This document shows, piece after piece, positions 1 to 64,000 of a stretch of DNA of 64,000 bases. A program made the position numbers and the translations under genes. Position 1 is the first letter of the stretch, and each line of letters opens with the position of its first letter. This stretch comes from Bifidobacterium tissieri (GTDB lineage: Bacteria; Actinomycetota; Actinomycetes; Actinomycetales; Bifidobacteriaceae): contig NZ_MWWV01000002.1 in the NCBI RefSeq assembly GCF_002259645.1, positions 1 to 64,000 on the forward strand, written 5' to 3'. The notes beneath the pieces were generated by a model. That model ran no database searches, was not told the DNA's origin, and was given only the letters and a program-made list of their open reading frames with translations.

Positions 1-201
1 ATGATCCAAAACATCGCAACTCTGCTGGGACTCATCCAAGTCGTATTCGAACTCATCGACGCCATTGGCGCCGGAAGCCGGCCGGCACTCGTCGCGGCCG
101 GGGCCCTGATGTTCATCCTGCACGCCATCCACCCGCTCATCAAACGCCGCGGACGCCACACCCGCCACAATCGGCACACAAACCGTGAGAAAGGACTCTA
201 A
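1..201 (+). CDS. Small hydrophobic protein, possibly cut by window edge
   Basis: A 66-residue reading frame opens with ATG at base 1, so the true start may lie upstream. The first ~55 residues are hydrophobic with two likely membrane passes (about residues 5-24 and 28-46). They are followed by a strongly basic tail rich in Arg and His. The architecture resembles a small phage holin or another tiny membrane protein, but no diagnostic motif is present. It ends 61 bases before the first CRISPR repeat and points toward the array. It is not cas2, the gene usually expected beside a type I-E leader. Function unknown; coding status is moderately likely because the frame stays open and the composition fits a membrane protein. 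Confidence 0.4.
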   Translation: MIQNIATLLGLIQVVFELIDAIGAGSRPALVAAGALMFILHAIHPLIKRRGRHTRHNRHTNREKGL

Positions 202-262
202 AGCACCACAAAAGTTCCTATAGCCCTCCGTTCATGCGTCTCCTTTCACTTGCCGCAGGGCC
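202..262 (+). other. Possible CRISPR leader remnant
   Basis: Sixty-one bases separate the small ORF from the first repeat. Type I-E arrays normally have a longer, AT-rich leader at the repeat's 5' side, and the repeat orientation puts that side here. This stretch is not AT-rich and has no obvious promoter, so either the leader overlaps the ORF or the array is no longer next to its original leader. Confidence 0.25.
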
Positions 263-1064
263 GTTTGCCCCGCACACGCGGGGATGATCCCAATCAAACA
301 GGGCAGACAGAGCCACTATTGTGGTTTGCCCCGCACACGCGGGGATGATCCGACGGGGGATGAACCGGCATGACTGTATCGACCGTTTGCCCCGCACACG
401 CGGGGATGATCCGGTCGCGCAGAACTGGAAGCGGCTGGCTGAGAAGTTTGCCCCGCACACGCGGGGATGATCCTTCTTCTGCATGTCGCCGCGTGCCCGG
501 AGCATCGTTTGCCCCGCACACGCGGGGATGATCCTGCCGCTGATGGTCGATCCCAGTTCCTCGAACCGTTTGCCCCGCACACGCGGGGATGATCCGGACA
601 GCACGGCGGGGTCGGGCTGCTCGGTGATGTTTGCCCCGCACACGCGGGGATGATCCGCCGGGAACGGCGGCGACGGCGATGGTGGCGGGTTTGCCCCGCA
701 CACGCGGGGATGATCCGCTCCGGGAACTGCAGGCGAGGGACAGCCTCACGTTTGCCCCGCACACGCGGGGATGATCCGGACCTCGCCAAGGACGTCGCCA
801 CCATGGGCCAGTTTGCCCCGCACACGCGGGGATGATCCGCAGACCGACACGGGCGAGTCGATACCGTCCGAGTTTGCCCCGCACACGCGGGGATGATCCA
901 CCCGTGTACGCGCCGTTCTTCCGCATCGCATCCTGCAGGAGGCCGGATGCGCCGGGAATCGCGTCGGCCAGCTGAGTTTGCCCCGCACACGCGGGGATGA
1001 TCCGATCAGCTGGCCCTTATGCCAAGAGTTCGCCCCGTTTGCCCCGCACACGCGGGGATGATCC
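263..1064 (+). CRISPR. Type I-E CRISPR array, block 1 (13 repeats)
   Basis: Thirteen identical 28-base repeats start at 263, 324, 385, 446, 507, 568, 629, 689, 750, 811, 872, 976 and 1037. The repeat begins GTTTGCCCCGC, has the palindromic stem CCCCGC/GCGGGG, and ends GGGATGATCC, which is the actinobacterial type I-E form. Spacers are 32-33 bases, and most begin with G directly after the repeat, as expected if a PAM-derived base completes a 29-base repeat. One spacer (900-975) is 76 bases. No cas gene lies in the window, so interference and adaptation genes must be elsewhere, probably to the left. The array would be transcribed left to right and processed at the hairpin by Cas6e. Confidence 0.97.
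900..975 (+). other. Oversized 76-base CRISPR spacer
   Basis: This spacer is more than twice the regular length and too short for two spacers plus a lost repeat (94 bases). It starts with A, unlike most spacers, which start with G. The minus strand is open throughout in one frame and reads like coding sequence (a stretch including LADAIPGASGLLQDAM). It may be an abnormal acquisition or a recombination product. Confidence 0.8.
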
Positions 1065-1111
1065 ACGACCGAGTTGCAGTCGGTTCCATTCGACCACTCT
1101 GGCAACCCACC
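1065..1111 (-). pseudogene. 5' half of a tRNA gene inside the CRISPR array
   Basis: Read on the minus strand from 1111, the sequence begins GGTGGGTTGCCAGAGTGG and continues into a perfect 5-bp anticodon stem (ACCGA/TCGGT) around the loop CTGCAAC. The loop would present anticodon GCA (Cys). The long D-arm resembles serine (class II) tRNAs more than ordinary tRNA-Cys. The homology stops just after the anticodon stem, exactly at the CRISPR repeat ending at 1064, so the T-arm and the 3' acceptor strand are missing. It cannot make a functional tRNA. Confidence 0.7.
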
Positions 1112-1200
1112 AAGTGATATAATCGATGTGTTGAAGCGTCTTGGATTGACACCTCCTTTCAACACATGCATTGCGCATGTGGGTGACATTTCAGGGCGCT

Positions 1201-1531
1201 TCATCGTATTCTGCGTAATTGCCCGTCCTTGCCGATGATGTAGACCATGCCATCTTTGAAACGGCGGCTACGTTTGATGCACCGGATAAGCTCTTCGTCA
1301 GACATGCCCTTATTATCGACATTGTCGATAACCACTCGTTTAGCATCCAGCTTGTTGCTCGTCTTCTTAAGATGCGTGTCAATCGTGTTTTTGCTGGATG
1401 TATCTCGGAGGGTTTTTATCTCGATACCGTTCATCAGATCGGATAATCCGTAGTTTCTGTTTTCTCCCTTGACTGGATCGAATTTGTCTACGAAATCCTG
1501 TTTGAAGATGGCTGCAACACCATTCGCTTGC
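1201..1531 (-). pseudogene. C-terminal fragment of a nuclease-toxin-like protein
   Basis: On the minus strand a 110-codon frame runs out of the repeat at 1532 and ends with TGA at 1201. After a few junction residues it reads like a real protein. The pattern NGIEIKTL, then a Lys/Asn/Thr segment, HLKK, RVVIDN, MSDEEL and a basic C-terminal strand resembles CdiA-CT / phage-associated Barnase-EndoU-ColicinE5/D-RelE-like (PBECR/tRNase) toxin domains. These domains often sit at the C-terminus of phage head or contact-dependent toxins. The N-terminus is replaced by a CRISPR repeat, so there is no native start. About 40 bases past the stop lies a perfect Shine-Dalgarno-like GAAAGGAGGT, but no immunity gene follows. 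The family assignment rests on motif resemblance only. Confidence 0.55.
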
Positions 1532-3206
1532 GTTTGCCCCGCACACGCGGGGATGATCCGTTGCCCACGGCCTTGCCGGACTGGGCGGTGATGTTTGCCC
1601 CGCACACGCGGGGATGATCCGCGCGTGCGCGAACTGAGCGCCACAATCACCGCGTTTGCCCCGCACACGCAGGGATGATCCGCGGACACGGTTGGCGAGC
1701 ACGTCGACGGCCTTGTTTGCCCCGCACACGCGGGGATGATCCGTTGTTCACCTGGGCGACGTCGATCTTCTCGATGTTTGCCCCGCACACGCGGGGATGA
1801 TCCGTCGTCGATGACGTCGATGGTGACGTCGAGTTCGTTTGCCCCGCACACGCGGGGATGATCCGTGTCGCGGCCCTTGGCGTTCAGGGCGTCGAAAGTT
1901 TGCCCCGCACACGCGGGGATGATCCGCCGTGGGCCTCAGCAAGAACGAATACAACGAGGTTTGCCCCGCACACGCGGGGATGATCCGCACGCCGTACCGT
2001 TCGGCGCGGCGGGCAACATGTTTGCCCCGCACACGCGGGGATGATCCGGAGGCCGCGAAACGATTGCACCAGTGGATCATGTTTGCCCCGCACACGCGGG
2101 GATGATCCGCGCGTAGCCGCCGGGACGGTTCAGCGCGGCCAGTTTGCCCCGCACACGCGGGGATGATCCGAACTGTTCAACCGTCTGCTGCCACGCGGAC
2201 GTGTTTGCCCCGCACACGCGGGGATGATCCGTTCTGCACGATGATGGATCGTCCCGTTCCCTCGTTTGCCCCGCACACGCGGGGATGATCCGCTCCGCCC
2301 CTGCTCGTGCATGGAACACAGGATGTTTGCCCCGCACACGCGGGGATGATCCGTGCTCGGTGTGCAGGATTCACGGCGGGGTGAAGTTTGCCCCGCACAC
2401 GCGGGGATGATCCGACCGACGGCATGACCGAGGCCGAAACCTCCACGTTTGCCCCGCACACGCGGGGATGATCCTCGTCCGCGGACGTGGGCGAGCAGAT
2501 GGTCCACGTTTGCCCCGCACACGCGGGGATGATCCGGCATCGAGATATGCGAGGCCACCAACCGCGCTGTTTGCCCCGCACACGCGGGGATGATCCGACT
2601 ATTTCATGCGGGTGAAGGTGGTCGATGCCGTTTGCCCCGCACACGCGGGGATGATCCGGGGACGGCGTTCCTGAGGCAGTCCAACGGCAAGTTTGCCCCG
2701 CACACGCGGGGATGATCCGACTATTTCATGCGGGTGAAGGTGGTCGATGCCGTTTGCCCCGCACACGCGGGGATGATCCGTTCCGCGTCCATACGGGTTT
2801 CCTCGCTTTCCTGTTTGCCCCGCACACGCGGGGATGATCCGCTGGTGGGTTGGGGCAGGATGCCGATGCGGGTGTTTGCCCCGCACACGCGGGGATGATC
2901 CGTTCATGCCGATGATCACCGGCGCGATGAACGCGTTTGCCCCGCACACGCGGGGATGATCCGTTCTACGACTCGTCGGGCGCGCGCGTCGGCGAGTTTG
3001 CCCCGCACACGCGGGGATGATCCTCAGCGGCCAGCTCGTACCCGACTGCCGCACCTGTTTGCCCCGCACACGCGGGGATGATCCGAACAGGGCGAGACCG
3101 GCCGCGAGCGCGGCGACGTTTGCCCCGCACACGCGGGGATGATCCGCTGGGAAGACCAGACCGCCTTGGTGGTCTGGCGTTTGCCCCGCACACGCGGGGA
3201 TGATCC
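1532..3206 (+). CRISPR. Type I-E CRISPR array, block 2 (28 repeats)
   Basis: Twenty-eight repeats of the same 28-base sequence occur every 61 bases without exception, starting at 1532 and ending with the copy at 3179-3206. All 27 spacers are 33 bases. One repeat (1654) has a single G-to-A change in the right arm of the stem (CGCAGGG). The spacers at 2597-2629 and 2719-2751 are identical. Orientation is the same as block 1, so the two blocks are one array split by the 467-base insert at 1065-1531. Both terminal repeats are perfect, so neither end shows the decay typical of an old trailer. Confidence 0.97.
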
Positions 3207-3392
3207 GCGCAGATCATCAACCAGTGGGCGCGGTTCGAGGTGTCGGCGGTGGCAGACTACGGAAATCTTCCCCATCAAAAACAGCACACGAGCGACGGCA
3301 ACGTGTTCGAGCTGTCGTTCGACGGCAGAACATTCCGGATAAGCCAAACCGGGTCGAGAATGCCAAGATTGGACTACTGGTCGACCACATAA
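3207..3392 (+). pseudogene. Coding remnant abutting the last CRISPR repeat
   Basis: A frame starting at the first base after the last repeat reads 61 sense codons and stops at TAA 3390-3392. It includes segments such as IINQWARFEVSAVADYG and NVFELSFDGRTFRIS, with natural protein composition. In the same frame the repeat itself contains TGA, so the coding similarity begins exactly at the repeat boundary. The first 33 bases start with G and have the length of a spacer, but no repeat follows. This is either a truncated phage or plasmid gene joined to the array, or coding sequence carried in with a spacer. Function not recognised. Confidence 0.45.
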
Positions 3393-3540
3393 AACGTACA
3401 AACGTAACGTACCGCTACTGAGTTTGATCGAGGTGGTCGAGCGCATCGGCGTTATCAGGGGGCTTGGCCAACTACAACCTTCCCAGACCCAAAGCTATGG
3501 TCGGCCGGGCTCGCAGCTGGCCACCGTAGCTGGAATGGTT

Positions 3541-3890
3541 CTGGGTATTCCCGGACTCCAAAAATCGGATCTGGGTATTCCCGTATCATGAACACCCCCG
3601 ACACAGGGTCTTCGTGATACGGAAATACCCAGACTCAGTTATCTATACCGGTTTGACCCAGACTTATCGTCCGGGAATACCCAAACCGGTGTCCGGAAAT
3701 ACCCAGACCAAAGTCCATCGAGTCCGGGTATACCCAAACCCGTGTCCGGCTTGACCCAGATCAGAGTCAACCGTGTCCAGAAATACCCAAACCGGTGTCC
3801 GGAAATACCCAGAACCGTGTCCGGAAATACCCAGATCAGAATCCACCGTATCCGGAAATACCCAAACCCGTGTCCGGTTCGACCCAATAT
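3541..3890. repeat. GGGTATACCC-family repeat cluster 1
   Basis: About a dozen imperfect units are spaced 20-31 bases apart. Left units read CTGGGTATTCCCGGACTCC; right units are the reverse type, CCGTGTCCGGAAATACCCA, with variants carrying TTGACCCA or GTATACCCA. Two facing units around a short loop (3571-3633) form a near-perfect hairpin. A second pair (3541 with 3648-3663) is concentric with it. The same hairpin, diverged, recurs at 51922-51984, and half-units recur at 28146-28415. No gene is present here. Confidence 0.8.
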
Positions 3891-3957
3891 TCGCCAAGAT
3901 CCCCGATACCTGACCAGGTACGATCCCGCATGCACCTATTCCCGCTATCCCTCCTCG

Positions 3958-4302
3958 CTATCCCTCCGGCCAAAGATAGGCAAACATGGCATCGAATGCC
4001 GCCATGGCCTGTTCGATGGGCGTGGCGTCGGCGGGGACGGGCGTAGGTGATTGGCTGATGAGCAGGGCACGGTAGCCGTCGTAATACTCGGAATCGATGT
4101 CGGCGAGATAGTCCTCGTACCGTTCGGTCATGTACTGGTAGGCCATGTCCCGCGTGGTCTGTCCGGCATGGTTGATGGCGAGATAGTTATGTCCGTCGGA
4201 GCAGCACTCCCAGTAGGCGATGATATATCCGACGACTTCGGTGCCGAGTTCACCGAATTTTTCGAATTCACCGAGTTTCCCGAATTCATTGCGTGGCCGC
4301 AT
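3958..4302 (-). CDS. Hypothetical protein, 114 aa
   Basis: An acidic soluble protein with no recognised domain. The N-terminus is a degenerate heptad-like repeat (EFGKLGEFEKFGELG) that arises from a short DNA repeat around GAATTC; it may be an expansion or even precede the true start. The remainder (Trp-Glu-Cys-Cys, then an acidic helical stretch with several Tyr) looks like a natural protein. A weak ribosome-binding site (AGGAA) precedes the ATG at 4302. No operon partner: the next minus-strand gene upstream is over 250 bases away. Confidence 0.5.
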   Translation of the reverse strand: MRPRNEFGKLGEFEKFGELGTEVVGYIIAYWECCSDGHNYLAINHAGQTTRDMAYQYMTERYEDYLADIDSEYYDGYRALLISQSPTPVPADATPIEQAMAAFDAMFAYLWPEG

Positions 4303-4569
4303 AGCGGATTCCTACCATTCTTTCATCATACGGATGCGATGCGGCATACGGATGCAACGAGACGCAACGAGGCCGCATCATAGACAGCACACTGCCATCA
4401 TCGCATTCACCCAAACGGCGTACTCACCGGCCTCACGCCGTACCGTCGTCGTTCCGTCGTCGTTCCGTCACCGTCTGGAGACGTGCCACGACATGTCGGC
4501 GCGAGCTGACTCATCAGTCAGCCAACTCATCAATCAGCCAGCCAGCCCGCCGCCACGCCAGCCCTCCGC

Positions 4570-5871
4570 CTACTCCGCGAACGCGGCGTCCAACGCCTGG
4601 TCAAGATCGGCGATCAGATCCTCGGGATCCTCCAGACCGATGGACAGACGGATCAGATTGTCGGTCACGCCGGCGCGCAGACGGTACTCCTCAGGCACTT
4701 CGCGATGCGTGATGCGGGCCGGGTCCACGATCAGCGAGCGCGCGTCGCCGATGTTGGGGATGTAGGTGAATACGCGCGTGGCGTCGAGCAGTCGGCGTAC
4801 ATGTTCCTCGTCGCCGTCGATGAGGAACGAGAGGATCGTGCCCACGCCGTTCGGATAGTATTTGGCCACCAGATCACGCTGGTCGGTGTCGCCAAGTCCG
4901 GAGTAGTTGACCTTGAGCACGTGCGGGTTGGTCTGCAGGTGCTTGGCGATGGCGGTGGCCGTGGCGACTTCGCGCTGTTCGCGTTCGGGCAGGGTTTCGA
5001 GTCCCATGAGCTGCAGGTAGGCGTTGAACGGGGCCTGCACGGCACCGAATGTGCGCACGTATTTGATGCGCACGCGGCGGATGTATGCCTTGGGGCCGAA
5101 GGCGTCGGCGAAGCTGCGCCAGATGCCGTTGCGTTCGTCGCTGACGACGAGTTCCTTGCGGGTGAACTGCGGGTGGCGGCCGGCGGCCCAGTCGAATCGT
5201 CCGGCGTCGACGACCACGCCGCCGAGTGCGTTGCCGTGTCCGGTGATGCCTTTAGTGGTGGAGTGCACGACCACGTCGGCGCCGAATTCGATCGGGCGGA
5301 ACAGGTAGGGGGTGGGTACGGTGTTGTCGATGATCAGCGGGATGCCGTGCTTGTGGGCGAGGTTGGCGAGCGCTTCCACGTCGGTGATTTCGGTGGACGG
5401 GTTGGCGACGGATTCGGCGAAGATGGCGCGGGTATCGGGCCCGATCTTGGATTCGACTTCCGCGAGGTCGTTGATGTCCTTCACGAAGTCGGTGTGGACG
5501 CCGAACTGGGGGAAGAAGGTTTCCATGGCGTCCACGGATGCGCCGTACAGGTTGGTGGGCGAGATGATGCGTCCGCCGCCTTCGGCTGCGCACAGCAGGG
5601 CGAATGACACTGCGGCCATGCCGCTGGCGACGGCTACGGCGTCGTCGCCTCCTTCAAGCTGGGCGAGGCGCTGTTCGAGCACGTCGATGGTGGGATTGGC
5701 CACACGCGAGTAGGAGAATCCCTGCTCCTCGCCGGCGGCGAGCCTGTCGCCACGGACCGCGGATTCCATGTCGAATGCGGCGCTCTGGTAGATCGGCGGC
5801 GTGGCGGCGTCGTGGTTGGCGCGGTTGTCGTAGCCGCCGTGGATGGCGATGGTGTGGAATCCGTTGGTCAT
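4570..5871 (-). CDS. metY: O-acetylhomoserine sulfhydrylase (MetY-type)
   Basis: A 433-residue PLP enzyme of the Cys/Met metabolism family that would make homocysteine (or transfer another thiol) from O-acetylhomoserine. Diagnostic features are the N-terminal IHGGYDNRANHDAATPPIYQS, the SYSRVANPT phosphate-binding region, the ASGMAA helix, and the PLP lysine at about residue 207 in VVHSTTKGITGHG. The C-terminus has the typical RLSIGLEDPEDLIADL. Full length for the OAH/OAS sulfhydrylase branch, longer than cystathionine gamma-synthase. It lies 50 bases downstream of the M20 amidohydrolase on the same strand, which suggests one transcript for sulfur amino-acid acquisition. Confidence 0.93.
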   Translation of the reverse strand: MTNGFHTIAIHGGYDNRANHDAATPPIYQSAAFDMESAVRGDRLAAGEEQGFSYSRVANPTIDVLEQRLAQLEGGDDAVAVASGMAAVSFALLCAAEGGGRIISPTNLYGASVDAMETFFPQFGVHTDFVKDINDLAEVESKIGPDTRAIFAESVANPSTEITDVEALANLAHKHGIPLIIDNTVPTPYLFRPIEFGADVVVHSTTKGITGHGNALGGVVVDAGRFDWAAGRHPQFTRKELVVSDERNGIWRSFADAFGPKAYIRRVRIKYVRTFGAVQAPFNAYLQLMGLETLPEREQREVATATAIAKHLQTNPHVLKVNYSGLGDTDQRDLVAKYYPNGVGTILSFLIDGDEEHVRRLLDATRVFTYIPNIGDARSLIVDPARITHREVPEEYRLRAGVTDNLIRLSIGLEDPEDLIADLDQALDAAFAE

Positions 5872-5921
5872 GGGATGTTCTCTTTTCTCGTGTGTTCAGT
5901 TGCGCGTATTCGGCCGCGCGT

Positions 5922-7130
5922 TCAGTTGCTGGTACAGATCGTACGACAGATCGGACGACTGTGTGTCGGCGTGGTCTCGTTGAGTTCCGCGAGCGCATGC
6001 TGGGCGATGGCGGTCAGGAATCGTACTCCGGAGATGATGCCGTGCGGGTCGGGTGCGAAGGTGGGACCGTGCGGCGCGTTCGTGTCGCCGGCGCCGATGC
6101 GTACGAACAGTCCGGGTGCGCGGTCGAGGTAGTACGAGAAGTCCTCGCCGCCGAGGTCGGCCCATCCGGGGCGGGTTTCGAGTCCGGTTTCGGCGGCGAT
6201 CTCGCGGCCGACTGCGGCCCAGTGCGGGTCGTTGTCGACGGATGGCGAACCGAAGAACCATTGGACGTCCGCGTTCACCCCGTAGGCGGCGGCTGTGTTC
6301 TCGACGATGCGTACGGCCCGGTCCTTGGCGATCTGCCGGTCGGCGCGTTCGGTGGTGCGTACGGTGCCTTCGAGGAATGCGGTGGATGGCAGCACGTTCC
6401 AGGTGTTGCCGGCCTCGATGTGCGTGACGGACAGTACGGCGGGGTGCACGGGGTCGAGGCTGCGGCTGACGACGGTTTGCAGCGACTGCACGATGGCGGC
6501 CGCGGCCACGATCACGTCGTCGCCTTTGGTGGGTTCGGCGGCGTGGGTGCCGTGCCCGGTCACGGTGATGGCGAATTTGTCGACGGCTCCGGATGTGCCG
6601 CCTTCCTTGATGTAGATGGCTCCGACCTCGCCGGGGGCGTCGTGCGTGCCGAAGAACGCCTGTACGTCGTCGAGTGCGCCGGTGTTGAGCACCTGTACGG
6701 CTCCGGTGGGGCGTTCCTCGGTGGCGCGGCCTTCCTCGGCGGGTTGGAAGATCACCTTGACCGTACCGGCGAGGGTGTTGCGCACGGCCTGCAGTTCAAT
6801 AGCCGCGCCGAGTGCGACGGTGAGGTTGAAGTCGTGCCCGCAGCCGTGCATGTATCCCGCGTGTTCGGACGCGTACGGCAGGCCGGTATTTTCGGTGATC
6901 GGCAGGCCGTCGATGTCGCCGCGCAACGCGATCACCGGACCGGGTTGCGCACCGCGGATGACGGCGACCAGTCCGGTCTTGAGTCCCGTGTTGAGGATTT
7001 CGATGCCGTGGCTCTCAAGGATCCGTCTGATGCGTGCGGTGGTGGTGTGCTCCTCGTATGACGGTTCCGGATGCCGGTGGAACCACCGGTAGTGTTCCAG
7101 CAGACTCTGCTCAAAAGCCGATTCGCTCAT
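5922..7130 (-). CDS. M20-family amidohydrolase (N-acyl amino acid / hippurate type)
   Basis: A metal-dependent aminoacylase-like enzyme, 402 residues from the chosen start. Motifs run in family order: HRHPEPSYEE near residue 18, ALRGDIDGLPI near 68, and MHGCGHD near 94, with the Cys/His metal ligands of the HipO/AmhX group. PAEEG and FFGTHDAPGEVG follow, with a C-terminal DLGGEDFSYYL metal site. The ORF extends to 7232, but the ATG at 7130 is preceded by AAGGA at correct spacing, so I prefer it. The gene is immediately upstream of metY, so a plausible substrate is an N-acylated cysteine or methionine derivative released for salvage; that is inference from context only. Confidence 0.88.
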   Translation of the reverse strand: MSESAFEQSLLEHYRWFHRHPEPSYEEHTTTARIRRILESHGIEILNTGLKTGLVAVIRGAQPGPVIALRGDIDGLPITENTGLPYASEHAGYMHGCGHDFNLTVALGAAIELQAVRNTLAGTVKVIFQPAEEGRATEERPTGAVQVLNTGALDDVQAFFGTHDAPGEVGAIYIKEGGTSGAVDKFAITVTGHGTHAAEPTKGDDVIVAAAAIVQSLQTVVSRSLDPVHPAVLSVTHIEAGNTWNVLPSTAFLEGTVRTTERADRQIAKDRAVRIVENTAAAYGVNADVQWFFGSPSVDNDPHWAAVGREIAAETGLETRPGWADLGGEDFSYYLDRAPGLFVRIGAGDTNAPHGPTFAPDPHGIISGVRFLTAIAQHALAELNETTPTHSRPICRTICTSN

Positions 7131-7467
7131 GGGATCGTCCTTTTTCTCTTGATCGGGCGGCACGGGCCAGTCATACGCGTCCCGTGAAACGTGCAATGTT
7201 TCCATGTAAGCCTGTTTCCCGACACTTGACAACGCGCCGAGTATACGAAGAACTTATGGTCTGTTCGAAACCGTTCGCATGCATTCGTCTGCTCACGGCC
7301 ATACCCTGAAGTCAGGCCCGACGGATATATCACATATCGGAATGAATGATCAGTATTCCGACATCACCGCCGCCGACGCCCGGACCGGGCATGATCGCGA
7401 CGATCATCGCCCGTCATCCGAACAGGGCCCGACCATAACCAACGCCATAACCAACGAAGGACGACCG
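7131..7467. other. Divergent intergenic region
   Basis: This 337-base stretch lies between the divergent amidohydrolase and esterase genes and must carry promoters for both. A TTGACA-like hexamer occurs at 7226, but no well-spaced -10 was found. Near 7425-7455 a short direct repeat (CCATAACCAACG) precedes the esterase ribosome-binding site. No additional gene is seen. Confidence 0.4.
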
Positions 7468-8112
7468 ATGGACATCACCAAGGCATTGACCAGAATCCGC
7501 AGCAACGTCAGCACTCCCGTGTTCGTGCTGCTGCACGGCTGGGGATCGAATGAATATGATCTGCCGGATCTGCTGCGTTTCTGCGCTCCGGACGCGGATT
7601 ACGCCTCGCTGCGCGCGCCCATCGAATACGGCATGGGCTACACGTGGTTTGGTACATGGGATCACGAGGGTGTGCCGTCGGGCGAGTCGTTGGACAAGCA
7701 GGCGCTGGACGCCGCCGAGGCGATCGACCGTTGGGTGACGGACAACATCGACGAGTCGCGTCGCGTGGTGACGATGGGATTCTCGCAGGGAGGACTGCTG
7801 GCCGGGCATATGCTGCGGGTGAACCCGGATCGGTATATGGCAGCCGTCAGCTTCTCCGGCTGGCTGGCTCCGGGCGCGCTGCCGGGCGATGCGAAGCTCG
7901 GCGAGACCACTCCCCCGGTGTTCTACGGCCATGGCGGCGCCGATACGATCTTCTCCCCCGATGAGCTGGCCGCCATGAGCGGGTTCTGGCAGTCGCACAG
8001 CACGCTTACCGAAAAGATCTATCCCGGCATGGAGCACAGCATCAACATGCCGGAACTGCGTGACGTGTCCACGTTCCTGCAGTCCATCGGCGCGGCGCGC
8101 CCCACGTTCTGA
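7468..8112 (+). CDS. Alpha/beta-hydrolase, phospholipase/carboxylesterase family
   Basis: A 214-residue esterase of the carboxylesterase/thioesterase (YpfH/acyl-protein thioesterase-like) family. The catalytic serine lies in GFSQGG (about residue 106), the aspartate in GHGGADTIF (about 159), and the histidine in GMEHSIN (about 190). An oxyanion-hole segment LLHGWGSNEYD lies near residue 21. Start chosen at 7468 because GAAGGA lies upstream at good spacing; the longer ORF beginning at 7279 has no supporting site. No signal peptide, so cytoplasmic. It faces away from the amidohydrolase and converges on proC. Confidence 0.88.
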   Translation: MDITKALTRIRSNVSTPVFVLLHGWGSNEYDLPDLLRFCAPDADYASLRAPIEYGMGYTWFGTWDHEGVPSGESLDKQALDAAEAIDRWVTDNIDESRRVVTMGFSQGGLLAGHMLRVNPDRYMAAVSFSGWLAPGALPGDAKLGETTPPVFYGHGGADTIFSPDELAAMSGFWQSHSTLTEKIYPGMEHSINMPELRDVSTFLQSIGAARPTF

Positions 8113-8120
8113 CGATCATC

Positions 8121-8179
8121 GGTTCGACGGTTCGACATTTCGACGGACCGACGGACCGTATCGTTCGTTCCGTCGAACC
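8121..8179. terminator. Possible bidirectional terminator between esterase and proC
   Basis: GGTTCGACGG at 8121 pairs exactly with CCGTCGAACC at 8170 across a loop of smaller inverted repeats. It sits between convergent genes. There is no T-run, so the assignment as a terminator is tentative. Confidence 0.4.
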
Positions 8180-8237
8180 GTCCGTGGTCTGCAGCCGATG
8201 AATCATACCGACTTGCAGACCGCGGAACCACACAATC

Positions 8238-9053
8238 TCAGAGTTCGCGCGAACGCTGGGCGGCGGCGGACACGGCCTTCATCACCGTGCCGCGGAATCC
8301 GGCCTCCTCGAGCACCGCGTATCCGGCGATCGTGGTGCCGGCGGGCGAGGTGACCATGTCCTTGGCCTGCGCCGGGGTCATGTTCCGGTCCAGGATCAGC
8401 TTGGCCTCGCCGAGGCAGGTCTGGGCGGCCAGACGGTATGCGGTGTCGCGGGGCAGCCCCTCCTTGAGTCCGCCGTCCGCAAGCGCCTCGATGAACATGG
8501 CGACGAAGGCGGGCGCGCTGCCGGAGAGTCCGGTCACCGCGTCGATCAGATGCTCGGGCACGAATTCCACAATGCCGATGGATGCGAACAGTTCCTTGGC
8601 GAATGCCTTCTCTGCGTCACTGAAGTCGCTGTCGGAGCTGAGCGCGAAGGCTCCGGCACCCACGAGGGCGGGCGTGTTCGGCATGAGTCGCAGTACGCGC
8701 GGGGTGCCGTCGACGGTGCTGCGGATGCGATCGGCGGTGACGCCGGCCATGATCGACAGCACGGCCTTGCCGTCGAATGATCCGCAGTTGGCGGCGGTGG
8801 CGGCGAATGACTGCGGCTTGACGGCCAGCAGGATCATGTCGGAGGATTCGACGACCTCGCGTTCGTTGGAGGCGGTTCCCAGTCCAAGATTCTTCGCTCG
8901 TTCGATGGAGCTGGCGTTCGGATCGTAGATGGTCACGGATGCGGGGTCGACCACGTGGTGTGCCACCGCGCCTCCGATGATTGCGCCGCCCATGTTGCCG
9001 AAGCCGATCACGCCGATGCGCGGAGTCGCCGTAGACGTTGTGTTGTCTGCCAT
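8238..9053 (-). CDS. proC: Pyrroline-5-carboxylate reductase
   Basis: NADPH-dependent last step of proline synthesis, 271 residues. The N-terminal Rossmann motif is VIGFGNMGGAI. VKPQS, LRLMPNTPALVGAG (the family signature region) and the helical dimerisation domain with GLSGSAPAFVAMFIEALADGG all match ProC. Start at 9053 is supported by an AGGAAAGGAT ribosome-binding region; the ORF opens further upstream (to 9137) but that extension is low-complexity Arg-rich and lacks a site. An 18-base inverted repeat lies about 95 bases upstream and could be part of its promoter. Confidence 0.94.
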   Translation of the reverse strand: MADNTTSTATPRIGVIGFGNMGGAIIGGAVAHHVVDPASVTIYDPNASSIERAKNLGLGTASNEREVVESSDMILLAVKPQSFAATAANCGSFDGKAVLSIMAGVTADRIRSTVDGTPRVLRLMPNTPALVGAGAFALSSDSDFSDAEKAFAKELFASIGIVEFVPEHLIDAVTGLSGSAPAFVAMFIEALADGGLKEGLPRDTAYRLAAQTCLGEAKLILDRNMTPAQAKDMVTSPAGTTIAGYAVLEEAGFRGTVMKAVSAAAQRSREL

Positions 9054-9145
9054 GTCAGATCCTTTCCTTGGAGGTGCCCACCCGGAACGGCGTGACGTTC
9101 GTCGTCGTGTCCGAGCCTGCCGTGGTATCCATCCCATGCGCCACG

Positions 9146-9163
9146 ACTAGAACGAAGTCTAGT
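9146..9163. promoter_or_regulatory. Inverted repeat, candidate operator upstream of proC
   Basis: ACTAGA and TCTAGT are exact inverted arms around a 6-base spacer. The site lies between the tetR stop and proC start, both on the minus strand, so it could be a TetR operator for proC or simply a short hairpin. Confidence 0.35.
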
Positions 9164-9195
9164 TTTCGTTTGTGAACGATTATGCCTATGCCGCC

Positions 9196-9783
9196 TCATG
9201 CCGCGGACGCGATGCGACGAACGCCTTCGCGAATGTCGTCCTCGCTTGGGGGAACGGTCGAGAGCGCGCAATGAATGGAGAGGCCCTCGATCATCGCGTC
9301 GAGCAGCTGTGCCGTGCGCGGGTCGAAGAACCGTCGCAATTGTTCGCGACTGCGGCCCATCCATCGTGTGGTGATGTCACGGTAGGAGGGGTCGCGTGCG
9401 GCCAGCGTGTAGAACTCGAGGTTGAGGTTGAGATCATGCTGGCTGCGGAACACGTCCTCGGTGATCGTCCGGACCACGGCGTCGCAGGCCTGATCGCGGG
9501 TGGTGACTGCGGCGAACCGTTCCCGCATGCGTCGTACGCTTTCGTCGGCGAACCGTTCGAACGCCTGATGCAGCAGGTCGTCCATGCCGTCGAAGTAGTA
9601 GGTCATGGACCCGAGTGGCACGCCGGCGGCAGTGGCCACCACGCGATGCGAGGTGCCGGCCACACCCTTTTCCGCGATCACGTCCAGACACGCCTCGATG
9701 ATGCGGTTCCGACGTTCGGGGTCACCGCGTCGTTCCCCGCGTCGCGCATGATTGTCGCGTTCAGATTCCGCCATAGTGTCCAT
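9196..9783 (-). CDS. TetR-family transcriptional regulator
   Basis: A 195-residue one-domain-plus-ligand-pocket repressor. The N-terminal helix-turn-helix spans about residues 25-70: RRNRIIEACLDVIAEKGVAG, then VVATAAGVPLGSMTYYFDGMDDLL, the classic TetR signature ending in YYF. The C-terminal helical region (LNLNLEFYTLAARDPSYR) resembles regulators of transporters and detoxification. It follows fetB on the same strand after a 112-base gap. Its targets may be the FetAB pair, proC or itself; the sequence does not decide. A second in-frame ATG four codons in is an alternative start. Confidence 0.88.
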   Translation of the reverse strand: MDTMAESERDNHARRGERRGDPERRNRIIEACLDVIAEKGVAGTSHRVVATAAGVPLGSMTYYFDGMDDLLHQAFERFADESVRRMRERFAAVTTRDQACDAVVRTITEDVFRSQHDLNLNLEFYTLAARDPSYRDITTRWMGRSREQLRRFFDPRTAQLLDAMIEGLSIHCALSTVPPSEDDIREGVRRIASAA

Positions 9784-9895
9784 CCATTCCGCGCCGTATG
9801 ATCACCGTCTGATCATTCTCCTGTACATGTGTACACGATCAGTCGGATATTCGCGGTATTCGACGGCCATAGTCATGAAGGGTACGGAACGACCG

Positions 9896-10720
9896 CTATA
9901 GGTCGGTGCGCAGACGATGGTTCTCGGTGAACGCCATGCGATAGACGAGCATGACGATAAGCGTATCGGCGAGCGCGGTGAGCGACGAGATCACGGCGAG
10001 CACGACGAACTGGTATCGTGCGGCCTGCACCGGATCGCCACCGGCGATGATCTGACCGGCCATCATGCCGGGGATGAGCACAATGCCGCTGGACGCGAGC
10101 TGGGCGATGGTGGGGATCAGTCCGAGTCGTACCGCCGAGGTGATGGATGGCATGGCGGCCTCCAATGGCGTGGCGCCCCAGGCGAGCATCGTCTCGATCT
10201 CGTATCGGCGTGTGCGGATGTCGTCGAACAGTCGGGTGATGGCCACGGCGATGGCGGATACCACGTTGCCGAGCAGCATGCCGACCATCGTGACCACGAC
10301 CTGCGGCGCGTACCACGGCTTGGGTCGGATGATGAGTTCCACGACCACGGAGAACATGAGCACGGCACTGGCGAGCAGGGTGAGGAACACCGGCAGCGCC
10401 AGCCCCTTCGGCAGGCCGCTGCCACGGGTGAGCGTGATCTGCACGGCGGCGATGATCATGACGCCAAGCAGGGCGAATACGAGCCACCACTGGTTCACCC
10501 GGATCACATAGCCGATGATCAGGCCCATGGCCAGCAATTGCACGAGTGACCGTACGGTGGCCCACAGTAGTCGGCGTTCCACGCCGAGTTTGAGCACCGC
10601 GGAGATCACGGACGCCAGAGCGACCAGCAGCAGGGCGACCAGCAGACCCCAGTTGTCGATCGGATAGTCGGACGCGGCGCCTTCCGTGCTGGTGACGAGA
10701 ATACCGTTGATATCGTTCAT
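9896..10720 (-). CDS. fetB: ABC exporter permease, FetB/UPF0014 family
   Basis: An integral membrane protein of 274 residues with about seven hydrophobic segments. The family signatures are TRGSGLPKGLALPVF and the cytoplasmic loop with IRTRRYEIETMLAWGATPLEA, followed by IPGMMAGQIIAGGDPVQAARYQ. This family pairs with a small ATPase to export iron and protect against oxidative stress in E. coli. The start ATG at 10720 overlaps the ATPase stop by four bases (ATGA), so the two subunits are translationally coupled. Iron as substrate is inferred from the family. Confidence 0.85.
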   Translation of the reverse strand: MNDINGILVTSTEGAASDYPIDNWGLLVALLLVALASVISAVLKLGVERRLLWATVRSLVQLLAMGLIIGYVIRVNQWWLVFALLGVMIIAAVQITLTRGSGLPKGLALPVFLTLLASAVLMFSVVVELIIRPKPWYAPQVVVTMVGMLLGNVVSAIAVAITRLFDDIRTRRYEIETMLAWGATPLEAAMPSITSAVRLGLIPTIAQLASSGIVLIPGMMAGQIIAGGDPVQAARYQFVVLAVISSLTALADTLIVMLVYRMAFTENHRLRTDL

Positions 10721-11448
10721 GCCTGCACCTCCGTCGGGGACACTTCCGTCAGAACTCCATCCGCAAGTTCGAGAATGCGTGCGGCCATGCCGTCGGGGTC
10801 GCGATGGCGTACACGGCAGACGGCAACGCCCTGTTCCGCGGCCTTGGCAAGCAGGTGTGCGGCGCGCATGGCATTGTCCGGGTCGAGTCCGGCGTCCACC
10901 TCGTCGGCCAGCAGTACCTTCGGTCCGGTCAGCAGAGTACGCAACAGGCACACGCGCGCCTGCTGTCCCACGGACAGGTCCTGTGGCGACCGGTCGAGTT
11001 CCACGTCACGCAGTCCGATCTCATCCAGCGCCCGGCGCAACGTACCGTCGTCAGGGATGACGACTGAGGAATCACGACGGACCTTCAACGTGAACGGGTA
11101 TCGGATCGCCTCCGCCACGGTCTCTCCCATCAGCACCGGACGTTGTGGTACGTACGCCACCTGCGTACGCCATTGTTCGGGAGTGAACCCGTCAGCGGAC
11201 CTCCCGTCAAGCGCCATACGGGCGTCGGTGTCGGCGTTGAGCTGCGCCATGCACTCCATCAGCGTGGACTTGCCGGAGCCGGACGGTCCCACCAGATCGA
11301 CGATCTGCCCGGCATACAACGTCAATGACAGCCCCTGGAAAATGGTCTTCCACTCGTCTCCATGCCGTACGCGGCACATGGCGTCGTCCACCTGAAGCAC
11401 GGGTGTGAGCCCATTCGCCGACTGTTGGTCTCTTTCAATTGCAGCCAT
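10717..11448 (-). CDS. fetA: ABC exporter ATPase, FetA-like
   Basis: A 243-residue nucleotide-binding subunit. The Walker A motif is GPSGSGKST (near residue 55), the Q-loop lies in AYVPQRP, the signature is LSVGQ, and Walker B is VLLADE. The short length and the Walker B followed directly by VDAGLDPDN fit the FetA/YbbL type. It is immediately upstream of, and overlaps, its permease. The putative operator at 11490-11509 lies about 40 bases upstream of the start. Confidence 0.85.
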   Translation of the reverse strand: MAAIERDQQSANGLTPVLQVDDAMCRVRHGDEWKTIFQGLSLTLYAGQIVDLVGPSGSGKSTLMECMAQLNADTDARMALDGRSADGFTPEQWRTQVAYVPQRPVLMGETVAEAIRYPFTLKVRRDSSVVIPDDGTLRRALDEIGLRDVELDRSPQDLSVGQQARVCLLRTLLTGPKVLLADEVDAGLDPDNAMRAAHLLAKAAEQGVAVCRVRHRDPDGMAARILELADGVLTEVSPTEVQA

Positions 11449-11489
11449 GACTTCAGTCTAGAATCGTTCCTTTCCATAGGTTCCGGCGA

Positions 11490-11509
11490 TTCTCAGCGCT
11501 TTCTGAGAA
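11490..11509. promoter_or_regulatory. Inverted repeat upstream of fetAB and dedA
   Basis: TTCTCAG and CTGAGAA are exact inverted arms around a 6-base spacer, in the intergenic region shared by the divergent fetA and DedA genes. A metal or redox regulator site is conceivable, given that the same arms occur in the 7-1-7 palindrome at 21762. Confidence 0.35.
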
Positions 11510-11608
11510 CACGTATCGCAGTCTTGGAATCAGGACGATCCCTGGACACTGTCTCGGAATCGACCGCACTCATTGCCATTGTCACGACCAATTTCACAAG
11601 GATCCGAT

Positions 11609-12256
11609 ATGCCAAGTTTTCTCAGTCCTGAATTCATCATCTCCGCGGCGGGTCCGTGGGCGCTGGTCATTTCCGCAATCATCGTGTTCGCCGAAACCGG
11701 TCTGCTCGTCGGATTCTTCCTGCCCGGCGACTCGCTCGTATTCCTGCTCGGCATGGTCTCCGCGGCCACCGCGCTGCCCGACTCGCCGCTCGCCCACACC
11801 TCGCTCGTACTGATCTGCATTGTGATCGGCATCGCCGCGTTCATCGGCGATCAGACCGGATACGAACTCGGCCGCAAGGGACGAGACAGCCGACTGCTAC
11901 GGTCGTGGACCCAGGGCAAGAACGCCGAACGACTCGAACGCGCACACTCGTTCTTCGTCAAGTACGGTTACAAGGCCATCATCCTCGCCCGCTTCGTACC
12001 GATCCTGCGCACCTTCACCCCGTTCGCCGTCGGCCTGACCCACTACGACCACAGGAAGTTCATCTCCGCCAACCTCATCGGCACGCTGATCTGGGGCATT
12101 GCCCTGCCCACGCTCGGCCACCAGCTCGGCCGCGTGAGCCTGATCGCCAACAACATCGACGCCGTATGCATCATCATCGTGCTGATCTCCGTCATGCCGC
12201 TGGTCATCAAGGGCGTGCGTTCCGCGCTCTCCTCACGTGGCGCCACCCGCGCGTAA
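11609..12256 (+). CDS. DedA-family membrane protein
   Basis: A 215-residue polytopic membrane protein of the DedA/SNARE-associated family, whose members include undecaprenyl-phosphate and lipid flippases. Signatures are ETGLLVGFFLPGDSLVFLLG near residue 28, GDQTGYELGRKGR, the amphipathic segment with FFVKYGYKAIILARFVPILRTFTPFAVG, and N-terminal and C-terminal membrane spans. Start at 11609 is supported by AAGGA. Transcribed away from fetAB. Its role in envelope lipid recycling is inferred from family knowledge. Confidence 0.9.
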   Translation: MPSFLSPEFIISAAGPWALVISAIIVFAETGLLVGFFLPGDSLVFLLGMVSAATALPDSPLAHTSLVLICIVIGIAAFIGDQTGYELGRKGRDSRLLRSWTQGKNAERLERAHSFFVKYGYKAIILARFVPILRTFTPFAVGLTHYDHRKFISANLIGTLIWGIALPTLGHQLGRVSLIANNIDAVCIIIVLISVMPLVIKGVRSALSSRGATRA

Positions 12257-12328
12257 GACGTATTCCGTCACGCATTCCGTCGTGAAACGTGAAACAATGT
12301 GACCATACGATCGACGAAGGAGATGGTC

Positions 12329-13036
12329 ATGGCGGACGAGACGTCGTATGCGATTTCCGATCCGGGGAAACTACTGCAGCCGGCCGTGCTGTTCATCGAG
12401 GATGATCCACGCATCGGGTCGATCACCGCGGAAATCCTTGGCGACCACTATCGCGTGGACTGGGTGACGACCGGCGCGGAAGGCCGTAAACGTCTCTTCG
12501 GCATGACCTACGATGCTGCGATCGTGGACCGTCGACTGCCCGACGCCGATGGACTGGAGCTGGTCCGGGAGGCCCGCGGCAGCGGCATCACCACGCCGGT
12601 GCTCATGCTCACCGCGTTGGGCAGTGTGGACAACATCGTGGAGGGGCTGGACTTCGGCGCCAACGACTACCTGACCAAGCCGTTCCATTTCGAGGAGCTG
12701 GAGGCGCGACTGCGTGCGCTGCTACGCGGGTATCGCGCCGAACAACGCGCCTACGACATCGGCGACTGGCGACTGCTGCCGAAGTCGAACATGATCGAAT
12801 CCCCGGATCTGACCCGCATTGCACTCACCCATGCCGAATGCACGCTGCTGACCACACTCTGCTCCTCGCCGCAGCACGTGTTCTCCCGAGCGGAGCTGCT
12901 GCGGCTCGTGTTCAGCGAAAGCGACACGGAGGGCACGATCGACACGTATGTGTCATACATCCGACAGAAGACCACACGACATATCATCGACACCGTACGC
13001 GGTCACGGATACATCATCGGAGAGCCGCGCGAATAG
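12329..13036 (+). CDS. OmpR-family response regulator
   Basis: A 235-residue two-domain regulator. The receiver domain has the acidic pair FIEDDPRIG, the phosphoacceptor Asp67 in AAIVDRRLPDADG, the Thr in LMLTALG and the Lys in YLTKPF. The C-terminal winged helix ends in SYIRQKTTRHIIDTVRGHGYIIG, the PhoB/OmpR fold. A strong ribosome-binding site (GAAGGAGA) supports the ATG at 12329. The receiver is preceded by a short extension of about 18 residues. The kinase gene follows 9 bases downstream, so they form one operon. Confidence 0.93.
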   Translation: MADETSYAISDPGKLLQPAVLFIEDDPRIGSITAEILGDHYRVDWVTTGAEGRKRLFGMTYDAAIVDRRLPDADGLELVREARGSGITTPVLMLTALGSVDNIVEGLDFGANDYLTKPFHFEELEARLRALLRGYRAEQRAYDIGDWRLLPKSNMIESPDLTRIALTHAECTLLTTLCSSPQHVFSRAELLRLVFSESDTEGTIDTYVSYIRQKTTRHIIDTVRGHGYIIGEPRE

Positions 13037-13045
13037 AGGAAATTC

Positions 13046-14110
13046 ATGGGTCACGATACGACATCGACAACCGCTCCGGCGTCTTCCAAACCGAACCGTC
13101 TCATCCATGCCGCGGCAACGATCGTGGCACGTGTGCTCGGTGATCGGGCGGCGGCCAGCATCAGTCTGCGCATGACGCTGGCCATGACCGTGATCACGCT
13201 GATCGGCAGCGGATGCCTGATCGCCGGTGTGCTGCTCGGTTCCCGGCACGAGTTCAGCGAGCGCGGCATCGATCCGAACGATGTGAACGCGGCGGCGTCA
13301 TCGGTTGGCACGTGGGTGATCGATCAGAAGAAGGCGTTGGCGTTCATCGTGCTGTTTTCGCTGGGTATCATCGTGGCCACGGCGTTGGTCGGCTGGTATT
13401 TTTCGCAGCGCGAGTTGGCGCCGTTGCACGAGGCGCTGCGATTGCAGAAGAATTTCGTCGCCGACGCCAGTCATGAACTGAAGACGCCGCTGACGGTGAT
13501 CAGTCTGCAGACCGATCTGGTCGAATACCGCCAGTCGCGCGGCATGCCGATCGACGATGCCGTGAAACAGTTGCGTGACGATGTGGATCGGATGAACGAC
13601 ATCATCAACGACCTGCTGCTGGCGGCGCAGGGGGCGCAAAAACCCGAACCGGTTGCATTGGGCGAGGTGATCGACGAGGCCATGTCGACGGTGGATCTGC
13701 TGGCCCGCAGCAAGCAGGTGACGGTCGACTGCAACGATGCCACGGCGATCACGGTGCTGGGCGGACGGTTTGGCCTGGTGCGATGCATGGTGGCCGTGCT
13801 CGACAATGCGATCGCACACTCCCCCGCCGACTCGCACGTTCGCGTAAATGCGTATACGACCGGCGAGTCGTTGCGTGCGGGCAAGCGTCAGGCGGTGATT
13901 CTGGTGAGCGATCAGGGCAGCGGCATCGGCGACGATCCGGAACGACTGTTTCAGCGGTTCGCGCGGGCGGATGACGGCACTGCGCATCAGGGGTATGGGC
14001 TTGGGCTTGCGTTGGCACGTGACGTGGTGTCCCGCTATCACGGCTGGATTGATGTGGAGTCCTCGTCATCGCAAGGCACCACGATGCGAATCACGCTGCC
14101 GGTGGCGTGA
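13046..14110 (+). CDS. Sensor histidine kinase
   Basis: A 354-residue membrane kinase, the partner of the preceding regulator. Two membrane segments (about 44-65 and 97-117) flank a short 30-residue external loop, so it probably senses the membrane or a small ligand rather than using a large sensor domain. The H-box is VADASHELKTPLT with His143. The N-box is DNAIAHSP, the G1 box DQGSGIG, and the G2 box GYGLGLALA. The cognate signal is unknown. A bidirectional terminator follows at 14195. Confidence 0.92.
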   Translation: MGHDTTSTTAPASSKPNRLIHAAATIVARVLGDRAAASISLRMTLAMTVITLIGSGCLIAGVLLGSRHEFSERGIDPNDVNAAASSVGTWVIDQKKALAFIVLFSLGIIVATALVGWYFSQRELAPLHEALRLQKNFVADASHELKTPLTVISLQTDLVEYRQSRGMPIDDAVKQLRDDVDRMNDIINDLLLAAQGAQKPEPVALGEVIDEAMSTVDLLARSKQVTVDCNDATAITVLGGRFGLVRCMVAVLDNAIAHSPADSHVRVNAYTTGESLRAGKRQAVILVSDQGSGIGDDPERLFQRFARADDGTAHQGYGLGLALARDVVSRYHGWIDVESSSSQGTTMRITLPVA

Positions 14111-14194
14111 TACGTCATGATGACGTTCGTGACACGCTGATTCGGCACGCCGGCCGCGTCGAGTGAGCCAATCGGTGAGCCGCCGAAAATTGCA

Positions 14195-14228
14195 AAAGGT
14201 CCGTGACCCATTCGGATCCCGGACCTTT
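14195..14228. terminator. Bidirectional terminator
   Basis: AAAGGTCCG pairs with CGGACCTTT around a 16-base loop, with A-runs and T-runs on the outer sides. It serves the convergent histidine kinase and tRNA-Ala. Confidence 0.75.
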
Positions 14229-14233
14229 ATCCG

Positions 14234-14306
14234 TGGAGCTAGGGGGATTCGAACCCCCGACCCCCTCCATGCCATGGAGATGCGCTACCAGCTGCGCCAT
14301 AGCCCC
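14234..14306 (-). tRNA. tRNA-Ala (anticodon GGC)
   Basis: The minus strand from 14306 folds as a full cloverleaf. The acceptor begins GGGGCTA and pairs with TAGCTCC at the 3' end. The anticodon loop is ATGGCAT with GGC at positions 34-36, and the T-arm contains GGTTCGAATCC. The length is 73 bases, and CCA is not encoded. The terminator hairpin follows directly. Confidence 0.95.
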
Positions 14307-14429
14307 GTCAGCTGATCACCATCACCGCGATGGCAATCTGACTGGTCTCGTTCGGACTTGAGACATAGTACGCGTATACCGTACTTCATGCAACCATCGG
14401 CGTGTCTCATTGCACCGACGTTGTGTCGA

Positions 14430-16538
14430 CTATCGAATCGGACGCAGTTCGAGATGCGCGTGCGCGTCGACATCACTCCACTTGACCGGATATCCGGCCC
14501 CGTGCGCGCAGAACACCGAGTCGGGCGTGTTCTCCAGATCGGATTCGGGATCATAGTCGGCTGATTCGATCACCTCGTCGGCGTTATGGCAGGGACGGTA
14601 TCCGCCGAATGTGCAGCTGATCTGCCCCTGACCGTGCGTGTACGCGTTGACGTCCATCGCATAGTCGCGCATTTCGGAAACCGGTGCCGTGCCGGACAGC
14701 ACCGCATACTCCCCGTCGTTCGACGGTGGGTCGAATTCGCCGCTCATGCGCTGCACGTCGGCCATGGCACGGCCGATCATGTCCTGCGGCACCTCGAGAC
14801 GGAAGTCGTACCACGGCTCCAGCAGTCGGCAGTGTCCGTCGCACTTCGCCTTCATCAGTCCCTGACGGACCGCACGATACGTGGACTGACGGAAATCGCC
14901 GCCTTCGGTGTGCTTCTCATGCGCTCGCCCGTTGATCAGCGTGATGCGCATGTCGGTGATCGGGAAGCCGGCTAGCACGCCGAGATGCTCCTTCTCCCCC
15001 AGATGGGTGAGCACCAGACGCTGCCAGTTGCGGTCGAGGATGTCCAGACTGCAATCGGAGCCGAACGTGAGCCCGCTGCCGGCCGGAGCCGGTTCGAGCA
15101 TCAGGTGCACTTCGGCATAGTGGCGCAACGGTTCGAAGTGGCCCACGCCTTCGATGGGCTCGGTGATCGTCTCCTTGTAGAGGATGCCGCCGGGACCGAA
15201 ATCGATGTCGAGCGCGAACCGGTCGTGCATGATCTGCCGGATGATCTCCAGCTGCACGGCACCCATGAGCTGCACGTGGATCTCCTGCAACCGTTCCTGC
15301 CAGGTGACGTGCAGCAACGGATCCTCGTCGTCGAGCTCGCGCAATGCGGAGAGGACCTTGTGCACGTCGTTGTCGCCGGGCAGCACGGTGTAGGTCAGCA
15401 CCGGTTCAAGCGCGGGTTCGCCGGCGTCCGGCTCCACTCCCAATCCTTCGCCGGGGAAGGTGCTCGTCGGGCCGGTCACCGCCACCACGGCACCGGCATG
15501 GGCCTCGTCGACGAGCGTGAATCGGGCCCCCGAGTACACACGCACCTGATCGGCCTTCTCATGCCAGATCGAATCGGAGGGCACCGCCGACGATGCCGGG
15601 GACGCCGACGGAGCCGGAGCCGTTTCCCCACCGTCGGCCGACGCACTCCGCTCGTTGGTCAGCACGCTTTTGACCGGCAGCGTGCCGCCGGTCACCTTCA
15701 TCCACGTCAGCCGTCCGCCCTGCTTGTCGTGCGAAATCTTGAACACACGCGCACCGAACTCGTCGCCATGATCGGGTTGACGGACCAGCGCACGCAATCC
15801 ATGAAGGAATTCGTCGACGCCCTGCAGTTTCAACGCCGATCCGAAATAGCAGGGAAACACCTTGCGTTCGGCGATCAGTCGACGAACGGTCTCGACGGTC
15901 AGCCTTCCCCGGTCGAGGAACTCGTCCATGGCCGATTCGTCCTGCGTGGCCATGGTCTCCAGAACGTCATCGGGCAGATTGGGAAGATCGGACGGATCGT
16001 GGGAATCGGACAGGGTCGATGACTCGGACGTCGCAATGGTGGCAGAGGCATCATCGACGCCGCTCAACCCGTCGAACGGCACGCAGGCGTCGGAGAACCG
16101 GGCGCGCATCTGCTCCAGCACGGCCTTGCCGTCCGCGCCCACGGCGTCCATCTTGTTGACGAATACGAATGTGGGTACACCGTACCGTGCCAGCAGACGC
16201 CACAGCGTTTCCGTGTAGCCGCGCACGCCATCGGAGGCGCCGATCACCAGAATCGCATAGTCGAGTACACGTAGGGTGCGTTCCATTTCGGCGGAGAAGT
16301 CGACGTGGCCGGGGGTGTCGAGCAAGGTGATACGCAGATCGTCGAGGTCGATCACCGCCTGCTTGGAGAAGATCGTAATGCCGCGCTGCTTCTCCATGGC
16401 ATCGGTGTCGAGGAACGCGTCGCCGTGGTCCACGCGACCGAGCGAGCGGATCTGACCGGACCGGTAGAGCAGTCCTTCGGACAGCGTGGTCTTGCCTGCA
16501 TCCACATGGGCGAGGATGCCCACCACAACCTGTTTCAT
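14430..16538 (-). CDS. Tet(M/W)-like translation GTPase (ribosomal protection family)
   Basis: A 702-residue GTPase related to EF-G and the tetracycline ribosomal protection proteins. GTPase motifs are ILAHVDAGKTTLSEGLLY (G1), RGITI (G2), DTPGHVDF (G3) and VNKMDAVG (G4). GASDGVRGYTETLW is typical of the Tet group rather than EF-G. The C-terminal half has the EF-G domain III-V pattern. It is longer than Tet(W)/Tet(M) (about 640 aa), because of a Ser-rich insert in the GTPase domain and a Pro/Ala/Ser linker before domain II. The ATG at 16538 follows GAGGTGACG; the upstream ORF start lacks a site. Whether it confers resistance cannot be read from sequence; many bifidobacterial genomes carry such a chromosomal homologue of uncertain role. 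Confidence 0.85.
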   Translation of the reverse strand: MKQVVVGILAHVDAGKTTLSEGLLYRSGQIRSLGRVDHGDAFLDTDAMEKQRGITIFSKQAVIDLDDLRITLLDTPGHVDFSAEMERTLRVLDYAILVIGASDGVRGYTETLWRLLARYGVPTFVFVNKMDAVGADGKAVLEQMRARFSDACVPFDGLSGVDDASATIATSESSTLSDSHDPSDLPNLPDDVLETMATQDESAMDEFLDRGRLTVETVRRLIAERKVFPCYFGSALKLQGVDEFLHGLRALVRQPDHGDEFGARVFKISHDKQGGRLTWMKVTGGTLPVKSVLTNERSASADGGETAPAPSASPASSAVPSDSIWHEKADQVRVYSGARFTLVDEAHAGAVVAVTGPTSTFPGEGLGVEPDAGEPALEPVLTYTVLPGDNDVHKVLSALRELDDEDPLLHVTWQERLQEIHVQLMGAVQLEIIRQIMHDRFALDIDFGPGGILYKETITEPIEGVGHFEPLRHYAEVHLMLEPAPAGSGLTFGSDCSLDILDRNWQRLVLTHLGEKEHLGVLAGFPITDMRITLINGRAHEKHTEGGDFRQSTYRAVRQGLMKAKCDGHCRLLEPWYDFRLEVPQDMIGRAMADVQRMSGEFDPPSNDGEYAVLSGTAPVSEMRDYAMDVNAYTHGQGQISCTFGGYRPCHNADEVIESADYDPESDLENTPDSVFCAHGAGYPVKWSDVDAHAHLELRPIR

Positions 16539-16742
16539 CGTCACCTCGGCGCGCTCAGTCGGATTCATGTCACATGATGGCTCACATGATGGCGGATTTC
16601 ACGGGATGACACGGGGGCCACCGCAAATCGCCATCATTCGACAGTACCGGCACCCGTGCACCGCGGCGCGCGCACGGGACGGTATGGATTGAGCTGAGAC
16701 ATCGACGACGCCCGCCGCCGTATCGACCGCCGACGGCTCCTG

Positions 16743-17654
16743 TCACAAACCGAGGATCTTCGCAGCGGTGCCGTACAGCACCTTGCGCTCCTCCTCCGGA
16801 TGCAGATGCCAATCGCGAATGTTCTGCACCCCTTGGGCAATCGGACCCAACGGGAACGACGAGCCGAACAGCACCTGATCGGGGACCATGCGCTCCGCCG
16901 CCTGGCGAAGCTCCGGAGAGGCGTTGCCACGCGTGCCCTCGAAGTCGGCCAGCAGATACAGGTTCGTGTTCATGAACGCGATCGGCACCATTTCCGCCAC
17001 CCACGGCCATCCGGCATGCGCGGCGACGAAGATAAGCTTCGGGAACGTGGTGACCACGCGGTGGACCTGACGCGGAATGGTTGGATCGATAAGATCGCTG
17101 GCGAACGCACTGACCGTCGCCAGGACCGGAAGACCGAGTTCCTGCAGACGCTCATAGATCGGGAAGACGCGTTCGTCGTCGAACCGCACGTCATTGCCGC
17201 CAAGCGGCTCGATGGACACCCCCTTGGCACCGCGCGCCACAACGTCCCGCTCGATCACGTCCAACGCCTCCTGAGGATTCGCCACGTCGAGGAACGGGAA
17301 CACGAGAAACCGCTGCGGATCGCGGGCCGCATAGTCGAACAGTTCGGCGTTCGTGGTGTTGTACACCTTGCGCCCGGGCAGCACGGCCTTGACCACATGG
17401 GCTTCGTCGAGCTCGGTGCGCAGGGATTCGTAACCGCGGTCGATCGCCGCCGCGGTGATGTCGTATCCGAATCCGGAGAAGAACCGGCGAACCATCGTCT
17501 CGGAGAACCCGGCATCGTAGTGTTCGGAGAACGGGCGTAGACGGAAGTCGATGACGGGACCGAAGTCATCATTGTCATAATTGCCGTTCGCGGATGCGGC
17601 GGATTTCGCGGAATGTGCGGACTGTGTCTTGTTGTTCGACGATGCGCTTGTCAT
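16743..17654 (-). CDS. Amidohydrolase-fold protein (Amidohydro_2-like)
   Basis: A 303-residue TIM-barrel protein of the COG2159/PF04909 group. The barrel strands are readable: VIDFRLRPF, the strand with KAVLPGRK, FPFLDVANP, GAKGVSIEPLGGNDVRFDD, LPVLATVSAF, FVAAHAGWPWVAEMV and VLFGSSFPLGP. The usual first metal motif HxH is replaced by FRLRP, and the final Asp (normally in FGSDxP) by Ser. So it may be metal-poor or act by a different mechanism; I recall a subgroup with this IDFRxRP start. The N-terminus is a Ser/Ala/Asn-rich linker. It precedes the GTPase gene by about 200 bases on the same strand. Confidence 0.75.
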   Translation of the reverse strand: MTSASSNNKTQSAHSAKSAASANGNYDNDDFGPVIDFRLRPFSEHYDAGFSETMVRRFFSGFGYDITAAAIDRGYESLRTELDEAHVVKAVLPGRKVYNTTNAELFDYAARDPQRFLVFPFLDVANPQEALDVIERDVVARGAKGVSIEPLGGNDVRFDDERVFPIYERLQELGLPVLATVSAFASDLIDPTIPRQVHRVVTTFPKLIFVAAHAGWPWVAEMVPIAFMNTNLYLLADFEGTRGNASPELRQAAERMVPDQVLFGSSFPLGPIAQGVQNIRDWHLHPEEERKVLYGTAAKILGL

Positions 17655-17927
17655 GGAGATCCCCCAATCTCGTTTTCGATCCCGTGTGGCCTGTGCAGCC
17701 CGTGTGGCCCGTATGGCCTGGGATTCGGCATTGCGGTTGCATTGCAGGCAATGGTATTCAGATCAGGGTGTTGCAAATGGGCGGAACCTCACATTCCGAA
17801 CACCGGCGTTATAGACAATGGTGATGTCTCGTTCAATGCCGGTTCACAACTCGCAGGCGCCTTCGACGCCAACGCACAATACCGTCTCGATAACGCACAG
17901 CAACCGCGCAATAACCGCAATAACGAA
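17655..17927. other. Intergenic region between ileS and amidohydrolase
   Basis: No gene is visible. Short near-direct repeats of ATAACCGCAATAACG type lie at 17890-17925, just beyond the ileS terminator. The right half should contain the end of the ileS transcript and the promoter of the amidohydrolase, but no clear -35/-10 pair was found. Confidence 0.4.
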
Positions 17928-17966
17928 CGGTGGCCCGCGGTCCAAAACCGAACCGCGGGGCCACCG
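17928..17966 (-). terminator. ileS terminator
   Basis: A 14-bp GC-rich stem (CGGTGGCCCGCGGT paired with ACCGCGGGGCCACCG, one bulge) around a 10-base loop lies about 60 bases beyond the ileS stop. Confidence 0.65.
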
Positions 17967-18025
17967 TGTAGGGGCGTCGCGTCATGCGATCACGAACGTC
18001 ATGCGCCCGATATCATGCGTTGTCG

Positions 18026-21000
18026 TCACGCCTTGGCGACGGTCACGCCGAGCTCCTTGGCATCGGCGTCGGCGGTGATCTCCACACCGGCCTCAGCCAG
18101 GGTCTCCGCGGCGATCAGGTCGCGGAACTGCTCGGCCTTGGGGGCGTCGGCGGCGGGCACGACCAGCTTCAGCGCGATGCGATCGGCGATGTCGAGTCCG
18201 GCGTCCTTACGGGCGTCCTGCACGGCGCGGATCACGTCGCGGGCGTAACCCTCGGCGATCAGGTCGTCGTTCAGCTCGGTGTCGAGGATCACAAAGCCAC
18301 CGGTCGGCAGTGCGGCGGACACGGAGTTGGCGGCCTCATGCGCGTTCTCCTCCTCCACACGGTTGATCAGCTCGTACTCGCCCTCGACGAGTGCGATCTC
18401 ACCGTTCGGAGTCTCGGCCACGGGAGCGCCGTCCTCGCCGACATGCCAGGCACCGGTCTTGGATGCCTTGATGGCGAACTGGACGTCCTTGCGCAGACGC
18501 TTGCCGGCCACACGGGCGTTCACCTTGAGCTCGTGGACGATCTTGAGACCCTGGGATGCGGCATCCTCCATGGTGCAGAACTCGATGTCCTTGACGTTGA
18601 GCTCGGACTTGAGGATCTCGGCGTACGCCTTGACCGCGTCGGCGTCCTCCACCACGACGGTGAGCTTAGCGAGCGGCTGGCGCACGCGGATCTGCTGGGC
18701 CTTGCGCAGCGACAGCGTGCCGGAGACGACCTCGCGCACCTTCTCCATGGCGTCGACCAGTGCATCGTCGGCCTTGAGGGTGTTGCCGAGCTCGGTCGGC
18801 TCGCCGGTCTTCTCGTCGGCGAGGAACGGCCACTCGGCCAGGTGCACGGATTCGCCGCCGGTCAGACCGCGCCAGATCGTCTCGGTCTCCATCGGAGCGA
18901 GCGGGGCCATCACGCGGCACAGCACCTCGAGCGCGGTGTACAGGGTGTTGAACGCGTTGGCGTCCTCCTGCCAGAAGCGGTCACGGGTGTTGCGGATGTA
19001 CCAGTTGGTGAGCACGTCGATGAAATCGCCCACCTCGTCGCATGCGTCGGAGATGGCGAACTCGTCGAGCGACTTCTGCACGTTGGCGACCAGCTTGCGC
19101 AGACGGGCCAGCAGGTAGCGGTCCATCTCCGGCAGTGCGGCCACCTCGTCGGCGGTGATCGCACGGGCGTCGAAGCCCTCGCCCTTGTTCGCCGCGTTGG
19201 CGTACAGCGTGAAGAAGTAGTAGGAGCTCCACAGCGGCAGCATGATCTGACGCACGGTGTCGCGAATGCCCTCGGACGTGACGATCAGGTTGCCGCCACG
19301 CAGAATCGGGGACGACATGAGGAACCAGCGCATGGCGTCGGAACCGTACTTGTCGAACACGCCGTTGACGTCCGGGTAGTTGCGCAGATGCTTCGACATC
19401 TTCTGGCCGTCGGAACCGAGCACGATGCCGTGGCAGATCACGTTCTTGAACGCCGGACGGTCGAACAGGGCCGTGGCCATCACGTGCAGCAGGTAGAACC
19501 AGCCGCGCGTCTGGCCGATGTATTCGACGATGTAGTCGGCCGGGAAGTGCTGCTCGAACTTCTCCTTGTTCTCGAACGGGTAGTGGAACTGCGCAAACGA
19601 CATGGAACCGGACTCGAACCAGCAGTCGAGCACGTCGGAGATGCGGTGCATGTGGCTCTTGCCGGTCGGGTCGTCCGGGTTCACACGGGTCAGGTTGTCG
19701 ATCCACGGACGGTGCATGTTGATGTTGCCGTCCTTGTCGCGCGGGTAGTCGCCGAAGTCGGCCTTGAGCTCCTCAAGGGAGCCGTACACGTCCACACGCG
19801 GGTACTTCGGATCGTCGCTCACCCACACCGGGATCGGGGAACCCCAGAAGCGGTTGCGGGAAATGGACCAGTCGCGCGCGTTGGCGAGCCACTTGCCGAA
19901 CTGGCCGTCCTTCACGTTCTCCGGGATCCAGTTGATCTCCTGGTTGAGCTCGAGCAGGCGCGGCTTGATCTTGGTCACGGACACGAACCAAGAGCTCACC
20001 GGCTTGTAGATCAGCGGCGTGGCGCAACGCCAGCAGTGCGGGTAGGAGTGCACGTAGCTCTTCTCCTGGAAGAGGATGGCGCGCTTGTCCTCGTCGATCT
20101 GGGCGAGCGGGCCGTCTCCGGCACGCAGGTTGCGCAGGATCGGCAGGTTGGCGTCGAACACGAACATGCCCTCGTATTCGGGGCACTGCGAGGTGAAGCG
20201 GCAGCCGGCATCGAGCACGTCGGTGCTCTTGATGCCCTTGGCGTTAAGCGTGTTCATATCGTCCTCGCCGTAGGGGGCCTGGTGGACCAGACCGGTACCT
20301 TCGACGGTGTCGACGTAGTCGGCGGTGAAGATCGTGTATCCCTGCGGACCGGGCACGTGGCCTTCGGATTCGGCCTCGTCACCGGCGAAGTACGGGAACA
20401 CCGGCCAGTAGCGCCAGCCCTCCATCTCGGCGCCCTTGAGCTCGCGGACGATCTCGTAGTTCTCGCCGAGCTCCTTCTCGTAGTGCGGCAGTAGGGCCTT
20501 GCCGAAGTAGAACTTCTTGCCGGCGAACTTGCCTTCGATGGGCTTGACCTCGACGTAGTCGATGTCGGCGCCGACCACGATGGCGAAGTTGGTGGGCACG
20601 GTCCACGGCGTGGTGGTCCAGAAGACGGCGTAGGCGTCCTCATCGCGCAGCTTGACGGCCACGGACACGGTGGTGTCCTGACGGTCCTGATACACGTCGG
20701 CGTCCATGCGCAGCTCGTGCGCGGACAGCGGCGTGCGATCCTTGGGGCAGTACGGCAGCACACGGTAGCCCTGGTAGGCGAGGCCCTTCTCGTACAGCTG
20801 CTTGAACGCCCACATCACCGACTCCATGTACGGGATGTTCAGGGTCTTGTAGCCGTGCTCGAAGTCCACCCAGCGGGCCTGACGATGCACGTAATCCTGC
20901 CATTCGCGCGTGTACTTGAGCACGGATGCACGGCAGGCGTCGTTGAACTTGTCGATGCCCATCTTCTCGATCTGATCGACCGAGTCGATGCCGAGCTCCT

Positions 21001-21340
21001 TCTGCGCCTCAAGCTCGGCGGGCAGACCGTGGGTGTCCCAGCCGAACACACGATTGACCTTGCGGCCCTTCATGGTCTGGTAGCGCGGGATCACGTCCTT
21101 GGCGTAGCCGGTCAGCAGGTGGCCGTAGTGCGGCAGGCCGTTGGCGAACGGAGGGCCGTCGAAGAACACGAACTCATTCTGGCTGTGGTCGCCGGAAGGA
21201 TTGCGTTCAACGGACTTCTGGAAGGTATCGTCCTTGTCCCAATAGTCGAGGGTCTTCACCTCGAGATCGGGGAAGCTGGGATTCGGGGCCACATGCTCCA
21301 GACTGGAGTCGGCTGCGGCCTTCGGGAACTTGTTGCTCAC
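18026..21340 (-). CDS. ileS: Isoleucyl-tRNA synthetase
   Basis: A class I aminoacyl-tRNA synthetase of 1104 residues, the long type 2 (eukaryote-like) IleRS. The HIGH-type motif is PPFANGLPHYGH near residue 65, and the KMSKS-type motif is GQKMSKHLRN. The editing region and DCWFESGSMSFAQFHYP are present. The C-terminal anticodon-binding region contains RVRQPLAKL. I place the start at GTG 21340, because GAGGAG sits 7 bases upstream; an ATG five codons earlier overlaps that site. Expression is controlled by the T-box leader upstream. Type 2 IleRS is typically mupirocin-insensitive, which is family knowledge. Confidence 0.97.
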   Translation of the reverse strand: MSNKFPKAAADSSLEHVAPNPSFPDLEVKTLDYWDKDDTFQKSVERNPSGDHSQNEFVFFDGPPFANGLPHYGHLLTGYAKDVIPRYQTMKGRKVNRVFGWDTHGLPAELEAQKELGIDSVDQIEKMGIDKFNDACRASVLKYTREWQDYVHRQARWVDFEHGYKTLNIPYMESVMWAFKQLYEKGLAYQGYRVLPYCPKDRTPLSAHELRMDADVYQDRQDTTVSVAVKLRDEDAYAVFWTTTPWTVPTNFAIVVGADIDYVEVKPIEGKFAGKKFYFGKALLPHYEKELGENYEIVRELKGAEMEGWRYWPVFPYFAGDEAESEGHVPGPQGYTIFTADYVDTVEGTGLVHQAPYGEDDMNTLNAKGIKSTDVLDAGCRFTSQCPEYEGMFVFDANLPILRNLRAGDGPLAQIDEDKRAILFQEKSYVHSYPHCWRCATPLIYKPVSSWFVSVTKIKPRLLELNQEINWIPENVKDGQFGKWLANARDWSISRNRFWGSPIPVWVSDDPKYPRVDVYGSLEELKADFGDYPRDKDGNINMHRPWIDNLTRVNPDDPTGKSHMHRISDVLDCWFESGSMSFAQFHYPFENKEKFEQHFPADYIVEYIGQTRGWFYLLHVMATALFDRPAFKNVICHGIVLGSDGQKMSKHLRNYPDVNGVFDKYGSDAMRWFLMSSPILRGGNLIVTSEGIRDTVRQIMLPLWSSYYFFTLYANAANKGEGFDARAITADEVAALPEMDRYLLARLRKLVANVQKSLDEFAISDACDEVGDFIDVLTNWYIRNTRDRFWQEDANAFNTLYTALEVLCRVMAPLAPMETETIWRGLTGGESVHLAEWPFLADEKTGEPTELGNTLKADDALVDAMEKVREVVSGTLSLRKAQQIRVRQPLAKLTVVVEDADAVKAYAEILKSELNVKDIEFCTMEDAASQGLKIVHELKVNARVAGKRLRKDVQFAIKASKTGAWHVGEDGAPVAETPNGEIALVEGEYELINRVEEENAHEAANSVSAALPTGGFVILDTELNDDLIAEGYARDVIRAVQDARKDAGLDIADRIALKLVVPAADAPKAEQFRDLIAAETLAEAGVEITADADAKELGVTVAKA

Positions 21341-21355
21341 CGCTGGTCTCCTCAT

Positions 21356-21645
21356 TCACAGTGTCACCATTACTACTGCTACGAGGACGACCGGCGTTCC
21401 ACGATGATCACGAACATGCCCGGGCACATCCGCCATTCGTCGCGGCGCGTACCGACCGCGGTACCACCTCGCTTGCCGCACCGGTGTTCCAAAACCTCGT
21501 GGAACGGTGATGCGACCGCTTGTCTAGGGCTGTGTCGGGCCCACCCGCCGGTTCTAATAAGCCGCGCCACGCATATCCACATTGGACTTGGGCGACGTGC
21601 GACCGTTCTTCCGGAAGCTCCCCGCTGATGACGGATCGATGCTTA
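21356..21645 (-). promoter_or_regulatory. T-box riboswitch (Ile) of ileS
   Basis: On the minus strand the conserved T-box AGGTGGTACCGCGG occurs at 21456-21470. About 155 bases upstream a compact stem I carries ATC (21627-21629) in an internal loop, followed by a hairpin with GGAGCTTCC. ATC is an Ile codon, matching the downstream gene. No intrinsic terminator with a T-run lies between the T-box and the start codon, so the switch probably works on translation, as known for actinobacterial ileS leaders with very short stem I. Uncharged tRNA-Ile would favour expression. Confidence 0.85.
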
Positions 21646-22212
21646 CCATGTCACATGATAACACCGCCACGCGGACGCATGTCGCGCGCATCCAGGAAAT
21701 GTGACCCGCACGACATCGTCTGGTAAAGCTACGTTTTATTCATTCATAGACGAAAATGGCACTGAGAATGATTCTCAGCAATACTTTTTCACTCAGCAAG
21801 CTACTCTGAGATGGACCGTTTTCACTATCGAATTTACAGCTCTATCTCTTCCTCGACCATGTTCCATCTTGTACCGCACAACGAGCGCTTACCAGTATTT
21901 AGTATGCAGAATTTAGTATGCAGATTATGTGATCATCGACGATTCGTTGCGTCTCTTAGTACGAACCCCGTTTGTCGAAAGCAATAAAGACCTGCCATGT
22001 TCTTTAGCTGTTTTGGCATACAGCGTCATGAGAAAAACGCTCACCCGATGCAAACTCATGCAGTAGATTTCATGATCTCCTACAGCATAGCCCTTCACAG
22101 CATCCGATTTGCCGAATAATGCGGAACGGGCAGCCAGGCGGCGGACGACCAGATGGCAGACAACCAAGTGGCAGACAACCAAGTGGCACGGAACGGACAA
22201 ATAGTAGATCGG
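21646..22212. other. AT-rich intergenic region
   Basis: No convincing gene on either strand. It is distinctly more AT-rich than its surroundings. It holds the 7-1-7 palindrome at 21762-21778, a second CTCAG/CTGAG inverted pair at about 21795, and a short direct repeat of TTTAGTATGCAGA at 21898-21922. Confidence 0.5.
21762..21778. promoter_or_regulatory. Fur/Zur-like 7-1-7 palindrome
   Basis: CTGAGAATGATTCTCAG is a perfect palindrome around one central base and matches the Fur/Zur 7-1-7 pattern TGAnAATnATTnTCA. It lies about 120 bases upstream of the ileS leader, with no other gene within reach. Confidence 0.5.
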
Positions 22213-22630
22213 CGCATTCTCTGCCACGAGCCGTGGCACGGAATGGCGAAACCTCCACACGGGTCATTCCCTGCCACGGGTCACGGCAAAGAATGACAAG
22301 ATCGCCCAAATCGACGCTCCCTGCCACGATTTCCTGCCACACAATGACCAGCAGGGCGTTTTGCGCGTTCCCTGCCACGATCGTCCGGCAAGGAACATAC
22401 GAAACCGGTTCCAGCGACGTTCCCTGCCACGGCCGTCACCCCGTTATCACGCCCAGGACCGAGAAAACGACGGAATTCACGCCATATTCACTGGATTTAC
22501 GCGCGAATAGGACGGAATTTCGCGGCAGGAAACGACGGAAAACCTCGTATCGTCATTCCCTGCCACGCCCTTTGGCAGGGAATGACAGCAACCGCCCATA
22601 TCTCGTTGCCTGCCACCACAATCACTGGAA
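22213..22630. repeat. ATTCCCTGCCACG hairpin repeat cluster
   Basis: Seven or eight units with the core TCCCTGCCACG occur near 22216, 22265, 22318, 22333, 22369, 22421, 22551 and 22604. Several close on themselves: the copy at about 22551 is a near-perfect hairpin (GTCATTCCCTGCCA with GGCAGGGAATGAC), and the copies at 22216 and 22369 have compensated arms. Reading frames through it are repeat artefacts. Confidence 0.75.
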
Positions 22631-22639
22631 CCTGCCATC

Positions 22640-23006
22640 CCGAATCCACCCCCAGAAGCCCCCTCCCAGAAGCGCAACCAGACACCTGCCACAACCGATC
22701 ACTCTCCCCGAGCCCGAATCCCATCTCCCCTACTCCCAGACCACTTCCCGACGACATCACAACCAATGGCAGCCAAAACCAATCACACACCTACCGAGAC
22801 ACTCCCCACTACGAGGATTGGACCAGTAGGATGAGAAGCGTGAAATAAGAAATCTACTCGTCACATTGCCTCAAAACAAAAATCTACTGTTCATGAGAGC
22901 AGAAATGACGACTCCATACCGGTGTAAAGAATCAATGCCTTTCCACTGCAGAGGCGTCGTATGAATGCATGATACGCATAACAGGAAGACCTCGCCCATA
23001 TAAAAC
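22640..23006. other. Intergenic region without recognisable gene
   Basis: C-rich, proline-codon-biased on the plus strand up to about 22800, then AT-richer to 23000. Neither strand shows a frame with a ribosome-binding site and natural protein composition. Confidence 0.45.
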
Positions 23007-23051
23007 ATGGTCGTCTTCGGAACACCTCCGAGGATGTCCGAAGACGACCAT
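23007..23051. terminator. Strong hairpin, 15-bp perfect stem
   Basis: ATGGTCGTCTTCGGA pairs exactly with TCCGAAGACGACCAT around a 15-base loop that itself contains CTCCGAG. It lies about 100 bases beyond the end of the surface protein gene. It has no T-run, so it may be an RNA-stabilising or regulatory hairpin rather than a terminator. Confidence 0.5.
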
Positions 23052-23081
23052 GGCATGCGCGGTAACGCGATCTGCCTCGAT

Positions 23082-23107
23082 CCGTTTGACCGTTAACGGT
23101 CAAACGG
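23082..23107. promoter_or_regulatory. 26-bp perfect palindrome
   Basis: CCGTTTGACCGTT is followed immediately by its exact reverse complement AACGGTCAAACGG, with no loop. It is 43 bases beyond the stop of the surface protein gene. A loopless perfect palindrome fits a dimeric-protein binding site better than an RNA hairpin. Nearby partial copies (GGTCATGCGGTCATG) follow it. Confidence 0.45.
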
Positions 23108-23149
23108 TCATGCGGTCATGCAGTCAGCGTATCGCAGCCAACGCCATGC

Positions 23150-26044
23150 TCAGCGCTGAGCCTTGCGCCGGTTGAGCACGAACGCGCCACCGGCCACGAG
23201 GGCGAGCGCCGCGAAGACCGCCGCGCCGACGATGGCCGTGCCAGTGGCGGACAGTTTCGGTGTCTTCTTGGCGTTGGTCGTAGTCTTCGTCGTGTCGATC
23301 GTCTTGCCAGTTCCCGTCTGGGTGCCGGCGTTATTGGTGTCGCCCGGCTGCGAGGCGGCCGTACCGTCGTCCTTCTCGAACACGGCCTGGATGGACACGT
23401 CCTTGTTGGTCATGGCGAACGTGTTGTCCTTGACCGTGACACCGCCGTAGAGCACCTTCCACTCCTTGAAACGGTAACCGTCGTTCGGCGTGACGGTGAG
23501 TGTCACCTGATCGCCCTGAGCAGCGGTGGCAACGTTCGCGGATGCCGTGCCGTTGCCGTCACCGCTCACCTTGACCGCATACTTCACCTTCTGCGTGTTG
23601 GGCGTGCGCCACAGCTGGGTGCCGTAGAACGGATTGGCTGTGCCGATCAGCAGATAGTCGCTGGTCTTGGCGAAGATACGCAGACCATGGTTGTACCGGT
23701 CTCCAAAGCCGTTGTCGGTCAGGGTCTGCACGCTCACCTTGCCGTTGCTATCGGTGACGGTATACAGGTCAAAGCCGCGCTTGGAGGTCTTCAGATACTT
23801 GTACGACCTGGCATAGGCCTCAAGATTATCCTTGGTGGTGAGCTTGAGCAGCATGTCGTACAGGGGCTTCAGATTGTCGGGAACGGCAAGCTTACCGTAT
23901 TCGTCGAGCAGCTGATCATATGCCTCGCGGAAGCTCTGACCATCGGACGCCTTGGCACCGATCAGGGTGTCGAGCGTGTTGAGCTGGTTGTTGAGATCGT
24001 TGAGTCGATCGGCGAACGCGTTGTCGGTGATGGATCCGGGGACGATGGTGCCATCGTTGATTCCGGCAACGAGCTTGACCCTCTGGTCGTCTGTAAGGCT
24101 GACCTTGGCGTCGGATGTATTGGCGTTGCTGCCGGAATCCGCACTCATCGTCTGTGGCATGGTCTGTGCCTTGCGCTCAGACGCCTGTTCCACTGCCTGC
24201 TTGACGAGATCGGATGCGTCTGCGGATACGGTGTCGGGGGTTCTGGCGGAGAACGTTGCCGCACCGGCCGCGCCCGAATCGTTGCCGGAATCGTCGGGGC
24301 TGGCTGAACCGTCGGAATTGGTGGCATCCTTGATCAGCAGTTCAAGGAACACACGCAGATAGTTGATCTGACTCTTCCACTCCTCCGGCGTCATGTGGAT
24401 CAGATCGCCGTTGGTGAACTGGGCGATCGGTTCGAGTAGCGTCGTCGTGTCCATCGTGCCGATATACAACTTGTCTTCGTAGACGGTTGCCTGCCACGTG
24501 TACTGGTTCATGTGGGTGTCGTATCCGGTGCCCTTGCCGGAGATGCCGCCCTCGGGGAACATGTCGGTCGGGTCGCCTACCACGAGTTCGATGTTCTCGT
24601 TGGCATCCATACGATACAGGTTGATGGACTGCTCGAGGTTGGTGGCCTGCGTCACGAAGTTCTTCTGCAGTACAAAGCCCTGCAATGCGCTGGACACGTC
24701 GTTGTAGTCGCCGATGTACAGGTGGTTCTTGTATTTGACGAGCGTTGCCGCGCCGGCGCTGATGCGCGACGGGTCGATGCCATACGTGTACTTGGCGCCC
24801 TGTGTAGTGTCGCCCACCACGCGACTCCACGTCCAGCTGGAACGTTCGGTCGGATCACCGTTCACGGTTCCACGCCAGATGGCGAACGCCTTCTTGGTGC
24901 CCTGCGTGTTCTGATTGGCGGGTGTGCCAGTGCACACCACCACATAGAGCTGACCGTTGAATTCAATCACCTGGTAGATTCCGCCGCCCCCGTTGACATC
25001 GGTACGATGCCAGGCTGGCTCACCGCCGAAATCATCCATGGTGGCGATGGTCTTGAATGAGTCCTTGCCTGCGGACGGATCCTTGGAGGCGGTGAGGAAC
25101 ACGCCGTTGTTATCGAGCGCGCCGGCGATAAGCGTGCCGTTGAAATCACCGATCGCGCGGGTGGATGTGAACACGTTGTCGGCCACCAGTTTGTCGAAGC
25201 GGGCCTTGCCCTGCTCGCTGGTCGTCTTGTCATCGGACAGGATGCCCAGCGCATCGTACACGCAGGTGATCTTGTCGTTGTTTTCCGGATCGATCTGGTA
25301 GATCACCGGGAAACCGTTCTGCACGGACAGCGCAGTGGCGAGTTCACGCTGGTTGAGGTGCATGGTATCGACCACCATGCCCACGAAGTAGATCTTGCCG
25401 TCAAGCACGAGCGCGTCGCGGAACGTGGGCATGACACCGGTTTCGCGCGACATAAGAACCTTCGTCTCGCCGGTCTTCACGTTCACCTTGACAAGGATCC
25501 CGCCCGATTGCACGCCGTCGGGCTCTCCGAAGTACAGGTTGCCGTTGTACATGGTGTCCATGGCGGCTTTCATCGCCTCCGCGGACATGCCCGGCACGCT
25601 GTAATTGAGAATGGTGGAAATGCCCAGACCACCGTACATGGTGTTGATATACACCCAGTCGCCGTAGACGGCGGATGCGTAACTGTATGACTGGCCTCGG
25701 GCGCCATTGCCCTCGGCGCTCACACCCTGCTCATACGGTTTGACCAAACCGTTACCGGCATAGTCGACAATGCCGTCGTTGGTTTCCACACCGGAGCCGG
25801 CGTGCGAGATCTTACTGAATGTCATGCCGTTGCCGGCTGTGTAGGTGGTTGTGGGGTTGAGCGTGGATGCGGTTCCTTCCGCAGCCGATGCCACAGGGGC
25901 GATCAGCATGGCAATCGATGCCACGACTGCGGCCGCGACACCTGCGATACGACGTCCGGAGCGGCCGGAGCGGTCTCCCCCACTGATATTGCGTTTACTG
26001 CGATTATCGATATCCCCGATGCGTCTATGGCGAGATATGGCCAT
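23150..26044 (-). CDS. Large sortase-anchored surface protein
   Basis: A 964-residue secreted protein. The N-terminus is basic with a hydrophobic core ending VASAAEG, a signal peptide of about 55 residues. The bulk (about 60-600) has repeated strands of the VYGDWVYINT / KIYFVGMV / QLYVVVCTG / HLYIGDYND / KLYIGTMD kind, suggesting a beta-propeller-like fold. A Ser/Ala/Asp-rich linker follows (about 600-640), then a helical region. Next comes a Flg_new_2/PF18998-like bacterial repeat (TVTPNDGYRFKEWKV) and a Thr/Lys-rich stalk. The C-terminus is PKLSATG, a hydrophobic span and RRKAQR, a sorting signal with LSATG in place of LPXTG. Ribosome-binding site GAAGAAGGAAG. Likely a host- or glycan-interacting adhesin; ligand unknown. 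Confidence 0.8.
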   Translation of the reverse strand: MAISRHRRIGDIDNRSKRNISGGDRSGRSGRRIAGVAAAVVASIAMLIAPVASAAEGTASTLNPTTTYTAGNGMTFSKISHAGSGVETNDGIVDYAGNGLVKPYEQGVSAEGNGARGQSYSYASAVYGDWVYINTMYGGLGISTILNYSVPGMSAEAMKAAMDTMYNGNLYFGEPDGVQSGGILVKVNVKTGETKVLMSRETGVMPTFRDALVLDGKIYFVGMVVDTMHLNQRELATALSVQNGFPVIYQIDPENNDKITCVYDALGILSDDKTTSEQGKARFDKLVADNVFTSTRAIGDFNGTLIAGALDNNGVFLTASKDPSAGKDSFKTIATMDDFGGEPAWHRTDVNGGGGIYQVIEFNGQLYVVVCTGTPANQNTQGTKKAFAIWRGTVNGDPTERSSWTWSRVVGDTTQGAKYTYGIDPSRISAGAATLVKYKNHLYIGDYNDVSSALQGFVLQKNFVTQATNLEQSINLYRMDANENIELVVGDPTDMFPEGGISGKGTGYDTHMNQYTWQATVYEDKLYIGTMDTTTLLEPIAQFTNGDLIHMTPEEWKSQINYLRVFLELLIKDATNSDGSASPDDSGNDSGAAGAATFSARTPDTVSADASDLVKQAVEQASERKAQTMPQTMSADSGSNANTSDAKVSLTDDQRVKLVAGINDGTIVPGSITDNAFADRLNDLNNQLNTLDTLIGAKASDGQSFREAYDQLLDEYGKLAVPDNLKPLYDMLLKLTTKDNLEAYARSYKYLKTSKRGFDLYTVTDSNGKVSVQTLTDNGFGDRYNHGLRIFAKTSDYLLIGTANPFYGTQLWRTPNTQKVKYAVKVSGDGNGTASANVATAAQGDQVTLTVTPNDGYRFKEWKVLYGGVTVKDNTFAMTNKDVSIQAVFEKDDGTAASQPGDTNNAGTQTGTGKTIDTTKTTTNAKKTPKLSATGTAIVGAAVFAALALVAGGAFVLNRRKAQR

Positions 26045-26172
26045 GAATCTTCCTTCTTCATATGCCGAGGCTGACTCGATGGACGGGGGTACTGCTTCAT
26101 TGCGTCATTGCATCGGGTCGTACCGGCAGACCGTTGTACTGGTACCGTCCTCTGATGAGAACCAATCTCCAC

Positions 26173-26186
26173 CATACGCGTATGGG
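26173..26186. promoter_or_regulatory. Palindromic operator candidate upstream of surface protein
   Basis: CCATACGCGTATGG is a perfect 14-bp palindrome with a CG centre, about 130 bases upstream of the surface-protein start. A further CGTATG half-site lies adjacent (in ACATACGGGG). The CG centre is typical of LacI-type operators, but no regulator gene is adjacent. Confidence 0.35.
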
Positions 26187-26231
26187 ACTACATACGGGGG
26201 TACATCATTAAGTCGAGTGACGATCATAGAC

Positions 26232-26426
26232 CAATCTTCAATTTCTGAAGTATTTTCCATATCCTGCAGACGTCAATCTCCAAGTTCTGAAGTTGATCAC
26301 GACCAATAACGCGGTATGGGCGTTGGAATTCCAACGTCCATACCCCGAAACTCTTTCCCGGAGACTTCAGAACTCGGAGATTGATGGCTGTATGACGCCG
26401 AAATTACTTCAGAACTTGAAGATAGG
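26232..26426. repeat. Concentric triple-stem palindrome, copy A
   Basis: Three nested inverted pairs share one centre near 26329. The outer pair is CAATCTTCAATTTCTGAAG (26232) with ACTTCAGAACTTGAAGATAG (26406). The middle pair is CAATCTCCAAGTTCTGAAG (26274) with CTTCAGAACTCGGAGATTG (26365). The inner pair is GGTATGGGCGTTGGAA with TTCCAACGTCCATACC (26313-26344). The element ends 62 bases beyond the stop of the following minus-strand gene. A second copy lies at 33567. Confidence 0.8.
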
Positions 26427-26488
26427 CGAAGATAGGCGGGAAGCAGACTGCAACAGCACGCAAACGGGGAAGCCCAAAGGCAGGGGCA

Positions 26489-27058
26489 TCAGGCGGCCGC
26501 GCGACGACGGTCGATCTCCTCCTGCAGTTTGAGCAGGTCGCGGATGGTGGACAGCGTGTGGAAGATGATCTCGCAACGGTGGGATGCGGCGTGCTCGCCG
26601 GTCAGCTGCTTGTGAATCAGTTCACGCTCCTCATCCTTTTCAGTGCCGTGAAGCGCCACGTTCATGCGTACGCAGAAGCCGACAGCCAGAGACTTCTCAT
26701 CCTCCGTGGCAAGCTCCTCGTGAAGCTCAAACGGCTTGTTCGTCGGATCCTCATGCGTCAGCAACATGGCCAACGCGGCAGGCACCGGTTCAACCTCCTG
26801 CGACACGTTGCGCAATATGCGAATAATGCTCTGATTGAGTTCGCCCTCCTCAACCGCTTCGATGAGCCGTTCCACATTGTCGGGCTTCAGGTCGGCATGG
26901 CATTGCTTCTGAATCTGCCGACGGATCGCGAAGGCGATAAGGAGACCAAGCATCGTGGCCTTCTGACGGCCGGGTTCGATGTGGCCTTGGTGGGAGTGGG
27001 AGGATTCGGATGCCTGCGACGACTGCGCGTCGCGCGGAGTCTGCTGTTCGCTTGTCAT
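26489..27058 (-). CDS. Hypothetical protein, 189 aa
   Basis: A mostly helical, acidic, soluble protein. Residues 1-35 are Ser/Gln/His-rich and likely disordered. A helix rich in Ala/Ile/Leu (KATMLGLLIAFAIRRQIQKQ) could be membrane-peripheral. The rest alternates charged helices (LIEAVEEGELNQSIIRILRNVSQEVE) and ends IDRRRAAA. No catalytic motif recognised. Start taken at 27058; the longer ORF to 27124 has a weaker context. It stands alone between the surface protein and a membrane protein. Confidence 0.6.
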   Translation of the reverse strand: MTSEQQTPRDAQSSQASESSHSHQGHIEPGRQKATMLGLLIAFAIRRQIQKQCHADLKPDNVERLIEAVEEGELNQSIIRILRNVSQEVEPVPAALAMLLTHEDPTNKPFELHEELATEDEKSLAVGFCVRMNVALHGTEKDEERELIHKQLTGEHAASHRCEIIFHTLSTIRDLLKLQEEIDRRRAAA

Positions 27059-27233
27059 GGTTTCCAGCCTAGTCCGCGGAACGCCGAGCCGCAGCCGTAG
27101 CGTACGGTATGTGGGCCGATTCACGCTGCGGCATGTTCACACGGGCGGTTGCAAGCCATCCTGTCATCGGCGCAGATCGCATGAATCTGCATATATCTCC
27201 AGACCGCTCATACGCATCCAGACCGATCGACGT

Positions 27234-28088
27234 CTACTTATACAGCGCTTCGACGCTCATGACATCATCCAAACCCGGCAACGATTCCCCAGAACGCGAG
27301 GTGCGCAATCGAGACAAGCTATAATTCCGCCGCTCAAAGCATTTCCGCACATCCTCAACGGGGACAGGCCGCCACGAGACCTCGCCAATGCGATCTCCTT
27401 CGACACGAAGCGTAACCCACGCCATACGATGTCGCTGCGTCCACCCGGGCATGGGATCGGGTTCACCGGTCAGAATCGTCCAATCTTCCGCGCTGACATA
27501 CGCCAGGCTCTCGACCTCGCAAGTGGGCAGATCGTTGCGGAATACGATTCGATACACCGGACTCTGTTCCACGTTGTCCTCACCATGCCAATCGCCATCC
27601 CACACCAGCGCAGTGCGGAAATCGTCGGTGTTCACGGCGACTATATGCGGATCGGCGAACACATCCGTCGCAGACGGTTCCCTGCTGGACCGTTTCCGCG
27701 AATACACCGCGTACACGGCCGCGATGATGGCGACAAGCAGCAAGAGGCCGGGAAGCGCCATATTCCCCCAATCGATCTCCCCCATCTGAATGCCCTCGCC
27801 GTACACGATCACCCATGTGCCTTCAAGCGCTTTGAATATGCCGAACAATCCGAGGACTCCGACCACCACGGCCACCAGAATCGCGAATACTCTTCCGGCT
27901 TCGTTATCGGTTTCCTTGCGCTTGATCTGGTCGCGTACTTCCAAAGCGGTTGTGCGCGATCCCGTCAGCCAGATTGGATTTTCGATCGGGCTCAGTCGCT
28001 CAGTAGACACCGTCCGTGAATCCCCATTTACACCTTCCATATACGCCCCCATGCCATGCATATACACCGGTTTGAGTTCCGGATTCAT
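27234..28088 (-). CDS. Membrane protein of unknown function, about 284 aa
   Basis: The N-terminal ~65 residues are polar. Two membrane helices follow (GRVFAILVAVVVGVLGLFGIF and MALPGLLLLVAIIAAVYAVY) separated by a short loop. A soluble C-terminal domain of about 150 residues contains VVWDG-type strands and RHRMAWVTLRVEGDRIGEVSWRP. The layout resembles DUF3592-like proteins, but I cannot confirm the family. The start is uncertain: ATG at 28088 is chosen over the ORF edge at 28115, and later ATGs are possible. It ends in a basic Arg/Ser segment before GLDDVMSVEALYK. Confidence 0.6.
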   Translation of the reverse strand: MNPELKPVYMHGMGAYMEGVNGDSRTVSTERLSPIENPIWLTGSRTTALEVRDQIKRKETDNEAGRVFAILVAVVVGVLGLFGIFKALEGTWVIVYGEGIQMGEIDWGNMALPGLLLLVAIIAAVYAVYSRKRSSREPSATDVFADPHIVAVNTDDFRTALVWDGDWHGEDNVEQSPVYRIVFRNDLPTCEVESLAYVSAEDWTILTGEPDPMPGWTQRHRMAWVTLRVEGDRIGEVSWRPVPVEDVRKCFERRNYSLSRLRTSRSGESLPGLDDVMSVEALYK

Positions 28089-28145
28089 TTTCTCTCGGAT
28101 ACGGCAACAAGACAACGGCCTCGAATCATCCGTACACCCACCCGG

Positions 28146-28415
28146 TTGATCTGGATATACCCGGATTCTTATTCTGGGTATACCCGGTTGATCTGGGTAT
28201 ACCCGGTTAGTTTAGGAGTGGAAAAGAGGGTGCTAGTGACATGGTTTTACCCAGAGCCATCCGTCATGACCCGGTTTGACCCAGATCCCTGTCCGGTTTG
28301 ACCCCGAATCATGTCCTATTAAACCCAGATCTTTGTCCTGTTCTACCCAGAACGGAGTTGGGTGAGTTCTGATATGTCCGTCTTGCCCCAGATTGCTGTC
28401 CTGATTGACCCAGAG
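28146..28415. repeat. GGGTATACCC-family repeat cluster 2
   Basis: Three tandem copies around GATCTGGGTATACCCGGTT occur at 28146-28210, with the perfect palindrome GGGTATACCC. Half-units of the GTCCGGTTTGACCCAGATC type follow at 28236-28415, spaced about 25-30 bases. Same family as clusters at 3541 and 51903. Confidence 0.75.
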
Positions 28416-28492
28416 GGATGATCCGTGGTTGAGGATGATGTCATCTTGGAATTCGCTGTCTGAACAGTCGTTCGATTCTTTGCTGTGGGCCC

Positions 28493-28583
28493 GGAATCAT
28501 CCCCGTGCATAGAGGGGAAACACCGAAATGACTGATCACCACAAGATATCCGCTGCGAATCATCCCCACGCGAGGGGAACACT
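28493..28583 (-). CRISPR. Decayed two-repeat type I-E-like CRISPR remnant
   Basis: On the minus strand two degenerate repeats read GTGTTCCCCTCGCG...GGGGATGATTCG (about 28556-28583) and GTGTTTCCCCTC...CGGGGATGATTCC (about 28493-28523). They are separated by 32 bases, the normal I-E spacer size. Stem CCCC/GGGG and the GATGATTC end parallel the main array, but the sequence differs, so this is an independent or eroded array in opposite orientation. No further repeat is visible on either side. Confidence 0.55.
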
Positions 28584-28623
28584 TAGACGTCGAACCGATT
28601 GGAAAACTGATCGGGAAAATCAA

Positions 28624-28659
28624 AAGGTCCGCACTCCCCTATCGGAGAATGCGGACCTT
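28624..28659. terminator. Terminator hairpin downstream of the ABC exporter
   Basis: AAGGTCCGCA pairs exactly with TGCGGACCTT around a 16-base loop, with an A-run on the left that is a T-run for minus-strand transcription. It lies about 140 bases past the last exporter gene. Confidence 0.6.
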
Positions 28660-28797
28660 GATCCGGGATGCGGAGATCTCAGCGCGATGACGACGCAGTT
28701 GCATCGTCACGCGCAACCACGAGCAACCACGCGTAACCGGGCAACATATAGCCACGCAACCGACATCACGCACAGTCGCGCAACCGCCCCTAATCCG

Positions 28798-30864
28798 CTA
28801 ATCCAGCTCCACGGCGCCCGTGTACAGCTGGTAGTACTCACCCTTCTGGGCGATGAGCTCGTCGTGCGAACCGCGCTCGATGATGTTGCCATGATCGAGC
28901 ACCATGATCACGTCGGAGTTGCGCACGGTGGAGAGGCGATGCGCGATCACGAACACGGTACGCCCCTTCATCAGGTTGTCCATGCCGGCCTGCACCACTT
29001 CCTCGGTGCGGGTGTCGATGGACGAGGTCGCCTCGTCGAGGATCAACGCGGGCGGATCGGCCACGGCGGCTCGCGCGATGGAGATCAGCTGCCGCTGCCC
29101 CTGGGACAGGCCGCTGCCGTCACCCTCGAGTACGGTCTGGTATCCCTGCGGAAGCATGCGGATGAAACTGTCCGCGTTCACCAGTCGCGCCGCCTCGATG
29201 CACTCTTCGTCGGTGGCATCCAGACGACCGTAGCGGATGTTGTCCATCACGGTGCCGGTGAACAGCGTCACGTCCTGCAGCACCACGCCGAGCGAGCGGC
29301 GCAGGTCCGGCTTGCGGATGCCCTTGATGGAGATGCCGTCGTAGAGGATCTGGCCTTCCTGAATGTCGTAGAACCGGTTGATCAGGTTGGTCACGGTGGT
29401 CTTGCCGGCACCGGTGGCACCGACGAGCGCGATCTTCTGTCCCGGCTTGGCGAACCAGGTGATGTCGTGCAGCACGGGCTTGTCGGGGTTGTAGCCGAAC
29501 GTCACGTTGGTGAAGCGCACGTCGCCGCGCAATAGCGTGAGGCGTCCGTCGGGCGAGGTGATCGCCGATTCGCGGGCCTTCACCGCCACCTCGCGGGCCT
29601 TGCCGTGCAGTTTCTCGGCGGCGCGCAGCGAACGAGTGCCGTCGTCGCCCTCCTCGCGCTTCCATGCCCAGTGGCCGGTCTCGCGATCCGTCTCGGTCAT
29701 GGTGCGGCCGTCCTCGCCGAGCTCCACGTTCACCAGGGTCACGGTGCCACCGTCGGTTTCGACCGGCTCGTCCATCAGCTGGAAGATGCGCGATGCGCCG
29801 GCGAGCGCCATCATCACCATGTTGAGCTGCATGGAGACCTGCCCGATCGGGTTGATGAACGAGCGGCTGAGCGTGAGCAGCGAGATGAGCGTGCCGAGCG
29901 TGAGCGGGCCCGCGCCGGAGAGGCCGAAGTTGCCGACGCCGGCGAGCGCCATGGCTCCGCCGATGATGGCGAGCAGGATGTAGAGCATGTAGCCCATGTT
30001 GCCCACAACCGGCATGGTGACGTTGCCCCAGGTATTGGCTTCGGCGGAGGCTTCGAAGAGCTCCTGGTTCTTCTGGTCGAAGGTCTTCTGGGTGGTGTCC
30101 TCGTGGTTGAACACCTTGATGACCTTCTGGCCGTTGACGGATTCCTCGACGAACGCGTTGACGTCGCCGAGCCAGTGCTGCTGCTTGACGAAGTAGCGTC
30201 CGGCACGACCGACGATCGCACGGATGATCATGAACAGCATCACGGTGAACAGCAGCACGAACGCGGTGATCGGCACGCTGAGCCAGAGCATGGAGATGAC
30301 GGCCGCGATCGAGGAGATGGCTGCGGCGAACATCTGCGGGAATGACTGGCTGATGGCCTGTCGCAGCGTGTCGGTGTCGTTCGTGTAGCGGCTCATGATG
30401 TCGCCGTGTTCGTTGGTGTCGAAGTAGCGGATGGGCAGACGCTGCTGGTGGGCGAACATGTCGTCTCGGATTTTCTTGAGCGTGCCCTGTTCGACGGCGA
30501 CGACGAGCCACTGCCAAAGCCATCCGCAGAAGATGCCGGCCACGTACAGGCATCCGATGAGGGTGATGGCGCGCAGCAGCGGCCCCCAGTCGGGGTTGGC
30601 CTGGCCGACCATCGGCAGGATGTACGTGTCGATGAGGGTCTGCAGGAACAGTGCGGATCCTGCCTGTGCGGCGGCTCCGACGAGGATGCAGACGACGATG
30701 ACGACCACGTGCACCTTGTATTGCAGAATGTATCCGAAGATGCGTTTTATGGTGCCGGGTGCGGGCTTGCCGATGCCGGGTTTGCGATTGCCGAACGCGT
30801 TCTTGGTGGCGGACGCGGACTGTGCCTGGTTGTTCTGCGCGGTCTGGTTGTTCTGTTCCGTCAT
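28798..30864 (-). CDS. ABC exporter half-transporter, consensus ATP site
   Basis: A 688-residue fusion of six membrane helices and one ATPase domain (multidrug exporter type, MdlB/LmrD/BmrD-like). Walker A is GATGAGKTT, the signature is GLSQGQRQL, and Walker B with the catalytic glutamate is LILDEATSSID. So its own Walker residues are canonical. A charged insert (about residues 385-425, rich in Arg/Glu/Lys) separates the membrane and ATPase domains. The ATG overlaps the stop of the upstream half-transporter (TAATG), indicating coupled synthesis of a heterodimer. Likely substrate: hydrophobic drugs or lipids, from family. Confidence 0.92.
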   Translation of the reverse strand: MTEQNNQTAQNNQAQSASATKNAFGNRKPGIGKPAPGTIKRIFGYILQYKVHVVVIVVCILVGAAAQAGSALFLQTLIDTYILPMVGQANPDWGPLLRAITLIGCLYVAGIFCGWLWQWLVVAVEQGTLKKIRDDMFAHQQRLPIRYFDTNEHGDIMSRYTNDTDTLRQAISQSFPQMFAAAISSIAAVISMLWLSVPITAFVLLFTVMLFMIIRAIVGRAGRYFVKQQHWLGDVNAFVEESVNGQKVIKVFNHEDTTQKTFDQKNQELFEASAEANTWGNVTMPVVGNMGYMLYILLAIIGGAMALAGVGNFGLSGAGPLTLGTLISLLTLSRSFINPIGQVSMQLNMVMMALAGASRIFQLMDEPVETDGGTVTLVNVELGEDGRTMTETDRETGHWAWKREEGDDGTRSLRAAEKLHGKAREVAVKARESAITSPDGRLTLLRGDVRFTNVTFGYNPDKPVLHDITWFAKPGQKIALVGATGAGKTTVTNLINRFYDIQEGQILYDGISIKGIRKPDLRRSLGVVLQDVTLFTGTVMDNIRYGRLDATDEECIEAARLVNADSFIRMLPQGYQTVLEGDGSGLSQGQRQLISIARAAVADPPALILDEATSSIDTRTEEVVQAGMDNLMKGRTVFVIAHRLSTVRNSDVIMVLDHGNIIERGSHDELIAQKGEYYQLYTGAVELD

Positions 30865-32864
30865 TATCGTGCACCTCCTTCGGCGGTGGGAGCGTTGTGG
30901 ACTTCGTGGGCCAATGACTGTTCCTCCTCGGGCAGTTCGGTTTCGGCGCTGTTCAGCGCATTGCCCGCGGAACGATCGACCGGCGAGGTAGCGTCATCCG
31001 TCACGTCCTCCGGCCGGCCCTGGTTCTTGGTCTGGGATTCGTAGATGGACCGGTATTCCTCGCAGGTGAGCAGCAGTTCGTCATGCGTGCCGCGTGCCAT
31101 GATGCGACCGCAGTCCATGACGAGGATCATGTCGGATTCCTGCACCGAGGAGACACGCTGGGCGATGATGATCTTGGTGGTGTCCGGGATCTCGTTGTGG
31201 AACGCCTCACGGATGAGTCGGTCGGTCTTGGTGTCGACGGCGCTGGTGGAGTCGTCGAGGATGAGGATCTTCGGCTTCTTCAGCAGTGCGCGCGCGATGC
31301 ACAATCGCTGGCGCTGGCCACCGGACACGTTGGTACCGCCCTGTTCGATGTACGTGTCGTACTTGTCGGGGAATTCCTGGATGAAGCTGTCGGCCTGGGC
31401 GAGCTGGCAGGCGTGCCGCAGCTCCTCGTCGGTGGCGTTCGGGTTGCCCCAGCGCAGGTTTTCGGCGATGGTGCCGCTGAACAGCACGTTCTTCTGCAGA
31501 ACCATGGCCACCTGGTCGCGCAAGGCTTCAATATCGTATCGGCGTACATCGAGACCGCCGACCCGCAGGGATCCGGCGGATACGTCGTACAGACGGGGTA
31601 TGAGCTGAACAAGCGAGGATTTGGAGGAGCCGGTGCCGCCGACGATGCCGATGGTCGCGCCGGACGGGATGTTCAGGTCGATGTCGTCGAGCACGGGCTT
31701 TTCCGAACTGTCGGAGTAGCGGAAGGTCACGTGGTCGAAGTTGATCGAACCGTCGGCCACGGTCATGACGGGCTGGTCGGGATCGGTCACGGTGCTTTCC
31801 TCCTGCAGCACCTGGCAGATGCGTTCGGCGGACGCCTGCGAGATGATCACCATGACGAAGATCATGGACAGCATCATCATGGCCATGAGGATCTGCATGG
31901 CGTAGGTGACGAGCGCGGTCAGATCACCGGTGGTCAAGCCCAGTGCGGCGTTGTTGCCGGAGTCAGCGATCTGCACGGCACCCATCCACGAGATGAGGAT
32001 CATGGAGCCGTAGACGCAGAGCATCATAAGCGGCATGTTGAAGCTCATGATGCGCTCGGCCTTGATGAAGTCCTTGAAGATGCGCTTGGAGATGCGGTCG
32101 AACTTGTTGATCTCGAACGATTCGCGGTTGTACGACTTGACCACGCGGATGCCCTGCAGGTTCTCGTCAACCACGTTGTTCAGCTCATCGTACGTGTGGA
32201 ACACACGCTCGAACACGGGGTGGACGAGCACGGCCAGACCACACAGACCAAGTCCGAGAATCGGGATGCAGGCGAGGAACACCATGGAGATGCTCGGGCT
32301 GATGCGGAACGAGAAGATCCACGCGACGATGACCATGATCGGCGCACGCACGCCCATGCGGATCATCATGGCGTACGCGTTCTGCAGATTAGTCACGTCG
32401 GTGGTGAGCCTGGTGATGATCGAACCGGTGGAGAACCGGTCGATGTTGGTGAAGCTGAAGTCCTGCACCTTTTCAAACTGGTCATGACGCAGGTTCTTGG
32501 CGAAACCGGCGGCGGCGATGGCGGCGAACTTTCCGGCAAGGAAGCCGCAACCCAGCGAAACCAGCGAACAGCACAGCAGAATCAGGCCGAACTTGATGAT
32601 GGCGGGCATGCTGCCGCCCGTGATGCCCTGATCGATCAGCGTCGCCATGATCGTGGGGATCACGATCTCCAGCACGCTTTCGATGATCACGAACACCGGA
32701 GCCAGCAGACTGTGCTTCCGGTATTCGCGCAGGGACCTTCCCAGCGTACGGATCACATGCTTGGGCTTGTCCGGTTCAACGGCCTTGCGCGCCTTTTCGA
32801 TGGCCGCTTCGGTGGCGGCTGCGTCATCGGCCGGCCGCGTCTTCGTGTTTGCGGTAGTGCTCAC
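30864..32864 (-). CDS. ABC exporter half-transporter, degenerate ATP site
   Basis: A 666-residue half-transporter (LmrC/BmrC-like) partnering the downstream gene. Walker A is GGTGSSKSS, the signature is NVSGGQRQRL, and Walker B reads ILILDDSTSAVD. The catalytic Glu that should follow is Asp, the hallmark of the degenerate nucleotide site in heterodimeric exporters. Starts with GTG overlapping the MarR stop (GTGA). The N-terminal ~35 residues are Ala/Lys-rich and cytosolic; the C-terminal ~60 residues are acidic and low complexity. Confidence 0.92.
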   Translation of the reverse strand: MSTTANTKTRPADDAAATEAAIEKARKAVEPDKPKHVIRTLGRSLREYRKHSLLAPVFVIIESVLEIVIPTIMATLIDQGITGGSMPAIIKFGLILLCCSLVSLGCGFLAGKFAAIAAAGFAKNLRHDQFEKVQDFSFTNIDRFSTGSIITRLTTDVTNLQNAYAMMIRMGVRAPIMVIVAWIFSFRISPSISMVFLACIPILGLGLCGLAVLVHPVFERVFHTYDELNNVVDENLQGIRVVKSYNRESFEINKFDRISKRIFKDFIKAERIMSFNMPLMMLCVYGSMILISWMGAVQIADSGNNAALGLTTGDLTALVTYAMQILMAMMMLSMIFVMVIISQASAERICQVLQEESTVTDPDQPVMTVADGSINFDHVTFRYSDSSEKPVLDDIDLNIPSGATIGIVGGTGSSKSSLVQLIPRLYDVSAGSLRVGGLDVRRYDIEALRDQVAMVLQKNVLFSGTIAENLRWGNPNATDEELRHACQLAQADSFIQEFPDKYDTYIEQGGTNVSGGQRQRLCIARALLKKPKILILDDSTSAVDTKTDRLIREAFHNEIPDTTKIIIAQRVSSVQESDMILVMDCGRIMARGTHDELLLTCEEYRSIYESQTKNQGRPEDVTDDATSPVDRSAGNALNSAETELPEEEQSLAHEVHNAPTAEGGAR

Positions 32865-33418
32865 GCGTTCTCCTCCTTCGTGTTCTTCTTGATGTCGTAC
32901 TTATTGTTCTGATTGCGGTGATTCACGATGTCGTCGTCATGGTCCTCCGAGGCCGCGCCGTGCTCTCCCCGTTCGAACCGTTGCTGCGCCGCGGCGATGT
33001 TGTCGCGCATTCGGCGCACATAGTCGTAAAGGGCGCGCTCCTCCTCTTCGGAGAATCCTCCGACCAGCTGCCGTTCCATGCGCTCGCCGTTCGCTTTGAG
33101 GTCGGCGACGATGGCGTCAGCCTTCGCCGTCAGCACGATCTTCTTCAGCCGTGCATCGTGGGCGACCGGTTCGCGGATGATCAGCCCTTTTTTCTCCATC
33201 AGTCCCAGCACCCGCGACGCCGTGGAACGGGTGATACAGAATTTCTGCTCGATGGTGTGCTGGTAGATGTCCGTGCCACGGTTGCGGGCGAGGAACATGA
33301 TGATGCGCGCATTGCCCCCCGTGGCGTCCGCGGCCGATTCTGGCATGGTCTCACCGAGATACCGGTCGACGGACTTACATAGGGCGCGCAGTTCAAGACT
33401 CAAAAAGCGTTTGTCCAT
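32861..33418 (-). CDS. MarR-family regulator of the ABC exporter
   Basis: A 185-residue winged-helix repressor and first gene of the marR-ABC-ABC operon. Core: DIYQHTIEQKFCITRSTASRVLGLMEKKGLIIREP, then the wing HDARLKKIVLTAKADAIV. The C-terminal tail is unusually long, acidic, then Asn/Lys-rich. The ATG at 33418 follows AAGGAG; an upstream in-frame ATG lacks a site. Two GTTG/CAAC palindromes 44 bases apart lie about 70-130 bases upstream and are likely its operators, so autoregulation and drug-induced expression are expected. Confidence 0.9.
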   Translation of the reverse strand: MDKRFLSLELRALCKSVDRYLGETMPESAADATGGNARIIMFLARNRGTDIYQHTIEQKFCITRSTASRVLGLMEKKGLIIREPVAHDARLKKIVLTAKADAIVADLKANGERMERQLVGGFSEEEERALYDYVRRMRDNIAAAQQRFERGEHGAASEDHDDDIVNHRNQNNKYDIKKNTKEENA

Positions 33419-33488
33419 GCGGCTCCTTGATCTCACACCCTCGCGGTCGACGACTTCTCGTCATTGCCGTCAATCCGCAATAGGAAAT

Positions 33489-33546
33489 GTTGTATATGCA
33501 ACGAGACACTCTAATACGTATCGTATACAACAGTTGCAAATGCAAC
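33489..33546. promoter_or_regulatory. Paired MarR operator candidates
   Basis: GTTGTATATGCAAC (33489-33502) and GTTGCAAATGCAAC (33533-33546) share palindromic arms GTTG...CAAC. They are 44 bases apart, about four helical turns, just upstream of the marR-exporter operon. Confidence 0.6.
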
Positions 33547-33566
33547 AATTCGGTGTGTCGAAAGGG

Positions 33567-33760
33567 CAATCGCCGAGTTCTGTGCGGATTATTCGGCTTG
33601 CAGACATCAATCCGCGAGTTCTGAGCGGAGAATTTGCCTTACCCCAAGTACGACCCTTGATATTGCAAGCCTCATACTTCGCTTTTCGTCCCGGCAACGC
33701 ACAGAACTCGAAGATTGGTGTCTGCACTCCTTTGAAATCCGCACAGAACTCGGAGTTAGG
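33567..33760. repeat. Concentric triple-stem palindrome, copy B
   Basis: Same architecture as 26232-26426. The outer pair is CAATCGCCGAGTTCTGTGCG (33567) with CGCACAGAACTCGGAGTTAG (33740). The middle pair is CAATCCGCGAGTTCTGAGCG (33608) with CGCACAGAACTCGAAGATTG (33698). The inner pair is AAGTACGACCCTTG with CAAGCCTCATACTT (33646-33679). All are centred near 33663. It ends 6 bases from the stop of the giant activase gene. Confidence 0.8.
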
Positions 33761-33765
33761 TCAAG

Positions 33766-36700
33766 TCACGCCGCTTCGGACAGGCTCGGCGTGGACTGGG
33801 TGTCGCCGCCGTCCTTGCCGGCCGCCGTGCCCGACGTGCCGTGCTCCTGCTCCTGTTTGCGCTCGTCGTTCTCCACGGCATCCGCATCCACGCCAGCGGC
33901 CTCGGCGGCCTGACGCTTGGCCTCGGCCTGCTTGGCGGCGGAGATCATGAGCTTGATGCGGTTGAGCTGGTTCGCCTGCGAAGCGCCCGGATCGTAATCG
34001 ATCGACACGATGTTCGCCTCGGGGTGCTGTCGGCGGATCTCGCCGAACATGCCGCGTCCGGTCACGTGGTTCGGCAGGCAGGCGAACGGCTGCGCACACA
34101 CCACGTTCGGCGCGCCGGACTCAATGAGTTCGAGGATCTCGGCGGTCAGCAGCCAGCCCTCGCCGGCCTGCACGCCCACCGACGTGACCTCGCCGGCCTT
34201 CTTCACCAGCTCGGCCATCGGCAGATCCTGCTGGAACTTGCCGTGCGCCAGATCGATGGCCCGGCGCACCGGGTTGAGGTAGCGATCCAGTCCCCAGCGC
34301 ATGAGCGCATACAGTTTCTGGTTGCCGCCCATGCCAAGGTTGTGCTCGTTCCAATCCGTGATGTACGGGCGGGTGGTCATGAACTCCATGATGCCGGGCA
34401 CCACGGCCTCGCATCCCTGGGATTCGATCACATCGACCACATGGTTGTTCGCATCGGGATGGTACTTGACGAGGATCTCGCCCACCACGCCCACGCGCGG
34501 CTTGCGCGGAATGTCACGCAACGGCAGCGCATCGAACGACTTGACGATCTCCTTGAGCAGGACCGGGTACGGCAGGTATCCCTTGCCGATCTTCGCCTTG
34601 GCGGTCTTCGAGAACCCATGGTGCTCGATCACCTCGCGGGTGATCGTGTCCCACATGCGGTACAGCTCGTTCGCGCTGCCCTTGACCTTCTCGTACGGAC
34701 GCACGCGGTACAGGCACTTGAGGAACATGTCGCCCACGATCAGCGCCTTGATCGCACGATGCAGCAGCGCCGGGGTCGGCGTGAAGCCGGGGTTGGATTC
34801 GAGTCCCTGCGTGCTCAGCGCGATCACCGGCACCTGCGGGTATCCGGCGTCGATGAGCGCCTTGCGGATCAGACCGAAGTAGTTCGTGGCACGGCACATA
34901 CCACCGGTCTGCGTGATGGCGAGCGCCACCTTGTCCGGATCGTACTTGCCTTCGACGATGGCGTTGACGAGCTGGCCGACGACCATGATGGCCGGGTAGC
35001 AGGCATCGTTGTTCACGTACTTGAGGCCGAGTTCCACGTCCTCGCGGCTGGCATGTTCGAGGACGTCGAACTTGTAGCCGCCGGAACGGATCACGGATTC
35101 GATGAGCGACATGTGCATGGGGCTCATCTGCGGCGCCACGATGGTGTAGTCCTTCTTCATGGACTTGCCGAAGGGGATGCGGTTGGCGTACTTCGACATG
35201 GTGGCGGTGTTGTGCGCGTTCTTCTTGGTCTGCGTGCTGGCCTTGGGGTTGCCGTCCATGACGGCGTCGAGCAGCACCTGACGGCCGGGCGTGGGGGCCT
35301 TGGAACCGGTACGGCGGAATTCGCCGGTACGGCCCTTCGGCGCGCTACCCGCTCTGGTGCCGGCACCCGCACCTGGCGCTCCGGCACCCGTTCCGGCAGC
35401 ACCAGCACCCGCGCCAAGCGCGATCCTGTACGGCTTATCCACGAATCCGGCGTCCAGGTTGGCGGCCGGCATGGTAGCCTCCACCTCGGCCTGGGCGGCT
35501 TCAAGCTGCGCCTTGGCCTCCTCGAACCGGGCCTGCGCCTCGGCGAGACGATTCTCGGATTCGGTTTCGCGACGCACCTGCTCGGCGGTGATCTGCGCGG
35601 CGTGCTCCTCACGCTTCTTGTTGGCCTCACGCTCCTCCACGGCGGCCTTGAGCGAGCGCAGTCGGATCTTGGCGGCACCCAGGTTCGACACCTCGTCGAT
35701 CTTGAGCAGCGTATACACGTCGGCCTTGTCCGCGAGGATCTCGGAGACCTGATCGGTGGTGATGGCGTCAAGTCCGCAGCCGAAGGAGTTGAGCTGCACG
35801 AGCTCGAGTCCCGGGTAGGAGGCCACAAAGTTCGCGGCCGCGTACAGACGCGAATGGTAGGCCCACTGGTTGGTCACACGCAACGGCATGCGGGTGACCT
35901 TGCGGTCGCCCACGTGACGGAATCCGGCGGAGTCCTTGGTCCGCGGGTTCTTCTCCCCCTCGGCGAGATAGTCGCTCAGATGCAGGTCCTCGCCGGGCTG
36001 CAGCTCGCAGATCGAATCCTCGGACAGCACGACCATGCCGAGCGCACAGATCGTCTCGGGAATGCCGTGGTTGATCTCCGGATCGATGTGGTAGGGGCGT
36101 CCGGCGAGCACGATGCCACGGCAGTTGTGCTCCTTCATGTAGGCGAGCGCGCGCAGACCCTCCTGCTGCACGTCGTGCTTGAACAGCTTGTCCTCGGCGT
36201 ACGCCGCCTTGACGGCCTGTTCCGCCTCCTCACGCGTGACGTTGGCCCACGCGAACTCCTCGACGATACGGTCGACCATGAGGTCGTGGTTGGCGAGGTT
36301 GAAGTAGGGGCGCATGTAGCGGATCGACGGGTCGCGCAGTTCGGGCATGTTCGCACCGATCACGACCGGATAGTTGGCCACGACCGGGCAATTGTAGTGG
36401 TTGTCCGTGTTCTCGACCAGATTCTCCTCGTAGCTCACGCACGGGTAGAAGATCGTCTTGACGCCCTTGTGCAGCAGCCACTTGATGTGGCCGTGCACGA
36501 GCTTGGCCGGGTAGCAGATGTTCTCGGACGCGATGGAGTCGATGCCCGTCTCGAACAGTTCGTGGTTGGACCGGCCGGAGATCATCACCTTGAAGCCAAG
36601 GCTGGTGAGCAACGTGAACCAGAACGGGTAGTTCTCATACATGTTGAGCACGCGCGGGATGCCGATCTCGCCGCGGGTGGCCTTCTTGTCGGTGAGCCTG

Positions 36701-38808
36701 CGGTAGGCGAAGCACCGCTTGTACTTGTATTCGTACAGGTTGGGGCGGTCGCTGCGCTTGCGTTTGCTGTCGCCGCCGCGCTCGCAGCGGTTGCCGGTCA
36801 CGTAGCGGGAGCCGTCGGCGAACGTGGTGATGGTGAGCTTGCAGTGGTTCTGGCACAGCTTGCACACGTCACGTTCGGAGGTCATCGACAGGTTGTCGAG
36901 TTCGTCGCCGGAGAGGATCGAGGAGCGCTTGTCCGGATCGTCATCGTCGTTGTAGTGCATGCGCGCGGTGAGGGCGGCGCCGAACGCACCCATGAGGCCG
37001 GCGATGTTTGGTCGGGTCACTTCGCGCTCAGTGAGCAGTTCGAATGCGCGCAGCACAGCGTCATTGAGGAAGGTGCCGCCCTGCACGACCACGGTGTCGC
37101 CGAGGTCGCCGGCGTCACGCAGCTTGATCACCTTGTACAGGGCGTTGCGCACGACGGAGTAGCACAGGCCGGCGGCGATGTTTTCGATCGACGCGCCTTC
37201 CTTCTGCGCCTGCTTGACGGACGAGTTCATGAACACGGTGCATCGCGAGCCGAGGTCGACCGGGTGGTCGGAGGCGAGCGCCTTCTGCGTGAATTCCTGG
37301 ATGCTCAGTCCCATGGACTGGGCGAAGGTCTGCAGGAACGATCCGCAGCCGGACGAGCATGCCTCGTTGACGGCGATCGAGTCGATCACGCCGTCGTTGA
37401 TGGCGAGGTATTTCATGTCCTGTCCGCCGATGTCGATTACGGCGGTGACGCCGGGGCTTACCATTTCCGCACCGCGATAGTGGGCCATGGTCTCGACCAC
37501 GCCTTCGTCGAGGTGCAGGCCGGTGGTGATCAGTCCTTCGCCGTAGCCGGTGGCGCAGCTACGGGCGATGTACGCGTCGTCCGGCAGTTCGCTTTGGATT
37601 TTCTTGACGATGTTGACGGCGGCGGTCAGCGGGCTGCCTTCGTTGTTGGCGTAGCTGGACCAGACGATTTCACGATCGTCGTTGACGAGTGTGGCCTTGA
37701 TGGTGGTGGAGCCCGCGTCGATGCCGAGGAAGTGCGGTCCGTGGGCGCCTTCGAGCGTGCCGATGTGGATGTGTTCGCGGTGGTGACGCTCGTTGAAGCG
37801 TTCGCGATCCTCTTCGGTGTTGAACAGCGGAGGCATGGTGGGCGTGTTGCTCGGCAGGTTCTTCAGGTTTTCCAGCGCCTGGAGGATGTCGGTGAGCGTG
37901 CGCGCCTCGTAGTGGACGGTGCCTTCCTCGTTCTGTTCGGAGTCCTCCTGTCCGGCGAGCAGCGCGGCGCCGTATGCCACGTACAGGTGTGCGTCCTCGG
38001 GGGTGATGAATTCCTTGACGCGATCCTTGAGCGCCCGGCGGAATGCCTCGCGCAGTTCGGAGAGGAAGAACAGCGGGCCTCCGAGGAAGATCACGGTGCC
38101 GCGGATCGGGCGTCCGGAGGACAGGCCGGCGATGGTCTGCGTGGCCACGGCCGTGAAGATGGATGCGGCGAGGTCGGGTTTGGCCGCGCCGTCGTTGATG
38201 AGCGGCTGGAGATCGGTTTTGGCGAACACGCCGCATCGCGAGGCGATCGGGTAGAGCGTCTCGTAGTTCTTGGCCATGTTGTTCAGACCTGTGGCGTCGG
38301 TGTCGAGCAGTGTGGCCATCTGGTCGATGAACGCACCGGTGCCGCCTGCGCATGAACCGTTCATGCGCTGTTCGGGTGTGGGCTTGAGATACGTGACCTT
38401 GGCGTCCTCGCCGCCGAGTTCGATGATCACGTCGGCCTGCGGATACTTGGCGTCGATCGCCACGGTTTCGGCGATGACCTCCTGTGCGAACGGCACGTGG
38501 AGGTTGTCGGCGAGGCCAAGGCCACCGGATCCGGTGATGGACAAGCGTACGGGTTCGTCGCCGCGTCCCAGTTCCTCGAGATGATGGTGGATGTCGGTGA
38601 GCAGTTCGGCCACCGTGGCACGCACGTTGGCGTGATGTCGCCGATAGTCGGCGTAGAGAATGTGCTGGCCGGGGGCGGCCAGCGGCGATTCGTCTCCCCC
38701 GTTTTCCTCGGTCTGGACGCCGTCCTTATCCAGGACCACCGCCTTCACCGTTGTCGATCCAATATCCAGACCGATCCTGATGCAGTCGTTCGTCTTCAAC
38801 TCCGGCAT
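33766..38808 (-). CDS. Giant acyl-CoA dehydratase activase-like protein
   Basis: A single 1680-residue protein with two BadF/HgdC-type ASKHA ATPase modules. The first starts near residue 10 (GLDIGSTTVKAVVLD) and the second near 365 (GIDAGSTTIKATLV). Both contain the cluster-ligand-type Cys motifs (CAGGTGAFIDQM; ACSSGCGSFLQTFAQ). A Cys-rich module follows (VCKLCQNHCKL, then CERGG, about 690-730), then a DUF2229-like region. A C-terminal domain resembles HgdB-type dehydratase subunits (MCRATNYFGLI; CAQPFACLPNHVTGRGMFGEI). Between them lies a helical coiled-coil stretch and a Gly/Ala low-complexity linker. Members of this family activate radical dehydratases, but no dehydratase gene is adjacent. 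The physiological substrate is unknown. Confidence 0.85.
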   Translation of the reverse strand: MPELKTNDCIRIGLDIGSTTVKAVVLDKDGVQTEENGGDESPLAAPGQHILYADYRRHHANVRATVAELLTDIHHHLEELGRGDEPVRLSITGSGGLGLADNLHVPFAQEVIAETVAIDAKYPQADVIIELGGEDAKVTYLKPTPEQRMNGSCAGGTGAFIDQMATLLDTDATGLNNMAKNYETLYPIASRCGVFAKTDLQPLINDGAAKPDLAASIFTAVATQTIAGLSSGRPIRGTVIFLGGPLFFLSELREAFRRALKDRVKEFITPEDAHLYVAYGAALLAGQEDSEQNEEGTVHYEARTLTDILQALENLKNLPSNTPTMPPLFNTEEDRERFNERHHREHIHIGTLEGAHGPHFLGIDAGSTTIKATLVNDDREIVWSSYANNEGSPLTAAVNIVKKIQSELPDDAYIARSCATGYGEGLITTGLHLDEGVVETMAHYRGAEMVSPGVTAVIDIGGQDMKYLAINDGVIDSIAVNEACSSGCGSFLQTFAQSMGLSIQEFTQKALASDHPVDLGSRCTVFMNSSVKQAQKEGASIENIAAGLCYSVVRNALYKVIKLRDAGDLGDTVVVQGGTFLNDAVLRAFELLTEREVTRPNIAGLMGAFGAALTARMHYNDDDDPDKRSSILSGDELDNLSMTSERDVCKLCQNHCKLTITTFADGSRYVTGNRCERGGDSKRKRSDRPNLYEYKYKRCFAYRRLTDKKATRGEIGIPRVLNMYENYPFWFTLLTSLGFKVMISGRSNHELFETGIDSIASENICYPAKLVHGHIKWLLHKGVKTIFYPCVSYEENLVENTDNHYNCPVVANYPVVIGANMPELRDPSIRYMRPYFNLANHDLMVDRIVEEFAWANVTREEAEQAVKAAYAEDKLFKHDVQQEGLRALAYMKEHNCRGIVLAGRPYHIDPEINHGIPETICALGMVVLSEDSICELQPGEDLHLSDYLAEGEKNPRTKDSAGFRHVGDRKVTRMPLRVTNQWAYHSRLYAAANFVASYPGLELVQLNSFGCGLDAITTDQVSEILADKADVYTLLKIDEVSNLGAAKIRLRSLKAAVEEREANKKREEHAAQITAEQVRRETESENRLAEAQARFEEAKAQLEAAQAEVEATMPAANLDAGFVDKPYRIALGAGAGAAGTGAGAPGAGAGTRAGSAPKGRTGEFRRTGSKAPTPGRQVLLDAVMDGNPKASTQTKKNAHNTATMSKYANRIPFGKSMKKDYTIVAPQMSPMHMSLIESVIRSGGYKFDVLEHASREDVELGLKYVNNDACYPAIMVVGQLVNAIVEGKYDPDKVALAITQTGGMCRATNYFGLIRKALIDAGYPQVPVIALSTQGLESNPGFTPTPALLHRAIKALIVGDMFLKCLYRVRPYEKVKGSANELYRMWDTITREVIEHHGFSKTAKAKIGKGYLPYPVLLKEIVKSFDALPLRDIPRKPRVGVVGEILVKYHPDANNHVVDVIESQGCEAVVPGIMEFMTTRPYITDWNEHNLGMGGNQKLYALMRWGLDRYLNPVRRAIDLAHGKFQQDLPMAELVKKAGEVTSVGVQAGEGWLLTAEILELIESGAPNVVCAQPFACLPNHVTGRGMFGEIRRQHPEANIVSIDYDPGASQANQLNRIKLMISAAKQAEAKRQAAEAAGVDADAVENDERKQEQEHGTSGTAAGKDGGDTQSTPSLSEAA

Positions 38809-39093
38809 ACCTTTTCCTTCAATTCGTCCGTGTGCCTCTTCACGCCTACCCGGCCGCGCTCACTTCGTTTTTTGCTGCAACCCTTCATATGCGTTCGCAC
38901 ATTTCCTTGTAGTATCGTAGTCGTCACTACGGAACGTGGACGATCACCAAACCGTTACACGCCCGTATTTTGAGCCGACAGCGAATGATTCTCGACATAC
39001 CTCGCAAAGTTGTTCGTTCTGCCATCACTGATTCCCCGCAGTTCCGTATCCACACACCTGGGAGTGTCTCGGGAGGTGTGTAACCGGAATTGG

Positions 39094-39538
39094 TCGCATG
39101 CGTGCGTCGGATACGCACTGGATCGGGTCTCCTACTGCGGGTTCGTCCCGGATGTCCGTCGGATACGCAGTGAAGCACGCCCTTCGGTGCGGGTTTGCCA
39201 TACATGGATGCCGCATCGAAGCGCGTCCCCTACTGCGGGTTCGTCTCACGCGTGCGTCAAATGCGCACCGGAGCGTGTCCTTAACTGCGGGTTTGTCACA
39301 GACGTGCGTTGAATACGCAGCGAGGAGTGCGGCTCGGTGCGGGTTTGCCTCACGCGTGCGCCGCATGGGCACCGCGGCGTGTCTCCGGTGCTTAAGTGAC
39401 GTATTCGTGCGTCATTTGATCACTGAGCAGTCTCTTGGATGCTTGTCGGACGCACGTATGCGTCATATGAGCATCGGAGCGTACGTCCGGTGCTTGTTCG
39501 GTGCATACGTGCGTCGGATACGCACTGAAGCGGGGAGC
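39094..39538. repeat. 51-bp tandem repeat cluster 1
   Basis: Units of about 51-52 bases carry GTGCGTCGGATACGCACTGG and TACTGCGGGTTCGTC (GCGGG at 39137, 39189, 39235, 39287, 39339), with one unit 6 bases shorter. Further degenerate units to 39538 are closer to the version at 45467. GTGCGT/ACGCAC within each unit forms a small hairpin. As 51 is a multiple of 3, long artefactual reading frames arise. Confidence 0.8.
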
Positions 39539-39539
39539 C

Positions 39540-39852
39540 GTCTTTCTCCATGTCGTCACTGCTTCGATCGGCACGGCTCCCAACGGGAGCCCCTTCCCGC
39601 CGGCCTCGCGACCGGCAGCCAAGACCAACTACACACCACCTACCAAGACTCCCACCGAAGGACCACCATTCACCCTCATCAGAAAGCCAAAATTCCCATT
39701 CACCTTCTAAGGAACCCAAAGGACCACCATTCACCCTCATCAGGCAACCGAAGGACCTAGGAGATGCGTCATGACGCGTGTGGCATCGGTGGCGCAGAAG
39801 GCGAAGGCGTACAAAGGTACGTCGAGTCTTCTGTGCCGCCGATGACACTCCG
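39540..39852. other. Intergenic region beside nrdG
   Basis: Contains a perfect hairpin GGCTCCC/GGGAGCC at 39575-39591. It also has an exact direct repeat of 24-25 bases (GGACCACCATTCACCCTCAT...) at 39658 and 39719. No gene is recognised; the sequence is C-rich on the plus strand. Confidence 0.5.
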
Positions 39853-40566
39853 TCAGGATGCATCTCCTTCGCCGGCCGCGCGGTCCTTGCCATATATCTC
39901 GGGGATGAATCGCTCCTGGTCGTGGAGTTTGGCCCAGATGACGGGCTTGCCGGCGGTAAACGACTTCGGAACGTCGAGGATGCGCTGGTTTTTGGAGCCG
40001 CGGAATTGGAGGAGGGAGTCGTGCTGATCCTTGAGGTAGCGACCGTCGACGAGGATGTCGATGAGCTGGAGGAGCTCGAGCTTGTCGGGGGTTTCGCCGG
40101 GGCGCATGAGCTCTTCCCAGGTGTAGCCGGTCCAGCACCAGATGTCTTTGGTGTGGCCGAAGCGTTCGCGGATCTTGCGGCAGAGGGGGGTGAGGATGGT
40201 GGTGTTGAGGAGGGGTTCGCCGCCGAGGAGGGTGAGGCCTTGGACGAATGATTGGGAGAGGTCGTCCATGATCTGGTCTTCCAGTTTCTGGTTGTACTCG
40301 TAGCCGGCTTGGAAGTCCCAGATGGAGGAGTTGTAGCAGCCGTCGCAGCGGAAGGGACAGCCGCTGACGTAGATGGAGCAGCGGATGCCTTCGCCGTCGG
40401 TCATGAGGAAGCGTTTGTAGTCGGCGACCATGCCCTGACCCATGCGACGACCGTCCCATTGGCCGGCGCGGGGGTTGTTGGTGAGTTCGCTGGGAACGCC
40501 GGGACCACGGTCGGGTTCTCCGGCGGCGAAGTCGTGGTGTTTGACCTGTTTCCATGAATCAGGCAT
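39853..40566 (-). CDS. nrdG: Anaerobic ribonucleotide reductase activase
   Basis: A 237-residue radical-SAM enzyme that installs the glycyl radical on NrdD. The [4Fe-4S] motif is CPFRCDGC (CxxxCxxC) within IYVSGCPFRCDGCYN. LTLLGGEPLL is the SAM-binding GGE motif. DIWCWTGYTWEEL and ILVDGRY are NrdG signatures. Longer than E. coli NrdG (about 154 aa), as in actinobacteria, with an N-terminal extension. Start at 40566 is supported by AGAAGGAG; the ORF extends upstream without support. It follows nrdD on the same strand after a 229-base gap containing two hairpins. Confidence 0.93.
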   Translation of the reverse strand: MPDSWKQVKHHDFAAGEPDRGPGVPSELTNNPRAGQWDGRRMGQGMVADYKRFLMTDGEGIRCSIYVSGCPFRCDGCYNSSIWDFQAGYEYNQKLEDQIMDDLSQSFVQGLTLLGGEPLLNTTILTPLCRKIRERFGHTKDIWCWTGYTWEELMRPGETPDKLELLQLIDILVDGRYLKDQHDSLLQFRGSKNQRILDVPKSFTAGKPVIWAKLHDQERFIPEIYGKDRAAGEGDAS

Positions 40567-40664
40567 GGGCGTTCTCCTTCTGCTGGCGCGGACGGCGTCT
40601 TCCTCTGTACACGGCTTGTACGTGTTCTCAGTCATACGCCGCCGTGCGGAGCGCGCACATGACT

Positions 40665-40769
40665 GAGGGGAGCCCCTGCGTGCACAACAATGCAACGCGG
40701 TGGGCTCCCCTCGGTCGGCGTTGCCGACAGCTCCCTCGTTGGCCTGTGTTGGCTGTTAGCCGAGGGAGC
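40665..40769 (-). terminator. Tandem hairpins between nrdD and nrdG
   Basis: GAGGGGAGCCC pairs with GGGCTCCCCTC (40665-40712), and GCTCCCTCG pairs with CGAGGGAGC (40730-40769). The inner sequences of the two stems are similar enough to pair alternately, so this could be an attenuator or a transcript-balancing element between reductase and activase. Confidence 0.5.
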
Positions 40770-40795
40770 CGGAGATGGCTGGTGGTGTCACCGGA

Positions 40796-43195
40796 TCACT
40801 TGGTGTCTTCGAACCATTCGCGCTCGGTGCCGTCCTTGAGCGTCACGTGTCCGGTTTCGCCGGCCATGTGCTTGACGCGGTGGGCGATCTCCTCGTGGCG
40901 GCCGTGCACCATGGGGCGCTGGACCGGGTTGCCGAGGTAGCCGCAGGTGCGCTTGGTCACATTGCACTTGTCGGGGTCGGAGTTGCCGCATTCGGGGCAC
41001 TTGAAACCTTCGTCGGTGGGCTCGAAGTCGCCTTCGAAGCCGCAGACGAAGCAGTGGTCGATGGGCGTGTTGGTGCCGAGGTAGCCGATGCCGATGTTGT
41101 AGGCGTAGTCCCACACGGCTTCAAGGGCCTTGGGGTTCGGCTGCAGGCAGGGGAACTCACAGTAGTTGATGAAGCCACCGGAGGCGAAGTAGGGGAAGTC
41201 CTTCTCGTAGGCGAGCTTCTCCATGGGGGTGGGCTGCAGCCACACCGGGTAGTGGAAGCTGTTGGTGTAGAAGTCGTGGTCGGTCACGCCTTCGACCACA
41301 CCGAACTTCTCGCGGTCCATGCGGTTGAAGCGGTCGGTGAGGCTTTCGGCCGGGGTGGAGTACACGGAGTAGTGGTATCCCTCGGCGGCGCTCCACTGCT
41401 TGCACAGCTCGTTCATGCGGCGCACGATCGACAGGGCGAACTTCTTGCCGTCCTCATCCCAGTGGTGATCGGTCATCCAGTCCTTGCCGAAGAACACGGC
41501 GGTGGTCTCGTAGAGGCCGATGTAGCCGAGGGACACGGTGGCGCGACCGTCCTTGAACAGCTGATCGACCTTGTCGTTGGCGTTCAGGCGGCCGAAGGCA
41601 CCGTAGCGGTAGAGCGTGGGGGCGTTGACCGGGGTGGCCTGCTTGCAGCGCATGATGCGGAACTGGAGTGCCTCGTGGGCGATCTCCATGCGCTGGTTGA
41701 ACAGCTTCCAGAAGCGGTCGACATCGCCGTGCGATTCGAGGGCGATGCGCGGCACGTTCACGGACACCACGCCGAGGTTCATGCGACCGTCGGTGACGTC
41801 CTCACCGGTCTTCGGGTCCTTCCAACCCTGCAGGAAGGAACGGCAACCCATCGGGGCCTTGAAGGAGCCGGTGATCTTGACGATGTTCTCGTAGAACACC
41901 ACGTCAGGGTACATGCGCTTGGTAGCGGACTCGAGGGCCAGCTGCTTGAGGTCGTAGTTCGGGTCGCCCGGGTCGGCGTTCACGCCGTGCTTGATGGTGA
42001 ACACGAGCTTGGGGAAGATGGCGGTGTGACGATCCTTGCCGAGGCCGCGGATGCGGTTGAGCAGGATCGCGCGCTGGATCTCGCGGGCGAACCAAGAGGT
42101 GCCGAGACCGAAGCCGACGGTGACGAACGGGGTCTGGCCGTTGGACACGCGGTTGGAGTTGATCTGGTACTCCATGGTCTGCATGGCGTCGTAGATGGCC
42201 TTGCGGGTCATGATCTTAGCGTAGATCTCGCGCAGCTGCTCGATCTCGGAGAGGGTCTCGTCGAACGGGGTGTCCTCGCCCAGCGGCTCGCGGTTCTCGA
42301 AGTGCAGCCACTTGGGCTCCTGGGCCTTGAGGCCCTTGACGACGTCCTCGGCCACGTTCAGCGGCATCTCGTCGGGCAGGATGGCCTCGGCCATGCGCAG
42401 GTTCTTCTCGTAGTCGCGCTTGGCGTAGCGTTCGAGCATCTCGTCGCAGCGGTTGACGGTCTGTCCGCCGTACTGGCAGCCGGCGATGTCCTTGATGATC
42501 TGCGTGATCTGCGTGGCGGCGGTGCCGATGGACTTCGGGGAATCCATCATGGCATTGCCCAGGGCGAAACCGTGCTCGAGCATGTCGCCGAAATCGGGCA
42601 GCGAGCAGTTGCTCATGGCGGTGAACGGCGAGTAGTCGGCGTCGTGGAAGTGGATGTCGCCCTTCATGTGGGCGTTGGAGACCTGTTCGGGCAGCATGGA
42701 GAAGGCGGAGGCCTTGCTCACGGCGCCGGCGAGCAGATCGCGCTGGGTGGCGTAGACGTTGGAGTCCTTGTTGGCGTTCTCGCGCACCAGGGCCTCGTCC
42801 TTGTTGACCAGACGGCTCACGGCCTCGTTGATGTCGGTGGCCTTGGCGCGTTCGATGTCCTTGTTGAGGCGGTAGTTGGTGTAGGTGCGAGCCACATCGT
42901 ACAGGTGCTCGCCGATGAGGGCGTGCTCGACCAGGTTCTGGATGTCCTCGATCTTGGCGGGGCCGGTGTAGCGGGTCTTCACCTCGGCCTCCACGCGGTC
43001 CGCGATGTCACGGATGATGCGCTCCTCTTCGGGGCCCACCTTCTTGTCAAGGTCGCCGAATGCAGCGGCCACGGCATTGATGATGTTGATCGGATCAAAA
43101 TCCACGACCCTGCCGTCGCGCTTCTCCACGAGCACGGTTTCCTTCTGCGGACGAATCACCCCGGTCGTCTCCTGTTCCAGCACCTGTGCGCTCAT
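40796..43195 (-). CDS. nrdD: Anaerobic ribonucleoside-triphosphate reductase
   Basis: Class III ribonucleotide reductase of 799 residues. The N-terminal ATP-cone (VEKRDGRVVDFDPINIINAV) is followed by a second cone-like segment. The catalytic barrel has HFHDADYSPF, NCSLPDFGDML and the active-site loops. The C-terminus has the four-Cys zinc site (CFVCGFEG...CPECGN) and the glycyl-radical loop RTCGYLGNP. It makes dNTPs under anaerobiosis using formate as reductant. The ATG at 43195 follows GGAAGGAG. Two NrdR boxes lie about 100 bases upstream, so repression by NrdR-ATP/dATP is expected. Confidence 0.97.
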   Translation of the reverse strand: MSAQVLEQETTGVIRPQKETVLVEKRDGRVVDFDPINIINAVAAAFGDLDKKVGPEEERIIRDIADRVEAEVKTRYTGPAKIEDIQNLVEHALIGEHLYDVARTYTNYRLNKDIERAKATDINEAVSRLVNKDEALVRENANKDSNVYATQRDLLAGAVSKASAFSMLPEQVSNAHMKGDIHFHDADYSPFTAMSNCSLPDFGDMLEHGFALGNAMMDSPKSIGTAATQITQIIKDIAGCQYGGQTVNRCDEMLERYAKRDYEKNLRMAEAILPDEMPLNVAEDVVKGLKAQEPKWLHFENREPLGEDTPFDETLSEIEQLREIYAKIMTRKAIYDAMQTMEYQINSNRVSNGQTPFVTVGFGLGTSWFAREIQRAILLNRIRGLGKDRHTAIFPKLVFTIKHGVNADPGDPNYDLKQLALESATKRMYPDVVFYENIVKITGSFKAPMGCRSFLQGWKDPKTGEDVTDGRMNLGVVSVNVPRIALESHGDVDRFWKLFNQRMEIAHEALQFRIMRCKQATPVNAPTLYRYGAFGRLNANDKVDQLFKDGRATVSLGYIGLYETTAVFFGKDWMTDHHWDEDGKKFALSIVRRMNELCKQWSAAEGYHYSVYSTPAESLTDRFNRMDREKFGVVEGVTDHDFYTNSFHYPVWLQPTPMEKLAYEKDFPYFASGGFINYCEFPCLQPNPKALEAVWDYAYNIGIGYLGTNTPIDHCFVCGFEGDFEPTDEGFKCPECGNSDPDKCNVTKRTCGYLGNPVQRPMVHGRHEEIAHRVKHMAGETGHVTLKDGTEREWFEDTK

Positions 43196-43547
43196 CAGTC
43201 TCCTTCCGCCATGGTTCTCGGTGTGTCGGTTCAACGTTCTCCGTGGTCGTTAACGCCGGGACCACGCCAACCGGCCTATTGCACATTACAGCACTTCCAC
43301 CACAATATCTAGTTGGGAAGCGCAATGACAAACGCATATCTAGTGTTTTCGGCATCATGACGCGGAAAAGTGACAGCTCGGTAAACACCTGCCGGCGTGT
43401 CATGGCCGAGCATCGATTGTGCACGAATCTCCGGACAGAAATCGGGACGACACGGCACAGGGTGAGGTATCTCACATCGTCCGCACGGGCACCGTCACAG
43501 GTCGTTCACAGACACGCATGTCCCGCACGCGACGGAAAGTGAAGGGC
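43196..43547. other. Divergent control region of nrdD and xseA
   Basis: This 352-base gap holds the NrdR boxes (43300-43346) and the promoters of both divergent genes. No additional gene is seen; reading frames that extend xseA upstream lack a ribosome-binding site. Confidence 0.55.
43300..43346. promoter_or_regulatory. Two NrdR boxes
   Basis: CCACAATATCTAGTTG (43300-43315) and AACGCATATCTAGTGT (43331-43346) match the NrdR box ACACnATATnTAGTGT. Their starts are 31 bases apart, three helical turns, which is the usual paired arrangement for cooperative NrdR binding. Confidence 0.85.
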
Positions 43548-44813
43548 ATGACCAATACGCTTTTCCCGGACTCCCCCGGAGCCCAGAACGTGCAGCCGCA
43601 GCCGCTTGCACGTCTGGCGAGGGACACCACTCCGGACAATCCATGGCCGATCAGTCTGCTGAGCCGCAAATACCACGATGCCGTGGCCAAATGGCCGGGC
43701 ACGTGGATCGAGGGGCAGATCTCGGAGATCAACACCCGTCGTGCGGGATCCGCCTATCTCACCGTGCGGGACAACACGGAGGACATCTCCCTGAGCGTGA
43801 CCGGCTTCGGCCGTTTCGCGCAGATGGCCCGTGAATTCCGTCAGGGCGATCGTGTGGTGCTGCACGGCCGGCCGGACGTGTGGATGAAGCAGACCCGTCT
43901 GAGTTTCATGGGCGACGACATCCGCCGTGTGGGCAAGGGCGATCTGATGGCGCAGATCGAGGAGCTGCGCAAGCGACTCAAGGGCGAGGGATTGTTCGAC
44001 GCGGACAACAAGGTGCCGCTCCCCCAGTTCCCCAAGCGCATCGGCCTGGTGTGTGCCCCGCAGGCGCGCGCCGAGGGCGATGTGATCACCAACGCGCGGC
44101 TGCGCTGGCCCACCATCGAGTTCACGGTCGTGCATGCGCATGTGCAGGGCCCCAGCTGCCCGCCGGACGTGATCGCCGCGATCCAGCGGCTCGATGCGGA
44201 TCCGACCGTGGACGTGATCATCGTGGCCCGAGGCGGCGGCAGCTTCGAGGATCTCATGGGGTTCTCGGACGAGGGCGTGGTACGTGCCACGGCCGCCTGC
44301 GTCACGCCGATCGTGTCGGCCATCGGTCATGAGGACGACTGGACGCTGATCGATCTGGCCGCCGATCTTCGTGCGTCCACGCCGACCGACGCCGCCAAGC
44401 GCGTGGTGCCGGACGTGAACGAGCAGCTGCAGATCGTGGACGAGGCGCGCCGTCGTATGCGCGATCGCATCCGCGCTCGCGTGGACAATGAGATGCGGCT
44501 GATCGAGGGCTATGCGAACCGTCCGAGTCTTACGCAGCCGCTGACGATGCTGGAACGTCCGCAGCGGTTCGTGGACGACGCACGGCAGCGTCTGGATATC
44601 GGCATGCGTCGCATTGTGGACGACGCATCGCTGACCGTGGAGAAGCTGCACGCCTCGCTGACCGCGTTGAGTCCGCAGTCCACGCTCGACCGCGGCTATG
44701 CGGTGATCCAGAACGCCGATGGACATGTGGTGACCGACGCCGACGACGTGAGAACCGGCGACGAGATCGCGGTCACGCTGCGTCACGGTCTGATCCATGC
44801 CACCGCGCGATGA
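43548..44813 (+). CDS. xseA: Exodeoxyribonuclease VII large subunit
   Basis: A 421-residue subunit of ExoVII, which degrades single-stranded DNA to oligonucleotides. It has an N-terminal OB fold (WIEGQISEINTRRAGSAYLTVRD), the catalytic core PKRIGLVCAPQARAEGDVITNARLRWP, IIVARGGGSFEDLMGFSDE, and SAIGHEDDWTLIDLAADLRASTPTDAA, then a coiled-coil arm and the C-terminal SPQSTLDRGYAV motif. Start at 43548 preferred (GAAGGG upstream); an ATG at 43518 is possible. The small subunit follows at 45011. Confidence 0.95.
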   Translation: MTNTLFPDSPGAQNVQPQPLARLARDTTPDNPWPISLLSRKYHDAVAKWPGTWIEGQISEINTRRAGSAYLTVRDNTEDISLSVTGFGRFAQMAREFRQGDRVVLHGRPDVWMKQTRLSFMGDDIRRVGKGDLMAQIEELRKRLKGEGLFDADNKVPLPQFPKRIGLVCAPQARAEGDVITNARLRWPTIEFTVVHAHVQGPSCPPDVIAAIQRLDADPTVDVIIVARGGGSFEDLMGFSDEGVVRATAACVTPIVSAIGHEDDWTLIDLAADLRASTPTDAAKRVVPDVNEQLQIVDEARRRMRDRIRARVDNEMRLIEGYANRPSLTQPLTMLERPQRFVDDARQRLDIGMRRIVDDASLTVEKLHASLTALSPQSTLDRGYAVIQNADGHVVTDADDVRTGDEIAVTLRHGLIHATAR

Positions 44814-44908
44814 CGGAACCGCACAATGACGGCGTCAGGCGACAGTCCGGCATTCCGCGACCAATGACATAGCGACAACGACGAATGCACGGCAGATGAC
44901 TATGCGCG

Positions 44909-44982
44909 TTGTTTCACGAACCCGTGTGAAACGCCCCCGTGAAACAGATTCGTGGAACAACGAACGATAGCCGTGAAACAAC
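44909..44982. repeat. GTTTCAC/GTGAAAC half-site cluster
   Basis: Four copies of GTGAAAC or its complement (GTTTCACG, GTGTGAAAC, CCGTGAAAC twice) lie in the xseA-xseB gap. The first two form an inverted pair GTTTCAC...GTGAAAC with an 8-base spacer. They resemble halves of a parS site, but no full one is present. Confidence 0.45.
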
Positions 44983-45010
44983 ACATACATCTATATAAGG
45001 AATAAGGAGC

Positions 45011-45322
45011 ATGATCATGACCGATCAGAACACGACCGAACAGCAGCCGTCCACCCTACCCTCGCTGAGCGCCGAGGAGCTCGAGCGCATCAATGCGCTG
45101 AGCTACGAGCAGGCGCGCGACCAGCTCATCCAGGCCGTACAGGCGTTGGAGGCCGGAGGGCTCGATCTCGACGCATCCATGCGCCAGTGGCAGTTGGGCG
45201 AGGCGCTGGCCCGTCGCGCGCAGGCCCTGCTCGATGACGTGCGCGCCCAACTTGACGCCGCCCAGGCCAATCAGGCCAGCGCGGGTGCCACCGCCGGCAC
45301 CCAGAGCAATCTGGAGCAGTAA
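45011..45322 (+). CDS. xseB: Exodeoxyribonuclease VII small subunit
   Basis: A 103-residue helical protein that binds the arm of XseA. The core LSYEQARDQLIQAVQALEAGGLDLDASMRQWQLGEALARRAQALLDDVRAQLDAA is the classic XseB two-helix domain with GGLDL. The C-terminal ~20 residues are Ala/Thr/Gln-rich and nonconserved. GGAG precedes ATG 45011; a second ATG at 45017 is an equally plausible start. The 197-base gap to xseA is larger than usual. Confidence 0.93.
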   Translation: MIMTDQNTTEQQPSTLPSLSAEELERINALSYEQARDQLIQAVQALEAGGLDLDASMRQWQLGEALARRAQALLDDVRAQLDAAQANQASAGATAGTQSNLEQ

Positions 45323-45466
45323 TCGGGCATCGGACGCATCAGGCACCAATCGATCCACCAATGGGCTTCGGCCACACGCCTCAAGGGCGATGCGACCGAA
45401 GCCCATTCTCGTATCGCCTTCCCATGCATGACATCGCGACCCGTCATGCCGTGCCTGTTAACCGCA

Positions 45467-45742
45467 ATCGTGCGTCATACGAGCACGGAACACTCCTCCC
45501 TGTGCCCATCCGACGTACACGTACGTCGCATAAGCACCGGAGCTCTTCTTCGGTGTCCGTCCGACGGACGCACGCGTCCGACAAGCACCGGAGCCTATCC
45601 TCCATGCTTGTTCGGCGCATGCGTGCGTCGCATAAGCACCACGGCCTTTCCTCCGTGCTTATTCGGCATATGCATGTGCCCGACAAGCACGGAACGCTCC
45701 TCCCGGTGCTTGTTCGGCGTATGCGTGCGTCAAATAGGCACT
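45467..45742. repeat. 51-bp tandem repeat cluster 2
   Basis: AGCAC recurs at 45483, 45533, 45584, 45635, 45686 and near 45738, giving about five units of 50-52 bases. A unit reads roughly CGTGCGTCGCATAAGCACC then GGAGC, TTCCTCCGTGCTTGTTCGG. It aligns with the repeat at 39094, so the family is dispersed. Sequence divergence between units is 10-30% by eye. Confidence 0.8.
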
Positions 45743-45777
45743 CTCCCGATTGCCCACGGGTTGCGGATATACGAAAA

Positions 45778-45805
45778 ATCCCCGAAGCCTTTCGGCTCCG
45801 GGGAT
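45778..45805 (-). terminator. tRNA-His terminator
   Basis: ATCCCCGAAGCC pairs with GGCTCCGGGGAT (one mismatch) around a 4-base loop. For minus-strand transcription a T-run follows (AAAAAT on the plus strand). Confidence 0.8.
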
Positions 45806-45813
45806 CACCTCGG

Positions 45814-45887
45814 GGTGGCTAACGTGGCTCGAACACGCGACCTTCTGAACCACAATCAGATGCTCTACCAACTGAGCTATAGCCACC
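45814..45887 (-). tRNA. tRNA-His (anticodon GTG)
   Basis: A full cloverleaf on the minus strand from 45887. The acceptor GGTGGCTA pairs with TAGCCACC, including the extra G-1:C73 pair diagnostic of tRNA-His. The anticodon stem TCTGA/TCAGA surrounds loop TTGTGGT. The T-arm contains GTTCGAGCC. Length is 74 bases; CCA is not encoded. Confidence 0.96.
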
Positions 45888-46152
45888 ATGTCGTCTTCAC
45901 TCAGCGAGCTGAATGAGCGCAACAGGTGATTACTATACACGATCCACAGCAGCTGTCCACTTCGGCGTGTCGCGCTACATCATCCGGTCTTGGAATCCGC
46001 CGAAATCCTTACCCTACAAGGCCTTGAAGGACCGAATGCCACGCATACCGGGCAACGCTCCTCACCCGCCACGCCTATCCACCCACCGCACTCACTCCAT
46101 CCACCGCGCCACTCCACCCACCACGTCACCACGTCCCGAAGTCCCCGAACCC

Positions 46153-47343
46153 TCACTTCCCACGAGCATGGTCCGCGATAGCCTCCCTCTCCATGGCAAC
46201 GAACCGCTCCACGGACGACCGCACCGAATACCGCTCCTGCGTATGAGCCGCATACCGACGCCCCCAAGCCGCGCATTCCCCGGGGTGCTCATACCACCAG
46301 TCGATGCGCGCGGCGAGCGCCTGCACATCTCGCGCGGGGAACAGGGATTCGTCGGTGAGCGCGAACTGTTGCGCGGCACTCAGATCGGATTGTGCGATTA
46401 CTGGAGGCAGACCGCAGGCCATGGCCTCGATCACGCTCACCGATTCGAGATCGGCGATGGACGGGTGGACGAACAGGTCGGCCGATCGCAGCAGGTCGGG
46501 CATGGTCGCGTTGTCGTGGAATCCGATGTCGGCCGGTCGGACAAGCTTGCGTCGAGCCTGCATCCGCAGGTAGCGTTTGAGCGGCCCCGTGCCGGCGATC
46601 ACCAGTCGTATGTCGTCACGATGACGGCATACGGCGAGCGCTCGGATCAGCGTCATGTGGTCTTTTTCGTGGGAGAGTCTGCCGGATGCCATCACGAGGA
46701 ACGGCTTCCGCACGGTTTCGGGGTAGTCGGTCTTGCCGGTGAACCGTGGGGAGTATCCGTTGGAGATGACGTGCAGATGGGCCGTATACCCGTGGTCGCG
46801 CAGGAGTCGTGCCGTCATTTCGGTGGGTACGTGGATGTGGTCGACCTTGCCGTAGAGCCAGTGGCGGAACAGCCGGTAGATGAACGCCGACATGCCTGGG
46901 ATGAGTTTGAGCGGCCCTGCCGAGTACATGATGTTCTCCGGCTGGATGTGGTATCCGGCGGTGACGGGGAGGCCCATGCGTTGGGCGACTGCCAGTGCAC
47001 GGCGGCCGAATCGGAAGGGCATGTAGATGTGCACGACGTCGACGCCGTCGAAGGCGCGTCGGAACAGTGCATCGTCGGGTTTGGCGAACAGCATCTGCTG
47101 TTTGGCGGCCACCCAGGAGATCAACGGCACGCGGTTGATGCGGGCCTTGTATTCTGGGGCCCCGACGCCGACGAGGCGTACCGTGTGTCCCTGTCGTTCG
47201 AGTTCCTCGGCGAATTGCAACGCCGAATTGGAGGTGCCGTTGCCCCGGTTGCCGAATGTGTCGAGCACAAGCGCGATGGTCAGCGGATGCCGTGTCGACT
47301 GCCGGCGTTCGGCCGTGTTCATGTCGTCTTGACTGCTTGCCAT
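46153..47343 (-). CDS. Glycosyltransferase family 4 (GT-B fold)
   Basis: A 396-residue enzyme resembling phosphatidylinositol mannosyltransferase-like or diglucosyl-diacylglycerol synthase-type GT4 proteins. N-terminal LDTFGNRGNGTSNSALQFAEELERQGHTVRLVG is the acceptor-binding domain. C-terminal LVMASGRLSHEKDHMTLIRAL, RLVIAGTGPLKRYL and ADLFVHPSIADLESVSVIEAMACGLP contain the EX7E nucleotide-sugar site. It probably adds a sugar to a membrane lipid at the inner leaflet. The start is uncertain between 47343 and 47322; neither has a strong site. Downstream of the tRNA in the same direction but not obviously co-transcribed. Confidence 0.85.
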   Translation of the reverse strand: MASSQDDMNTAERRQSTRHPLTIALVLDTFGNRGNGTSNSALQFAEELERQGHTVRLVGVGAPEYKARINRVPLISWVAAKQQMLFAKPDDALFRRAFDGVDVVHIYMPFRFGRRALAVAQRMGLPVTAGYHIQPENIMYSAGPLKLIPGMSAFIYRLFRHWLYGKVDHIHVPTEMTARLLRDHGYTAHLHVISNGYSPRFTGKTDYPETVRKPFLVMASGRLSHEKDHMTLIRALAVCRHRDDIRLVIAGTGPLKRYLRMQARRKLVRPADIGFHDNATMPDLLRSADLFVHPSIADLESVSVIEAMACGLPPVIAQSDLSAAQQFALTDESLFPARDVQALAARIDWWYEHPGECAAWGRRYAAHTQERYSVRSSVERFVAMEREAIADHARGK

Positions 47344-47552
47344 TCCTCAACTGTAGAACCGCCCGAACGGATTACGGGGGAACACGGGGTCATTCCCCGT
47401 CAACGTTCGACAGAACTGATCGGTTTGTCGTGTTGCATCGGTGTGGCATGACGCCTGTATGGAACAATGGGGAATGTGCATGGCCCGATGCCGTCGCATG
47501 GATGCGACGACGTTGCCATGGCCATGCGAGACTCGGAAGGGGGTCGATAATC

Positions 47553-48494
47553 ATGGCTATTGGTGGATTCTTCGGAATTATCGTGGCGCTCGTCGTCCTA
47601 GCGCTGATCATCCTGCTGTTGATCGCCAGCCTGTACATCGTGCCGCAGCAGAACGCGTATGTGATCGAACGTCTGGGCAAGTTCCACACCGTGTCCACGG
47701 CAGGTCTGCATGTGAAGATCCCGATCATTGATCGGATCGCACAGAAGATGAACCTTCGCGTGAGCCAGCTGGACGTGAAGCTGGAGACCAAGACGCTGGA
47801 CAACGTGTTCGTGACCGTGGTGGCGTCCACTCAGTTCCGCGTGGATGCGAAGAACGTGGCCGTGGCCTACTACGAGCTGCAGAACCCGGCCGCACAGCTG
47901 CGCAGCTACATGGAGGACGCGCTGCGTTCCGCCATTCCGGCCCTGACGCTGGATGACGCGTTCGCCCGCAAGGACAATGTGGCGCTTGACGTGCAGCAGA
48001 CGGTGGGCAATGAGATGCAGCGGTTCGGCTTCACCGTGGTCAAGACGCTGATCACCGCGATTGACCCGTCCGGACAGGTCAAGCAGGCGATGGATTCGAT
48101 CAACGCGGCCCAGCGTGAGAAGGAGGCCACGCGCCAGCGTGCCGAGGCCCAGCGCATCGCCATCGAAACGCAGGCTCAGGCCGACGCCGAGAAGGTGCGT
48201 CTGCAGGGTGAGGGCCAGGCGAACTACCGTCGTGAGATCGCCAACGGTATCGTCGACCAGATCAAGAGTCTGCAGGATGTGGGCATGGATATCGCCGAGG
48301 TGAACCAGATCGTCATGTTCAACCAGTATCTCGACGTGATGCGCTCGCTGTCCGAGTCGCCGAACGGCAAGACCGTGGTGCTGCCGGCGAGTACGCCTGC
48401 CGGGTTCAAGAACCTCTACGATGAGGTGACGAACGCGCTGCTGACCTCGCAGTACACGGGTCCGGACGCGTACGGCACGGGCAAGACGAAGTAA
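47553..48494 (+). CDS. SPFH/band-7 membrane protein
   Basis: A 313-residue prohibitin/stomatin homologue. One N-terminal membrane helix (FFGIIVALVVLALIILLLIASLY) is followed by the SPFH domain (VIERLGKFHTVSTAGLHVKIPIID, YMEDALRSAIPALTLDDAFARKDNV) and a long coiled-coil (AQREKEATRQRAEAQRIAIETQAQADAEKVRLQGEG). Such proteins form large membrane oligomers and recruit partners; the partner NfeD is not adjacent here. ATG at 47553 preceded by AAGGGGG. Confidence 0.93.
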   Translation: MAIGGFFGIIVALVVLALIILLLIASLYIVPQQNAYVIERLGKFHTVSTAGLHVKIPIIDRIAQKMNLRVSQLDVKLETKTLDNVFVTVVASTQFRVDAKNVAVAYYELQNPAAQLRSYMEDALRSAIPALTLDDAFARKDNVALDVQQTVGNEMQRFGFTVVKTLITAIDPSGQVKQAMDSINAAQREKEATRQRAEAQRIAIETQAQADAEKVRLQGEGQANYRREIANGIVDQIKSLQDVGMDIAEVNQIVMFNQYLDVMRSLSESPNGKTVVLPASTPAGFKNLYDEVTNALLTSQYTGPDAYGTGKTK

Positions 48495-48514
48495 TAAAAA
48501 GTAATGAAGCAATA

Positions 48515-48560
48515 CGGCTCCCTGTATCAATCACAACTTGAGGATTGGTGTAGGGAGCCG
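48515..48560. terminator. Convergent terminator
   Basis: CGGCTCCCT pairs with AGGGAGCCG. An inner pair (TATCAATC with GATTGGTG) extends the stem. It serves both the SPFH gene and the acyl-CoA synthetase gene, which converge here. Confidence 0.75.
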
Positions 48561-48567
48561 CCTGCGT

Positions 48568-50394
48568 TCACTTCTTCTTGCGGGGAACGTAGATGACCTT
48601 GTCGATCAGATCACGGTAATGGTCCACGATCACGGCGCGCTTGGCCTTCATCGATGGCGTGGTCATGCCGTTCTCCTCGGTGAACTCGTCGGGCAGGATC
48701 ACGAACTTGCGGATCGATTCGGCGCGGGAGACCAGATCGTTGGCCGCATCCACCGCACGCTCCACCTCGGAGTGAATGATCGGATTGTGTGCGGCCTCGT
48801 CAAGATCGGCCACCTGTTCGGCACCCTGCGACTTGAGCCAGGCGTTCGCATCAGCCAGATCGATGGTGATCAGCGCGGCGATGAACGGCTTGCGGTCGCC
48901 GATCACCACGCACTGGGCCACGACCGGCGAACTCATCACCGATGCCTCGAGAACGCCCGGGCTCACGTTCTTGCCGCCCGCGGTAATGATGAGATCCTTC
49001 TTGCGTCCGGTGAGCTTGATGAACCCGTCGGCGTCGATGTCGCCCAGATCGCCGGTGTGCAGCCAGCCGTCCACGATCTGCTGCGTCGTGATCTCGGGAT
49101 GATTGTGGTAGCCCGCGCACACGCTGTCGCCCTTGATGCACAGTTCGCCGTCGTCGTCCACGCCGAAGCTCATGCCGGCCATCGGCAAACCGATCGTGCC
49201 GATCTTATAGCCGACGGTCGGATTCACACACGCCGGGGCGCAGGTCTCGGTCATGCCATACCCCTCCAGCAAGGGCAGTCCCAAACCATTGAAATAGTGC
49301 GCGATCGACGCATCAAGCGGAGCGCCGCCGGAGATCGCATACTCCACATTGCCACCGAACACGGCGAGGATCTTGCGATAGACGAGCTTCGAGTACGCCA
49401 GATGCTTCACACTCAGCCACAGCGGAATGCGACCGCCAGTCTCCAGCGCCTTCTGCTGCTCACGAGACCATTCGCGCGCCACGTCGGCGGAACGGGCGAA
49501 CATGCGGCCCATCGTGCCCTGACCGGCCTTCTGACTGGCCGCGTTGTACACCTTTTCGAAAATGCGCGGCACCGCCAGGATGAACGTCGGCTTGAACGCG
49601 TTGAAGTCCGCGAGAATCGTCTTGAGATTGCTCGACAATCCCAGCGTCACATTGCCGTAGAAGCAGACGAACTGCATGTACCGGGCGAACACGTGCGCCA
49701 GCGGAAGGAATAGCAGCAGGCGACGGCCCGGCTTCATCACCACGTCATCCATGGTCTCACTGCCGTTGGCGACGATGGAATAGAAATTGGTATGCGTCAG
49801 TTCGATGCCCTTGGGCGTGCCCGTCGAACCGGACGTGTACACGATGGTTGCCAGATCGGAACCGGTCACGTCGTTCGCACGCTCGCGGAACTCGTCGTCG
49901 CTCACGCCACGGCCGAATTCCTTGATCGTATCGATCGCGCCGAGATCGATGACGTACACGTCCGTAAGATACGCGCACTGGTCACGTACGGAGTCGATCT
50001 TGTCGCGCTGGCCGTCGTCCTCGGCGAAAGCGAGCGTGACGCGGGAGTCGTTGAAGATCGTGCGGATCTGCGCCGCGGAGTTGGTCTCGTACACGGGGAT
50101 GGTCAGCGCGCCGATCGACATGATCGCCATATCAAGCGCCGTCCACTCCCAACGCGTGTGCGAGAGGATCGACACGGCATCGCCCTTCATCACGCCCTTG
50201 GCGATCAGCCCCTTGGCCAGGGCAATCACCTCGTCGCGGAACTCGGCCGCGGAAAACGACTGCCAACCGTCGGCGTTCTTGTACTCCACCAGCGAGTCGC
50301 CGGGGGCACGGTTCGCGCGCTCGTCGAGGATCGAGAAAATGGTCTCCGAACCGGTCACGTCCACGAGAGCCGGCCTATGGGTTTCCTTACGCAT
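48568..50394 (-). CDS. fadD: Long-chain acyl-CoA synthetase (AMP-forming)
   Basis: A 608-residue ANL-superfamily enzyme activating fatty acids to acyl-CoA through an acyl-adenylate. The P-loop is IVYTSGSTGTPKGIELTH near residue 190. The A5 motif lies in LLEGYGMTETCAPA, the hinge is DIDADGFIKLTGRKKDLIITAGGKN, and the C-terminal lysine lies in GMTTPSMKAKRAVI. Length fits the FadD15/long-chain type. The ATG at 50394 follows AAGGGAGG; the ORF extends 10 codons upstream without a site. Chain length preference cannot be read. Confidence 0.93.
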   Translation of the reverse strand: MRKETHRPALVDVTGSETIFSILDERANRAPGDSLVEYKNADGWQSFSAAEFRDEVIALAKGLIAKGVMKGDAVSILSHTRWEWTALDMAIMSIGALTIPVYETNSAAQIRTIFNDSRVTLAFAEDDGQRDKIDSVRDQCAYLTDVYVIDLGAIDTIKEFGRGVSDDEFRERANDVTGSDLATIVYTSGSTGTPKGIELTHTNFYSIVANGSETMDDVVMKPGRRLLLFLPLAHVFARYMQFVCFYGNVTLGLSSNLKTILADFNAFKPTFILAVPRIFEKVYNAASQKAGQGTMGRMFARSADVAREWSREQQKALETGGRIPLWLSVKHLAYSKLVYRKILAVFGGNVEYAISGGAPLDASIAHYFNGLGLPLLEGYGMTETCAPACVNPTVGYKIGTIGLPMAGMSFGVDDDGELCIKGDSVCAGYHNHPEITTQQIVDGWLHTGDLGDIDADGFIKLTGRKKDLIITAGGKNVSPGVLEASVMSSPVVAQCVVIGDRKPFIAALITIDLADANAWLKSQGAEQVADLDEAAHNPIIHSEVERAVDAANDLVSRAESIRKFVILPDEFTEENGMTTPSMKAKRAVIVDHYRDLIDKVIYVPRKKK

Positions 50395-50588
50395 GTTCCT
50401 CCCTTGTCTGGTCAGATGCGCCACTGATTAGAACACTATCAGCACAACCGACAAAACCGCGGAGAACGTCGTCCTTCCACACCGGCCGCGACACCGCGAA
50501 ACACCGAACGTGACACCCACCGCGAGATCTGCCCGACGCCGCGCTCATTTCGCGTTTTCGCCTGCATACGGTATAGTGGAACGCCGTT

Positions 50589-50661
50589 GCCCGGGTAGCT
50601 CAGGGGATAGAGCACCGCTCTCCTAAAGCGGGTGTCGTGCGTTCGAATCGCATCTCGGGCA
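50589..50661 (+). tRNA. tRNA-Arg (anticodon CCT)
   Basis: A cloverleaf of 73 bases. The acceptor GCCCGGG pairs with the 3' strand TCGGGC, followed by the discriminator A. The anticodon stem CCGCT/AGCGG surrounds loop CTCCTAA with CCT at 34-36. The T-arm contains GTTCGAATC. CCA is not encoded. A hairpin terminator begins 8 bases downstream. Confidence 0.95.
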
Positions 50662-50668
50662 CAGAGAA

Positions 50669-50705
50669 AGAGCCGAAGATCATGGTTATGGTCTTCGGCT
50701 CTTTT
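50669..50705 (+). terminator. tRNA-Arg terminator
   Basis: AGAGCCGAAGA pairs exactly with TCTTCGGCTCT around a 12-base loop, followed by a T-run. A textbook intrinsic terminator. Confidence 0.92.
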
Positions 50706-50855
50706 GCAATGCATCACCATGCCACCACTGTGTGACGCGCGTGACGCTGCGTGACGCGATATGCGGCAGGCGGGTCCGGGTACGAAACCGGACCGGCAGC
50801 TCTACGAACGGCAACCCGGCAATCCGATGTCTCTAATCCGAAGGATGGCGTATCG

Positions 50856-51878
50856 ATGAACAAAGGCGCGATGGGCAGGATACTCTGCACGGCACTGGCC
50901 GTGATCCTCGCCGCGGTCACGGCGGTCGGCACTGCGGCCCGTCTGCTGCCAATCGGCATGTCGACCATCCCCTATGTGCCGAACATCGTCGCCGCCACGC
51001 CCTGGTTCGCACTCACCGCCGCATTGGCGCTGCTGTTCGCGTTGCTCGGCCGTCGTCGTCTCATCATCGTGCTCATGGTGGCGTGTCTGGGTGCGCAGGC
51101 GTACTGGCAGGGGCCGTTCTTCTCCAGCGTGGTCGGCTCGAACTCGGCGAACTCGTCGTCGTCGGACGCATCGGGGGCGTCAGGGTCGTCGGGAAATGCG
51201 ACGATGTTGCGCGTGATGACCTGCAACGTCTACAAGGGCCGGGCCGACGCCGGGCAGATCGTGCGTCTTGTGCGGGACGAACACGTCCAGGTGCTTGCCC
51301 TGCAGGAAACCACCGCGGCGTTCGTGGACGAGCTGAACAAGGCCGGCATCGCCGACTATCTGCCCTATGCCAAGACCGCGTCAGCCGACGGCAAGTACGG
51401 CAACGGCGTATGGTCGGCGACCCCGCTCGCCGATACCGTCAAGGACGAGGTCAACTCCAGCGCATCGTTCATGCCGGCCGGCACGGTGAGCCTTTCCAAT
51501 GGGAAGGCACTGCGATTCGTGTCCGTGCACACCACCTCCCCTGTCAATCGATACTGGAATCTATGGAAGCGCAGCATCGATGAGATCGGCGCGCTGGACA
51601 GCCGGACCAACACTACGTACGTGATCATGGGCGACTTCAACGCCACCTATGATCATGCGCCGTTCCGCGACATGCTCGGCGATCGGTTCACCGACGCCGC
51701 ACGGCAGGCCGGTCACGGATTCACGTTCTCCTGGCCAAGCGACCGACCGTACCTGCCCATGATGTTCTCCATCGATCACATCGTGCTCGACAAGGGGCTC
51801 GTCGCATCGGATCTGAAGAACGTCAAGGTGGACGGCACCGACCACGCCGCGTTGCTCGGCACGATTCGCGTGTCCTGA
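50856..51878 (+). CDS. Membrane-anchored endonuclease/exonuclease/phosphatase-fold protein
   Basis: A 340-residue protein with three N-terminal membrane helices (about 8-28, 45-64, 70-86), a Ser/Asn/Gly-rich linker (about 95-118) and an extracytoplasmic EEP domain. Catalytic motifs: RVMTCNVYKG (Asn), LQETT (Glu), VIMGDFNATYDHAPF (Asp/Asn) and SIDHIVL (Asp/His), in the usual order. Such proteins include surface nucleases and phosphodiesterases; the substrate here is not evident. AAGGA upstream supports the ATG at 50856. Monocistronic. Confidence 0.87.
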   Translation: MNKGAMGRILCTALAVILAAVTAVGTAARLLPIGMSTIPYVPNIVAATPWFALTAALALLFALLGRRRLIIVLMVACLGAQAYWQGPFFSSVVGSNSANSSSSDASGASGSSGNATMLRVMTCNVYKGRADAGQIVRLVRDEHVQVLALQETTAAFVDELNKAGIADYLPYAKTASADGKYGNGVWSATPLADTVKDEVNSSASFMPAGTVSLSNGKALRFVSVHTTSPVNRYWNLWKRSIDEIGALDSRTNTTYVIMGDFNATYDHAPFRDMLGDRFTDAARQAGHGFTFSWPSDRPYLPMMFSIDHIVLDKGLVASDLKNVKVDGTDHAALLGTIRVS

Positions 51879-51902
51879 CCGGAATCCGATCACCGTACCG
51901 AA

Positions 51903-52037
51903 CCGGGTCATATAACCGACTCTGGGTATTTCCATGTCATGAGAGACCGTTATTCGAGGTCCTCGTGGTACGGGTATACCCAGAACCCATTTCTCGAGTC
52001 CGGGTATACCCAGAATCCCCGGACGGAAATACCAGAA
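51903..52037. repeat. GGGTATACCC-family repeat cluster 3
   Basis: The hairpin at 51922-51984 aligns base for base with 3571-3633: CTGGGTATTTCC on the left, TCATGA and TCGTG in the loop flanks, and GGGTATACCCAGA on the right. A second GTCCGGGTATACCCAGA follows at 51998, and a degenerate half-unit at 52018. Confidence 0.75.
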
Positions 52038-52187
52038 AACCACGAGACAAACGTGGGCATCGACTTTACAAGCAGAGGAAAGAGGATTACTACAGGAATT
52101 GCCGGTTTTGTGAGCTCGGTCCGACGACAACGCCCGCCGCGATCGCAGGGACGGCATGATGAACAATATGTGAAAAAAGGAGTTCTC

Positions 52188-52391
52188 ATGGACGAGAAGA
52201 CACTGGTCGAGAAGCTCAAGAACGTCGTTATCGTGGATGACGTGCTGGCCGTTGCCAAGGAAGCCGGTCTGGACTGGACCTACGAGCAGGCCGACGAGGC
52301 TCTGGGCAAGATCAATGCCACCAAGAACGACATCGCCGAGCTGGGTGGCGACACCCTGGAGAAGGTCGCCAAGGAAGTCTTCGGCATCTGA
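52188..52391 (+). CDS. Small acidic protein, Nif11-leader-like
   Basis: A 67-residue protein with an excellent ribosome-binding site (AAAAAAGGAG). The segment VDDVLAVAKEAGLDWTYEQA resembles the Nif11/nitrile-hydratase-type leader pattern (AKEAGhxhTxEEhe). Residues 53-54 are Gly-Gly within IAELGG, the position of a double-glycine leader cleavage site, leaving a 13-residue tail. No RiPP modification, peptidase or export gene is nearby, so it may equally be an abundant small helical protein of another role. A terminator follows at 52418. Monocistronic. Confidence 0.75.
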   Translation: MDEKTLVEKLKNVVIVDDVLAVAKEAGLDWTYEQADEALGKINATKNDIAELGGDTLEKVAKEVFGI

Positions 52392-52417
52392 TTCCCGATA
52401 GTCGTTATTCACCCTTT

Positions 52418-52453
52418 CGCCGACGGCGGTCCACGTGACCCCGTCGGCGTTTT
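52418..52453 (+). terminator. Terminator after the small acidic protein
   Basis: CGCCGACGG pairs with CCGTCGGCG around a 14-base loop, directly followed by TTTT. Confidence 0.9.
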
Positions 52454-52509
52454 CGTTCGCGATCAAACGGTCGTCGGCCATCTTCGACCGGTCATTGCAC
52501 AATGGAGTC

Positions 52510-53805
52510 ATGACCGATACGAATCCCGTCTCCGAATCCGTCTCCCCAACCGCAATCCCCAACCGCCCTCTGGGTTCCCCGCTCGGCGAATCCGCGCCAT
52601 GCACGCGCGTGCTGCTGCTCGGCTCGGGCGAACTGGGCAAGGAGATCGCCATCGAACTCATGCGTCTCGGCGCACGCGTGATCGCCGCCGACTCGTACGC
52701 CGGCGCCCCCGCCCAGCAGGTGGCCCACGAATCCCGCGTGCTCGACATGGCCAACGCCACCGAACTCAACGCACTGATCGCCGACGTCAGGCCCGACATC
52801 ATCATCCCCGAGGTCGAAGCCATCGCCACCGCGGAACTCTCCCGCGCCGCGGACAACGGCGTGCAGGTGGTGCCCAGCTGCCAGATCGCCCAGATCTGCA
52901 TGGACCGCGAGCGCCTGCGCCGTCTCGCAGCCGAGGAACTCGACCTGCCGACCACCCCCTATCGTTTCGCCGACTCCGAAGAGGAACTCGCCGCCGGTGC
53001 CGCCGCAGTCGGATTCCCCTGCGTGGTCAAGCCGGTGATGAGCTCGTCCGGCCACGGCCAGTCCGTGATGCGCGCGCCCGAGGACGTAGCCCACGCCTGG
53101 CATGTGGCACAGACCGAAGGCCGCACCGCCAAGGAGCACACCGTCAGCCGCGTGGTGGTGGAGGCGTTCGTCCCGCTCGACTACGAGCTGACCGTGCTCA
53201 CCGTCGCGTCCTCGTCGGGCATCGTGGCGTGCACGCCGATCGGCCAGCGTCAGGAGAACGGCGACTACCGCGAATCCTGGCAGGGTTCCCCCATTCCCGA
53301 GGATGTGCGCATCAAGGCCGACGACTACGCCGTGCGCATGGTGCAGGGACTGGTCGACATCGCCCGCCGGAACGGCGAGACCGGCTGGGGCGTCTACGGC
53401 GTGGAGCTGTTCGTGCTCGTCGACGGCCGCGTGCTGTTCAACGAGGTTTCCCCCCGTCCGCACGACACCGGCATGGTCACCATGATCTCGCAGAATCTCA
53501 GCGAATTCGCACTGCATGCACGCGCCGTGCTCGGCGTGCCCGTGTCCGCCCGATCCGTGGCGTTGCGTGATCCCTCCACGGTGGGTGCCAGCCATGCGAT
53601 CGTCGTGTCCGGCAAGGGCGAGGTGACGTTCGGTTCGATCGCACAGGCGCTCGCCGAGCCCGACACCGACCTGCGGATCTTCGCCAAGCCCGGCGTTGAC
53701 GGTCATCGACGCATGGCCGTGACGCTCGCCGTGGCCGATACCGAGCAGGACGCGCGGGCCAAGGCCGGACGTGTGGCGGACGCACTCGCGATCGACGTGT
53801 TCTGA
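52510..53805 (+). CDS. purT: Formate-dependent GAR transformylase
   Basis: A 431-residue ATP-grasp enzyme making formyl-GAR from formate and ATP in purine synthesis. Motifs: LLLGSGELGKEIAIELMRLGARVIAADSYAGAPAQQVAH, IIPEVEAIAT, VVKPVMSSSGHGQSVM (ATP-grasp loop), and WGVYGVELFVLVDGRVLFNEVSPRPHDTGMVTM (metal site). It uses formate, which fits an organism that makes formate anaerobically. The N-terminus has about 30 extra polar residues. ATG at 52510 has GGAG close upstream. First of three purine genes here, each followed by a hairpin. Confidence 0.96.
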   Translation: MTDTNPVSESVSPTAIPNRPLGSPLGESAPCTRVLLLGSGELGKEIAIELMRLGARVIAADSYAGAPAQQVAHESRVLDMANATELNALIADVRPDIIIPEVEAIATAELSRAADNGVQVVPSCQIAQICMDRERLRRLAAEELDLPTTPYRFADSEEELAAGAAAVGFPCVVKPVMSSSGHGQSVMRAPEDVAHAWHVAQTEGRTAKEHTVSRVVVEAFVPLDYELTVLTVASSSGIVACTPIGQRQENGDYRESWQGSPIPEDVRIKADDYAVRMVQGLVDIARRNGETGWGVYGVELFVLVDGRVLFNEVSPRPHDTGMVTMISQNLSEFALHARAVLGVPVSARSVALRDPSTVGASHAIVVSGKGEVTFGSIAQALAEPDTDLRIFAKPGVDGHRRMAVTLAVADTEQDARAKAGRVADALAIDVF

Positions 53806-53849
53806 GGCGTGTTCTGATCGACGTTCCGCTGCTCTGATCGCATTGTGGG

Positions 53850-53882
53850 ACCGATGCCGCATGGCGGTGGCGCGGCATCGGT
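53850..53882 (+). terminator. purT terminator
   Basis: ACCGATGCCGC pairs exactly with GCGGCATCGGT around an 11-base loop, followed by a T-rich tract. Confidence 0.8.
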
Positions 53883-53986
53883 GTTCCTTTGGTTTTGTAG
53901 CCGCCGCTTGATACTGTGAAAACGATCATTCACCCCAAGTTTCCACTCCGATAACGCTGTGAGATACCGTTGTGAGAAAGGCAATG

Positions 53987-54736
53987 ATGGAGAAACTGGA
54001 AAAGCTCTACGAGGGCAAGGCCAAGCAGCTGTACGCAACCGATGATCCCGAGGTGCTCTGGGTCGAGTACAAGAACACGGCCACGGCTGGCGATGGTGAG
54101 AAGAAGGAGGACTTCACCGGCAAGGGTCGTCTGAACAATCTGATCACCACCATCATCTTCGATCTGCTCAAGAAGCGCGGCATCGACAGCCATCTCGTCA
54201 AGCGCGTGGACGATACCGCCCAGCTGGTGCGCAAGATGGACATGTTCCCGCTGGAGATCGTGCTGCGCAACACCGCCGCCGGTCACTTCTGCTCCCGTCT
54301 TGGCGTGGAGGAGGGCCTGCCGCTCAAGGAGCCGGTGCTTGAGTATTTCCTCAAGAACGATGATCTGCACGATCCGTTCGTCAACGACGACGATCTGGTC
54401 GCCCTGGGCGTGTGCACCCGTGAGGATCTCGCCGAGATCGCCCCGCTCGCCCGTCGCATCAACGAGGCTCTGATCGACATCTTCGCGAAGATCGACGTCA
54501 AGCTCGTGGACTTCAAGATCGAGATGGGCCGCACCTCCGACGGCACGCTGCTGCTGGCCGACGAGATCACCCCGGATTCCTGCCGCCTGTGGGATCAGAA
54601 GGATCACAGCGGCAAGGTCGAGCATCTGGACAAGGACCTGTTCCGCCGCGGTCTGGGTTCGATCATCCCCGCCTATGAGGAGATCGAGTCCCGCCTCGCC
54701 GAGCTAGCCAAGTCCGAAGGCATCGAAGTCAAGTAA
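53987..54736 (+). CDS. purC: SAICAR synthetase
   Basis: A 249-residue enzyme joining aspartate to CAIR in purine synthesis. Signatures: [98 protein letters not shown]. The second of two adjacent ATG codons is chosen for spacing to GAAAGG. purL follows after 74 bases and a strong hairpin. Confidence 0.96.
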
Positions 54737-54756
54737 CCCGTAACCAACCGTTTATC

Positions 54757-54785
54757 GTGGCTCCCCTTCCATCGAGGGGAGCCAC
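54757..54785 (+). terminator. Hairpin between purC and purL
   Basis: GTGGCTCCCCT pairs exactly with AGGGGAGCCAC around a 7-base loop (TCCATCG). It has no T-run, so it may attenuate or process the purC-purL transcript rather than fully stop it. Confidence 0.65.
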
Positions 54786-54810
54786 ACGAGTCTGATAAGG
54801 AAAAACCGCA

Positions 54811-57800
54811 GTGGTCTTTCGCATCTATGTGGAAAAGAAGCACGGCTTTGACGTGGAGGCCCAGCAGCTGGGCAACGAACTGCGCACGATCCTCGGCATC
54901 GACGCGCTGACCGGACTTCGCATCATCAACCGTTACGACGTGGAGGGCATCAGCGAGGAACTGTTCGCCGAGGCCACGCCTGTGGTGTTCAGCGAGCCGC
55001 AGGTGGACGACGTGTTCTCCGACCTTCCCGACTTCGGCGACGCCAAGGTGTTCGCCACCGAGTTCCTGCCCGGACAGTTCGACCAGCGCGCCGACTCCGC
55101 CAGCGAATGCATCCAGCTGATCAGCCAGGGCGAGCGCCCCGATGTGCGCAGCGCCAAGGTGTACGTGCTCGAGGGCGCGCTCACCGATGAGGATGTGGCT
55201 ACGATCAAGCATTACGTGATCAACCCGGTGGAGGCCCGCGAGGCCTCGCTCGCCACGCGCGACACCCTGAAGATGGATGTGGCCGTGCCCGGCAAGGTGG
55301 AGGTCATCGACGGCTTCCTTGATCTGGATGAGGCCGGTCTGGAACAGTTCATCGCCGACCGTGGTCTGGCCATGGATCTCGCCGACATCAAGGTGTGCCA
55401 GGAGTACTTCTCCGAGGAGAAGCGCAACCCGACCATCACCGAGATCAAGGTGATCGACACGTACTGGTCCGATCACTGCCGTCACACCACGTTCGGCACC
55501 CAGCTGACGAATATCGAGATCGACGACGCCGTGGTCAAGGCAGCGTTCGACAAGTACATGGCGATCCGTCATGAGCTGGGCCGCGACGCCAAGCCCGTGT
55601 GCCTGATGGATATGGGTACGATCGGCGCCAAGTATCTCAAGGCCAAGGGCGTGCTGAAGAACCTCGACGAGTCCGAGGAGATCAACGCCTGCACCGTGAA
55701 GGTGAAGGTGGACGTGAACGGCGAGGACCAGAACTGGCTGTTCCTGTTCAAGAACGAAACGCACAACCACCCCACAGAGATCGAGCCGTTCGGCGGCGCG
55801 GCCACCTGCATCGGCGGCTGCATCCGCGATCCTCTGTCCGGCCGCTCCTACGTGTATCAGGCGATGCGCGTGACCGGTGCCGCCGACCCGACCGTGCCGG
55901 TTTCGCAGACGCTTGAGGGCAAGCTGCCGCAGCGCAAGCTCGTCACCACCGCGGCCGCCGGCTACAGCTCCTACGGCAACCAGATCGGTCTGGCCACCGG
56001 TCAGGTCAACGAGCTGTACCATCCCGGCTACGTGGCCAAGCGCATGGAGATCGGTGCCGTGGTGGGTGCCACGCCGGCCGATCACGTGCGCCGCGAGACC
56101 CCGGCCCCCGGCGACAAGATCATTCTGCTCGGCGGTCGTACCGGCCGTGACGGCATCGGCGGTGCCACCGGTTCCTCCAAGCAGCTCGACATCGACTCCC
56201 TTGAGGAGTGCGGCGCCGAGGTGCAGAAGGGCAACGCCCCGATCGAGCGCAAGCTGCAGCGACTGTTCCGTCGCGGTGACGCCTGCCGTCTGATCAAGCG
56301 CTGCAACGACTTCGGCGCCGGCGGCGTGTCCGTGGCCACCGGCGAGATCGCCGACGGCCTGACCATCGATCTCGACAAGGTGACCAAGAAGTACGAAGGT
56401 CTTGACGGCACCGAGCTGGCCATCTCCGAATCGCAGGAGCGCATGGCCGTGGACGTGGCCGCCGACGACGTGGACGAGTTCCTGGGCTACGCTCGTGAGG
56501 AGAACCTCGAGGCCACGGTCATCGCCACCGTCACCGAGGATCCGCGCATGGTCATGACGTGGAACGGCGACACCATCGTGAATCTGAGCCGTTCGTTCCT
56601 CAACTCCAACGGCGCTCCCAAGTACATGGACGCGCACGTGGAGCAGGGCGGCACCTACGCCACCCCGTGGAAGGGCGACACGCTCGCCGATCGCATGCGC
56701 GATCTGGTCACCGACATCAACGTGGCGTCCAACAAGGGCCTGTCCGAGCGCTTCGACTCCACGATCGGCGCGGCCACCGTGTTCATGCCGTTCGGCGGCA
56801 AGCGTCAGCTCACCCCGTCGCAGGCCATGGTCGCCAAGTTCCCGGTGTTCGGCGAGACCGCCACCGCGTCCGCGATGGCCTGGGGCTTCAACCCGTACAT
56901 CATGGAGAAGAACCAGTTCACCGGCGCGTACCTTTCGGTGGTGGAATCCATCTCCAAGCTGGTGGCCGCTGGCTTCCGCCGTGAGGACGCCTACCTCACG
57001 TTCCAGGAGTACTTCGAGAAGCTGCGCGAGGATCCGAAGCGCTGGGGCAAGCCGATGGCCGCCGTGCTCGGTGCGCTCATGGCGCAGATCGACCTTGGCG
57101 TGGGTGCGATCGGCGGCAAGGACTCCATGTCCGGCAGCTTCGAGGATCTTGACGTGCCGCCCACGCTGGTGAGCTTCGCCGTGGCCGTCGGCCCGATGGA
57201 CCGTGCCACCTCCCCGGAGTTCAAGCAGGCCGGTCACCCCGTGGTGCGTATCGCACCGCGCTACCAGGCCGATGGTCTGACCCCGGATCCGGAAAGCCTG
57301 ATCGAGGTGCTGGCCGCGGTTGAGGGCCTGATCGAGGACGGTCAGGTCGTGTCCGTGTCCACGCCGGGCTACGGCTGCACCGCCGAGACGCTGTTCAAGA
57401 ACACGCTGGGCAACCGCATCGGCGTGGCGCTTGACGATGCGATCGCCGTGGATGATCTGTTCACCCCGGCCTACGGCAGCTTCATCGTGGAGCTGGCCGA
57501 CAACGGCAAGCTGCCCGCGGTGTCGAACCTCGTGTGCATGGGCAAGATCGGCGAGACCACCGAGGACTACGTGTTGCACGCCGCTGGTGAGGATCTTGAT
57601 CTGGCCGTGCTGCAGGAGGCTTGGGAGCACGGCATGGAGGATGTGTTCCCCTACCGCGGTCATGGCGACGCCGTCGAGACCGTGAGCTTCACCGCTCCGA
57701 AGAAGACCGTGTACGTGGGCGCTCCGGTCGCCAAGCCGCACGTGGTCATCCCCGTGTTCCCCGGCAACAACTGCGAGTACGACACGGCCGCCGCGTTCGA

Positions 57801-58533
57801 GCGCGCGGGTGCCGATGCCACCACGCTGATCGTAAACAACCTCACTCCGGAAGCCGTGGCCGAGTCCACGCAGGCTCTGGTGGAGGAGATCAAGCGCAGC
57901 CAGATCGTGATGATCCCCGGCGGCTTCTCCGGCGGCGACGAACCGGACGGTTCCGCGAAGTTCATCACCGCGTTCTTCCGTGCCCCGGCCGTCACCGAGG
58001 CGGTGCGCGACCTGCTGAAGAACCGCGACGGTCTGATGCTCGGCATCTGCAACGGCTTCCAGGCGCTCATCAAGCTGGGTCTGGTGCCGTATGGCGACAT
58101 CGTGCCGATGACCGCCGAGTGCCCCACGCTGACGTTCAACACCATCGGCCGTCACCAGAGCCGTCTGGTGCGCACCCGTGTGGCTTCGGATCTGTCCCCG
58201 TGGCTGTCCCGTACCGAGGTCGGCGACATCCATACGGTGGCGATCTCCCACGGCGAGGGTCGTTTCGTGGCCTCCGACGAGGTGCTGGCACAGCTCAAGG
58301 CCAACGGCCAGATCGCCACGCAGTACGTGGACGAGAACGGCGTGCCGAGCATGGATCTGGACGTGAACCCGAACGGATCGTTGCTCGCCGTGGAGGGCAT
58401 CACCAGCCCCGACGGCCGTGTATTCGGCAAGATGGGCCACTCGGAGCGTTCCGGCAACGGACTCTATGTGAACGTGCCCGGCGACAAGTACCAGCCGCTG
58501 TTCGAGGCCGGCGTGGAGTACTTCACCGCCTGA
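54811..58533 (+). CDS. purL: FGAM synthase, single-chain (PurL with PurQ domain)
   Basis: A 1240-residue enzyme fusing the synthetase and glutaminase, the type found in Bifidobacterium, gamma-proteobacteria and eukaryotes rather than the PurSQL complex of most Gram-positives. The N-terminal FGAR-binding region contains DTYWSDHCRHTTFGTQLT. ATP site NETHNHPTEIEPFGGAATCIGGCIRD and the structural repeat (LGVGAIGGKDSMSGSF) follow. The C-terminal class I glutaminase has GICNGFQALIKLG with the catalytic Cys, and a His in the NTIGRHQSRLV region. GTG start preceded by AAGGAAAA. Strong terminator downstream. Confidence 0.97.
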   Translation: MVFRIYVEKKHGFDVEAQQLGNELRTILGIDALTGLRIINRYDVEGISEELFAEATPVVFSEPQVDDVFSDLPDFGDAKVFATEFLPGQFDQRADSASECIQLISQGERPDVRSAKVYVLEGALTDEDVATIKHYVINPVEAREASLATRDTLKMDVAVPGKVEVIDGFLDLDEAGLEQFIADRGLAMDLADIKVCQEYFSEEKRNPTITEIKVIDTYWSDHCRHTTFGTQLTNIEIDDAVVKAAFDKYMAIRHELGRDAKPVCLMDMGTIGAKYLKAKGVLKNLDESEEINACTVKVKVDVNGEDQNWLFLFKNETHNHPTEIEPFGGAATCIGGCIRDPLSGRSYVYQAMRVTGAADPTVPVSQTLEGKLPQRKLVTTAAAGYSSYGNQIGLATGQVNELYHPGYVAKRMEIGAVVGATPADHVRRETPAPGDKIILLGGRTGRDGIGGATGSSKQLDIDSLEECGAEVQKGNAPIERKLQRLFRRGDACRLIKRCNDFGAGGVSVATGEIADGLTIDLDKVTKKYEGLDGTELAISESQERMAVDVAADDVDEFLGYAREENLEATVIATVTEDPRMVMTWNGDTIVNLSRSFLNSNGAPKYMDAHVEQGGTYATPWKGDTLADRMRDLVTDINVASNKGLSERFDSTIGAATVFMPFGGKRQLTPSQAMVAKFPVFGETATASAMAWGFNPYIMEKNQFTGAYLSVVESISKLVAAGFRREDAYLTFQEYFEKLREDPKRWGKPMAAVLGALMAQIDLGVGAIGGKDSMSGSFEDLDVPPTLVSFAVAVGPMDRATSPEFKQAGHPVVRIAPRYQADGLTPDPESLIEVLAAVEGLIEDGQVVSVSTPGYGCTAETLFKNTLGNRIGVALDDAIAVDDLFTPAYGSFIVELADNGKLPAVSNLVCMGKIGETTEDYVLHAAGEDLDLAVLQEAWEHGMEDVFPYRGHGDAVETVSFTAPKKTVYVGAPVAKPHVVIPVFPGNNCEYDTAAAFERAGADATTLIVNNLTPEAVAESTQALVEEIKRSQIVMIPGGFSGGDEPDGSAKFITAFFRAPAVTEAVRDLLKNRDGLMLGICNGFQALIKLGLVPYGDIVPMTAECPTLTFNTIGRHQSRLVRTRVASDLSPWLSRTEVGDIHTVAISHGEGRFVASDEVLAQLKANGQIATQYVDENGVPSMDLDVNPNGSLLAVEGITSPDGRVFGKMGHSERSGNGLYVNVPGDKYQPLFEAGVEYFTA

Positions 58534-58591
58534 CGCCGATACGGGGCCCGATAGTCCGATAGATTGACATAGTCGAGTCGTCGACTGCATT

Positions 58592-58631
58592 GGAAAGGGT
58601 GTGGAATCCGCTGCGGTTCCACACCCTTTCC
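58592..58631 (+). terminator. purL terminator
   Basis: GGAAAGGGTGTGGAA pairs exactly with TTCCACACCCTTTCC around a 10-base loop; a 15-bp perfect stem followed by a T-rich tract. Confidence 0.88.
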
Positions 58632-58770
58632 GTTTCTTGCCGCCCCGCTTCCTGCCGTTTCCCCATTGCTCGACGTCCCGTGCCTGCGTATTTGCATTCA
58701 AGTGAACTTGAAGACCTAATCTGTGGTTCTGTTATCGACTACAGAACTCAGCATCAGGCAGGGGGATCAT

Positions 58771-59748
58771 ATGAAATATCGCAGCGTAGGCAAATCGGGG
58801 CTGAAGATCAGCGAGATAGCACTGGGCAGCTGGGTCACGCAGCTCAACGACACCGCGGAAATCGACACTGCCCGTGACATCGTCCGTCTCGCCTACGATT
58901 CCGGCATCAACTTCTTCGACTGCGCCGACGCCTACTCGGGCGGCGACGCCGAGCGCTTCCTCGGCGAAACGCTCAAGCAGTTTCCGCGTAAGGAACTCGT
59001 GATCTCCAGCAAGGTCTACTTCCCCACCGGGTCCGGCGTGAACGACCGTGGTTTGAGCCGCAAGCACATCTTCGAAAGCATCGACCAGACGCTGAAGAAC
59101 ATGCAGACCGATTACATCGATCTGTACTACTGTCATCGTTTCGACGAGACGACCGATCTGACCGAGACGCTGCGCGCGATGAGCGACCTCGTGACGCAGG
59201 GCAAGGTACTGTACTACGGCGTTTCGGAGGAATGGGGCGGCGCCCGACTCGAGGAGGCGCAGCGCATCATCGACCGGTACAACCTCTACCCGATCACCGT
59301 GGTCCAGCCGCAGTACAATCTGATCGACCGGTACATCGAGCACGAGATCATGGGCGTCTGCCGTCGCCATGGCATCGGCATCACCACGTTCTCACCGCTC
59401 GCGCAGGGACTGCTCACCGGCAAGTACCGCAAGGGTCAGCCGCTGCCCACCGGATCGCGCGCCACATGGCAGGCCGATCATCAGATCAACGACCTGCTCA
59501 CCGACGAGAACCTGGACAAGGTGGAGCGACTGCGCAAGGTGGCCGACGAGCTTGGCGTGAGTCTGGCGGTGCTGTCGCTGGCGTGGATCCTGCAGCACCC
59601 GGAGATCAGCTGCGTGATCGCCGGTGCCAGCAAGCCGAGCCAGCTGGAAAGCAACCTCAAGGCATCCGGCCTGACCATCCCCGCCGACGCGATGGCCGAA
59701 ATCGAGGAGATCCTCGGATTCCACCGCTTCGAACGCCACGTGGGGTGA
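58771..59748 (+). CDS. Aldo/keto reductase (YghZ / Kv-beta-like)
   Basis: A 325-residue NADPH-dependent reductase with an AKR TIM barrel. Catalytic tetrad regions: FFDCADAYSGGDAERFLG (Asp, Tyr), VISSKVYF (Lys) and DLYYCHRFD (His). The C-terminal cofactor loop is CVIAGASKPSQLESNLK. The subfamily resembles potassium-channel beta-like reductases acting on small aldehydes. ATG at 58771 preceded by CAGGGGG. Monocistronic, with a terminator at 59801. Confidence 0.92.
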   Translation: MKYRSVGKSGLKISEIALGSWVTQLNDTAEIDTARDIVRLAYDSGINFFDCADAYSGGDAERFLGETLKQFPRKELVISSKVYFPTGSGVNDRGLSRKHIFESIDQTLKNMQTDYIDLYYCHRFDETTDLTETLRAMSDLVTQGKVLYYGVSEEWGGARLEEAQRIIDRYNLYPITVVQPQYNLIDRYIEHEIMGVCRRHGIGITTFSPLAQGLLTGKYRKGQPLPTGSRATWQADHQINDLLTDENLDKVERLRKVADELGVSLAVLSLAWILQHPEISCVIAGASKPSQLESNLKASGLTIPADAMAEIEEILGFHRFERHVG

Positions 59749-59800
59749 TGCGGTCGTTCTCGCACATCATACGCTGTGCGAAGACGATTGGCCTCGTGCC

Positions 59801-59830
59801 GTTGCCGGGTCGGGATGCCGGCCCGGCAAC
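59801..59830 (+). terminator. Terminator before the toxin-antitoxin operon
   Basis: GTTGCCGGG pairs exactly with CCCGGCAAC around a 12-base loop, after the aldo/keto reductase gene. Confidence 0.75.
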
Positions 59831-59857
59831 AGTTACTTCAGCCTTTGCCACTCATTG

Positions 59858-59902
59858 TTGACGGACCGACATCATCCTATCTATAGTTGATAGCAAGATG
59901 AT
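59858..59902 (+). promoter_or_regulatory. Toxin-antitoxin promoter and operator
   Basis: TTGACG (59858) and TATAGT (59882) are spaced 18 bases. The -10 sits inside a palindrome with outer arms ATCATC/GATGAT and inner arms CTATC/GATAG (59871-59902), the expected place for autorepression by the antitoxin complex. Confidence 0.6.
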
Positions 59903-59919
59903 CGACAGGAGGTTCCGCG

Positions 59920-60213
59920 ATGGCTACGGCAACCGTTTCCGCAAGCGTTGACGTCAATACGAAGACCATAGCCAACGCTTATATCAAAGAGGCCGGCCTG
60001 ACGCCCAACGAGCTCATCCGCCGACTGTGGGAAAGCATCGCCAACACTGGCGTGGTGCCCGAATTCACCGACTCGGATAACATGCGTCGACAGGCACGGC
60101 TGCAAGCCTACGAGAAAACACAGCATCTGATTGCCGAACTGCCGCACGGTACGGCGCTCGACACCATGAGTTACGAGGAGATGCGTGAGGAGTTGGAGAA
60201 CCGTGCCATCTAG
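59920..60213 (+). CDS. RelB/DinJ-family antitoxin
   Basis: A 97-residue antitoxin. The N-terminal ribbon-helix-helix (ATVSASVDVNTKTIANAYIKEAGLTPNELIRRLWESIANTGVVPEF) has the RelB/DinJ signature, including GLTPNE and TG..P. The C-terminal ~45 residues are charged and helical and would wrap the toxin. ATG preceded by AGGAGG. The stop overlaps the toxin start by 11 bases. It should bind the operator at 59871 and repress the pair. Confidence 0.88.
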   Translation: MATATVSASVDVNTKTIANAYIKEAGLTPNELIRRLWESIANTGVVPEFTDSDNMRRQARLQAYEKTQHLIAELPHGTALDTMSYEEMREELENRAI

Positions 60214-60619
60214 ACTGCTGCTCGACACGAATGTACTCATCGACTACGCGGTTGAGGGACGACCAGAACATGCTTCGGCCGATGGCCTGATGAGGAAAAT
60301 CGCCGTTTCCGACGTGCTCGGGTACACGACATCCGGCTCATTGAAGGATTTCTACTATCTATGCCGCAAACCATTGGGAGAACCGGAATGCAGGGAACTC
60401 ATCAAACAGTTCCTCATACTGCTGACGGTGCTGCCGGTCGGACAGGAGGAGTGCCGAGATTCGGCCTATTCGGACGAACCTGACTTTGAAGACGGCCTGA
60501 TCCGAGCCGCCGCGGAAAAGAACGACATGGACTTCATCATCACCCGCGATTCCGAAGCGTTCTCGCACTCCCCCGTAAAATCCCTGACCGCCGCACGATA
60601 CCTACACCTGTTCTCCTGA
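60203..60619 (+). CDS. PIN-domain ribonuclease toxin
   Basis: A 138-residue VapC-like PIN toxin. Acidic residues lie at Asp8 (LLLDTNVLIDY), near Asp94/Glu96/Asp97 (DEPDFEDGLI) and Asp116 (IITRDSEAF), the metal-binding set. GTG start at 60203 within the antitoxin's last codons, with GGAG upstream; the longer ORF has no independent site. PIN toxins are normally paired with VapB/AbrB antitoxins, so the RelB partner makes a hybrid pair, seen in some Gram-positives. Likely cleaves tRNA or rRNA. Confidence 0.85.
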   Translation: MPSRLLLDTNVLIDYAVEGRPEHASADGLMRKIAVSDVLGYTTSGSLKDFYYLCRKPLGEPECRELIKQFLILLTVLPVGQEECRDSAYSDEPDFEDGLIRAAAEKNDMDFIITRDSEAFSHSPVKSLTAARYLHLFS

Positions 60620-60769
60620 TCCATCTCCCACCTCGAACGGGAACATTCCAATCGATATCTGCAGGTGTAGATGATCGTCACTGCGAATGGACGATAGATA
60701 ATGGGAACGGCGTTGCCGCCGCCCGACAGCGGCACTGGAAACGTTCCCGAAACCGAAAGGACGATGATC

Positions 60770-61291
60770 ATGACCAAGACACTGGTACTGGTATTCCACC
60801 CGGACCTGAACGGCCAATCACGCGCCAACAAGGCACTCGCGCAGGCCGCCGCCGAACTGCCCGACATCACCGTACGCGACGAATACGCGCTCTACCCGGA
60901 CGGAGTGATCGACGTAGCCGCTGAACAGCAGCTCGTCGAAGCGCATGACCGCATCGTATTGCAGTTCCCGCTCTACTGGTACTCCTCGCCCGCACTGCTC
61001 AAGGAATGGGAGGACAAGGTCCTCGCCTACGGCTGGGCGTACGGTCCCGACGGCGAGGCGTTGAACGGCAAGGAGATCATGGTCGTCACCACCGCGGGAG
61101 GAGACACGGGCGAATACCAGGCGGAGAACGACGGTGCCACCATGGATGAAGTTCTTTCACCGTACCGGATGATGGCCCGATACACCCACGCCGTCTGGCG
61201 CGAACCGTTCGTCATCTTCGGCGCGATGGAACTCGACGACAACGCGCTCGCCGCAGCCGCCGAGCGCTACCGCGAGGCGTTGCTCGCGTAG
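60770..61291 (+). CDS. Flavodoxin-fold NAD(P)H oxidoreductase
   Basis: A 173-residue flavoprotein of the Flavodoxin_2 (NQO/KefF/MdaB) family, probably a quinone reductase. Motifs: LVFHPDLNGQSRANKAL (phosphate loop), RIVLQFPLYWYSSPALLKEWEDKVLAYGWAYG (family signature) and VVTTAGGD. AAGGACG upstream fits the second of two ATGs better. It converges on the methyltransferase with a shared terminator. Confidence 0.9.
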   Translation: MTKTLVLVFHPDLNGQSRANKALAQAAAELPDITVRDEYALYPDGVIDVAAEQQLVEAHDRIVLQFPLYWYSSPALLKEWEDKVLAYGWAYGPDGEALNGKEIMVVTTAGGDTGEYQAENDGATMDEVLSPYRMMARYTHAVWREPFVIFGAMELDDNALAAAAERYREALLA

Positions 61292-61326
61292 CGGCGATCG
61301 CGGCTGCGTGTCCATGATCATGAAAC

Positions 61327-61373
61327 CGATCCGATAACGGTTGAGCACCCGCCGCCCGACCGCTATCGGATCG
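61327..61373. terminator. Convergent terminator
   Basis: CGATCCGATA pairs exactly with TATCGGATCG. The right arm lies over the stop region of the methyltransferase, so the hairpin serves both convergent genes. Confidence 0.6.
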
Positions 61374-62148
61374 CGGTGAAGAAGAAGCGCGGGAACGGGA
61401 AGATGATACTGCCGTCGGATTGCACGGGATAGGCGTCGCAGACACGTTCAAATACTTGCTTTTCGAATGCCGCCCGTTCGACATCGTCGGACAGTGCCTG
61501 CAGATAGGGGCGCAGACCGGTGCCCCGATACCAGTCCATGATGGCTTCGTGAGATGGCAACGTATGCATGTATGTGGTTGTCCACATGCGGAAGCTTGCG
61601 GCATACCGATGCAAGAGCTCCCAGTATTCGGGCGGGGTGAGGTTGAAGAACTCCCGCTGCTGCGGCAGACGGTCGGCGTATTGCGCGGAATGGACGATCT
61701 CAGCGATGATCCGATGGATGGGCTCCTCGTAGTTCATCGGCGTCTGCACGGCGAGCGTACCGTCCTTCCGCAGCAGCCCCAGCATCGCGGGGATCAGATG
61801 CGCGTGATCGGGCACCCACTGGATGCACGCGTTGGAGAACACAACGTCGAAATCATGCGGCAATGCGTCCAGCTGGTCCTGACGTGAAACATCGCATAAT
61901 GCGAATTCGATGTCCGGATGGGCCGACTTTGCCGCGTCGATCATTTCCGGCGAACTGTCAACGCCCAGAATATGCGCGTGCGGGTAGCGTTCACGTAGCA
62001 CGGCGGTGCTGTTGCCCGGACCGCAGCCGATGTCAAGCACCCGCGTGACCGTACCGTCATCGGCGGGCAGTTGCATCGCCAGATCGCGCGACGGCTGCGT
62101 GCGCTCGTTCCTGAACCGAAGATATTGCGCGGAATCCCAAGTGACCAT
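61363..62148 (-). CDS. tam: Trans-aconitate 2-methyltransferase-like
   Basis: A 261-residue SAM-dependent methyltransferase. SAM-binding motif LDIGCGPGNSTAVLRERYP is followed by ILGVDSSPEMID and FSNACIQWVPDHAHLIPAML. TTTYMHTLPSHEAIMDWYRGTGLRPYLQAL closely follows the E. coli Tam pattern, so methylation of trans-aconitate, an inhibitor of aconitase, is likely. Start at 62148 (VTWDSAQYLRFRNER) matches the family N-terminus; an upstream ATG at 62184 is possible. Follows the aminotransferase by 70 bases on the same strand. Confidence 0.85.
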   Translation of the reverse strand: MVTWDSAQYLRFRNERTQPSRDLAMQLPADDGTVTRVLDIGCGPGNSTAVLRERYPHAHILGVDSSPEMIDAAKSAHPDIEFALCDVSRQDQLDALPHDFDVVFSNACIQWVPDHAHLIPAMLGLLRKDGTLAVQTPMNYEEPIHRIIAEIVHSAQYADRLPQQREFFNLTPPEYWELLHRYAASFRMWTTTYMHTLPSHEAIMDWYRGTGLRPYLQALSDDVERAAFEKQVFERVCDAYPVQSDGSIIFPFPRFFFTAIR

Positions 62149-62218
62149 GCGATTCACGCTAATCTTCCGCAGCACGATGTCCATAAATGCGTCCGCATTT
62201 CGAGCATCGCCGTGTGGT

Positions 62219-63547
62219 TCATAATGCGGCGGCGATGCGACGGACGGCTTCGCGCAGTTCGGGTTCGGATTTGAGCAGACTGAGACGGATGTAGTCACGG
62301 CCGACCGTGCCGAAACAGGTGCCCGGCAGCACGGCGACGGACGCGGCGGACAGCAGATGGTCGGCGAGACGCTCGCCCGTCCAGACGCGCTCGTTCTCGC
62401 CGTCATGCCCAGCCCCAGCCGCGCCCGACCCAAACTCAGGCACACGGGCCCACACGTAAATCCCACCGGCCGAATCGAACACATCCAATCCCGCCGCACG
62501 CAGACCGTCGGCGACGATACGCCGACGCGCCGCATACCGCTGCGCGAGCTCGGCGACGCACGACTGGTCGGAACGCAGCGCCACAACGCCGGCGTCCTGA
62601 ATGCTGCCGGTGATCATGGATCCCATCTGATAGTGGTAGAGCTTCAGCCGTGCGATCACGGCCTCATTACCGGCCACGAATCCGGCACGCCAACCCGCCA
62701 TCGCATACATCTTCGACAGCGAGCACACCTCCACCGCCACGTCGAACGCGCCAGGCACCTCAAGAATGCTGTACTGCTGCGCGCCCGGGGCATCACCACC
62801 CACACCCAGCCCCGCGTAGGCGTAATCGTGCACGATAACGAAACGATGCTCATGCGCCAACTCAACAGCCCGCTGAAGGAACTGCAACGGAGCCTGCGCG
62901 CCGGTGGGATTATTCGGATAGTTGAGCACCAGCATCTTGACACGATCCCACGTCGTCGCGGGCACGGCGTCAAGGTCGGGCAAGAAACCACGATCGGCGA
63001 GCGCGGGCAGCAGCACCTCATGCGCCCCATGCATCACGGCCATGCAATGGTAGGAGGGATAGTAGGGATCCACGAACGCGACGGCATCGCCACGATCCAC
63101 GAGAATCGCGTACAGTCCCGCCAGTCCGTCGACCGCGCCTTCCACGGCGAACAGCTGCGTGGGCCAGTCCAGCGCAACGCCATGCACGCGGCGGTACCAG
63201 TCCGCCGCCGCCTCAAGAAAGGCCGGTTTGCCGTCGAACGGAGTGTATCGGGCGTTGGCGGGATCATCGACGGCGCGTTTGGCTGCGTCGCGGATGAAGG
63301 CGGCCGGGTAGGCGTCGGGATTGCCCTTGGCGAGGTCGATCACGTCCGCACCCGAGGCCACGGCCTGCGCCACCTTGCGATCCATGACGGCGAACACGTT
63401 GGGTGGAATCGACTCGGCGATCGGCGCGAACGGCACCGGGCATTGGACCGTCTGGTCTGCGTAACTTACCTGGTCTGCGTGCCCGGCGCGGGGCGCGGGC
63501 TGGGATTGGAGCGGCGAGCGCTGCGACTCGTTCTGTGATACGGACAT
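62219..63547 (-). CDS. Class I/II PLP aminotransferase
   Basis: A 442-residue fold-type I aminotransferase resembling the aspartate/LL-DAP aminotransferase group. Motifs: DLAKGNPDAYPAAFI, YTPFDGKPAF, FVDPYYPSYHCMAVMHG, LNYPNNPTGAQAPL, VHDYAYAGLG and the PLP lysine in SLSKMYAMAGWRAGFVAG. The N-terminus has about 40 Gln/Ser-rich extra residues; the start at 63547 has GGGGAGGAAG upstream. The specific substrate is not decidable. tam follows on the same strand. Confidence 0.87.
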   Translation of the reverse strand: MSVSQNESQRSPLQSQPAPRAGHADQVSYADQTVQCPVPFAPIAESIPPNVFAVMDRKVAQAVASGADVIDLAKGNPDAYPAAFIRDAAKRAVDDPANARYTPFDGKPAFLEAAADWYRRVHGVALDWPTQLFAVEGAVDGLAGLYAILVDRGDAVAFVDPYYPSYHCMAVMHGAHEVLLPALADRGFLPDLDAVPATTWDRVKMLVLNYPNNPTGAQAPLQFLQRAVELAHEHRFVIVHDYAYAGLGVGGDAPGAQQYSILEVPGAFDVAVEVCSLSKMYAMAGWRAGFVAGNEAVIARLKLYHYQMGSMITGSIQDAGVVALRSDQSCVAELAQRYAARRRIVADGLRAAGLDVFDSAGGIYVWARVPEFGSGAAGAGHDGENERVWTGERLADHLLSAASVAVLPGTCFGTVGRDYIRLSLLKSEPELREAVRRIAAAL

Positions 63548-63724
63548 GATGCTTCCTCCCCTACCGGCAAAACCGCGCTTGAATATACCCATTTCGACAG
63601 TATTTCGCATCGGCGTTGTTATAGGAATTGATTATTGGATGTGCAAAATCGTAGGCCGTTCCAATTCATCGCGCACTCAACGAATCGGTATTCGAAGAGC
63701 GTGCGGCACATGACCGGGAAGGAA

Positions 63725-63916
63725 CTATCTCTGCTCATCATCTTGATTTCGCACTCTCGCCGCAACCTTGGCGATGGCCTCGTCGTAGCCCGTGAGCGCG
63801 GCGAACGGCATGAACTGGGCCGCGCGGTTGTGCATCGACATGTGCGGGTGACGCGACGACTGGTGATGCGGCAGGTCGATGATGTCGTCGTAGCGATGGG
63901 TTTCGGCGAATGTCAT
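63725..63916 (-). CDS. YolD-like small protein
   Basis: A 63-residue protein with the pattern [40 protein letters not shown], well known as a small partner encoded beside Y-family DNA polymerases. The ATG overlaps the upstream polymerase stop (ATGA), so the two are coupled. Role in SOS or translesion synthesis is inferred from context. Confidence 0.85.
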
Positions 63917-64000
63917 GCCGCATGGCCTCCGATCTGACTGTTGCGCAGGCGACCGGTGGCCCCTTCCTCGAGGTTCATGGCCTTGATCACGGCGTTCTTG
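63913..64000 (-). CDS. C-terminus of Y-family DNA polymerase (UmuC/DinB-like), partial
   Basis: Only the last 28 residues are inside the window: a stretch containing [20 protein letters not shown] and ending QIGGHAA. This is the characteristic C-terminal tail of UmuC-like polymerases encoded with YolD. The gene continues beyond base 64000. Confidence 0.7.

Follow-up and report, generated by a model that had tools for sequence, protein, structure and literature searches.

Among described systems, the closest to the elements reported here are the REPINs, in which an inverted pair of short units is set at a conserved distance in intergenic DNA with a covarying hairpin between them; the unit of these REP-RAYT systems is lineage-specific and thought to co-evolve with the transposase (PMC3116915, excerpt). 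REP sequences usually number more than 100 copies per genome (PMC2817692, excerpt). Bacterial MITEs such as Correia/NEMIS, ERIC, RUP, and RPE are ∼100–200 bp long and mainly intergenic, and most have terminal inverted repeats (PMC2229807, excerpt). Mobile integrase cassettes (MIC), or recombinase-in-trio (RIT) elements, of Bifidobacterium longum have a 96-bp inverted repeat and a palindrome at their boundaries (PMC2430713 and PMC3414803, excerpts), and hairpins near stop codons have been described as intrinsic terminators and hairpin clusters (PMC8355165, excerpt).

The 64-kb window (the whole stretch of DNA that was analyzed) contains two elements, A and B, belonging to a family of ∼195-bp intergenic elements found in some twenty bifidobacterial species, whose layout is rigid and whose units are species-specific. 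These elements contain the inverted pair of one short unit at a conserved distance by which a REPIN is recognized, and they resemble REPINs as excerpted in PMC3116915 in their intergenic position and in the covarying hairpin between the units. Unlike REPINs, they have two units per side, 42 bp apart, a central core common to two genera, and units that are replaced at one site between species, and unlike REP sequences they are few, with 13 complete copies in the window's own genome (G000), 18–19 in B. callimiconis (G001), and 13 in B. vansinderenii (G008). Their length, intergenic position, and long stem-loop potential are those of MITEs (PMC2229807, excerpt), from which they differ in an internal second pair of units, a strict 42-bp phasing, units that change between species, and target-site duplications that at ≥5 bp are not clearly in excess. 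A half element (∼97 bp; one lies in G000 at C34:36614) is similar in length to the 96-bp MIC repeat, and both are bifidobacterial, but the repeat and palindrome sequences look different from those in the MIC excerpts when compared by eye only, and in place of three tyrosine recombinase genes there are ∼84 bp between the inner cores and no overlap with a called gene. Intrinsic terminators differ from the 195-bp element, which has coordinated units and, in A and B, no stem followed by a T tract. We file the family among interspersed palindromic elements as a new variant, possibly a class of its own. For a four-unit mirror element we found no Rfam family at gathering score and no matching description among the titles and abstract openings of the best-ranked literature matches, which agrees with the original prediction that no element of this form had been described.

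Elements A and B

Element A spans positions 26232–26425 and element B 33567–33759 of the window; both had been placed correctly by the original prediction, with the right-hand end of each set one base too far. Each comprises two CAATCTYCGAGTTCTG-type direct units 41–42 bp apart, a central palindrome, and two inverted units (Table 1). The units of A at 26232 and 26410 (outer) and at 26274 and 26368 (middle) share with the central palindrome a center at 26328.5, and those of B at 33567, 33608, 33702, and 33744 are centered on 33662.5. Ten matches to the unit CAGAACTCGGAGATTG with ≤3 mismatches occur in the window against 0.50 expected (100 shuffles, maximum 3), and eight of these are the units of A and B, bearing out the earlier suggestion that outer and middle arms are copies of one unit. 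The inner stem of B, by contrast, had been taken to be entirely different in sequence from that of A, and proves to be the family core GTAYG..TTGnnATTnCAA..CATAC in diverged form. Folding is far better than in shuffled sequence for A as DNA (z = −10.1) and for B as RNA (z = −8.9), with 0 of 200 shuffles equally good in either case.

Table 1. Positions of the parts of elements A and B in the window, and two groups of family loci
Feature	Position or loci	Strand	Remarks
A left outer unit	26232..26255	-	CAATCTTCAATTTCTGAAGTATTT on +; AAGT type
A left middle unit	26265..26293	-	Conserved TGCAGAC lead; 42 bp from outer unit
A central palindrome	26310..26347	.	Core TTGGAATTCCAA
A right middle unit	26364..26392	+	Inverted
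A right outer unit	26402..26425	+	Inverted
B left outer unit	33567..33590	-	TGCG type
B left middle unit	33599..33627	-	AGCG variant of TGCG type; 41 bp from outer unit
B central palindrome	33646..33679	.	Diverged copy of family core
B right middle unit	33698..33726	+	Inverted
B right outer unit	33736..33759	+	Inverted
Two-element loci	L097, L104, L088, L110, L111, L113, L116, and the window		
tRNA-adjacent TTGGAATTCCAA loci	L312, L313, L323–L325, L329, L333		

The gene at 33766–38808 has its stop codon 7 bp from the right outer unit of B. An Rfam search of the window returned three tRNAs only; within A and B no family reached gathering score. Neither element contains an intrinsic terminator (GC-rich stem plus T run). 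Each has a single terminator-like site nearby, at 26026–26045 and 33533–33546, respectively, which for the A and B loci scanned is about as many as in shuffled sequence.

Two further features of the window were noted by eye. Repeated TTGCATATGCAAC-like palindromes at 33477–33546, upstream of a MarR-family gene (32861–33436), have counterparts at this position in eight of the nine genus genomes, G003 being without them, and are likely the operator of the MarR-family gene itself. Two CRISPR-repeat-like stretches (GTGTTCCCC...GGGGATGATTC) lie at 27125–28797, between gene X (26489–27124) and an ABC transporter gene.

Copies in the Window's Clade

BLAST and a gapped pattern located copies beyond A and B. 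A tolerant scan of fetched regions, built around the layout of A and B, counted 45 complete elements in four genomes, G004 contributing one to the copies given above; additional copies were recognized subsequently, one in G001 (L446, bringing its total to 19, the highest seen in a genome) and two in G004 (L380, L445). The spacing between cores is exactly 42/84/42 bp in 36 of the 45, the other nine deviating by 1–2 bases; 43 have spacings of 41–42/84/41–42 bp and two have a middle spacing of 85 or 86. The concentric four-unit geometry is therefore real and recurrent, and the genome search proposed with it gave symmetric units, the opposite of a scatter. The constancy of the spacing suggests selection.

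The first unit pattern matches four of nine genomes of the genus (G000, G001, G008, and, once, G004), and G007 and G002 (one poorer copy) also carry elements of the family. Among named genome contigs, a scan that may omit the window's own genome, the four-unit pattern was found in 39 stretches, 25 of them in B. callimiconis and B. vansinderenii and 14 elsewhere, mostly of other lengths. Copies within one genome are diverged in sequence. At the site of B an element is present in G000, G001, and G008; none was seen by eye after the gene next to B in six other genomes of the genus, in one of which (G003) the next gene also differs, and none is present at the site of A in G001 and G008. Single copies are thus dispensable, since element-free sites exist both at the place of A and after the gene neighboring B. 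Other inverted repeats were seen by eye after the B-site gene in G005, G006, and G007 (L279, L280, and L283, respectively), such as the GCGTTCCCTGCC pairs of G005 and G006.

Two specificity types coexist in this clade. All eight fetched loci that contain two elements, at most five of them independent, hold one of TGCG type and one of AAGT type (Table 1).

Pairing and Covariation

Alignment positions were compared in the 36 copies of exact geometry, which have conserved blocks and, in each arm, two spacers of constant length and variable sequence. The spacers do not pair: at positions 25–32 pairing is 0.278 within an element versus 0.316 between elements, and at positions 63–74 it is 0.345 versus 0.333. 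When the copies are split by type (20 and 16 elements), a value at least as high as that observed arises in 649 and 750 of 1000 permutations. Blocks have a small within-type pairing excess (1 and 11 of 1000 permutations); three variable pairs in the middle unit of the TGCG type show it most strongly (0.817 vs. 0.526).

Strong covariation at positions 17–20 and 59–62, which are either TGCG-like or AAGT-like, spans all four units. The tetrad concerned, the four bases after GTTCTG, is the same in every unit of 27 of the 45 elements; in the other 18, one or two of its letters vary in at least one unit with no mixing of types. In all, 44 of 45 have a tetrad of one type over the four units, and the G004 element has a GGGT/GGGC form of its own. 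Pairing alone does not demand that four units agree.

The central palindrome (∼44 bp) behaves differently among lineages. Its positions 5–11, counted from the center, covary within genomes in G027, G051, G067, and the AGGGG group (1–3 of 1000 shuffles), whereas covariation is weak in G000, G001, and G008 (0.540 vs. 0.502; 55 and 49 of 1000 shuffles); in G081, positions 5–11 do not covary (233 of 1000) and positions 15–21 do (1 of 1000). Spacer covariation in the wider family is absent or marginal (51 of 1000, AGGGG group). The covariation analysis that had been proposed thus finds covariation in the units, all four together, and in the center but not in the variable spacers. The accompanying argument, that inner stems differing in sequence yet still paired indicate selection for structure, finds support in the centers of relatives, only weak support in those of the window's clade, and none in the spacers.

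In 23 elements located between tandem genes, G·T and A·C mismatches number 47:37 in units, 38:41 in the center, and 61:42 in spacers, and because the two are nearly equal neither RNA strand is favored. Taken together, the unpaired spacers, the coordinated units, and the parity of G·T and A·C favor recognition as double-stranded DNA over action as a transcript.

The Family across Bifidobacteria

The center TTGGAATTCCAA occurs in 89 of 189 genomes of the bacterial family, its reversed sequence in three. A fuller center pattern, GTA-N7-TGNAATTNCA-N7-TAC, is found in 22 of the 189 (2 of 16 genera), at most 11 times per genome, and its reversed control in none. Some TTGGAATTCCAA sites are short hairpins and others have the four-unit layout with different units. 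Our collection of distinct elements, some of them half-degenerate, numbers 96 and draws on 20 genomes. It is partly hand-chosen because loci were dropped by eye: in one group of 34 loci, 13 with arms were kept and 21 without clear arms dropped. Two center matches of G058 lie outside the set, and duplicates (the G081 mirror contig; G095, which equals G076) were removed. An offset of 42 gives the best direct repeat in 76 of the 96 left arms and 85 of the 96 right arms. Among the genomes concerned, we take G036, G065, G041, and G027 to be B. breve, B. longum, B. kashiwanohense, and B. angulatum, respectively.

Match positions on the 236-kb contig C1 of G081 mirror each other about its center, as though assembly had artificially produced an inverted duplicate, and the nine matches of this genome count as seven because the contig is its own inverted copy. 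At the seven loci checked with ARAGORN, from several genomes of the family, the TTGGAATTCCAA palindrome lies within ∼30 bp of tRNA genes at the apex of a short hairpin (Table 1). Rfam gave 17 microRNA matches on seven test loci, all below gathering score. Upstream of a distant homologue of gene X in G093 (L304:1030–1300), a TTGGAATTCCAA palindrome stands between TGGTACG/CGTACCA inverted pairs ∼33 bp apart, perhaps a different type of array.

Replacement of Units between Species

Units of one element have a 12-bp core identity of 0.875; the figure is 0.815 when elements sharing a genome are compared and 0.446 for elements of different genomes. These values come from 78 elements in which the units match one another at ≥0.5; in the other 18 of the 96 the units agree poorly. 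The change can be followed at a shared site between the formate-tetrahydrofolate ligase gene fhs (PF01268) and a MIF-like gene (PF01187, just under cut-off). Both flanks are present in G036, G065, G045, G076, G095, G067, and G091. Only the MIF side is present in G081, where the other neighbor is a sortase gene. Among short loci, one of G051 (L352) shows the MIF side and those of G002 and G004 (L378, L380) the ligase side. The core at this site is AGGGGCT in G036 and G065, AGGGGTA in G045, and TATGGCA in G067, and the MIF-side locus of G081 also has TATGGCA. Of seven loci compared, six have a within-element core identity of 0.78–0.89 (0.78–0.88 for G036, G045, and G067) and the half-degenerate G091 has 0.49, whereas G067 or G081 share only 0.36–0.50 with the four AGGGG loci (0.39–0.46 for G067 against G036 and G045). 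At the fhs/MIF site, all four units differ together between species.

A loose frame is retained in the units, often C[T/A]ATCT at one end and GATT after the outer units, while a core of ∼10 bp differs between species and is common to the four units and to most copies of a genome. A held frame with a species-specific core is the pattern that a site co-evolving with a protein would present. Intermediate-looking units exist, such as GTTCTGGGGT in G004, and may be the trace expected of stepwise co-evolution of this kind.

Placement Relative to Genes

Elements are intergenic and mostly near gene 3′ ends; none of the 45 complete elements overlaps a gene called with a simple codon model. A second set of 38 elements (one from G001, one from G004, three from G007, and the rest from another genus) contains 27 that could be placed and 11 that could not. 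Of those placed, 20 lie between convergent genes, compared with 12 of the 91 gaps of ≥200 bp that served as background (p = 4e-9), the background being drawn from the window's genus and the set mostly from another; many of these elements represent one site in several species, and when collapsed to independent loci they comprise eight convergent, five tandem, and one divergent (n = 14; p = 0.0007). The first set, from the window's clade, has no convergent enrichment (7 of 38 placed elements convergent, 28 tandem, 3 divergent; p = 0.43), and divergent gaps are mildly avoided (p = 0.049). Scanning of 20 flanking genes found metabolic, transport, or housekeeping functions, with no common partner and no autonomous relative among them.

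Interpretation

We consider it somewhat probable that the element is a double-stranded-DNA docking array near gene ends for a putative DNA-binding protein that co-evolves with it in each species. A sequence-specific DNA-binding protein, or pair of proteins, would read the ∼24-bp unit. Two units 42 bp apart would be separated by four turns of B-DNA and so lie on one face of the DNA, and the mirroring of this pair across a palindromic, hairpin-prone center would allow a symmetric four-site nucleoprotein complex to form over ∼195 bp. We infer both that the protein exists and binds the units and that co-evolution with it caused them to change. The host would keep the element near gene ends, and its placement raises the doubtful possibility of a gene-end boundary, in which a protein roadblock around a terminator-like hairpin separates neighboring transcription units. 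Against this interpretation stand the lack of convergent enrichment in the window's clade and of an internal terminator-like site in A and B. It also has to contend with covariation in the center and in part of the middle unit of TGCG type, which double-stranded binding alone does not explain, with flanking genes that have no partner in common, with sites that are free of an element, and with the 18 of 96 elements whose units agree poorly.

The main rival to the docking array is a palindromic miniature element, REPIN- or MITE-like and mobilized in trans, whose units would be bound by a transposase or recombinase with its gene elsewhere, an enzyme that would spread the copies and co-evolve with them. 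Mobility would account for intergenic copies scattered differently in near relatives, and hence for a turnover of sites, as well as for species-specific units, but not for elements that persist at a kept site across species while their units are replaced, and copies within one genome have diverged. Copies have blocks in common but not spacers. REPINs, too, are inverted units a conserved distance apart, with a hairpin that covaries and a transposase that co-evolves (PMC3116915, excerpt), although no more than 19 copies per genome were seen here and queries of the phage and plasmid collections gave no match. Identical 3-mers at the flanks of the 45 elements are somewhat more frequent than in shuffles (0.489 vs. 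0.354, SD 0.064), 4-mers less clearly so (0.178 vs. 0.107, SD 0.043), and at ≥5 bp no clear excess of duplications remains (5-mers 0.044 vs. 0.019, SD 0.019; no 6-, 8-, or 9-mers). A tyrosine recombinase common to the three copy-rich genomes and near an element in G000 is in keeping with mobility; the lack of a clear element beside its orthologues is not. On balance we judge this explanation unlikely.

Under the original prediction the element would be a structured RNA, or a hairpin at the end of a transcript, with pairing as the object of selection. Very low folding energies relative to shuffles, the covarying center of relatives, the position close to 3′ ends of genes, which are convergent in the second set, and TTGGAATTCCAA cores close to tRNA genes are all compatible with this; a hairpin so selected would, however, have paired spacers, would need no agreement of outer with middle units, and should have G·U clearly in excess of A·C, and the absence of an Rfam family at gathering score at A and B, with sub-threshold microRNA models only at the seven test loci, likewise makes it improbable. 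Inverted repeats can correct each other, and palindromy could be kept without function by template-switch correction between arms, as the seven perfectly palindromic G027 centers listed might suggest. Such a process cannot place one core in unlinked copies of a genome and has left the spacers between blocks uncorrected, and we give it hardly any credence.

Returning to the docking array, we tentatively suggest a broader reading, less probable than the array itself, of a host-maintained class of four-site mirror elements, located at gene ends throughout the bifidobacteria, in which a per-genome “address” is rewritten in all units while spacing and center stay fixed, forming a boundary or chromosome-organizing system with a recognition code that changes from species to species. 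If the cores track a DNA-binding protein, comparison of species would yield protein-site pairs that form a natural series within a beneficial gut genus, and at the shared fhs/MIF site the in-place rewriting of a multi-site DNA code becomes testable. The family may also reveal a bifidobacterial gene-end or chromosome-organizing element absent from the libraries searched.

Candidate Protein Partners

No candidate binding protein was upheld among the genes examined. Gene X has homologues in G000, G001, G004, and G008, the genomes with the first unit pattern, and was rejected as cognate factor because G007 and G002 carry elements and have no match to it; its distant homologues comprise a second one in G008 and others in four genomes of another genus, two of them in settings that look phage-like by eye. 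A 964-aa protein encoded beside A resembles a cell-surface protein, with an InlB B-repeat domain plus a LAVTG sortase motif that scores below cut-off. It was rejected, as no DNA-binding domain was found in it and close homologues occur only in G000, G001, and G008 of the nine genomes, with weaker second homologues in G001 and G008.

The lead is a 284-aa tyrosine recombinase (PF00589), 93% identical among the copy-rich G000, G001, and G008. Its gene lies ∼0.6 kb from an element in G000, and no clear element was found in the 8 kb fetched for the orthologues in G001 and G008, the best scores there (52 and 56) being near those of other loci and equaled by some known elements. Separately, in G001 two AAGT-type elements (L292–L293, C23:194810–215912) bracket an insert of ∼20.7 kb with cas genes (Cas_CT1975, Cas2), situated between homologues of window regions 26489–27124 and 28798–30864, an arrangement that no more than hints at elements acting as attachment sites.
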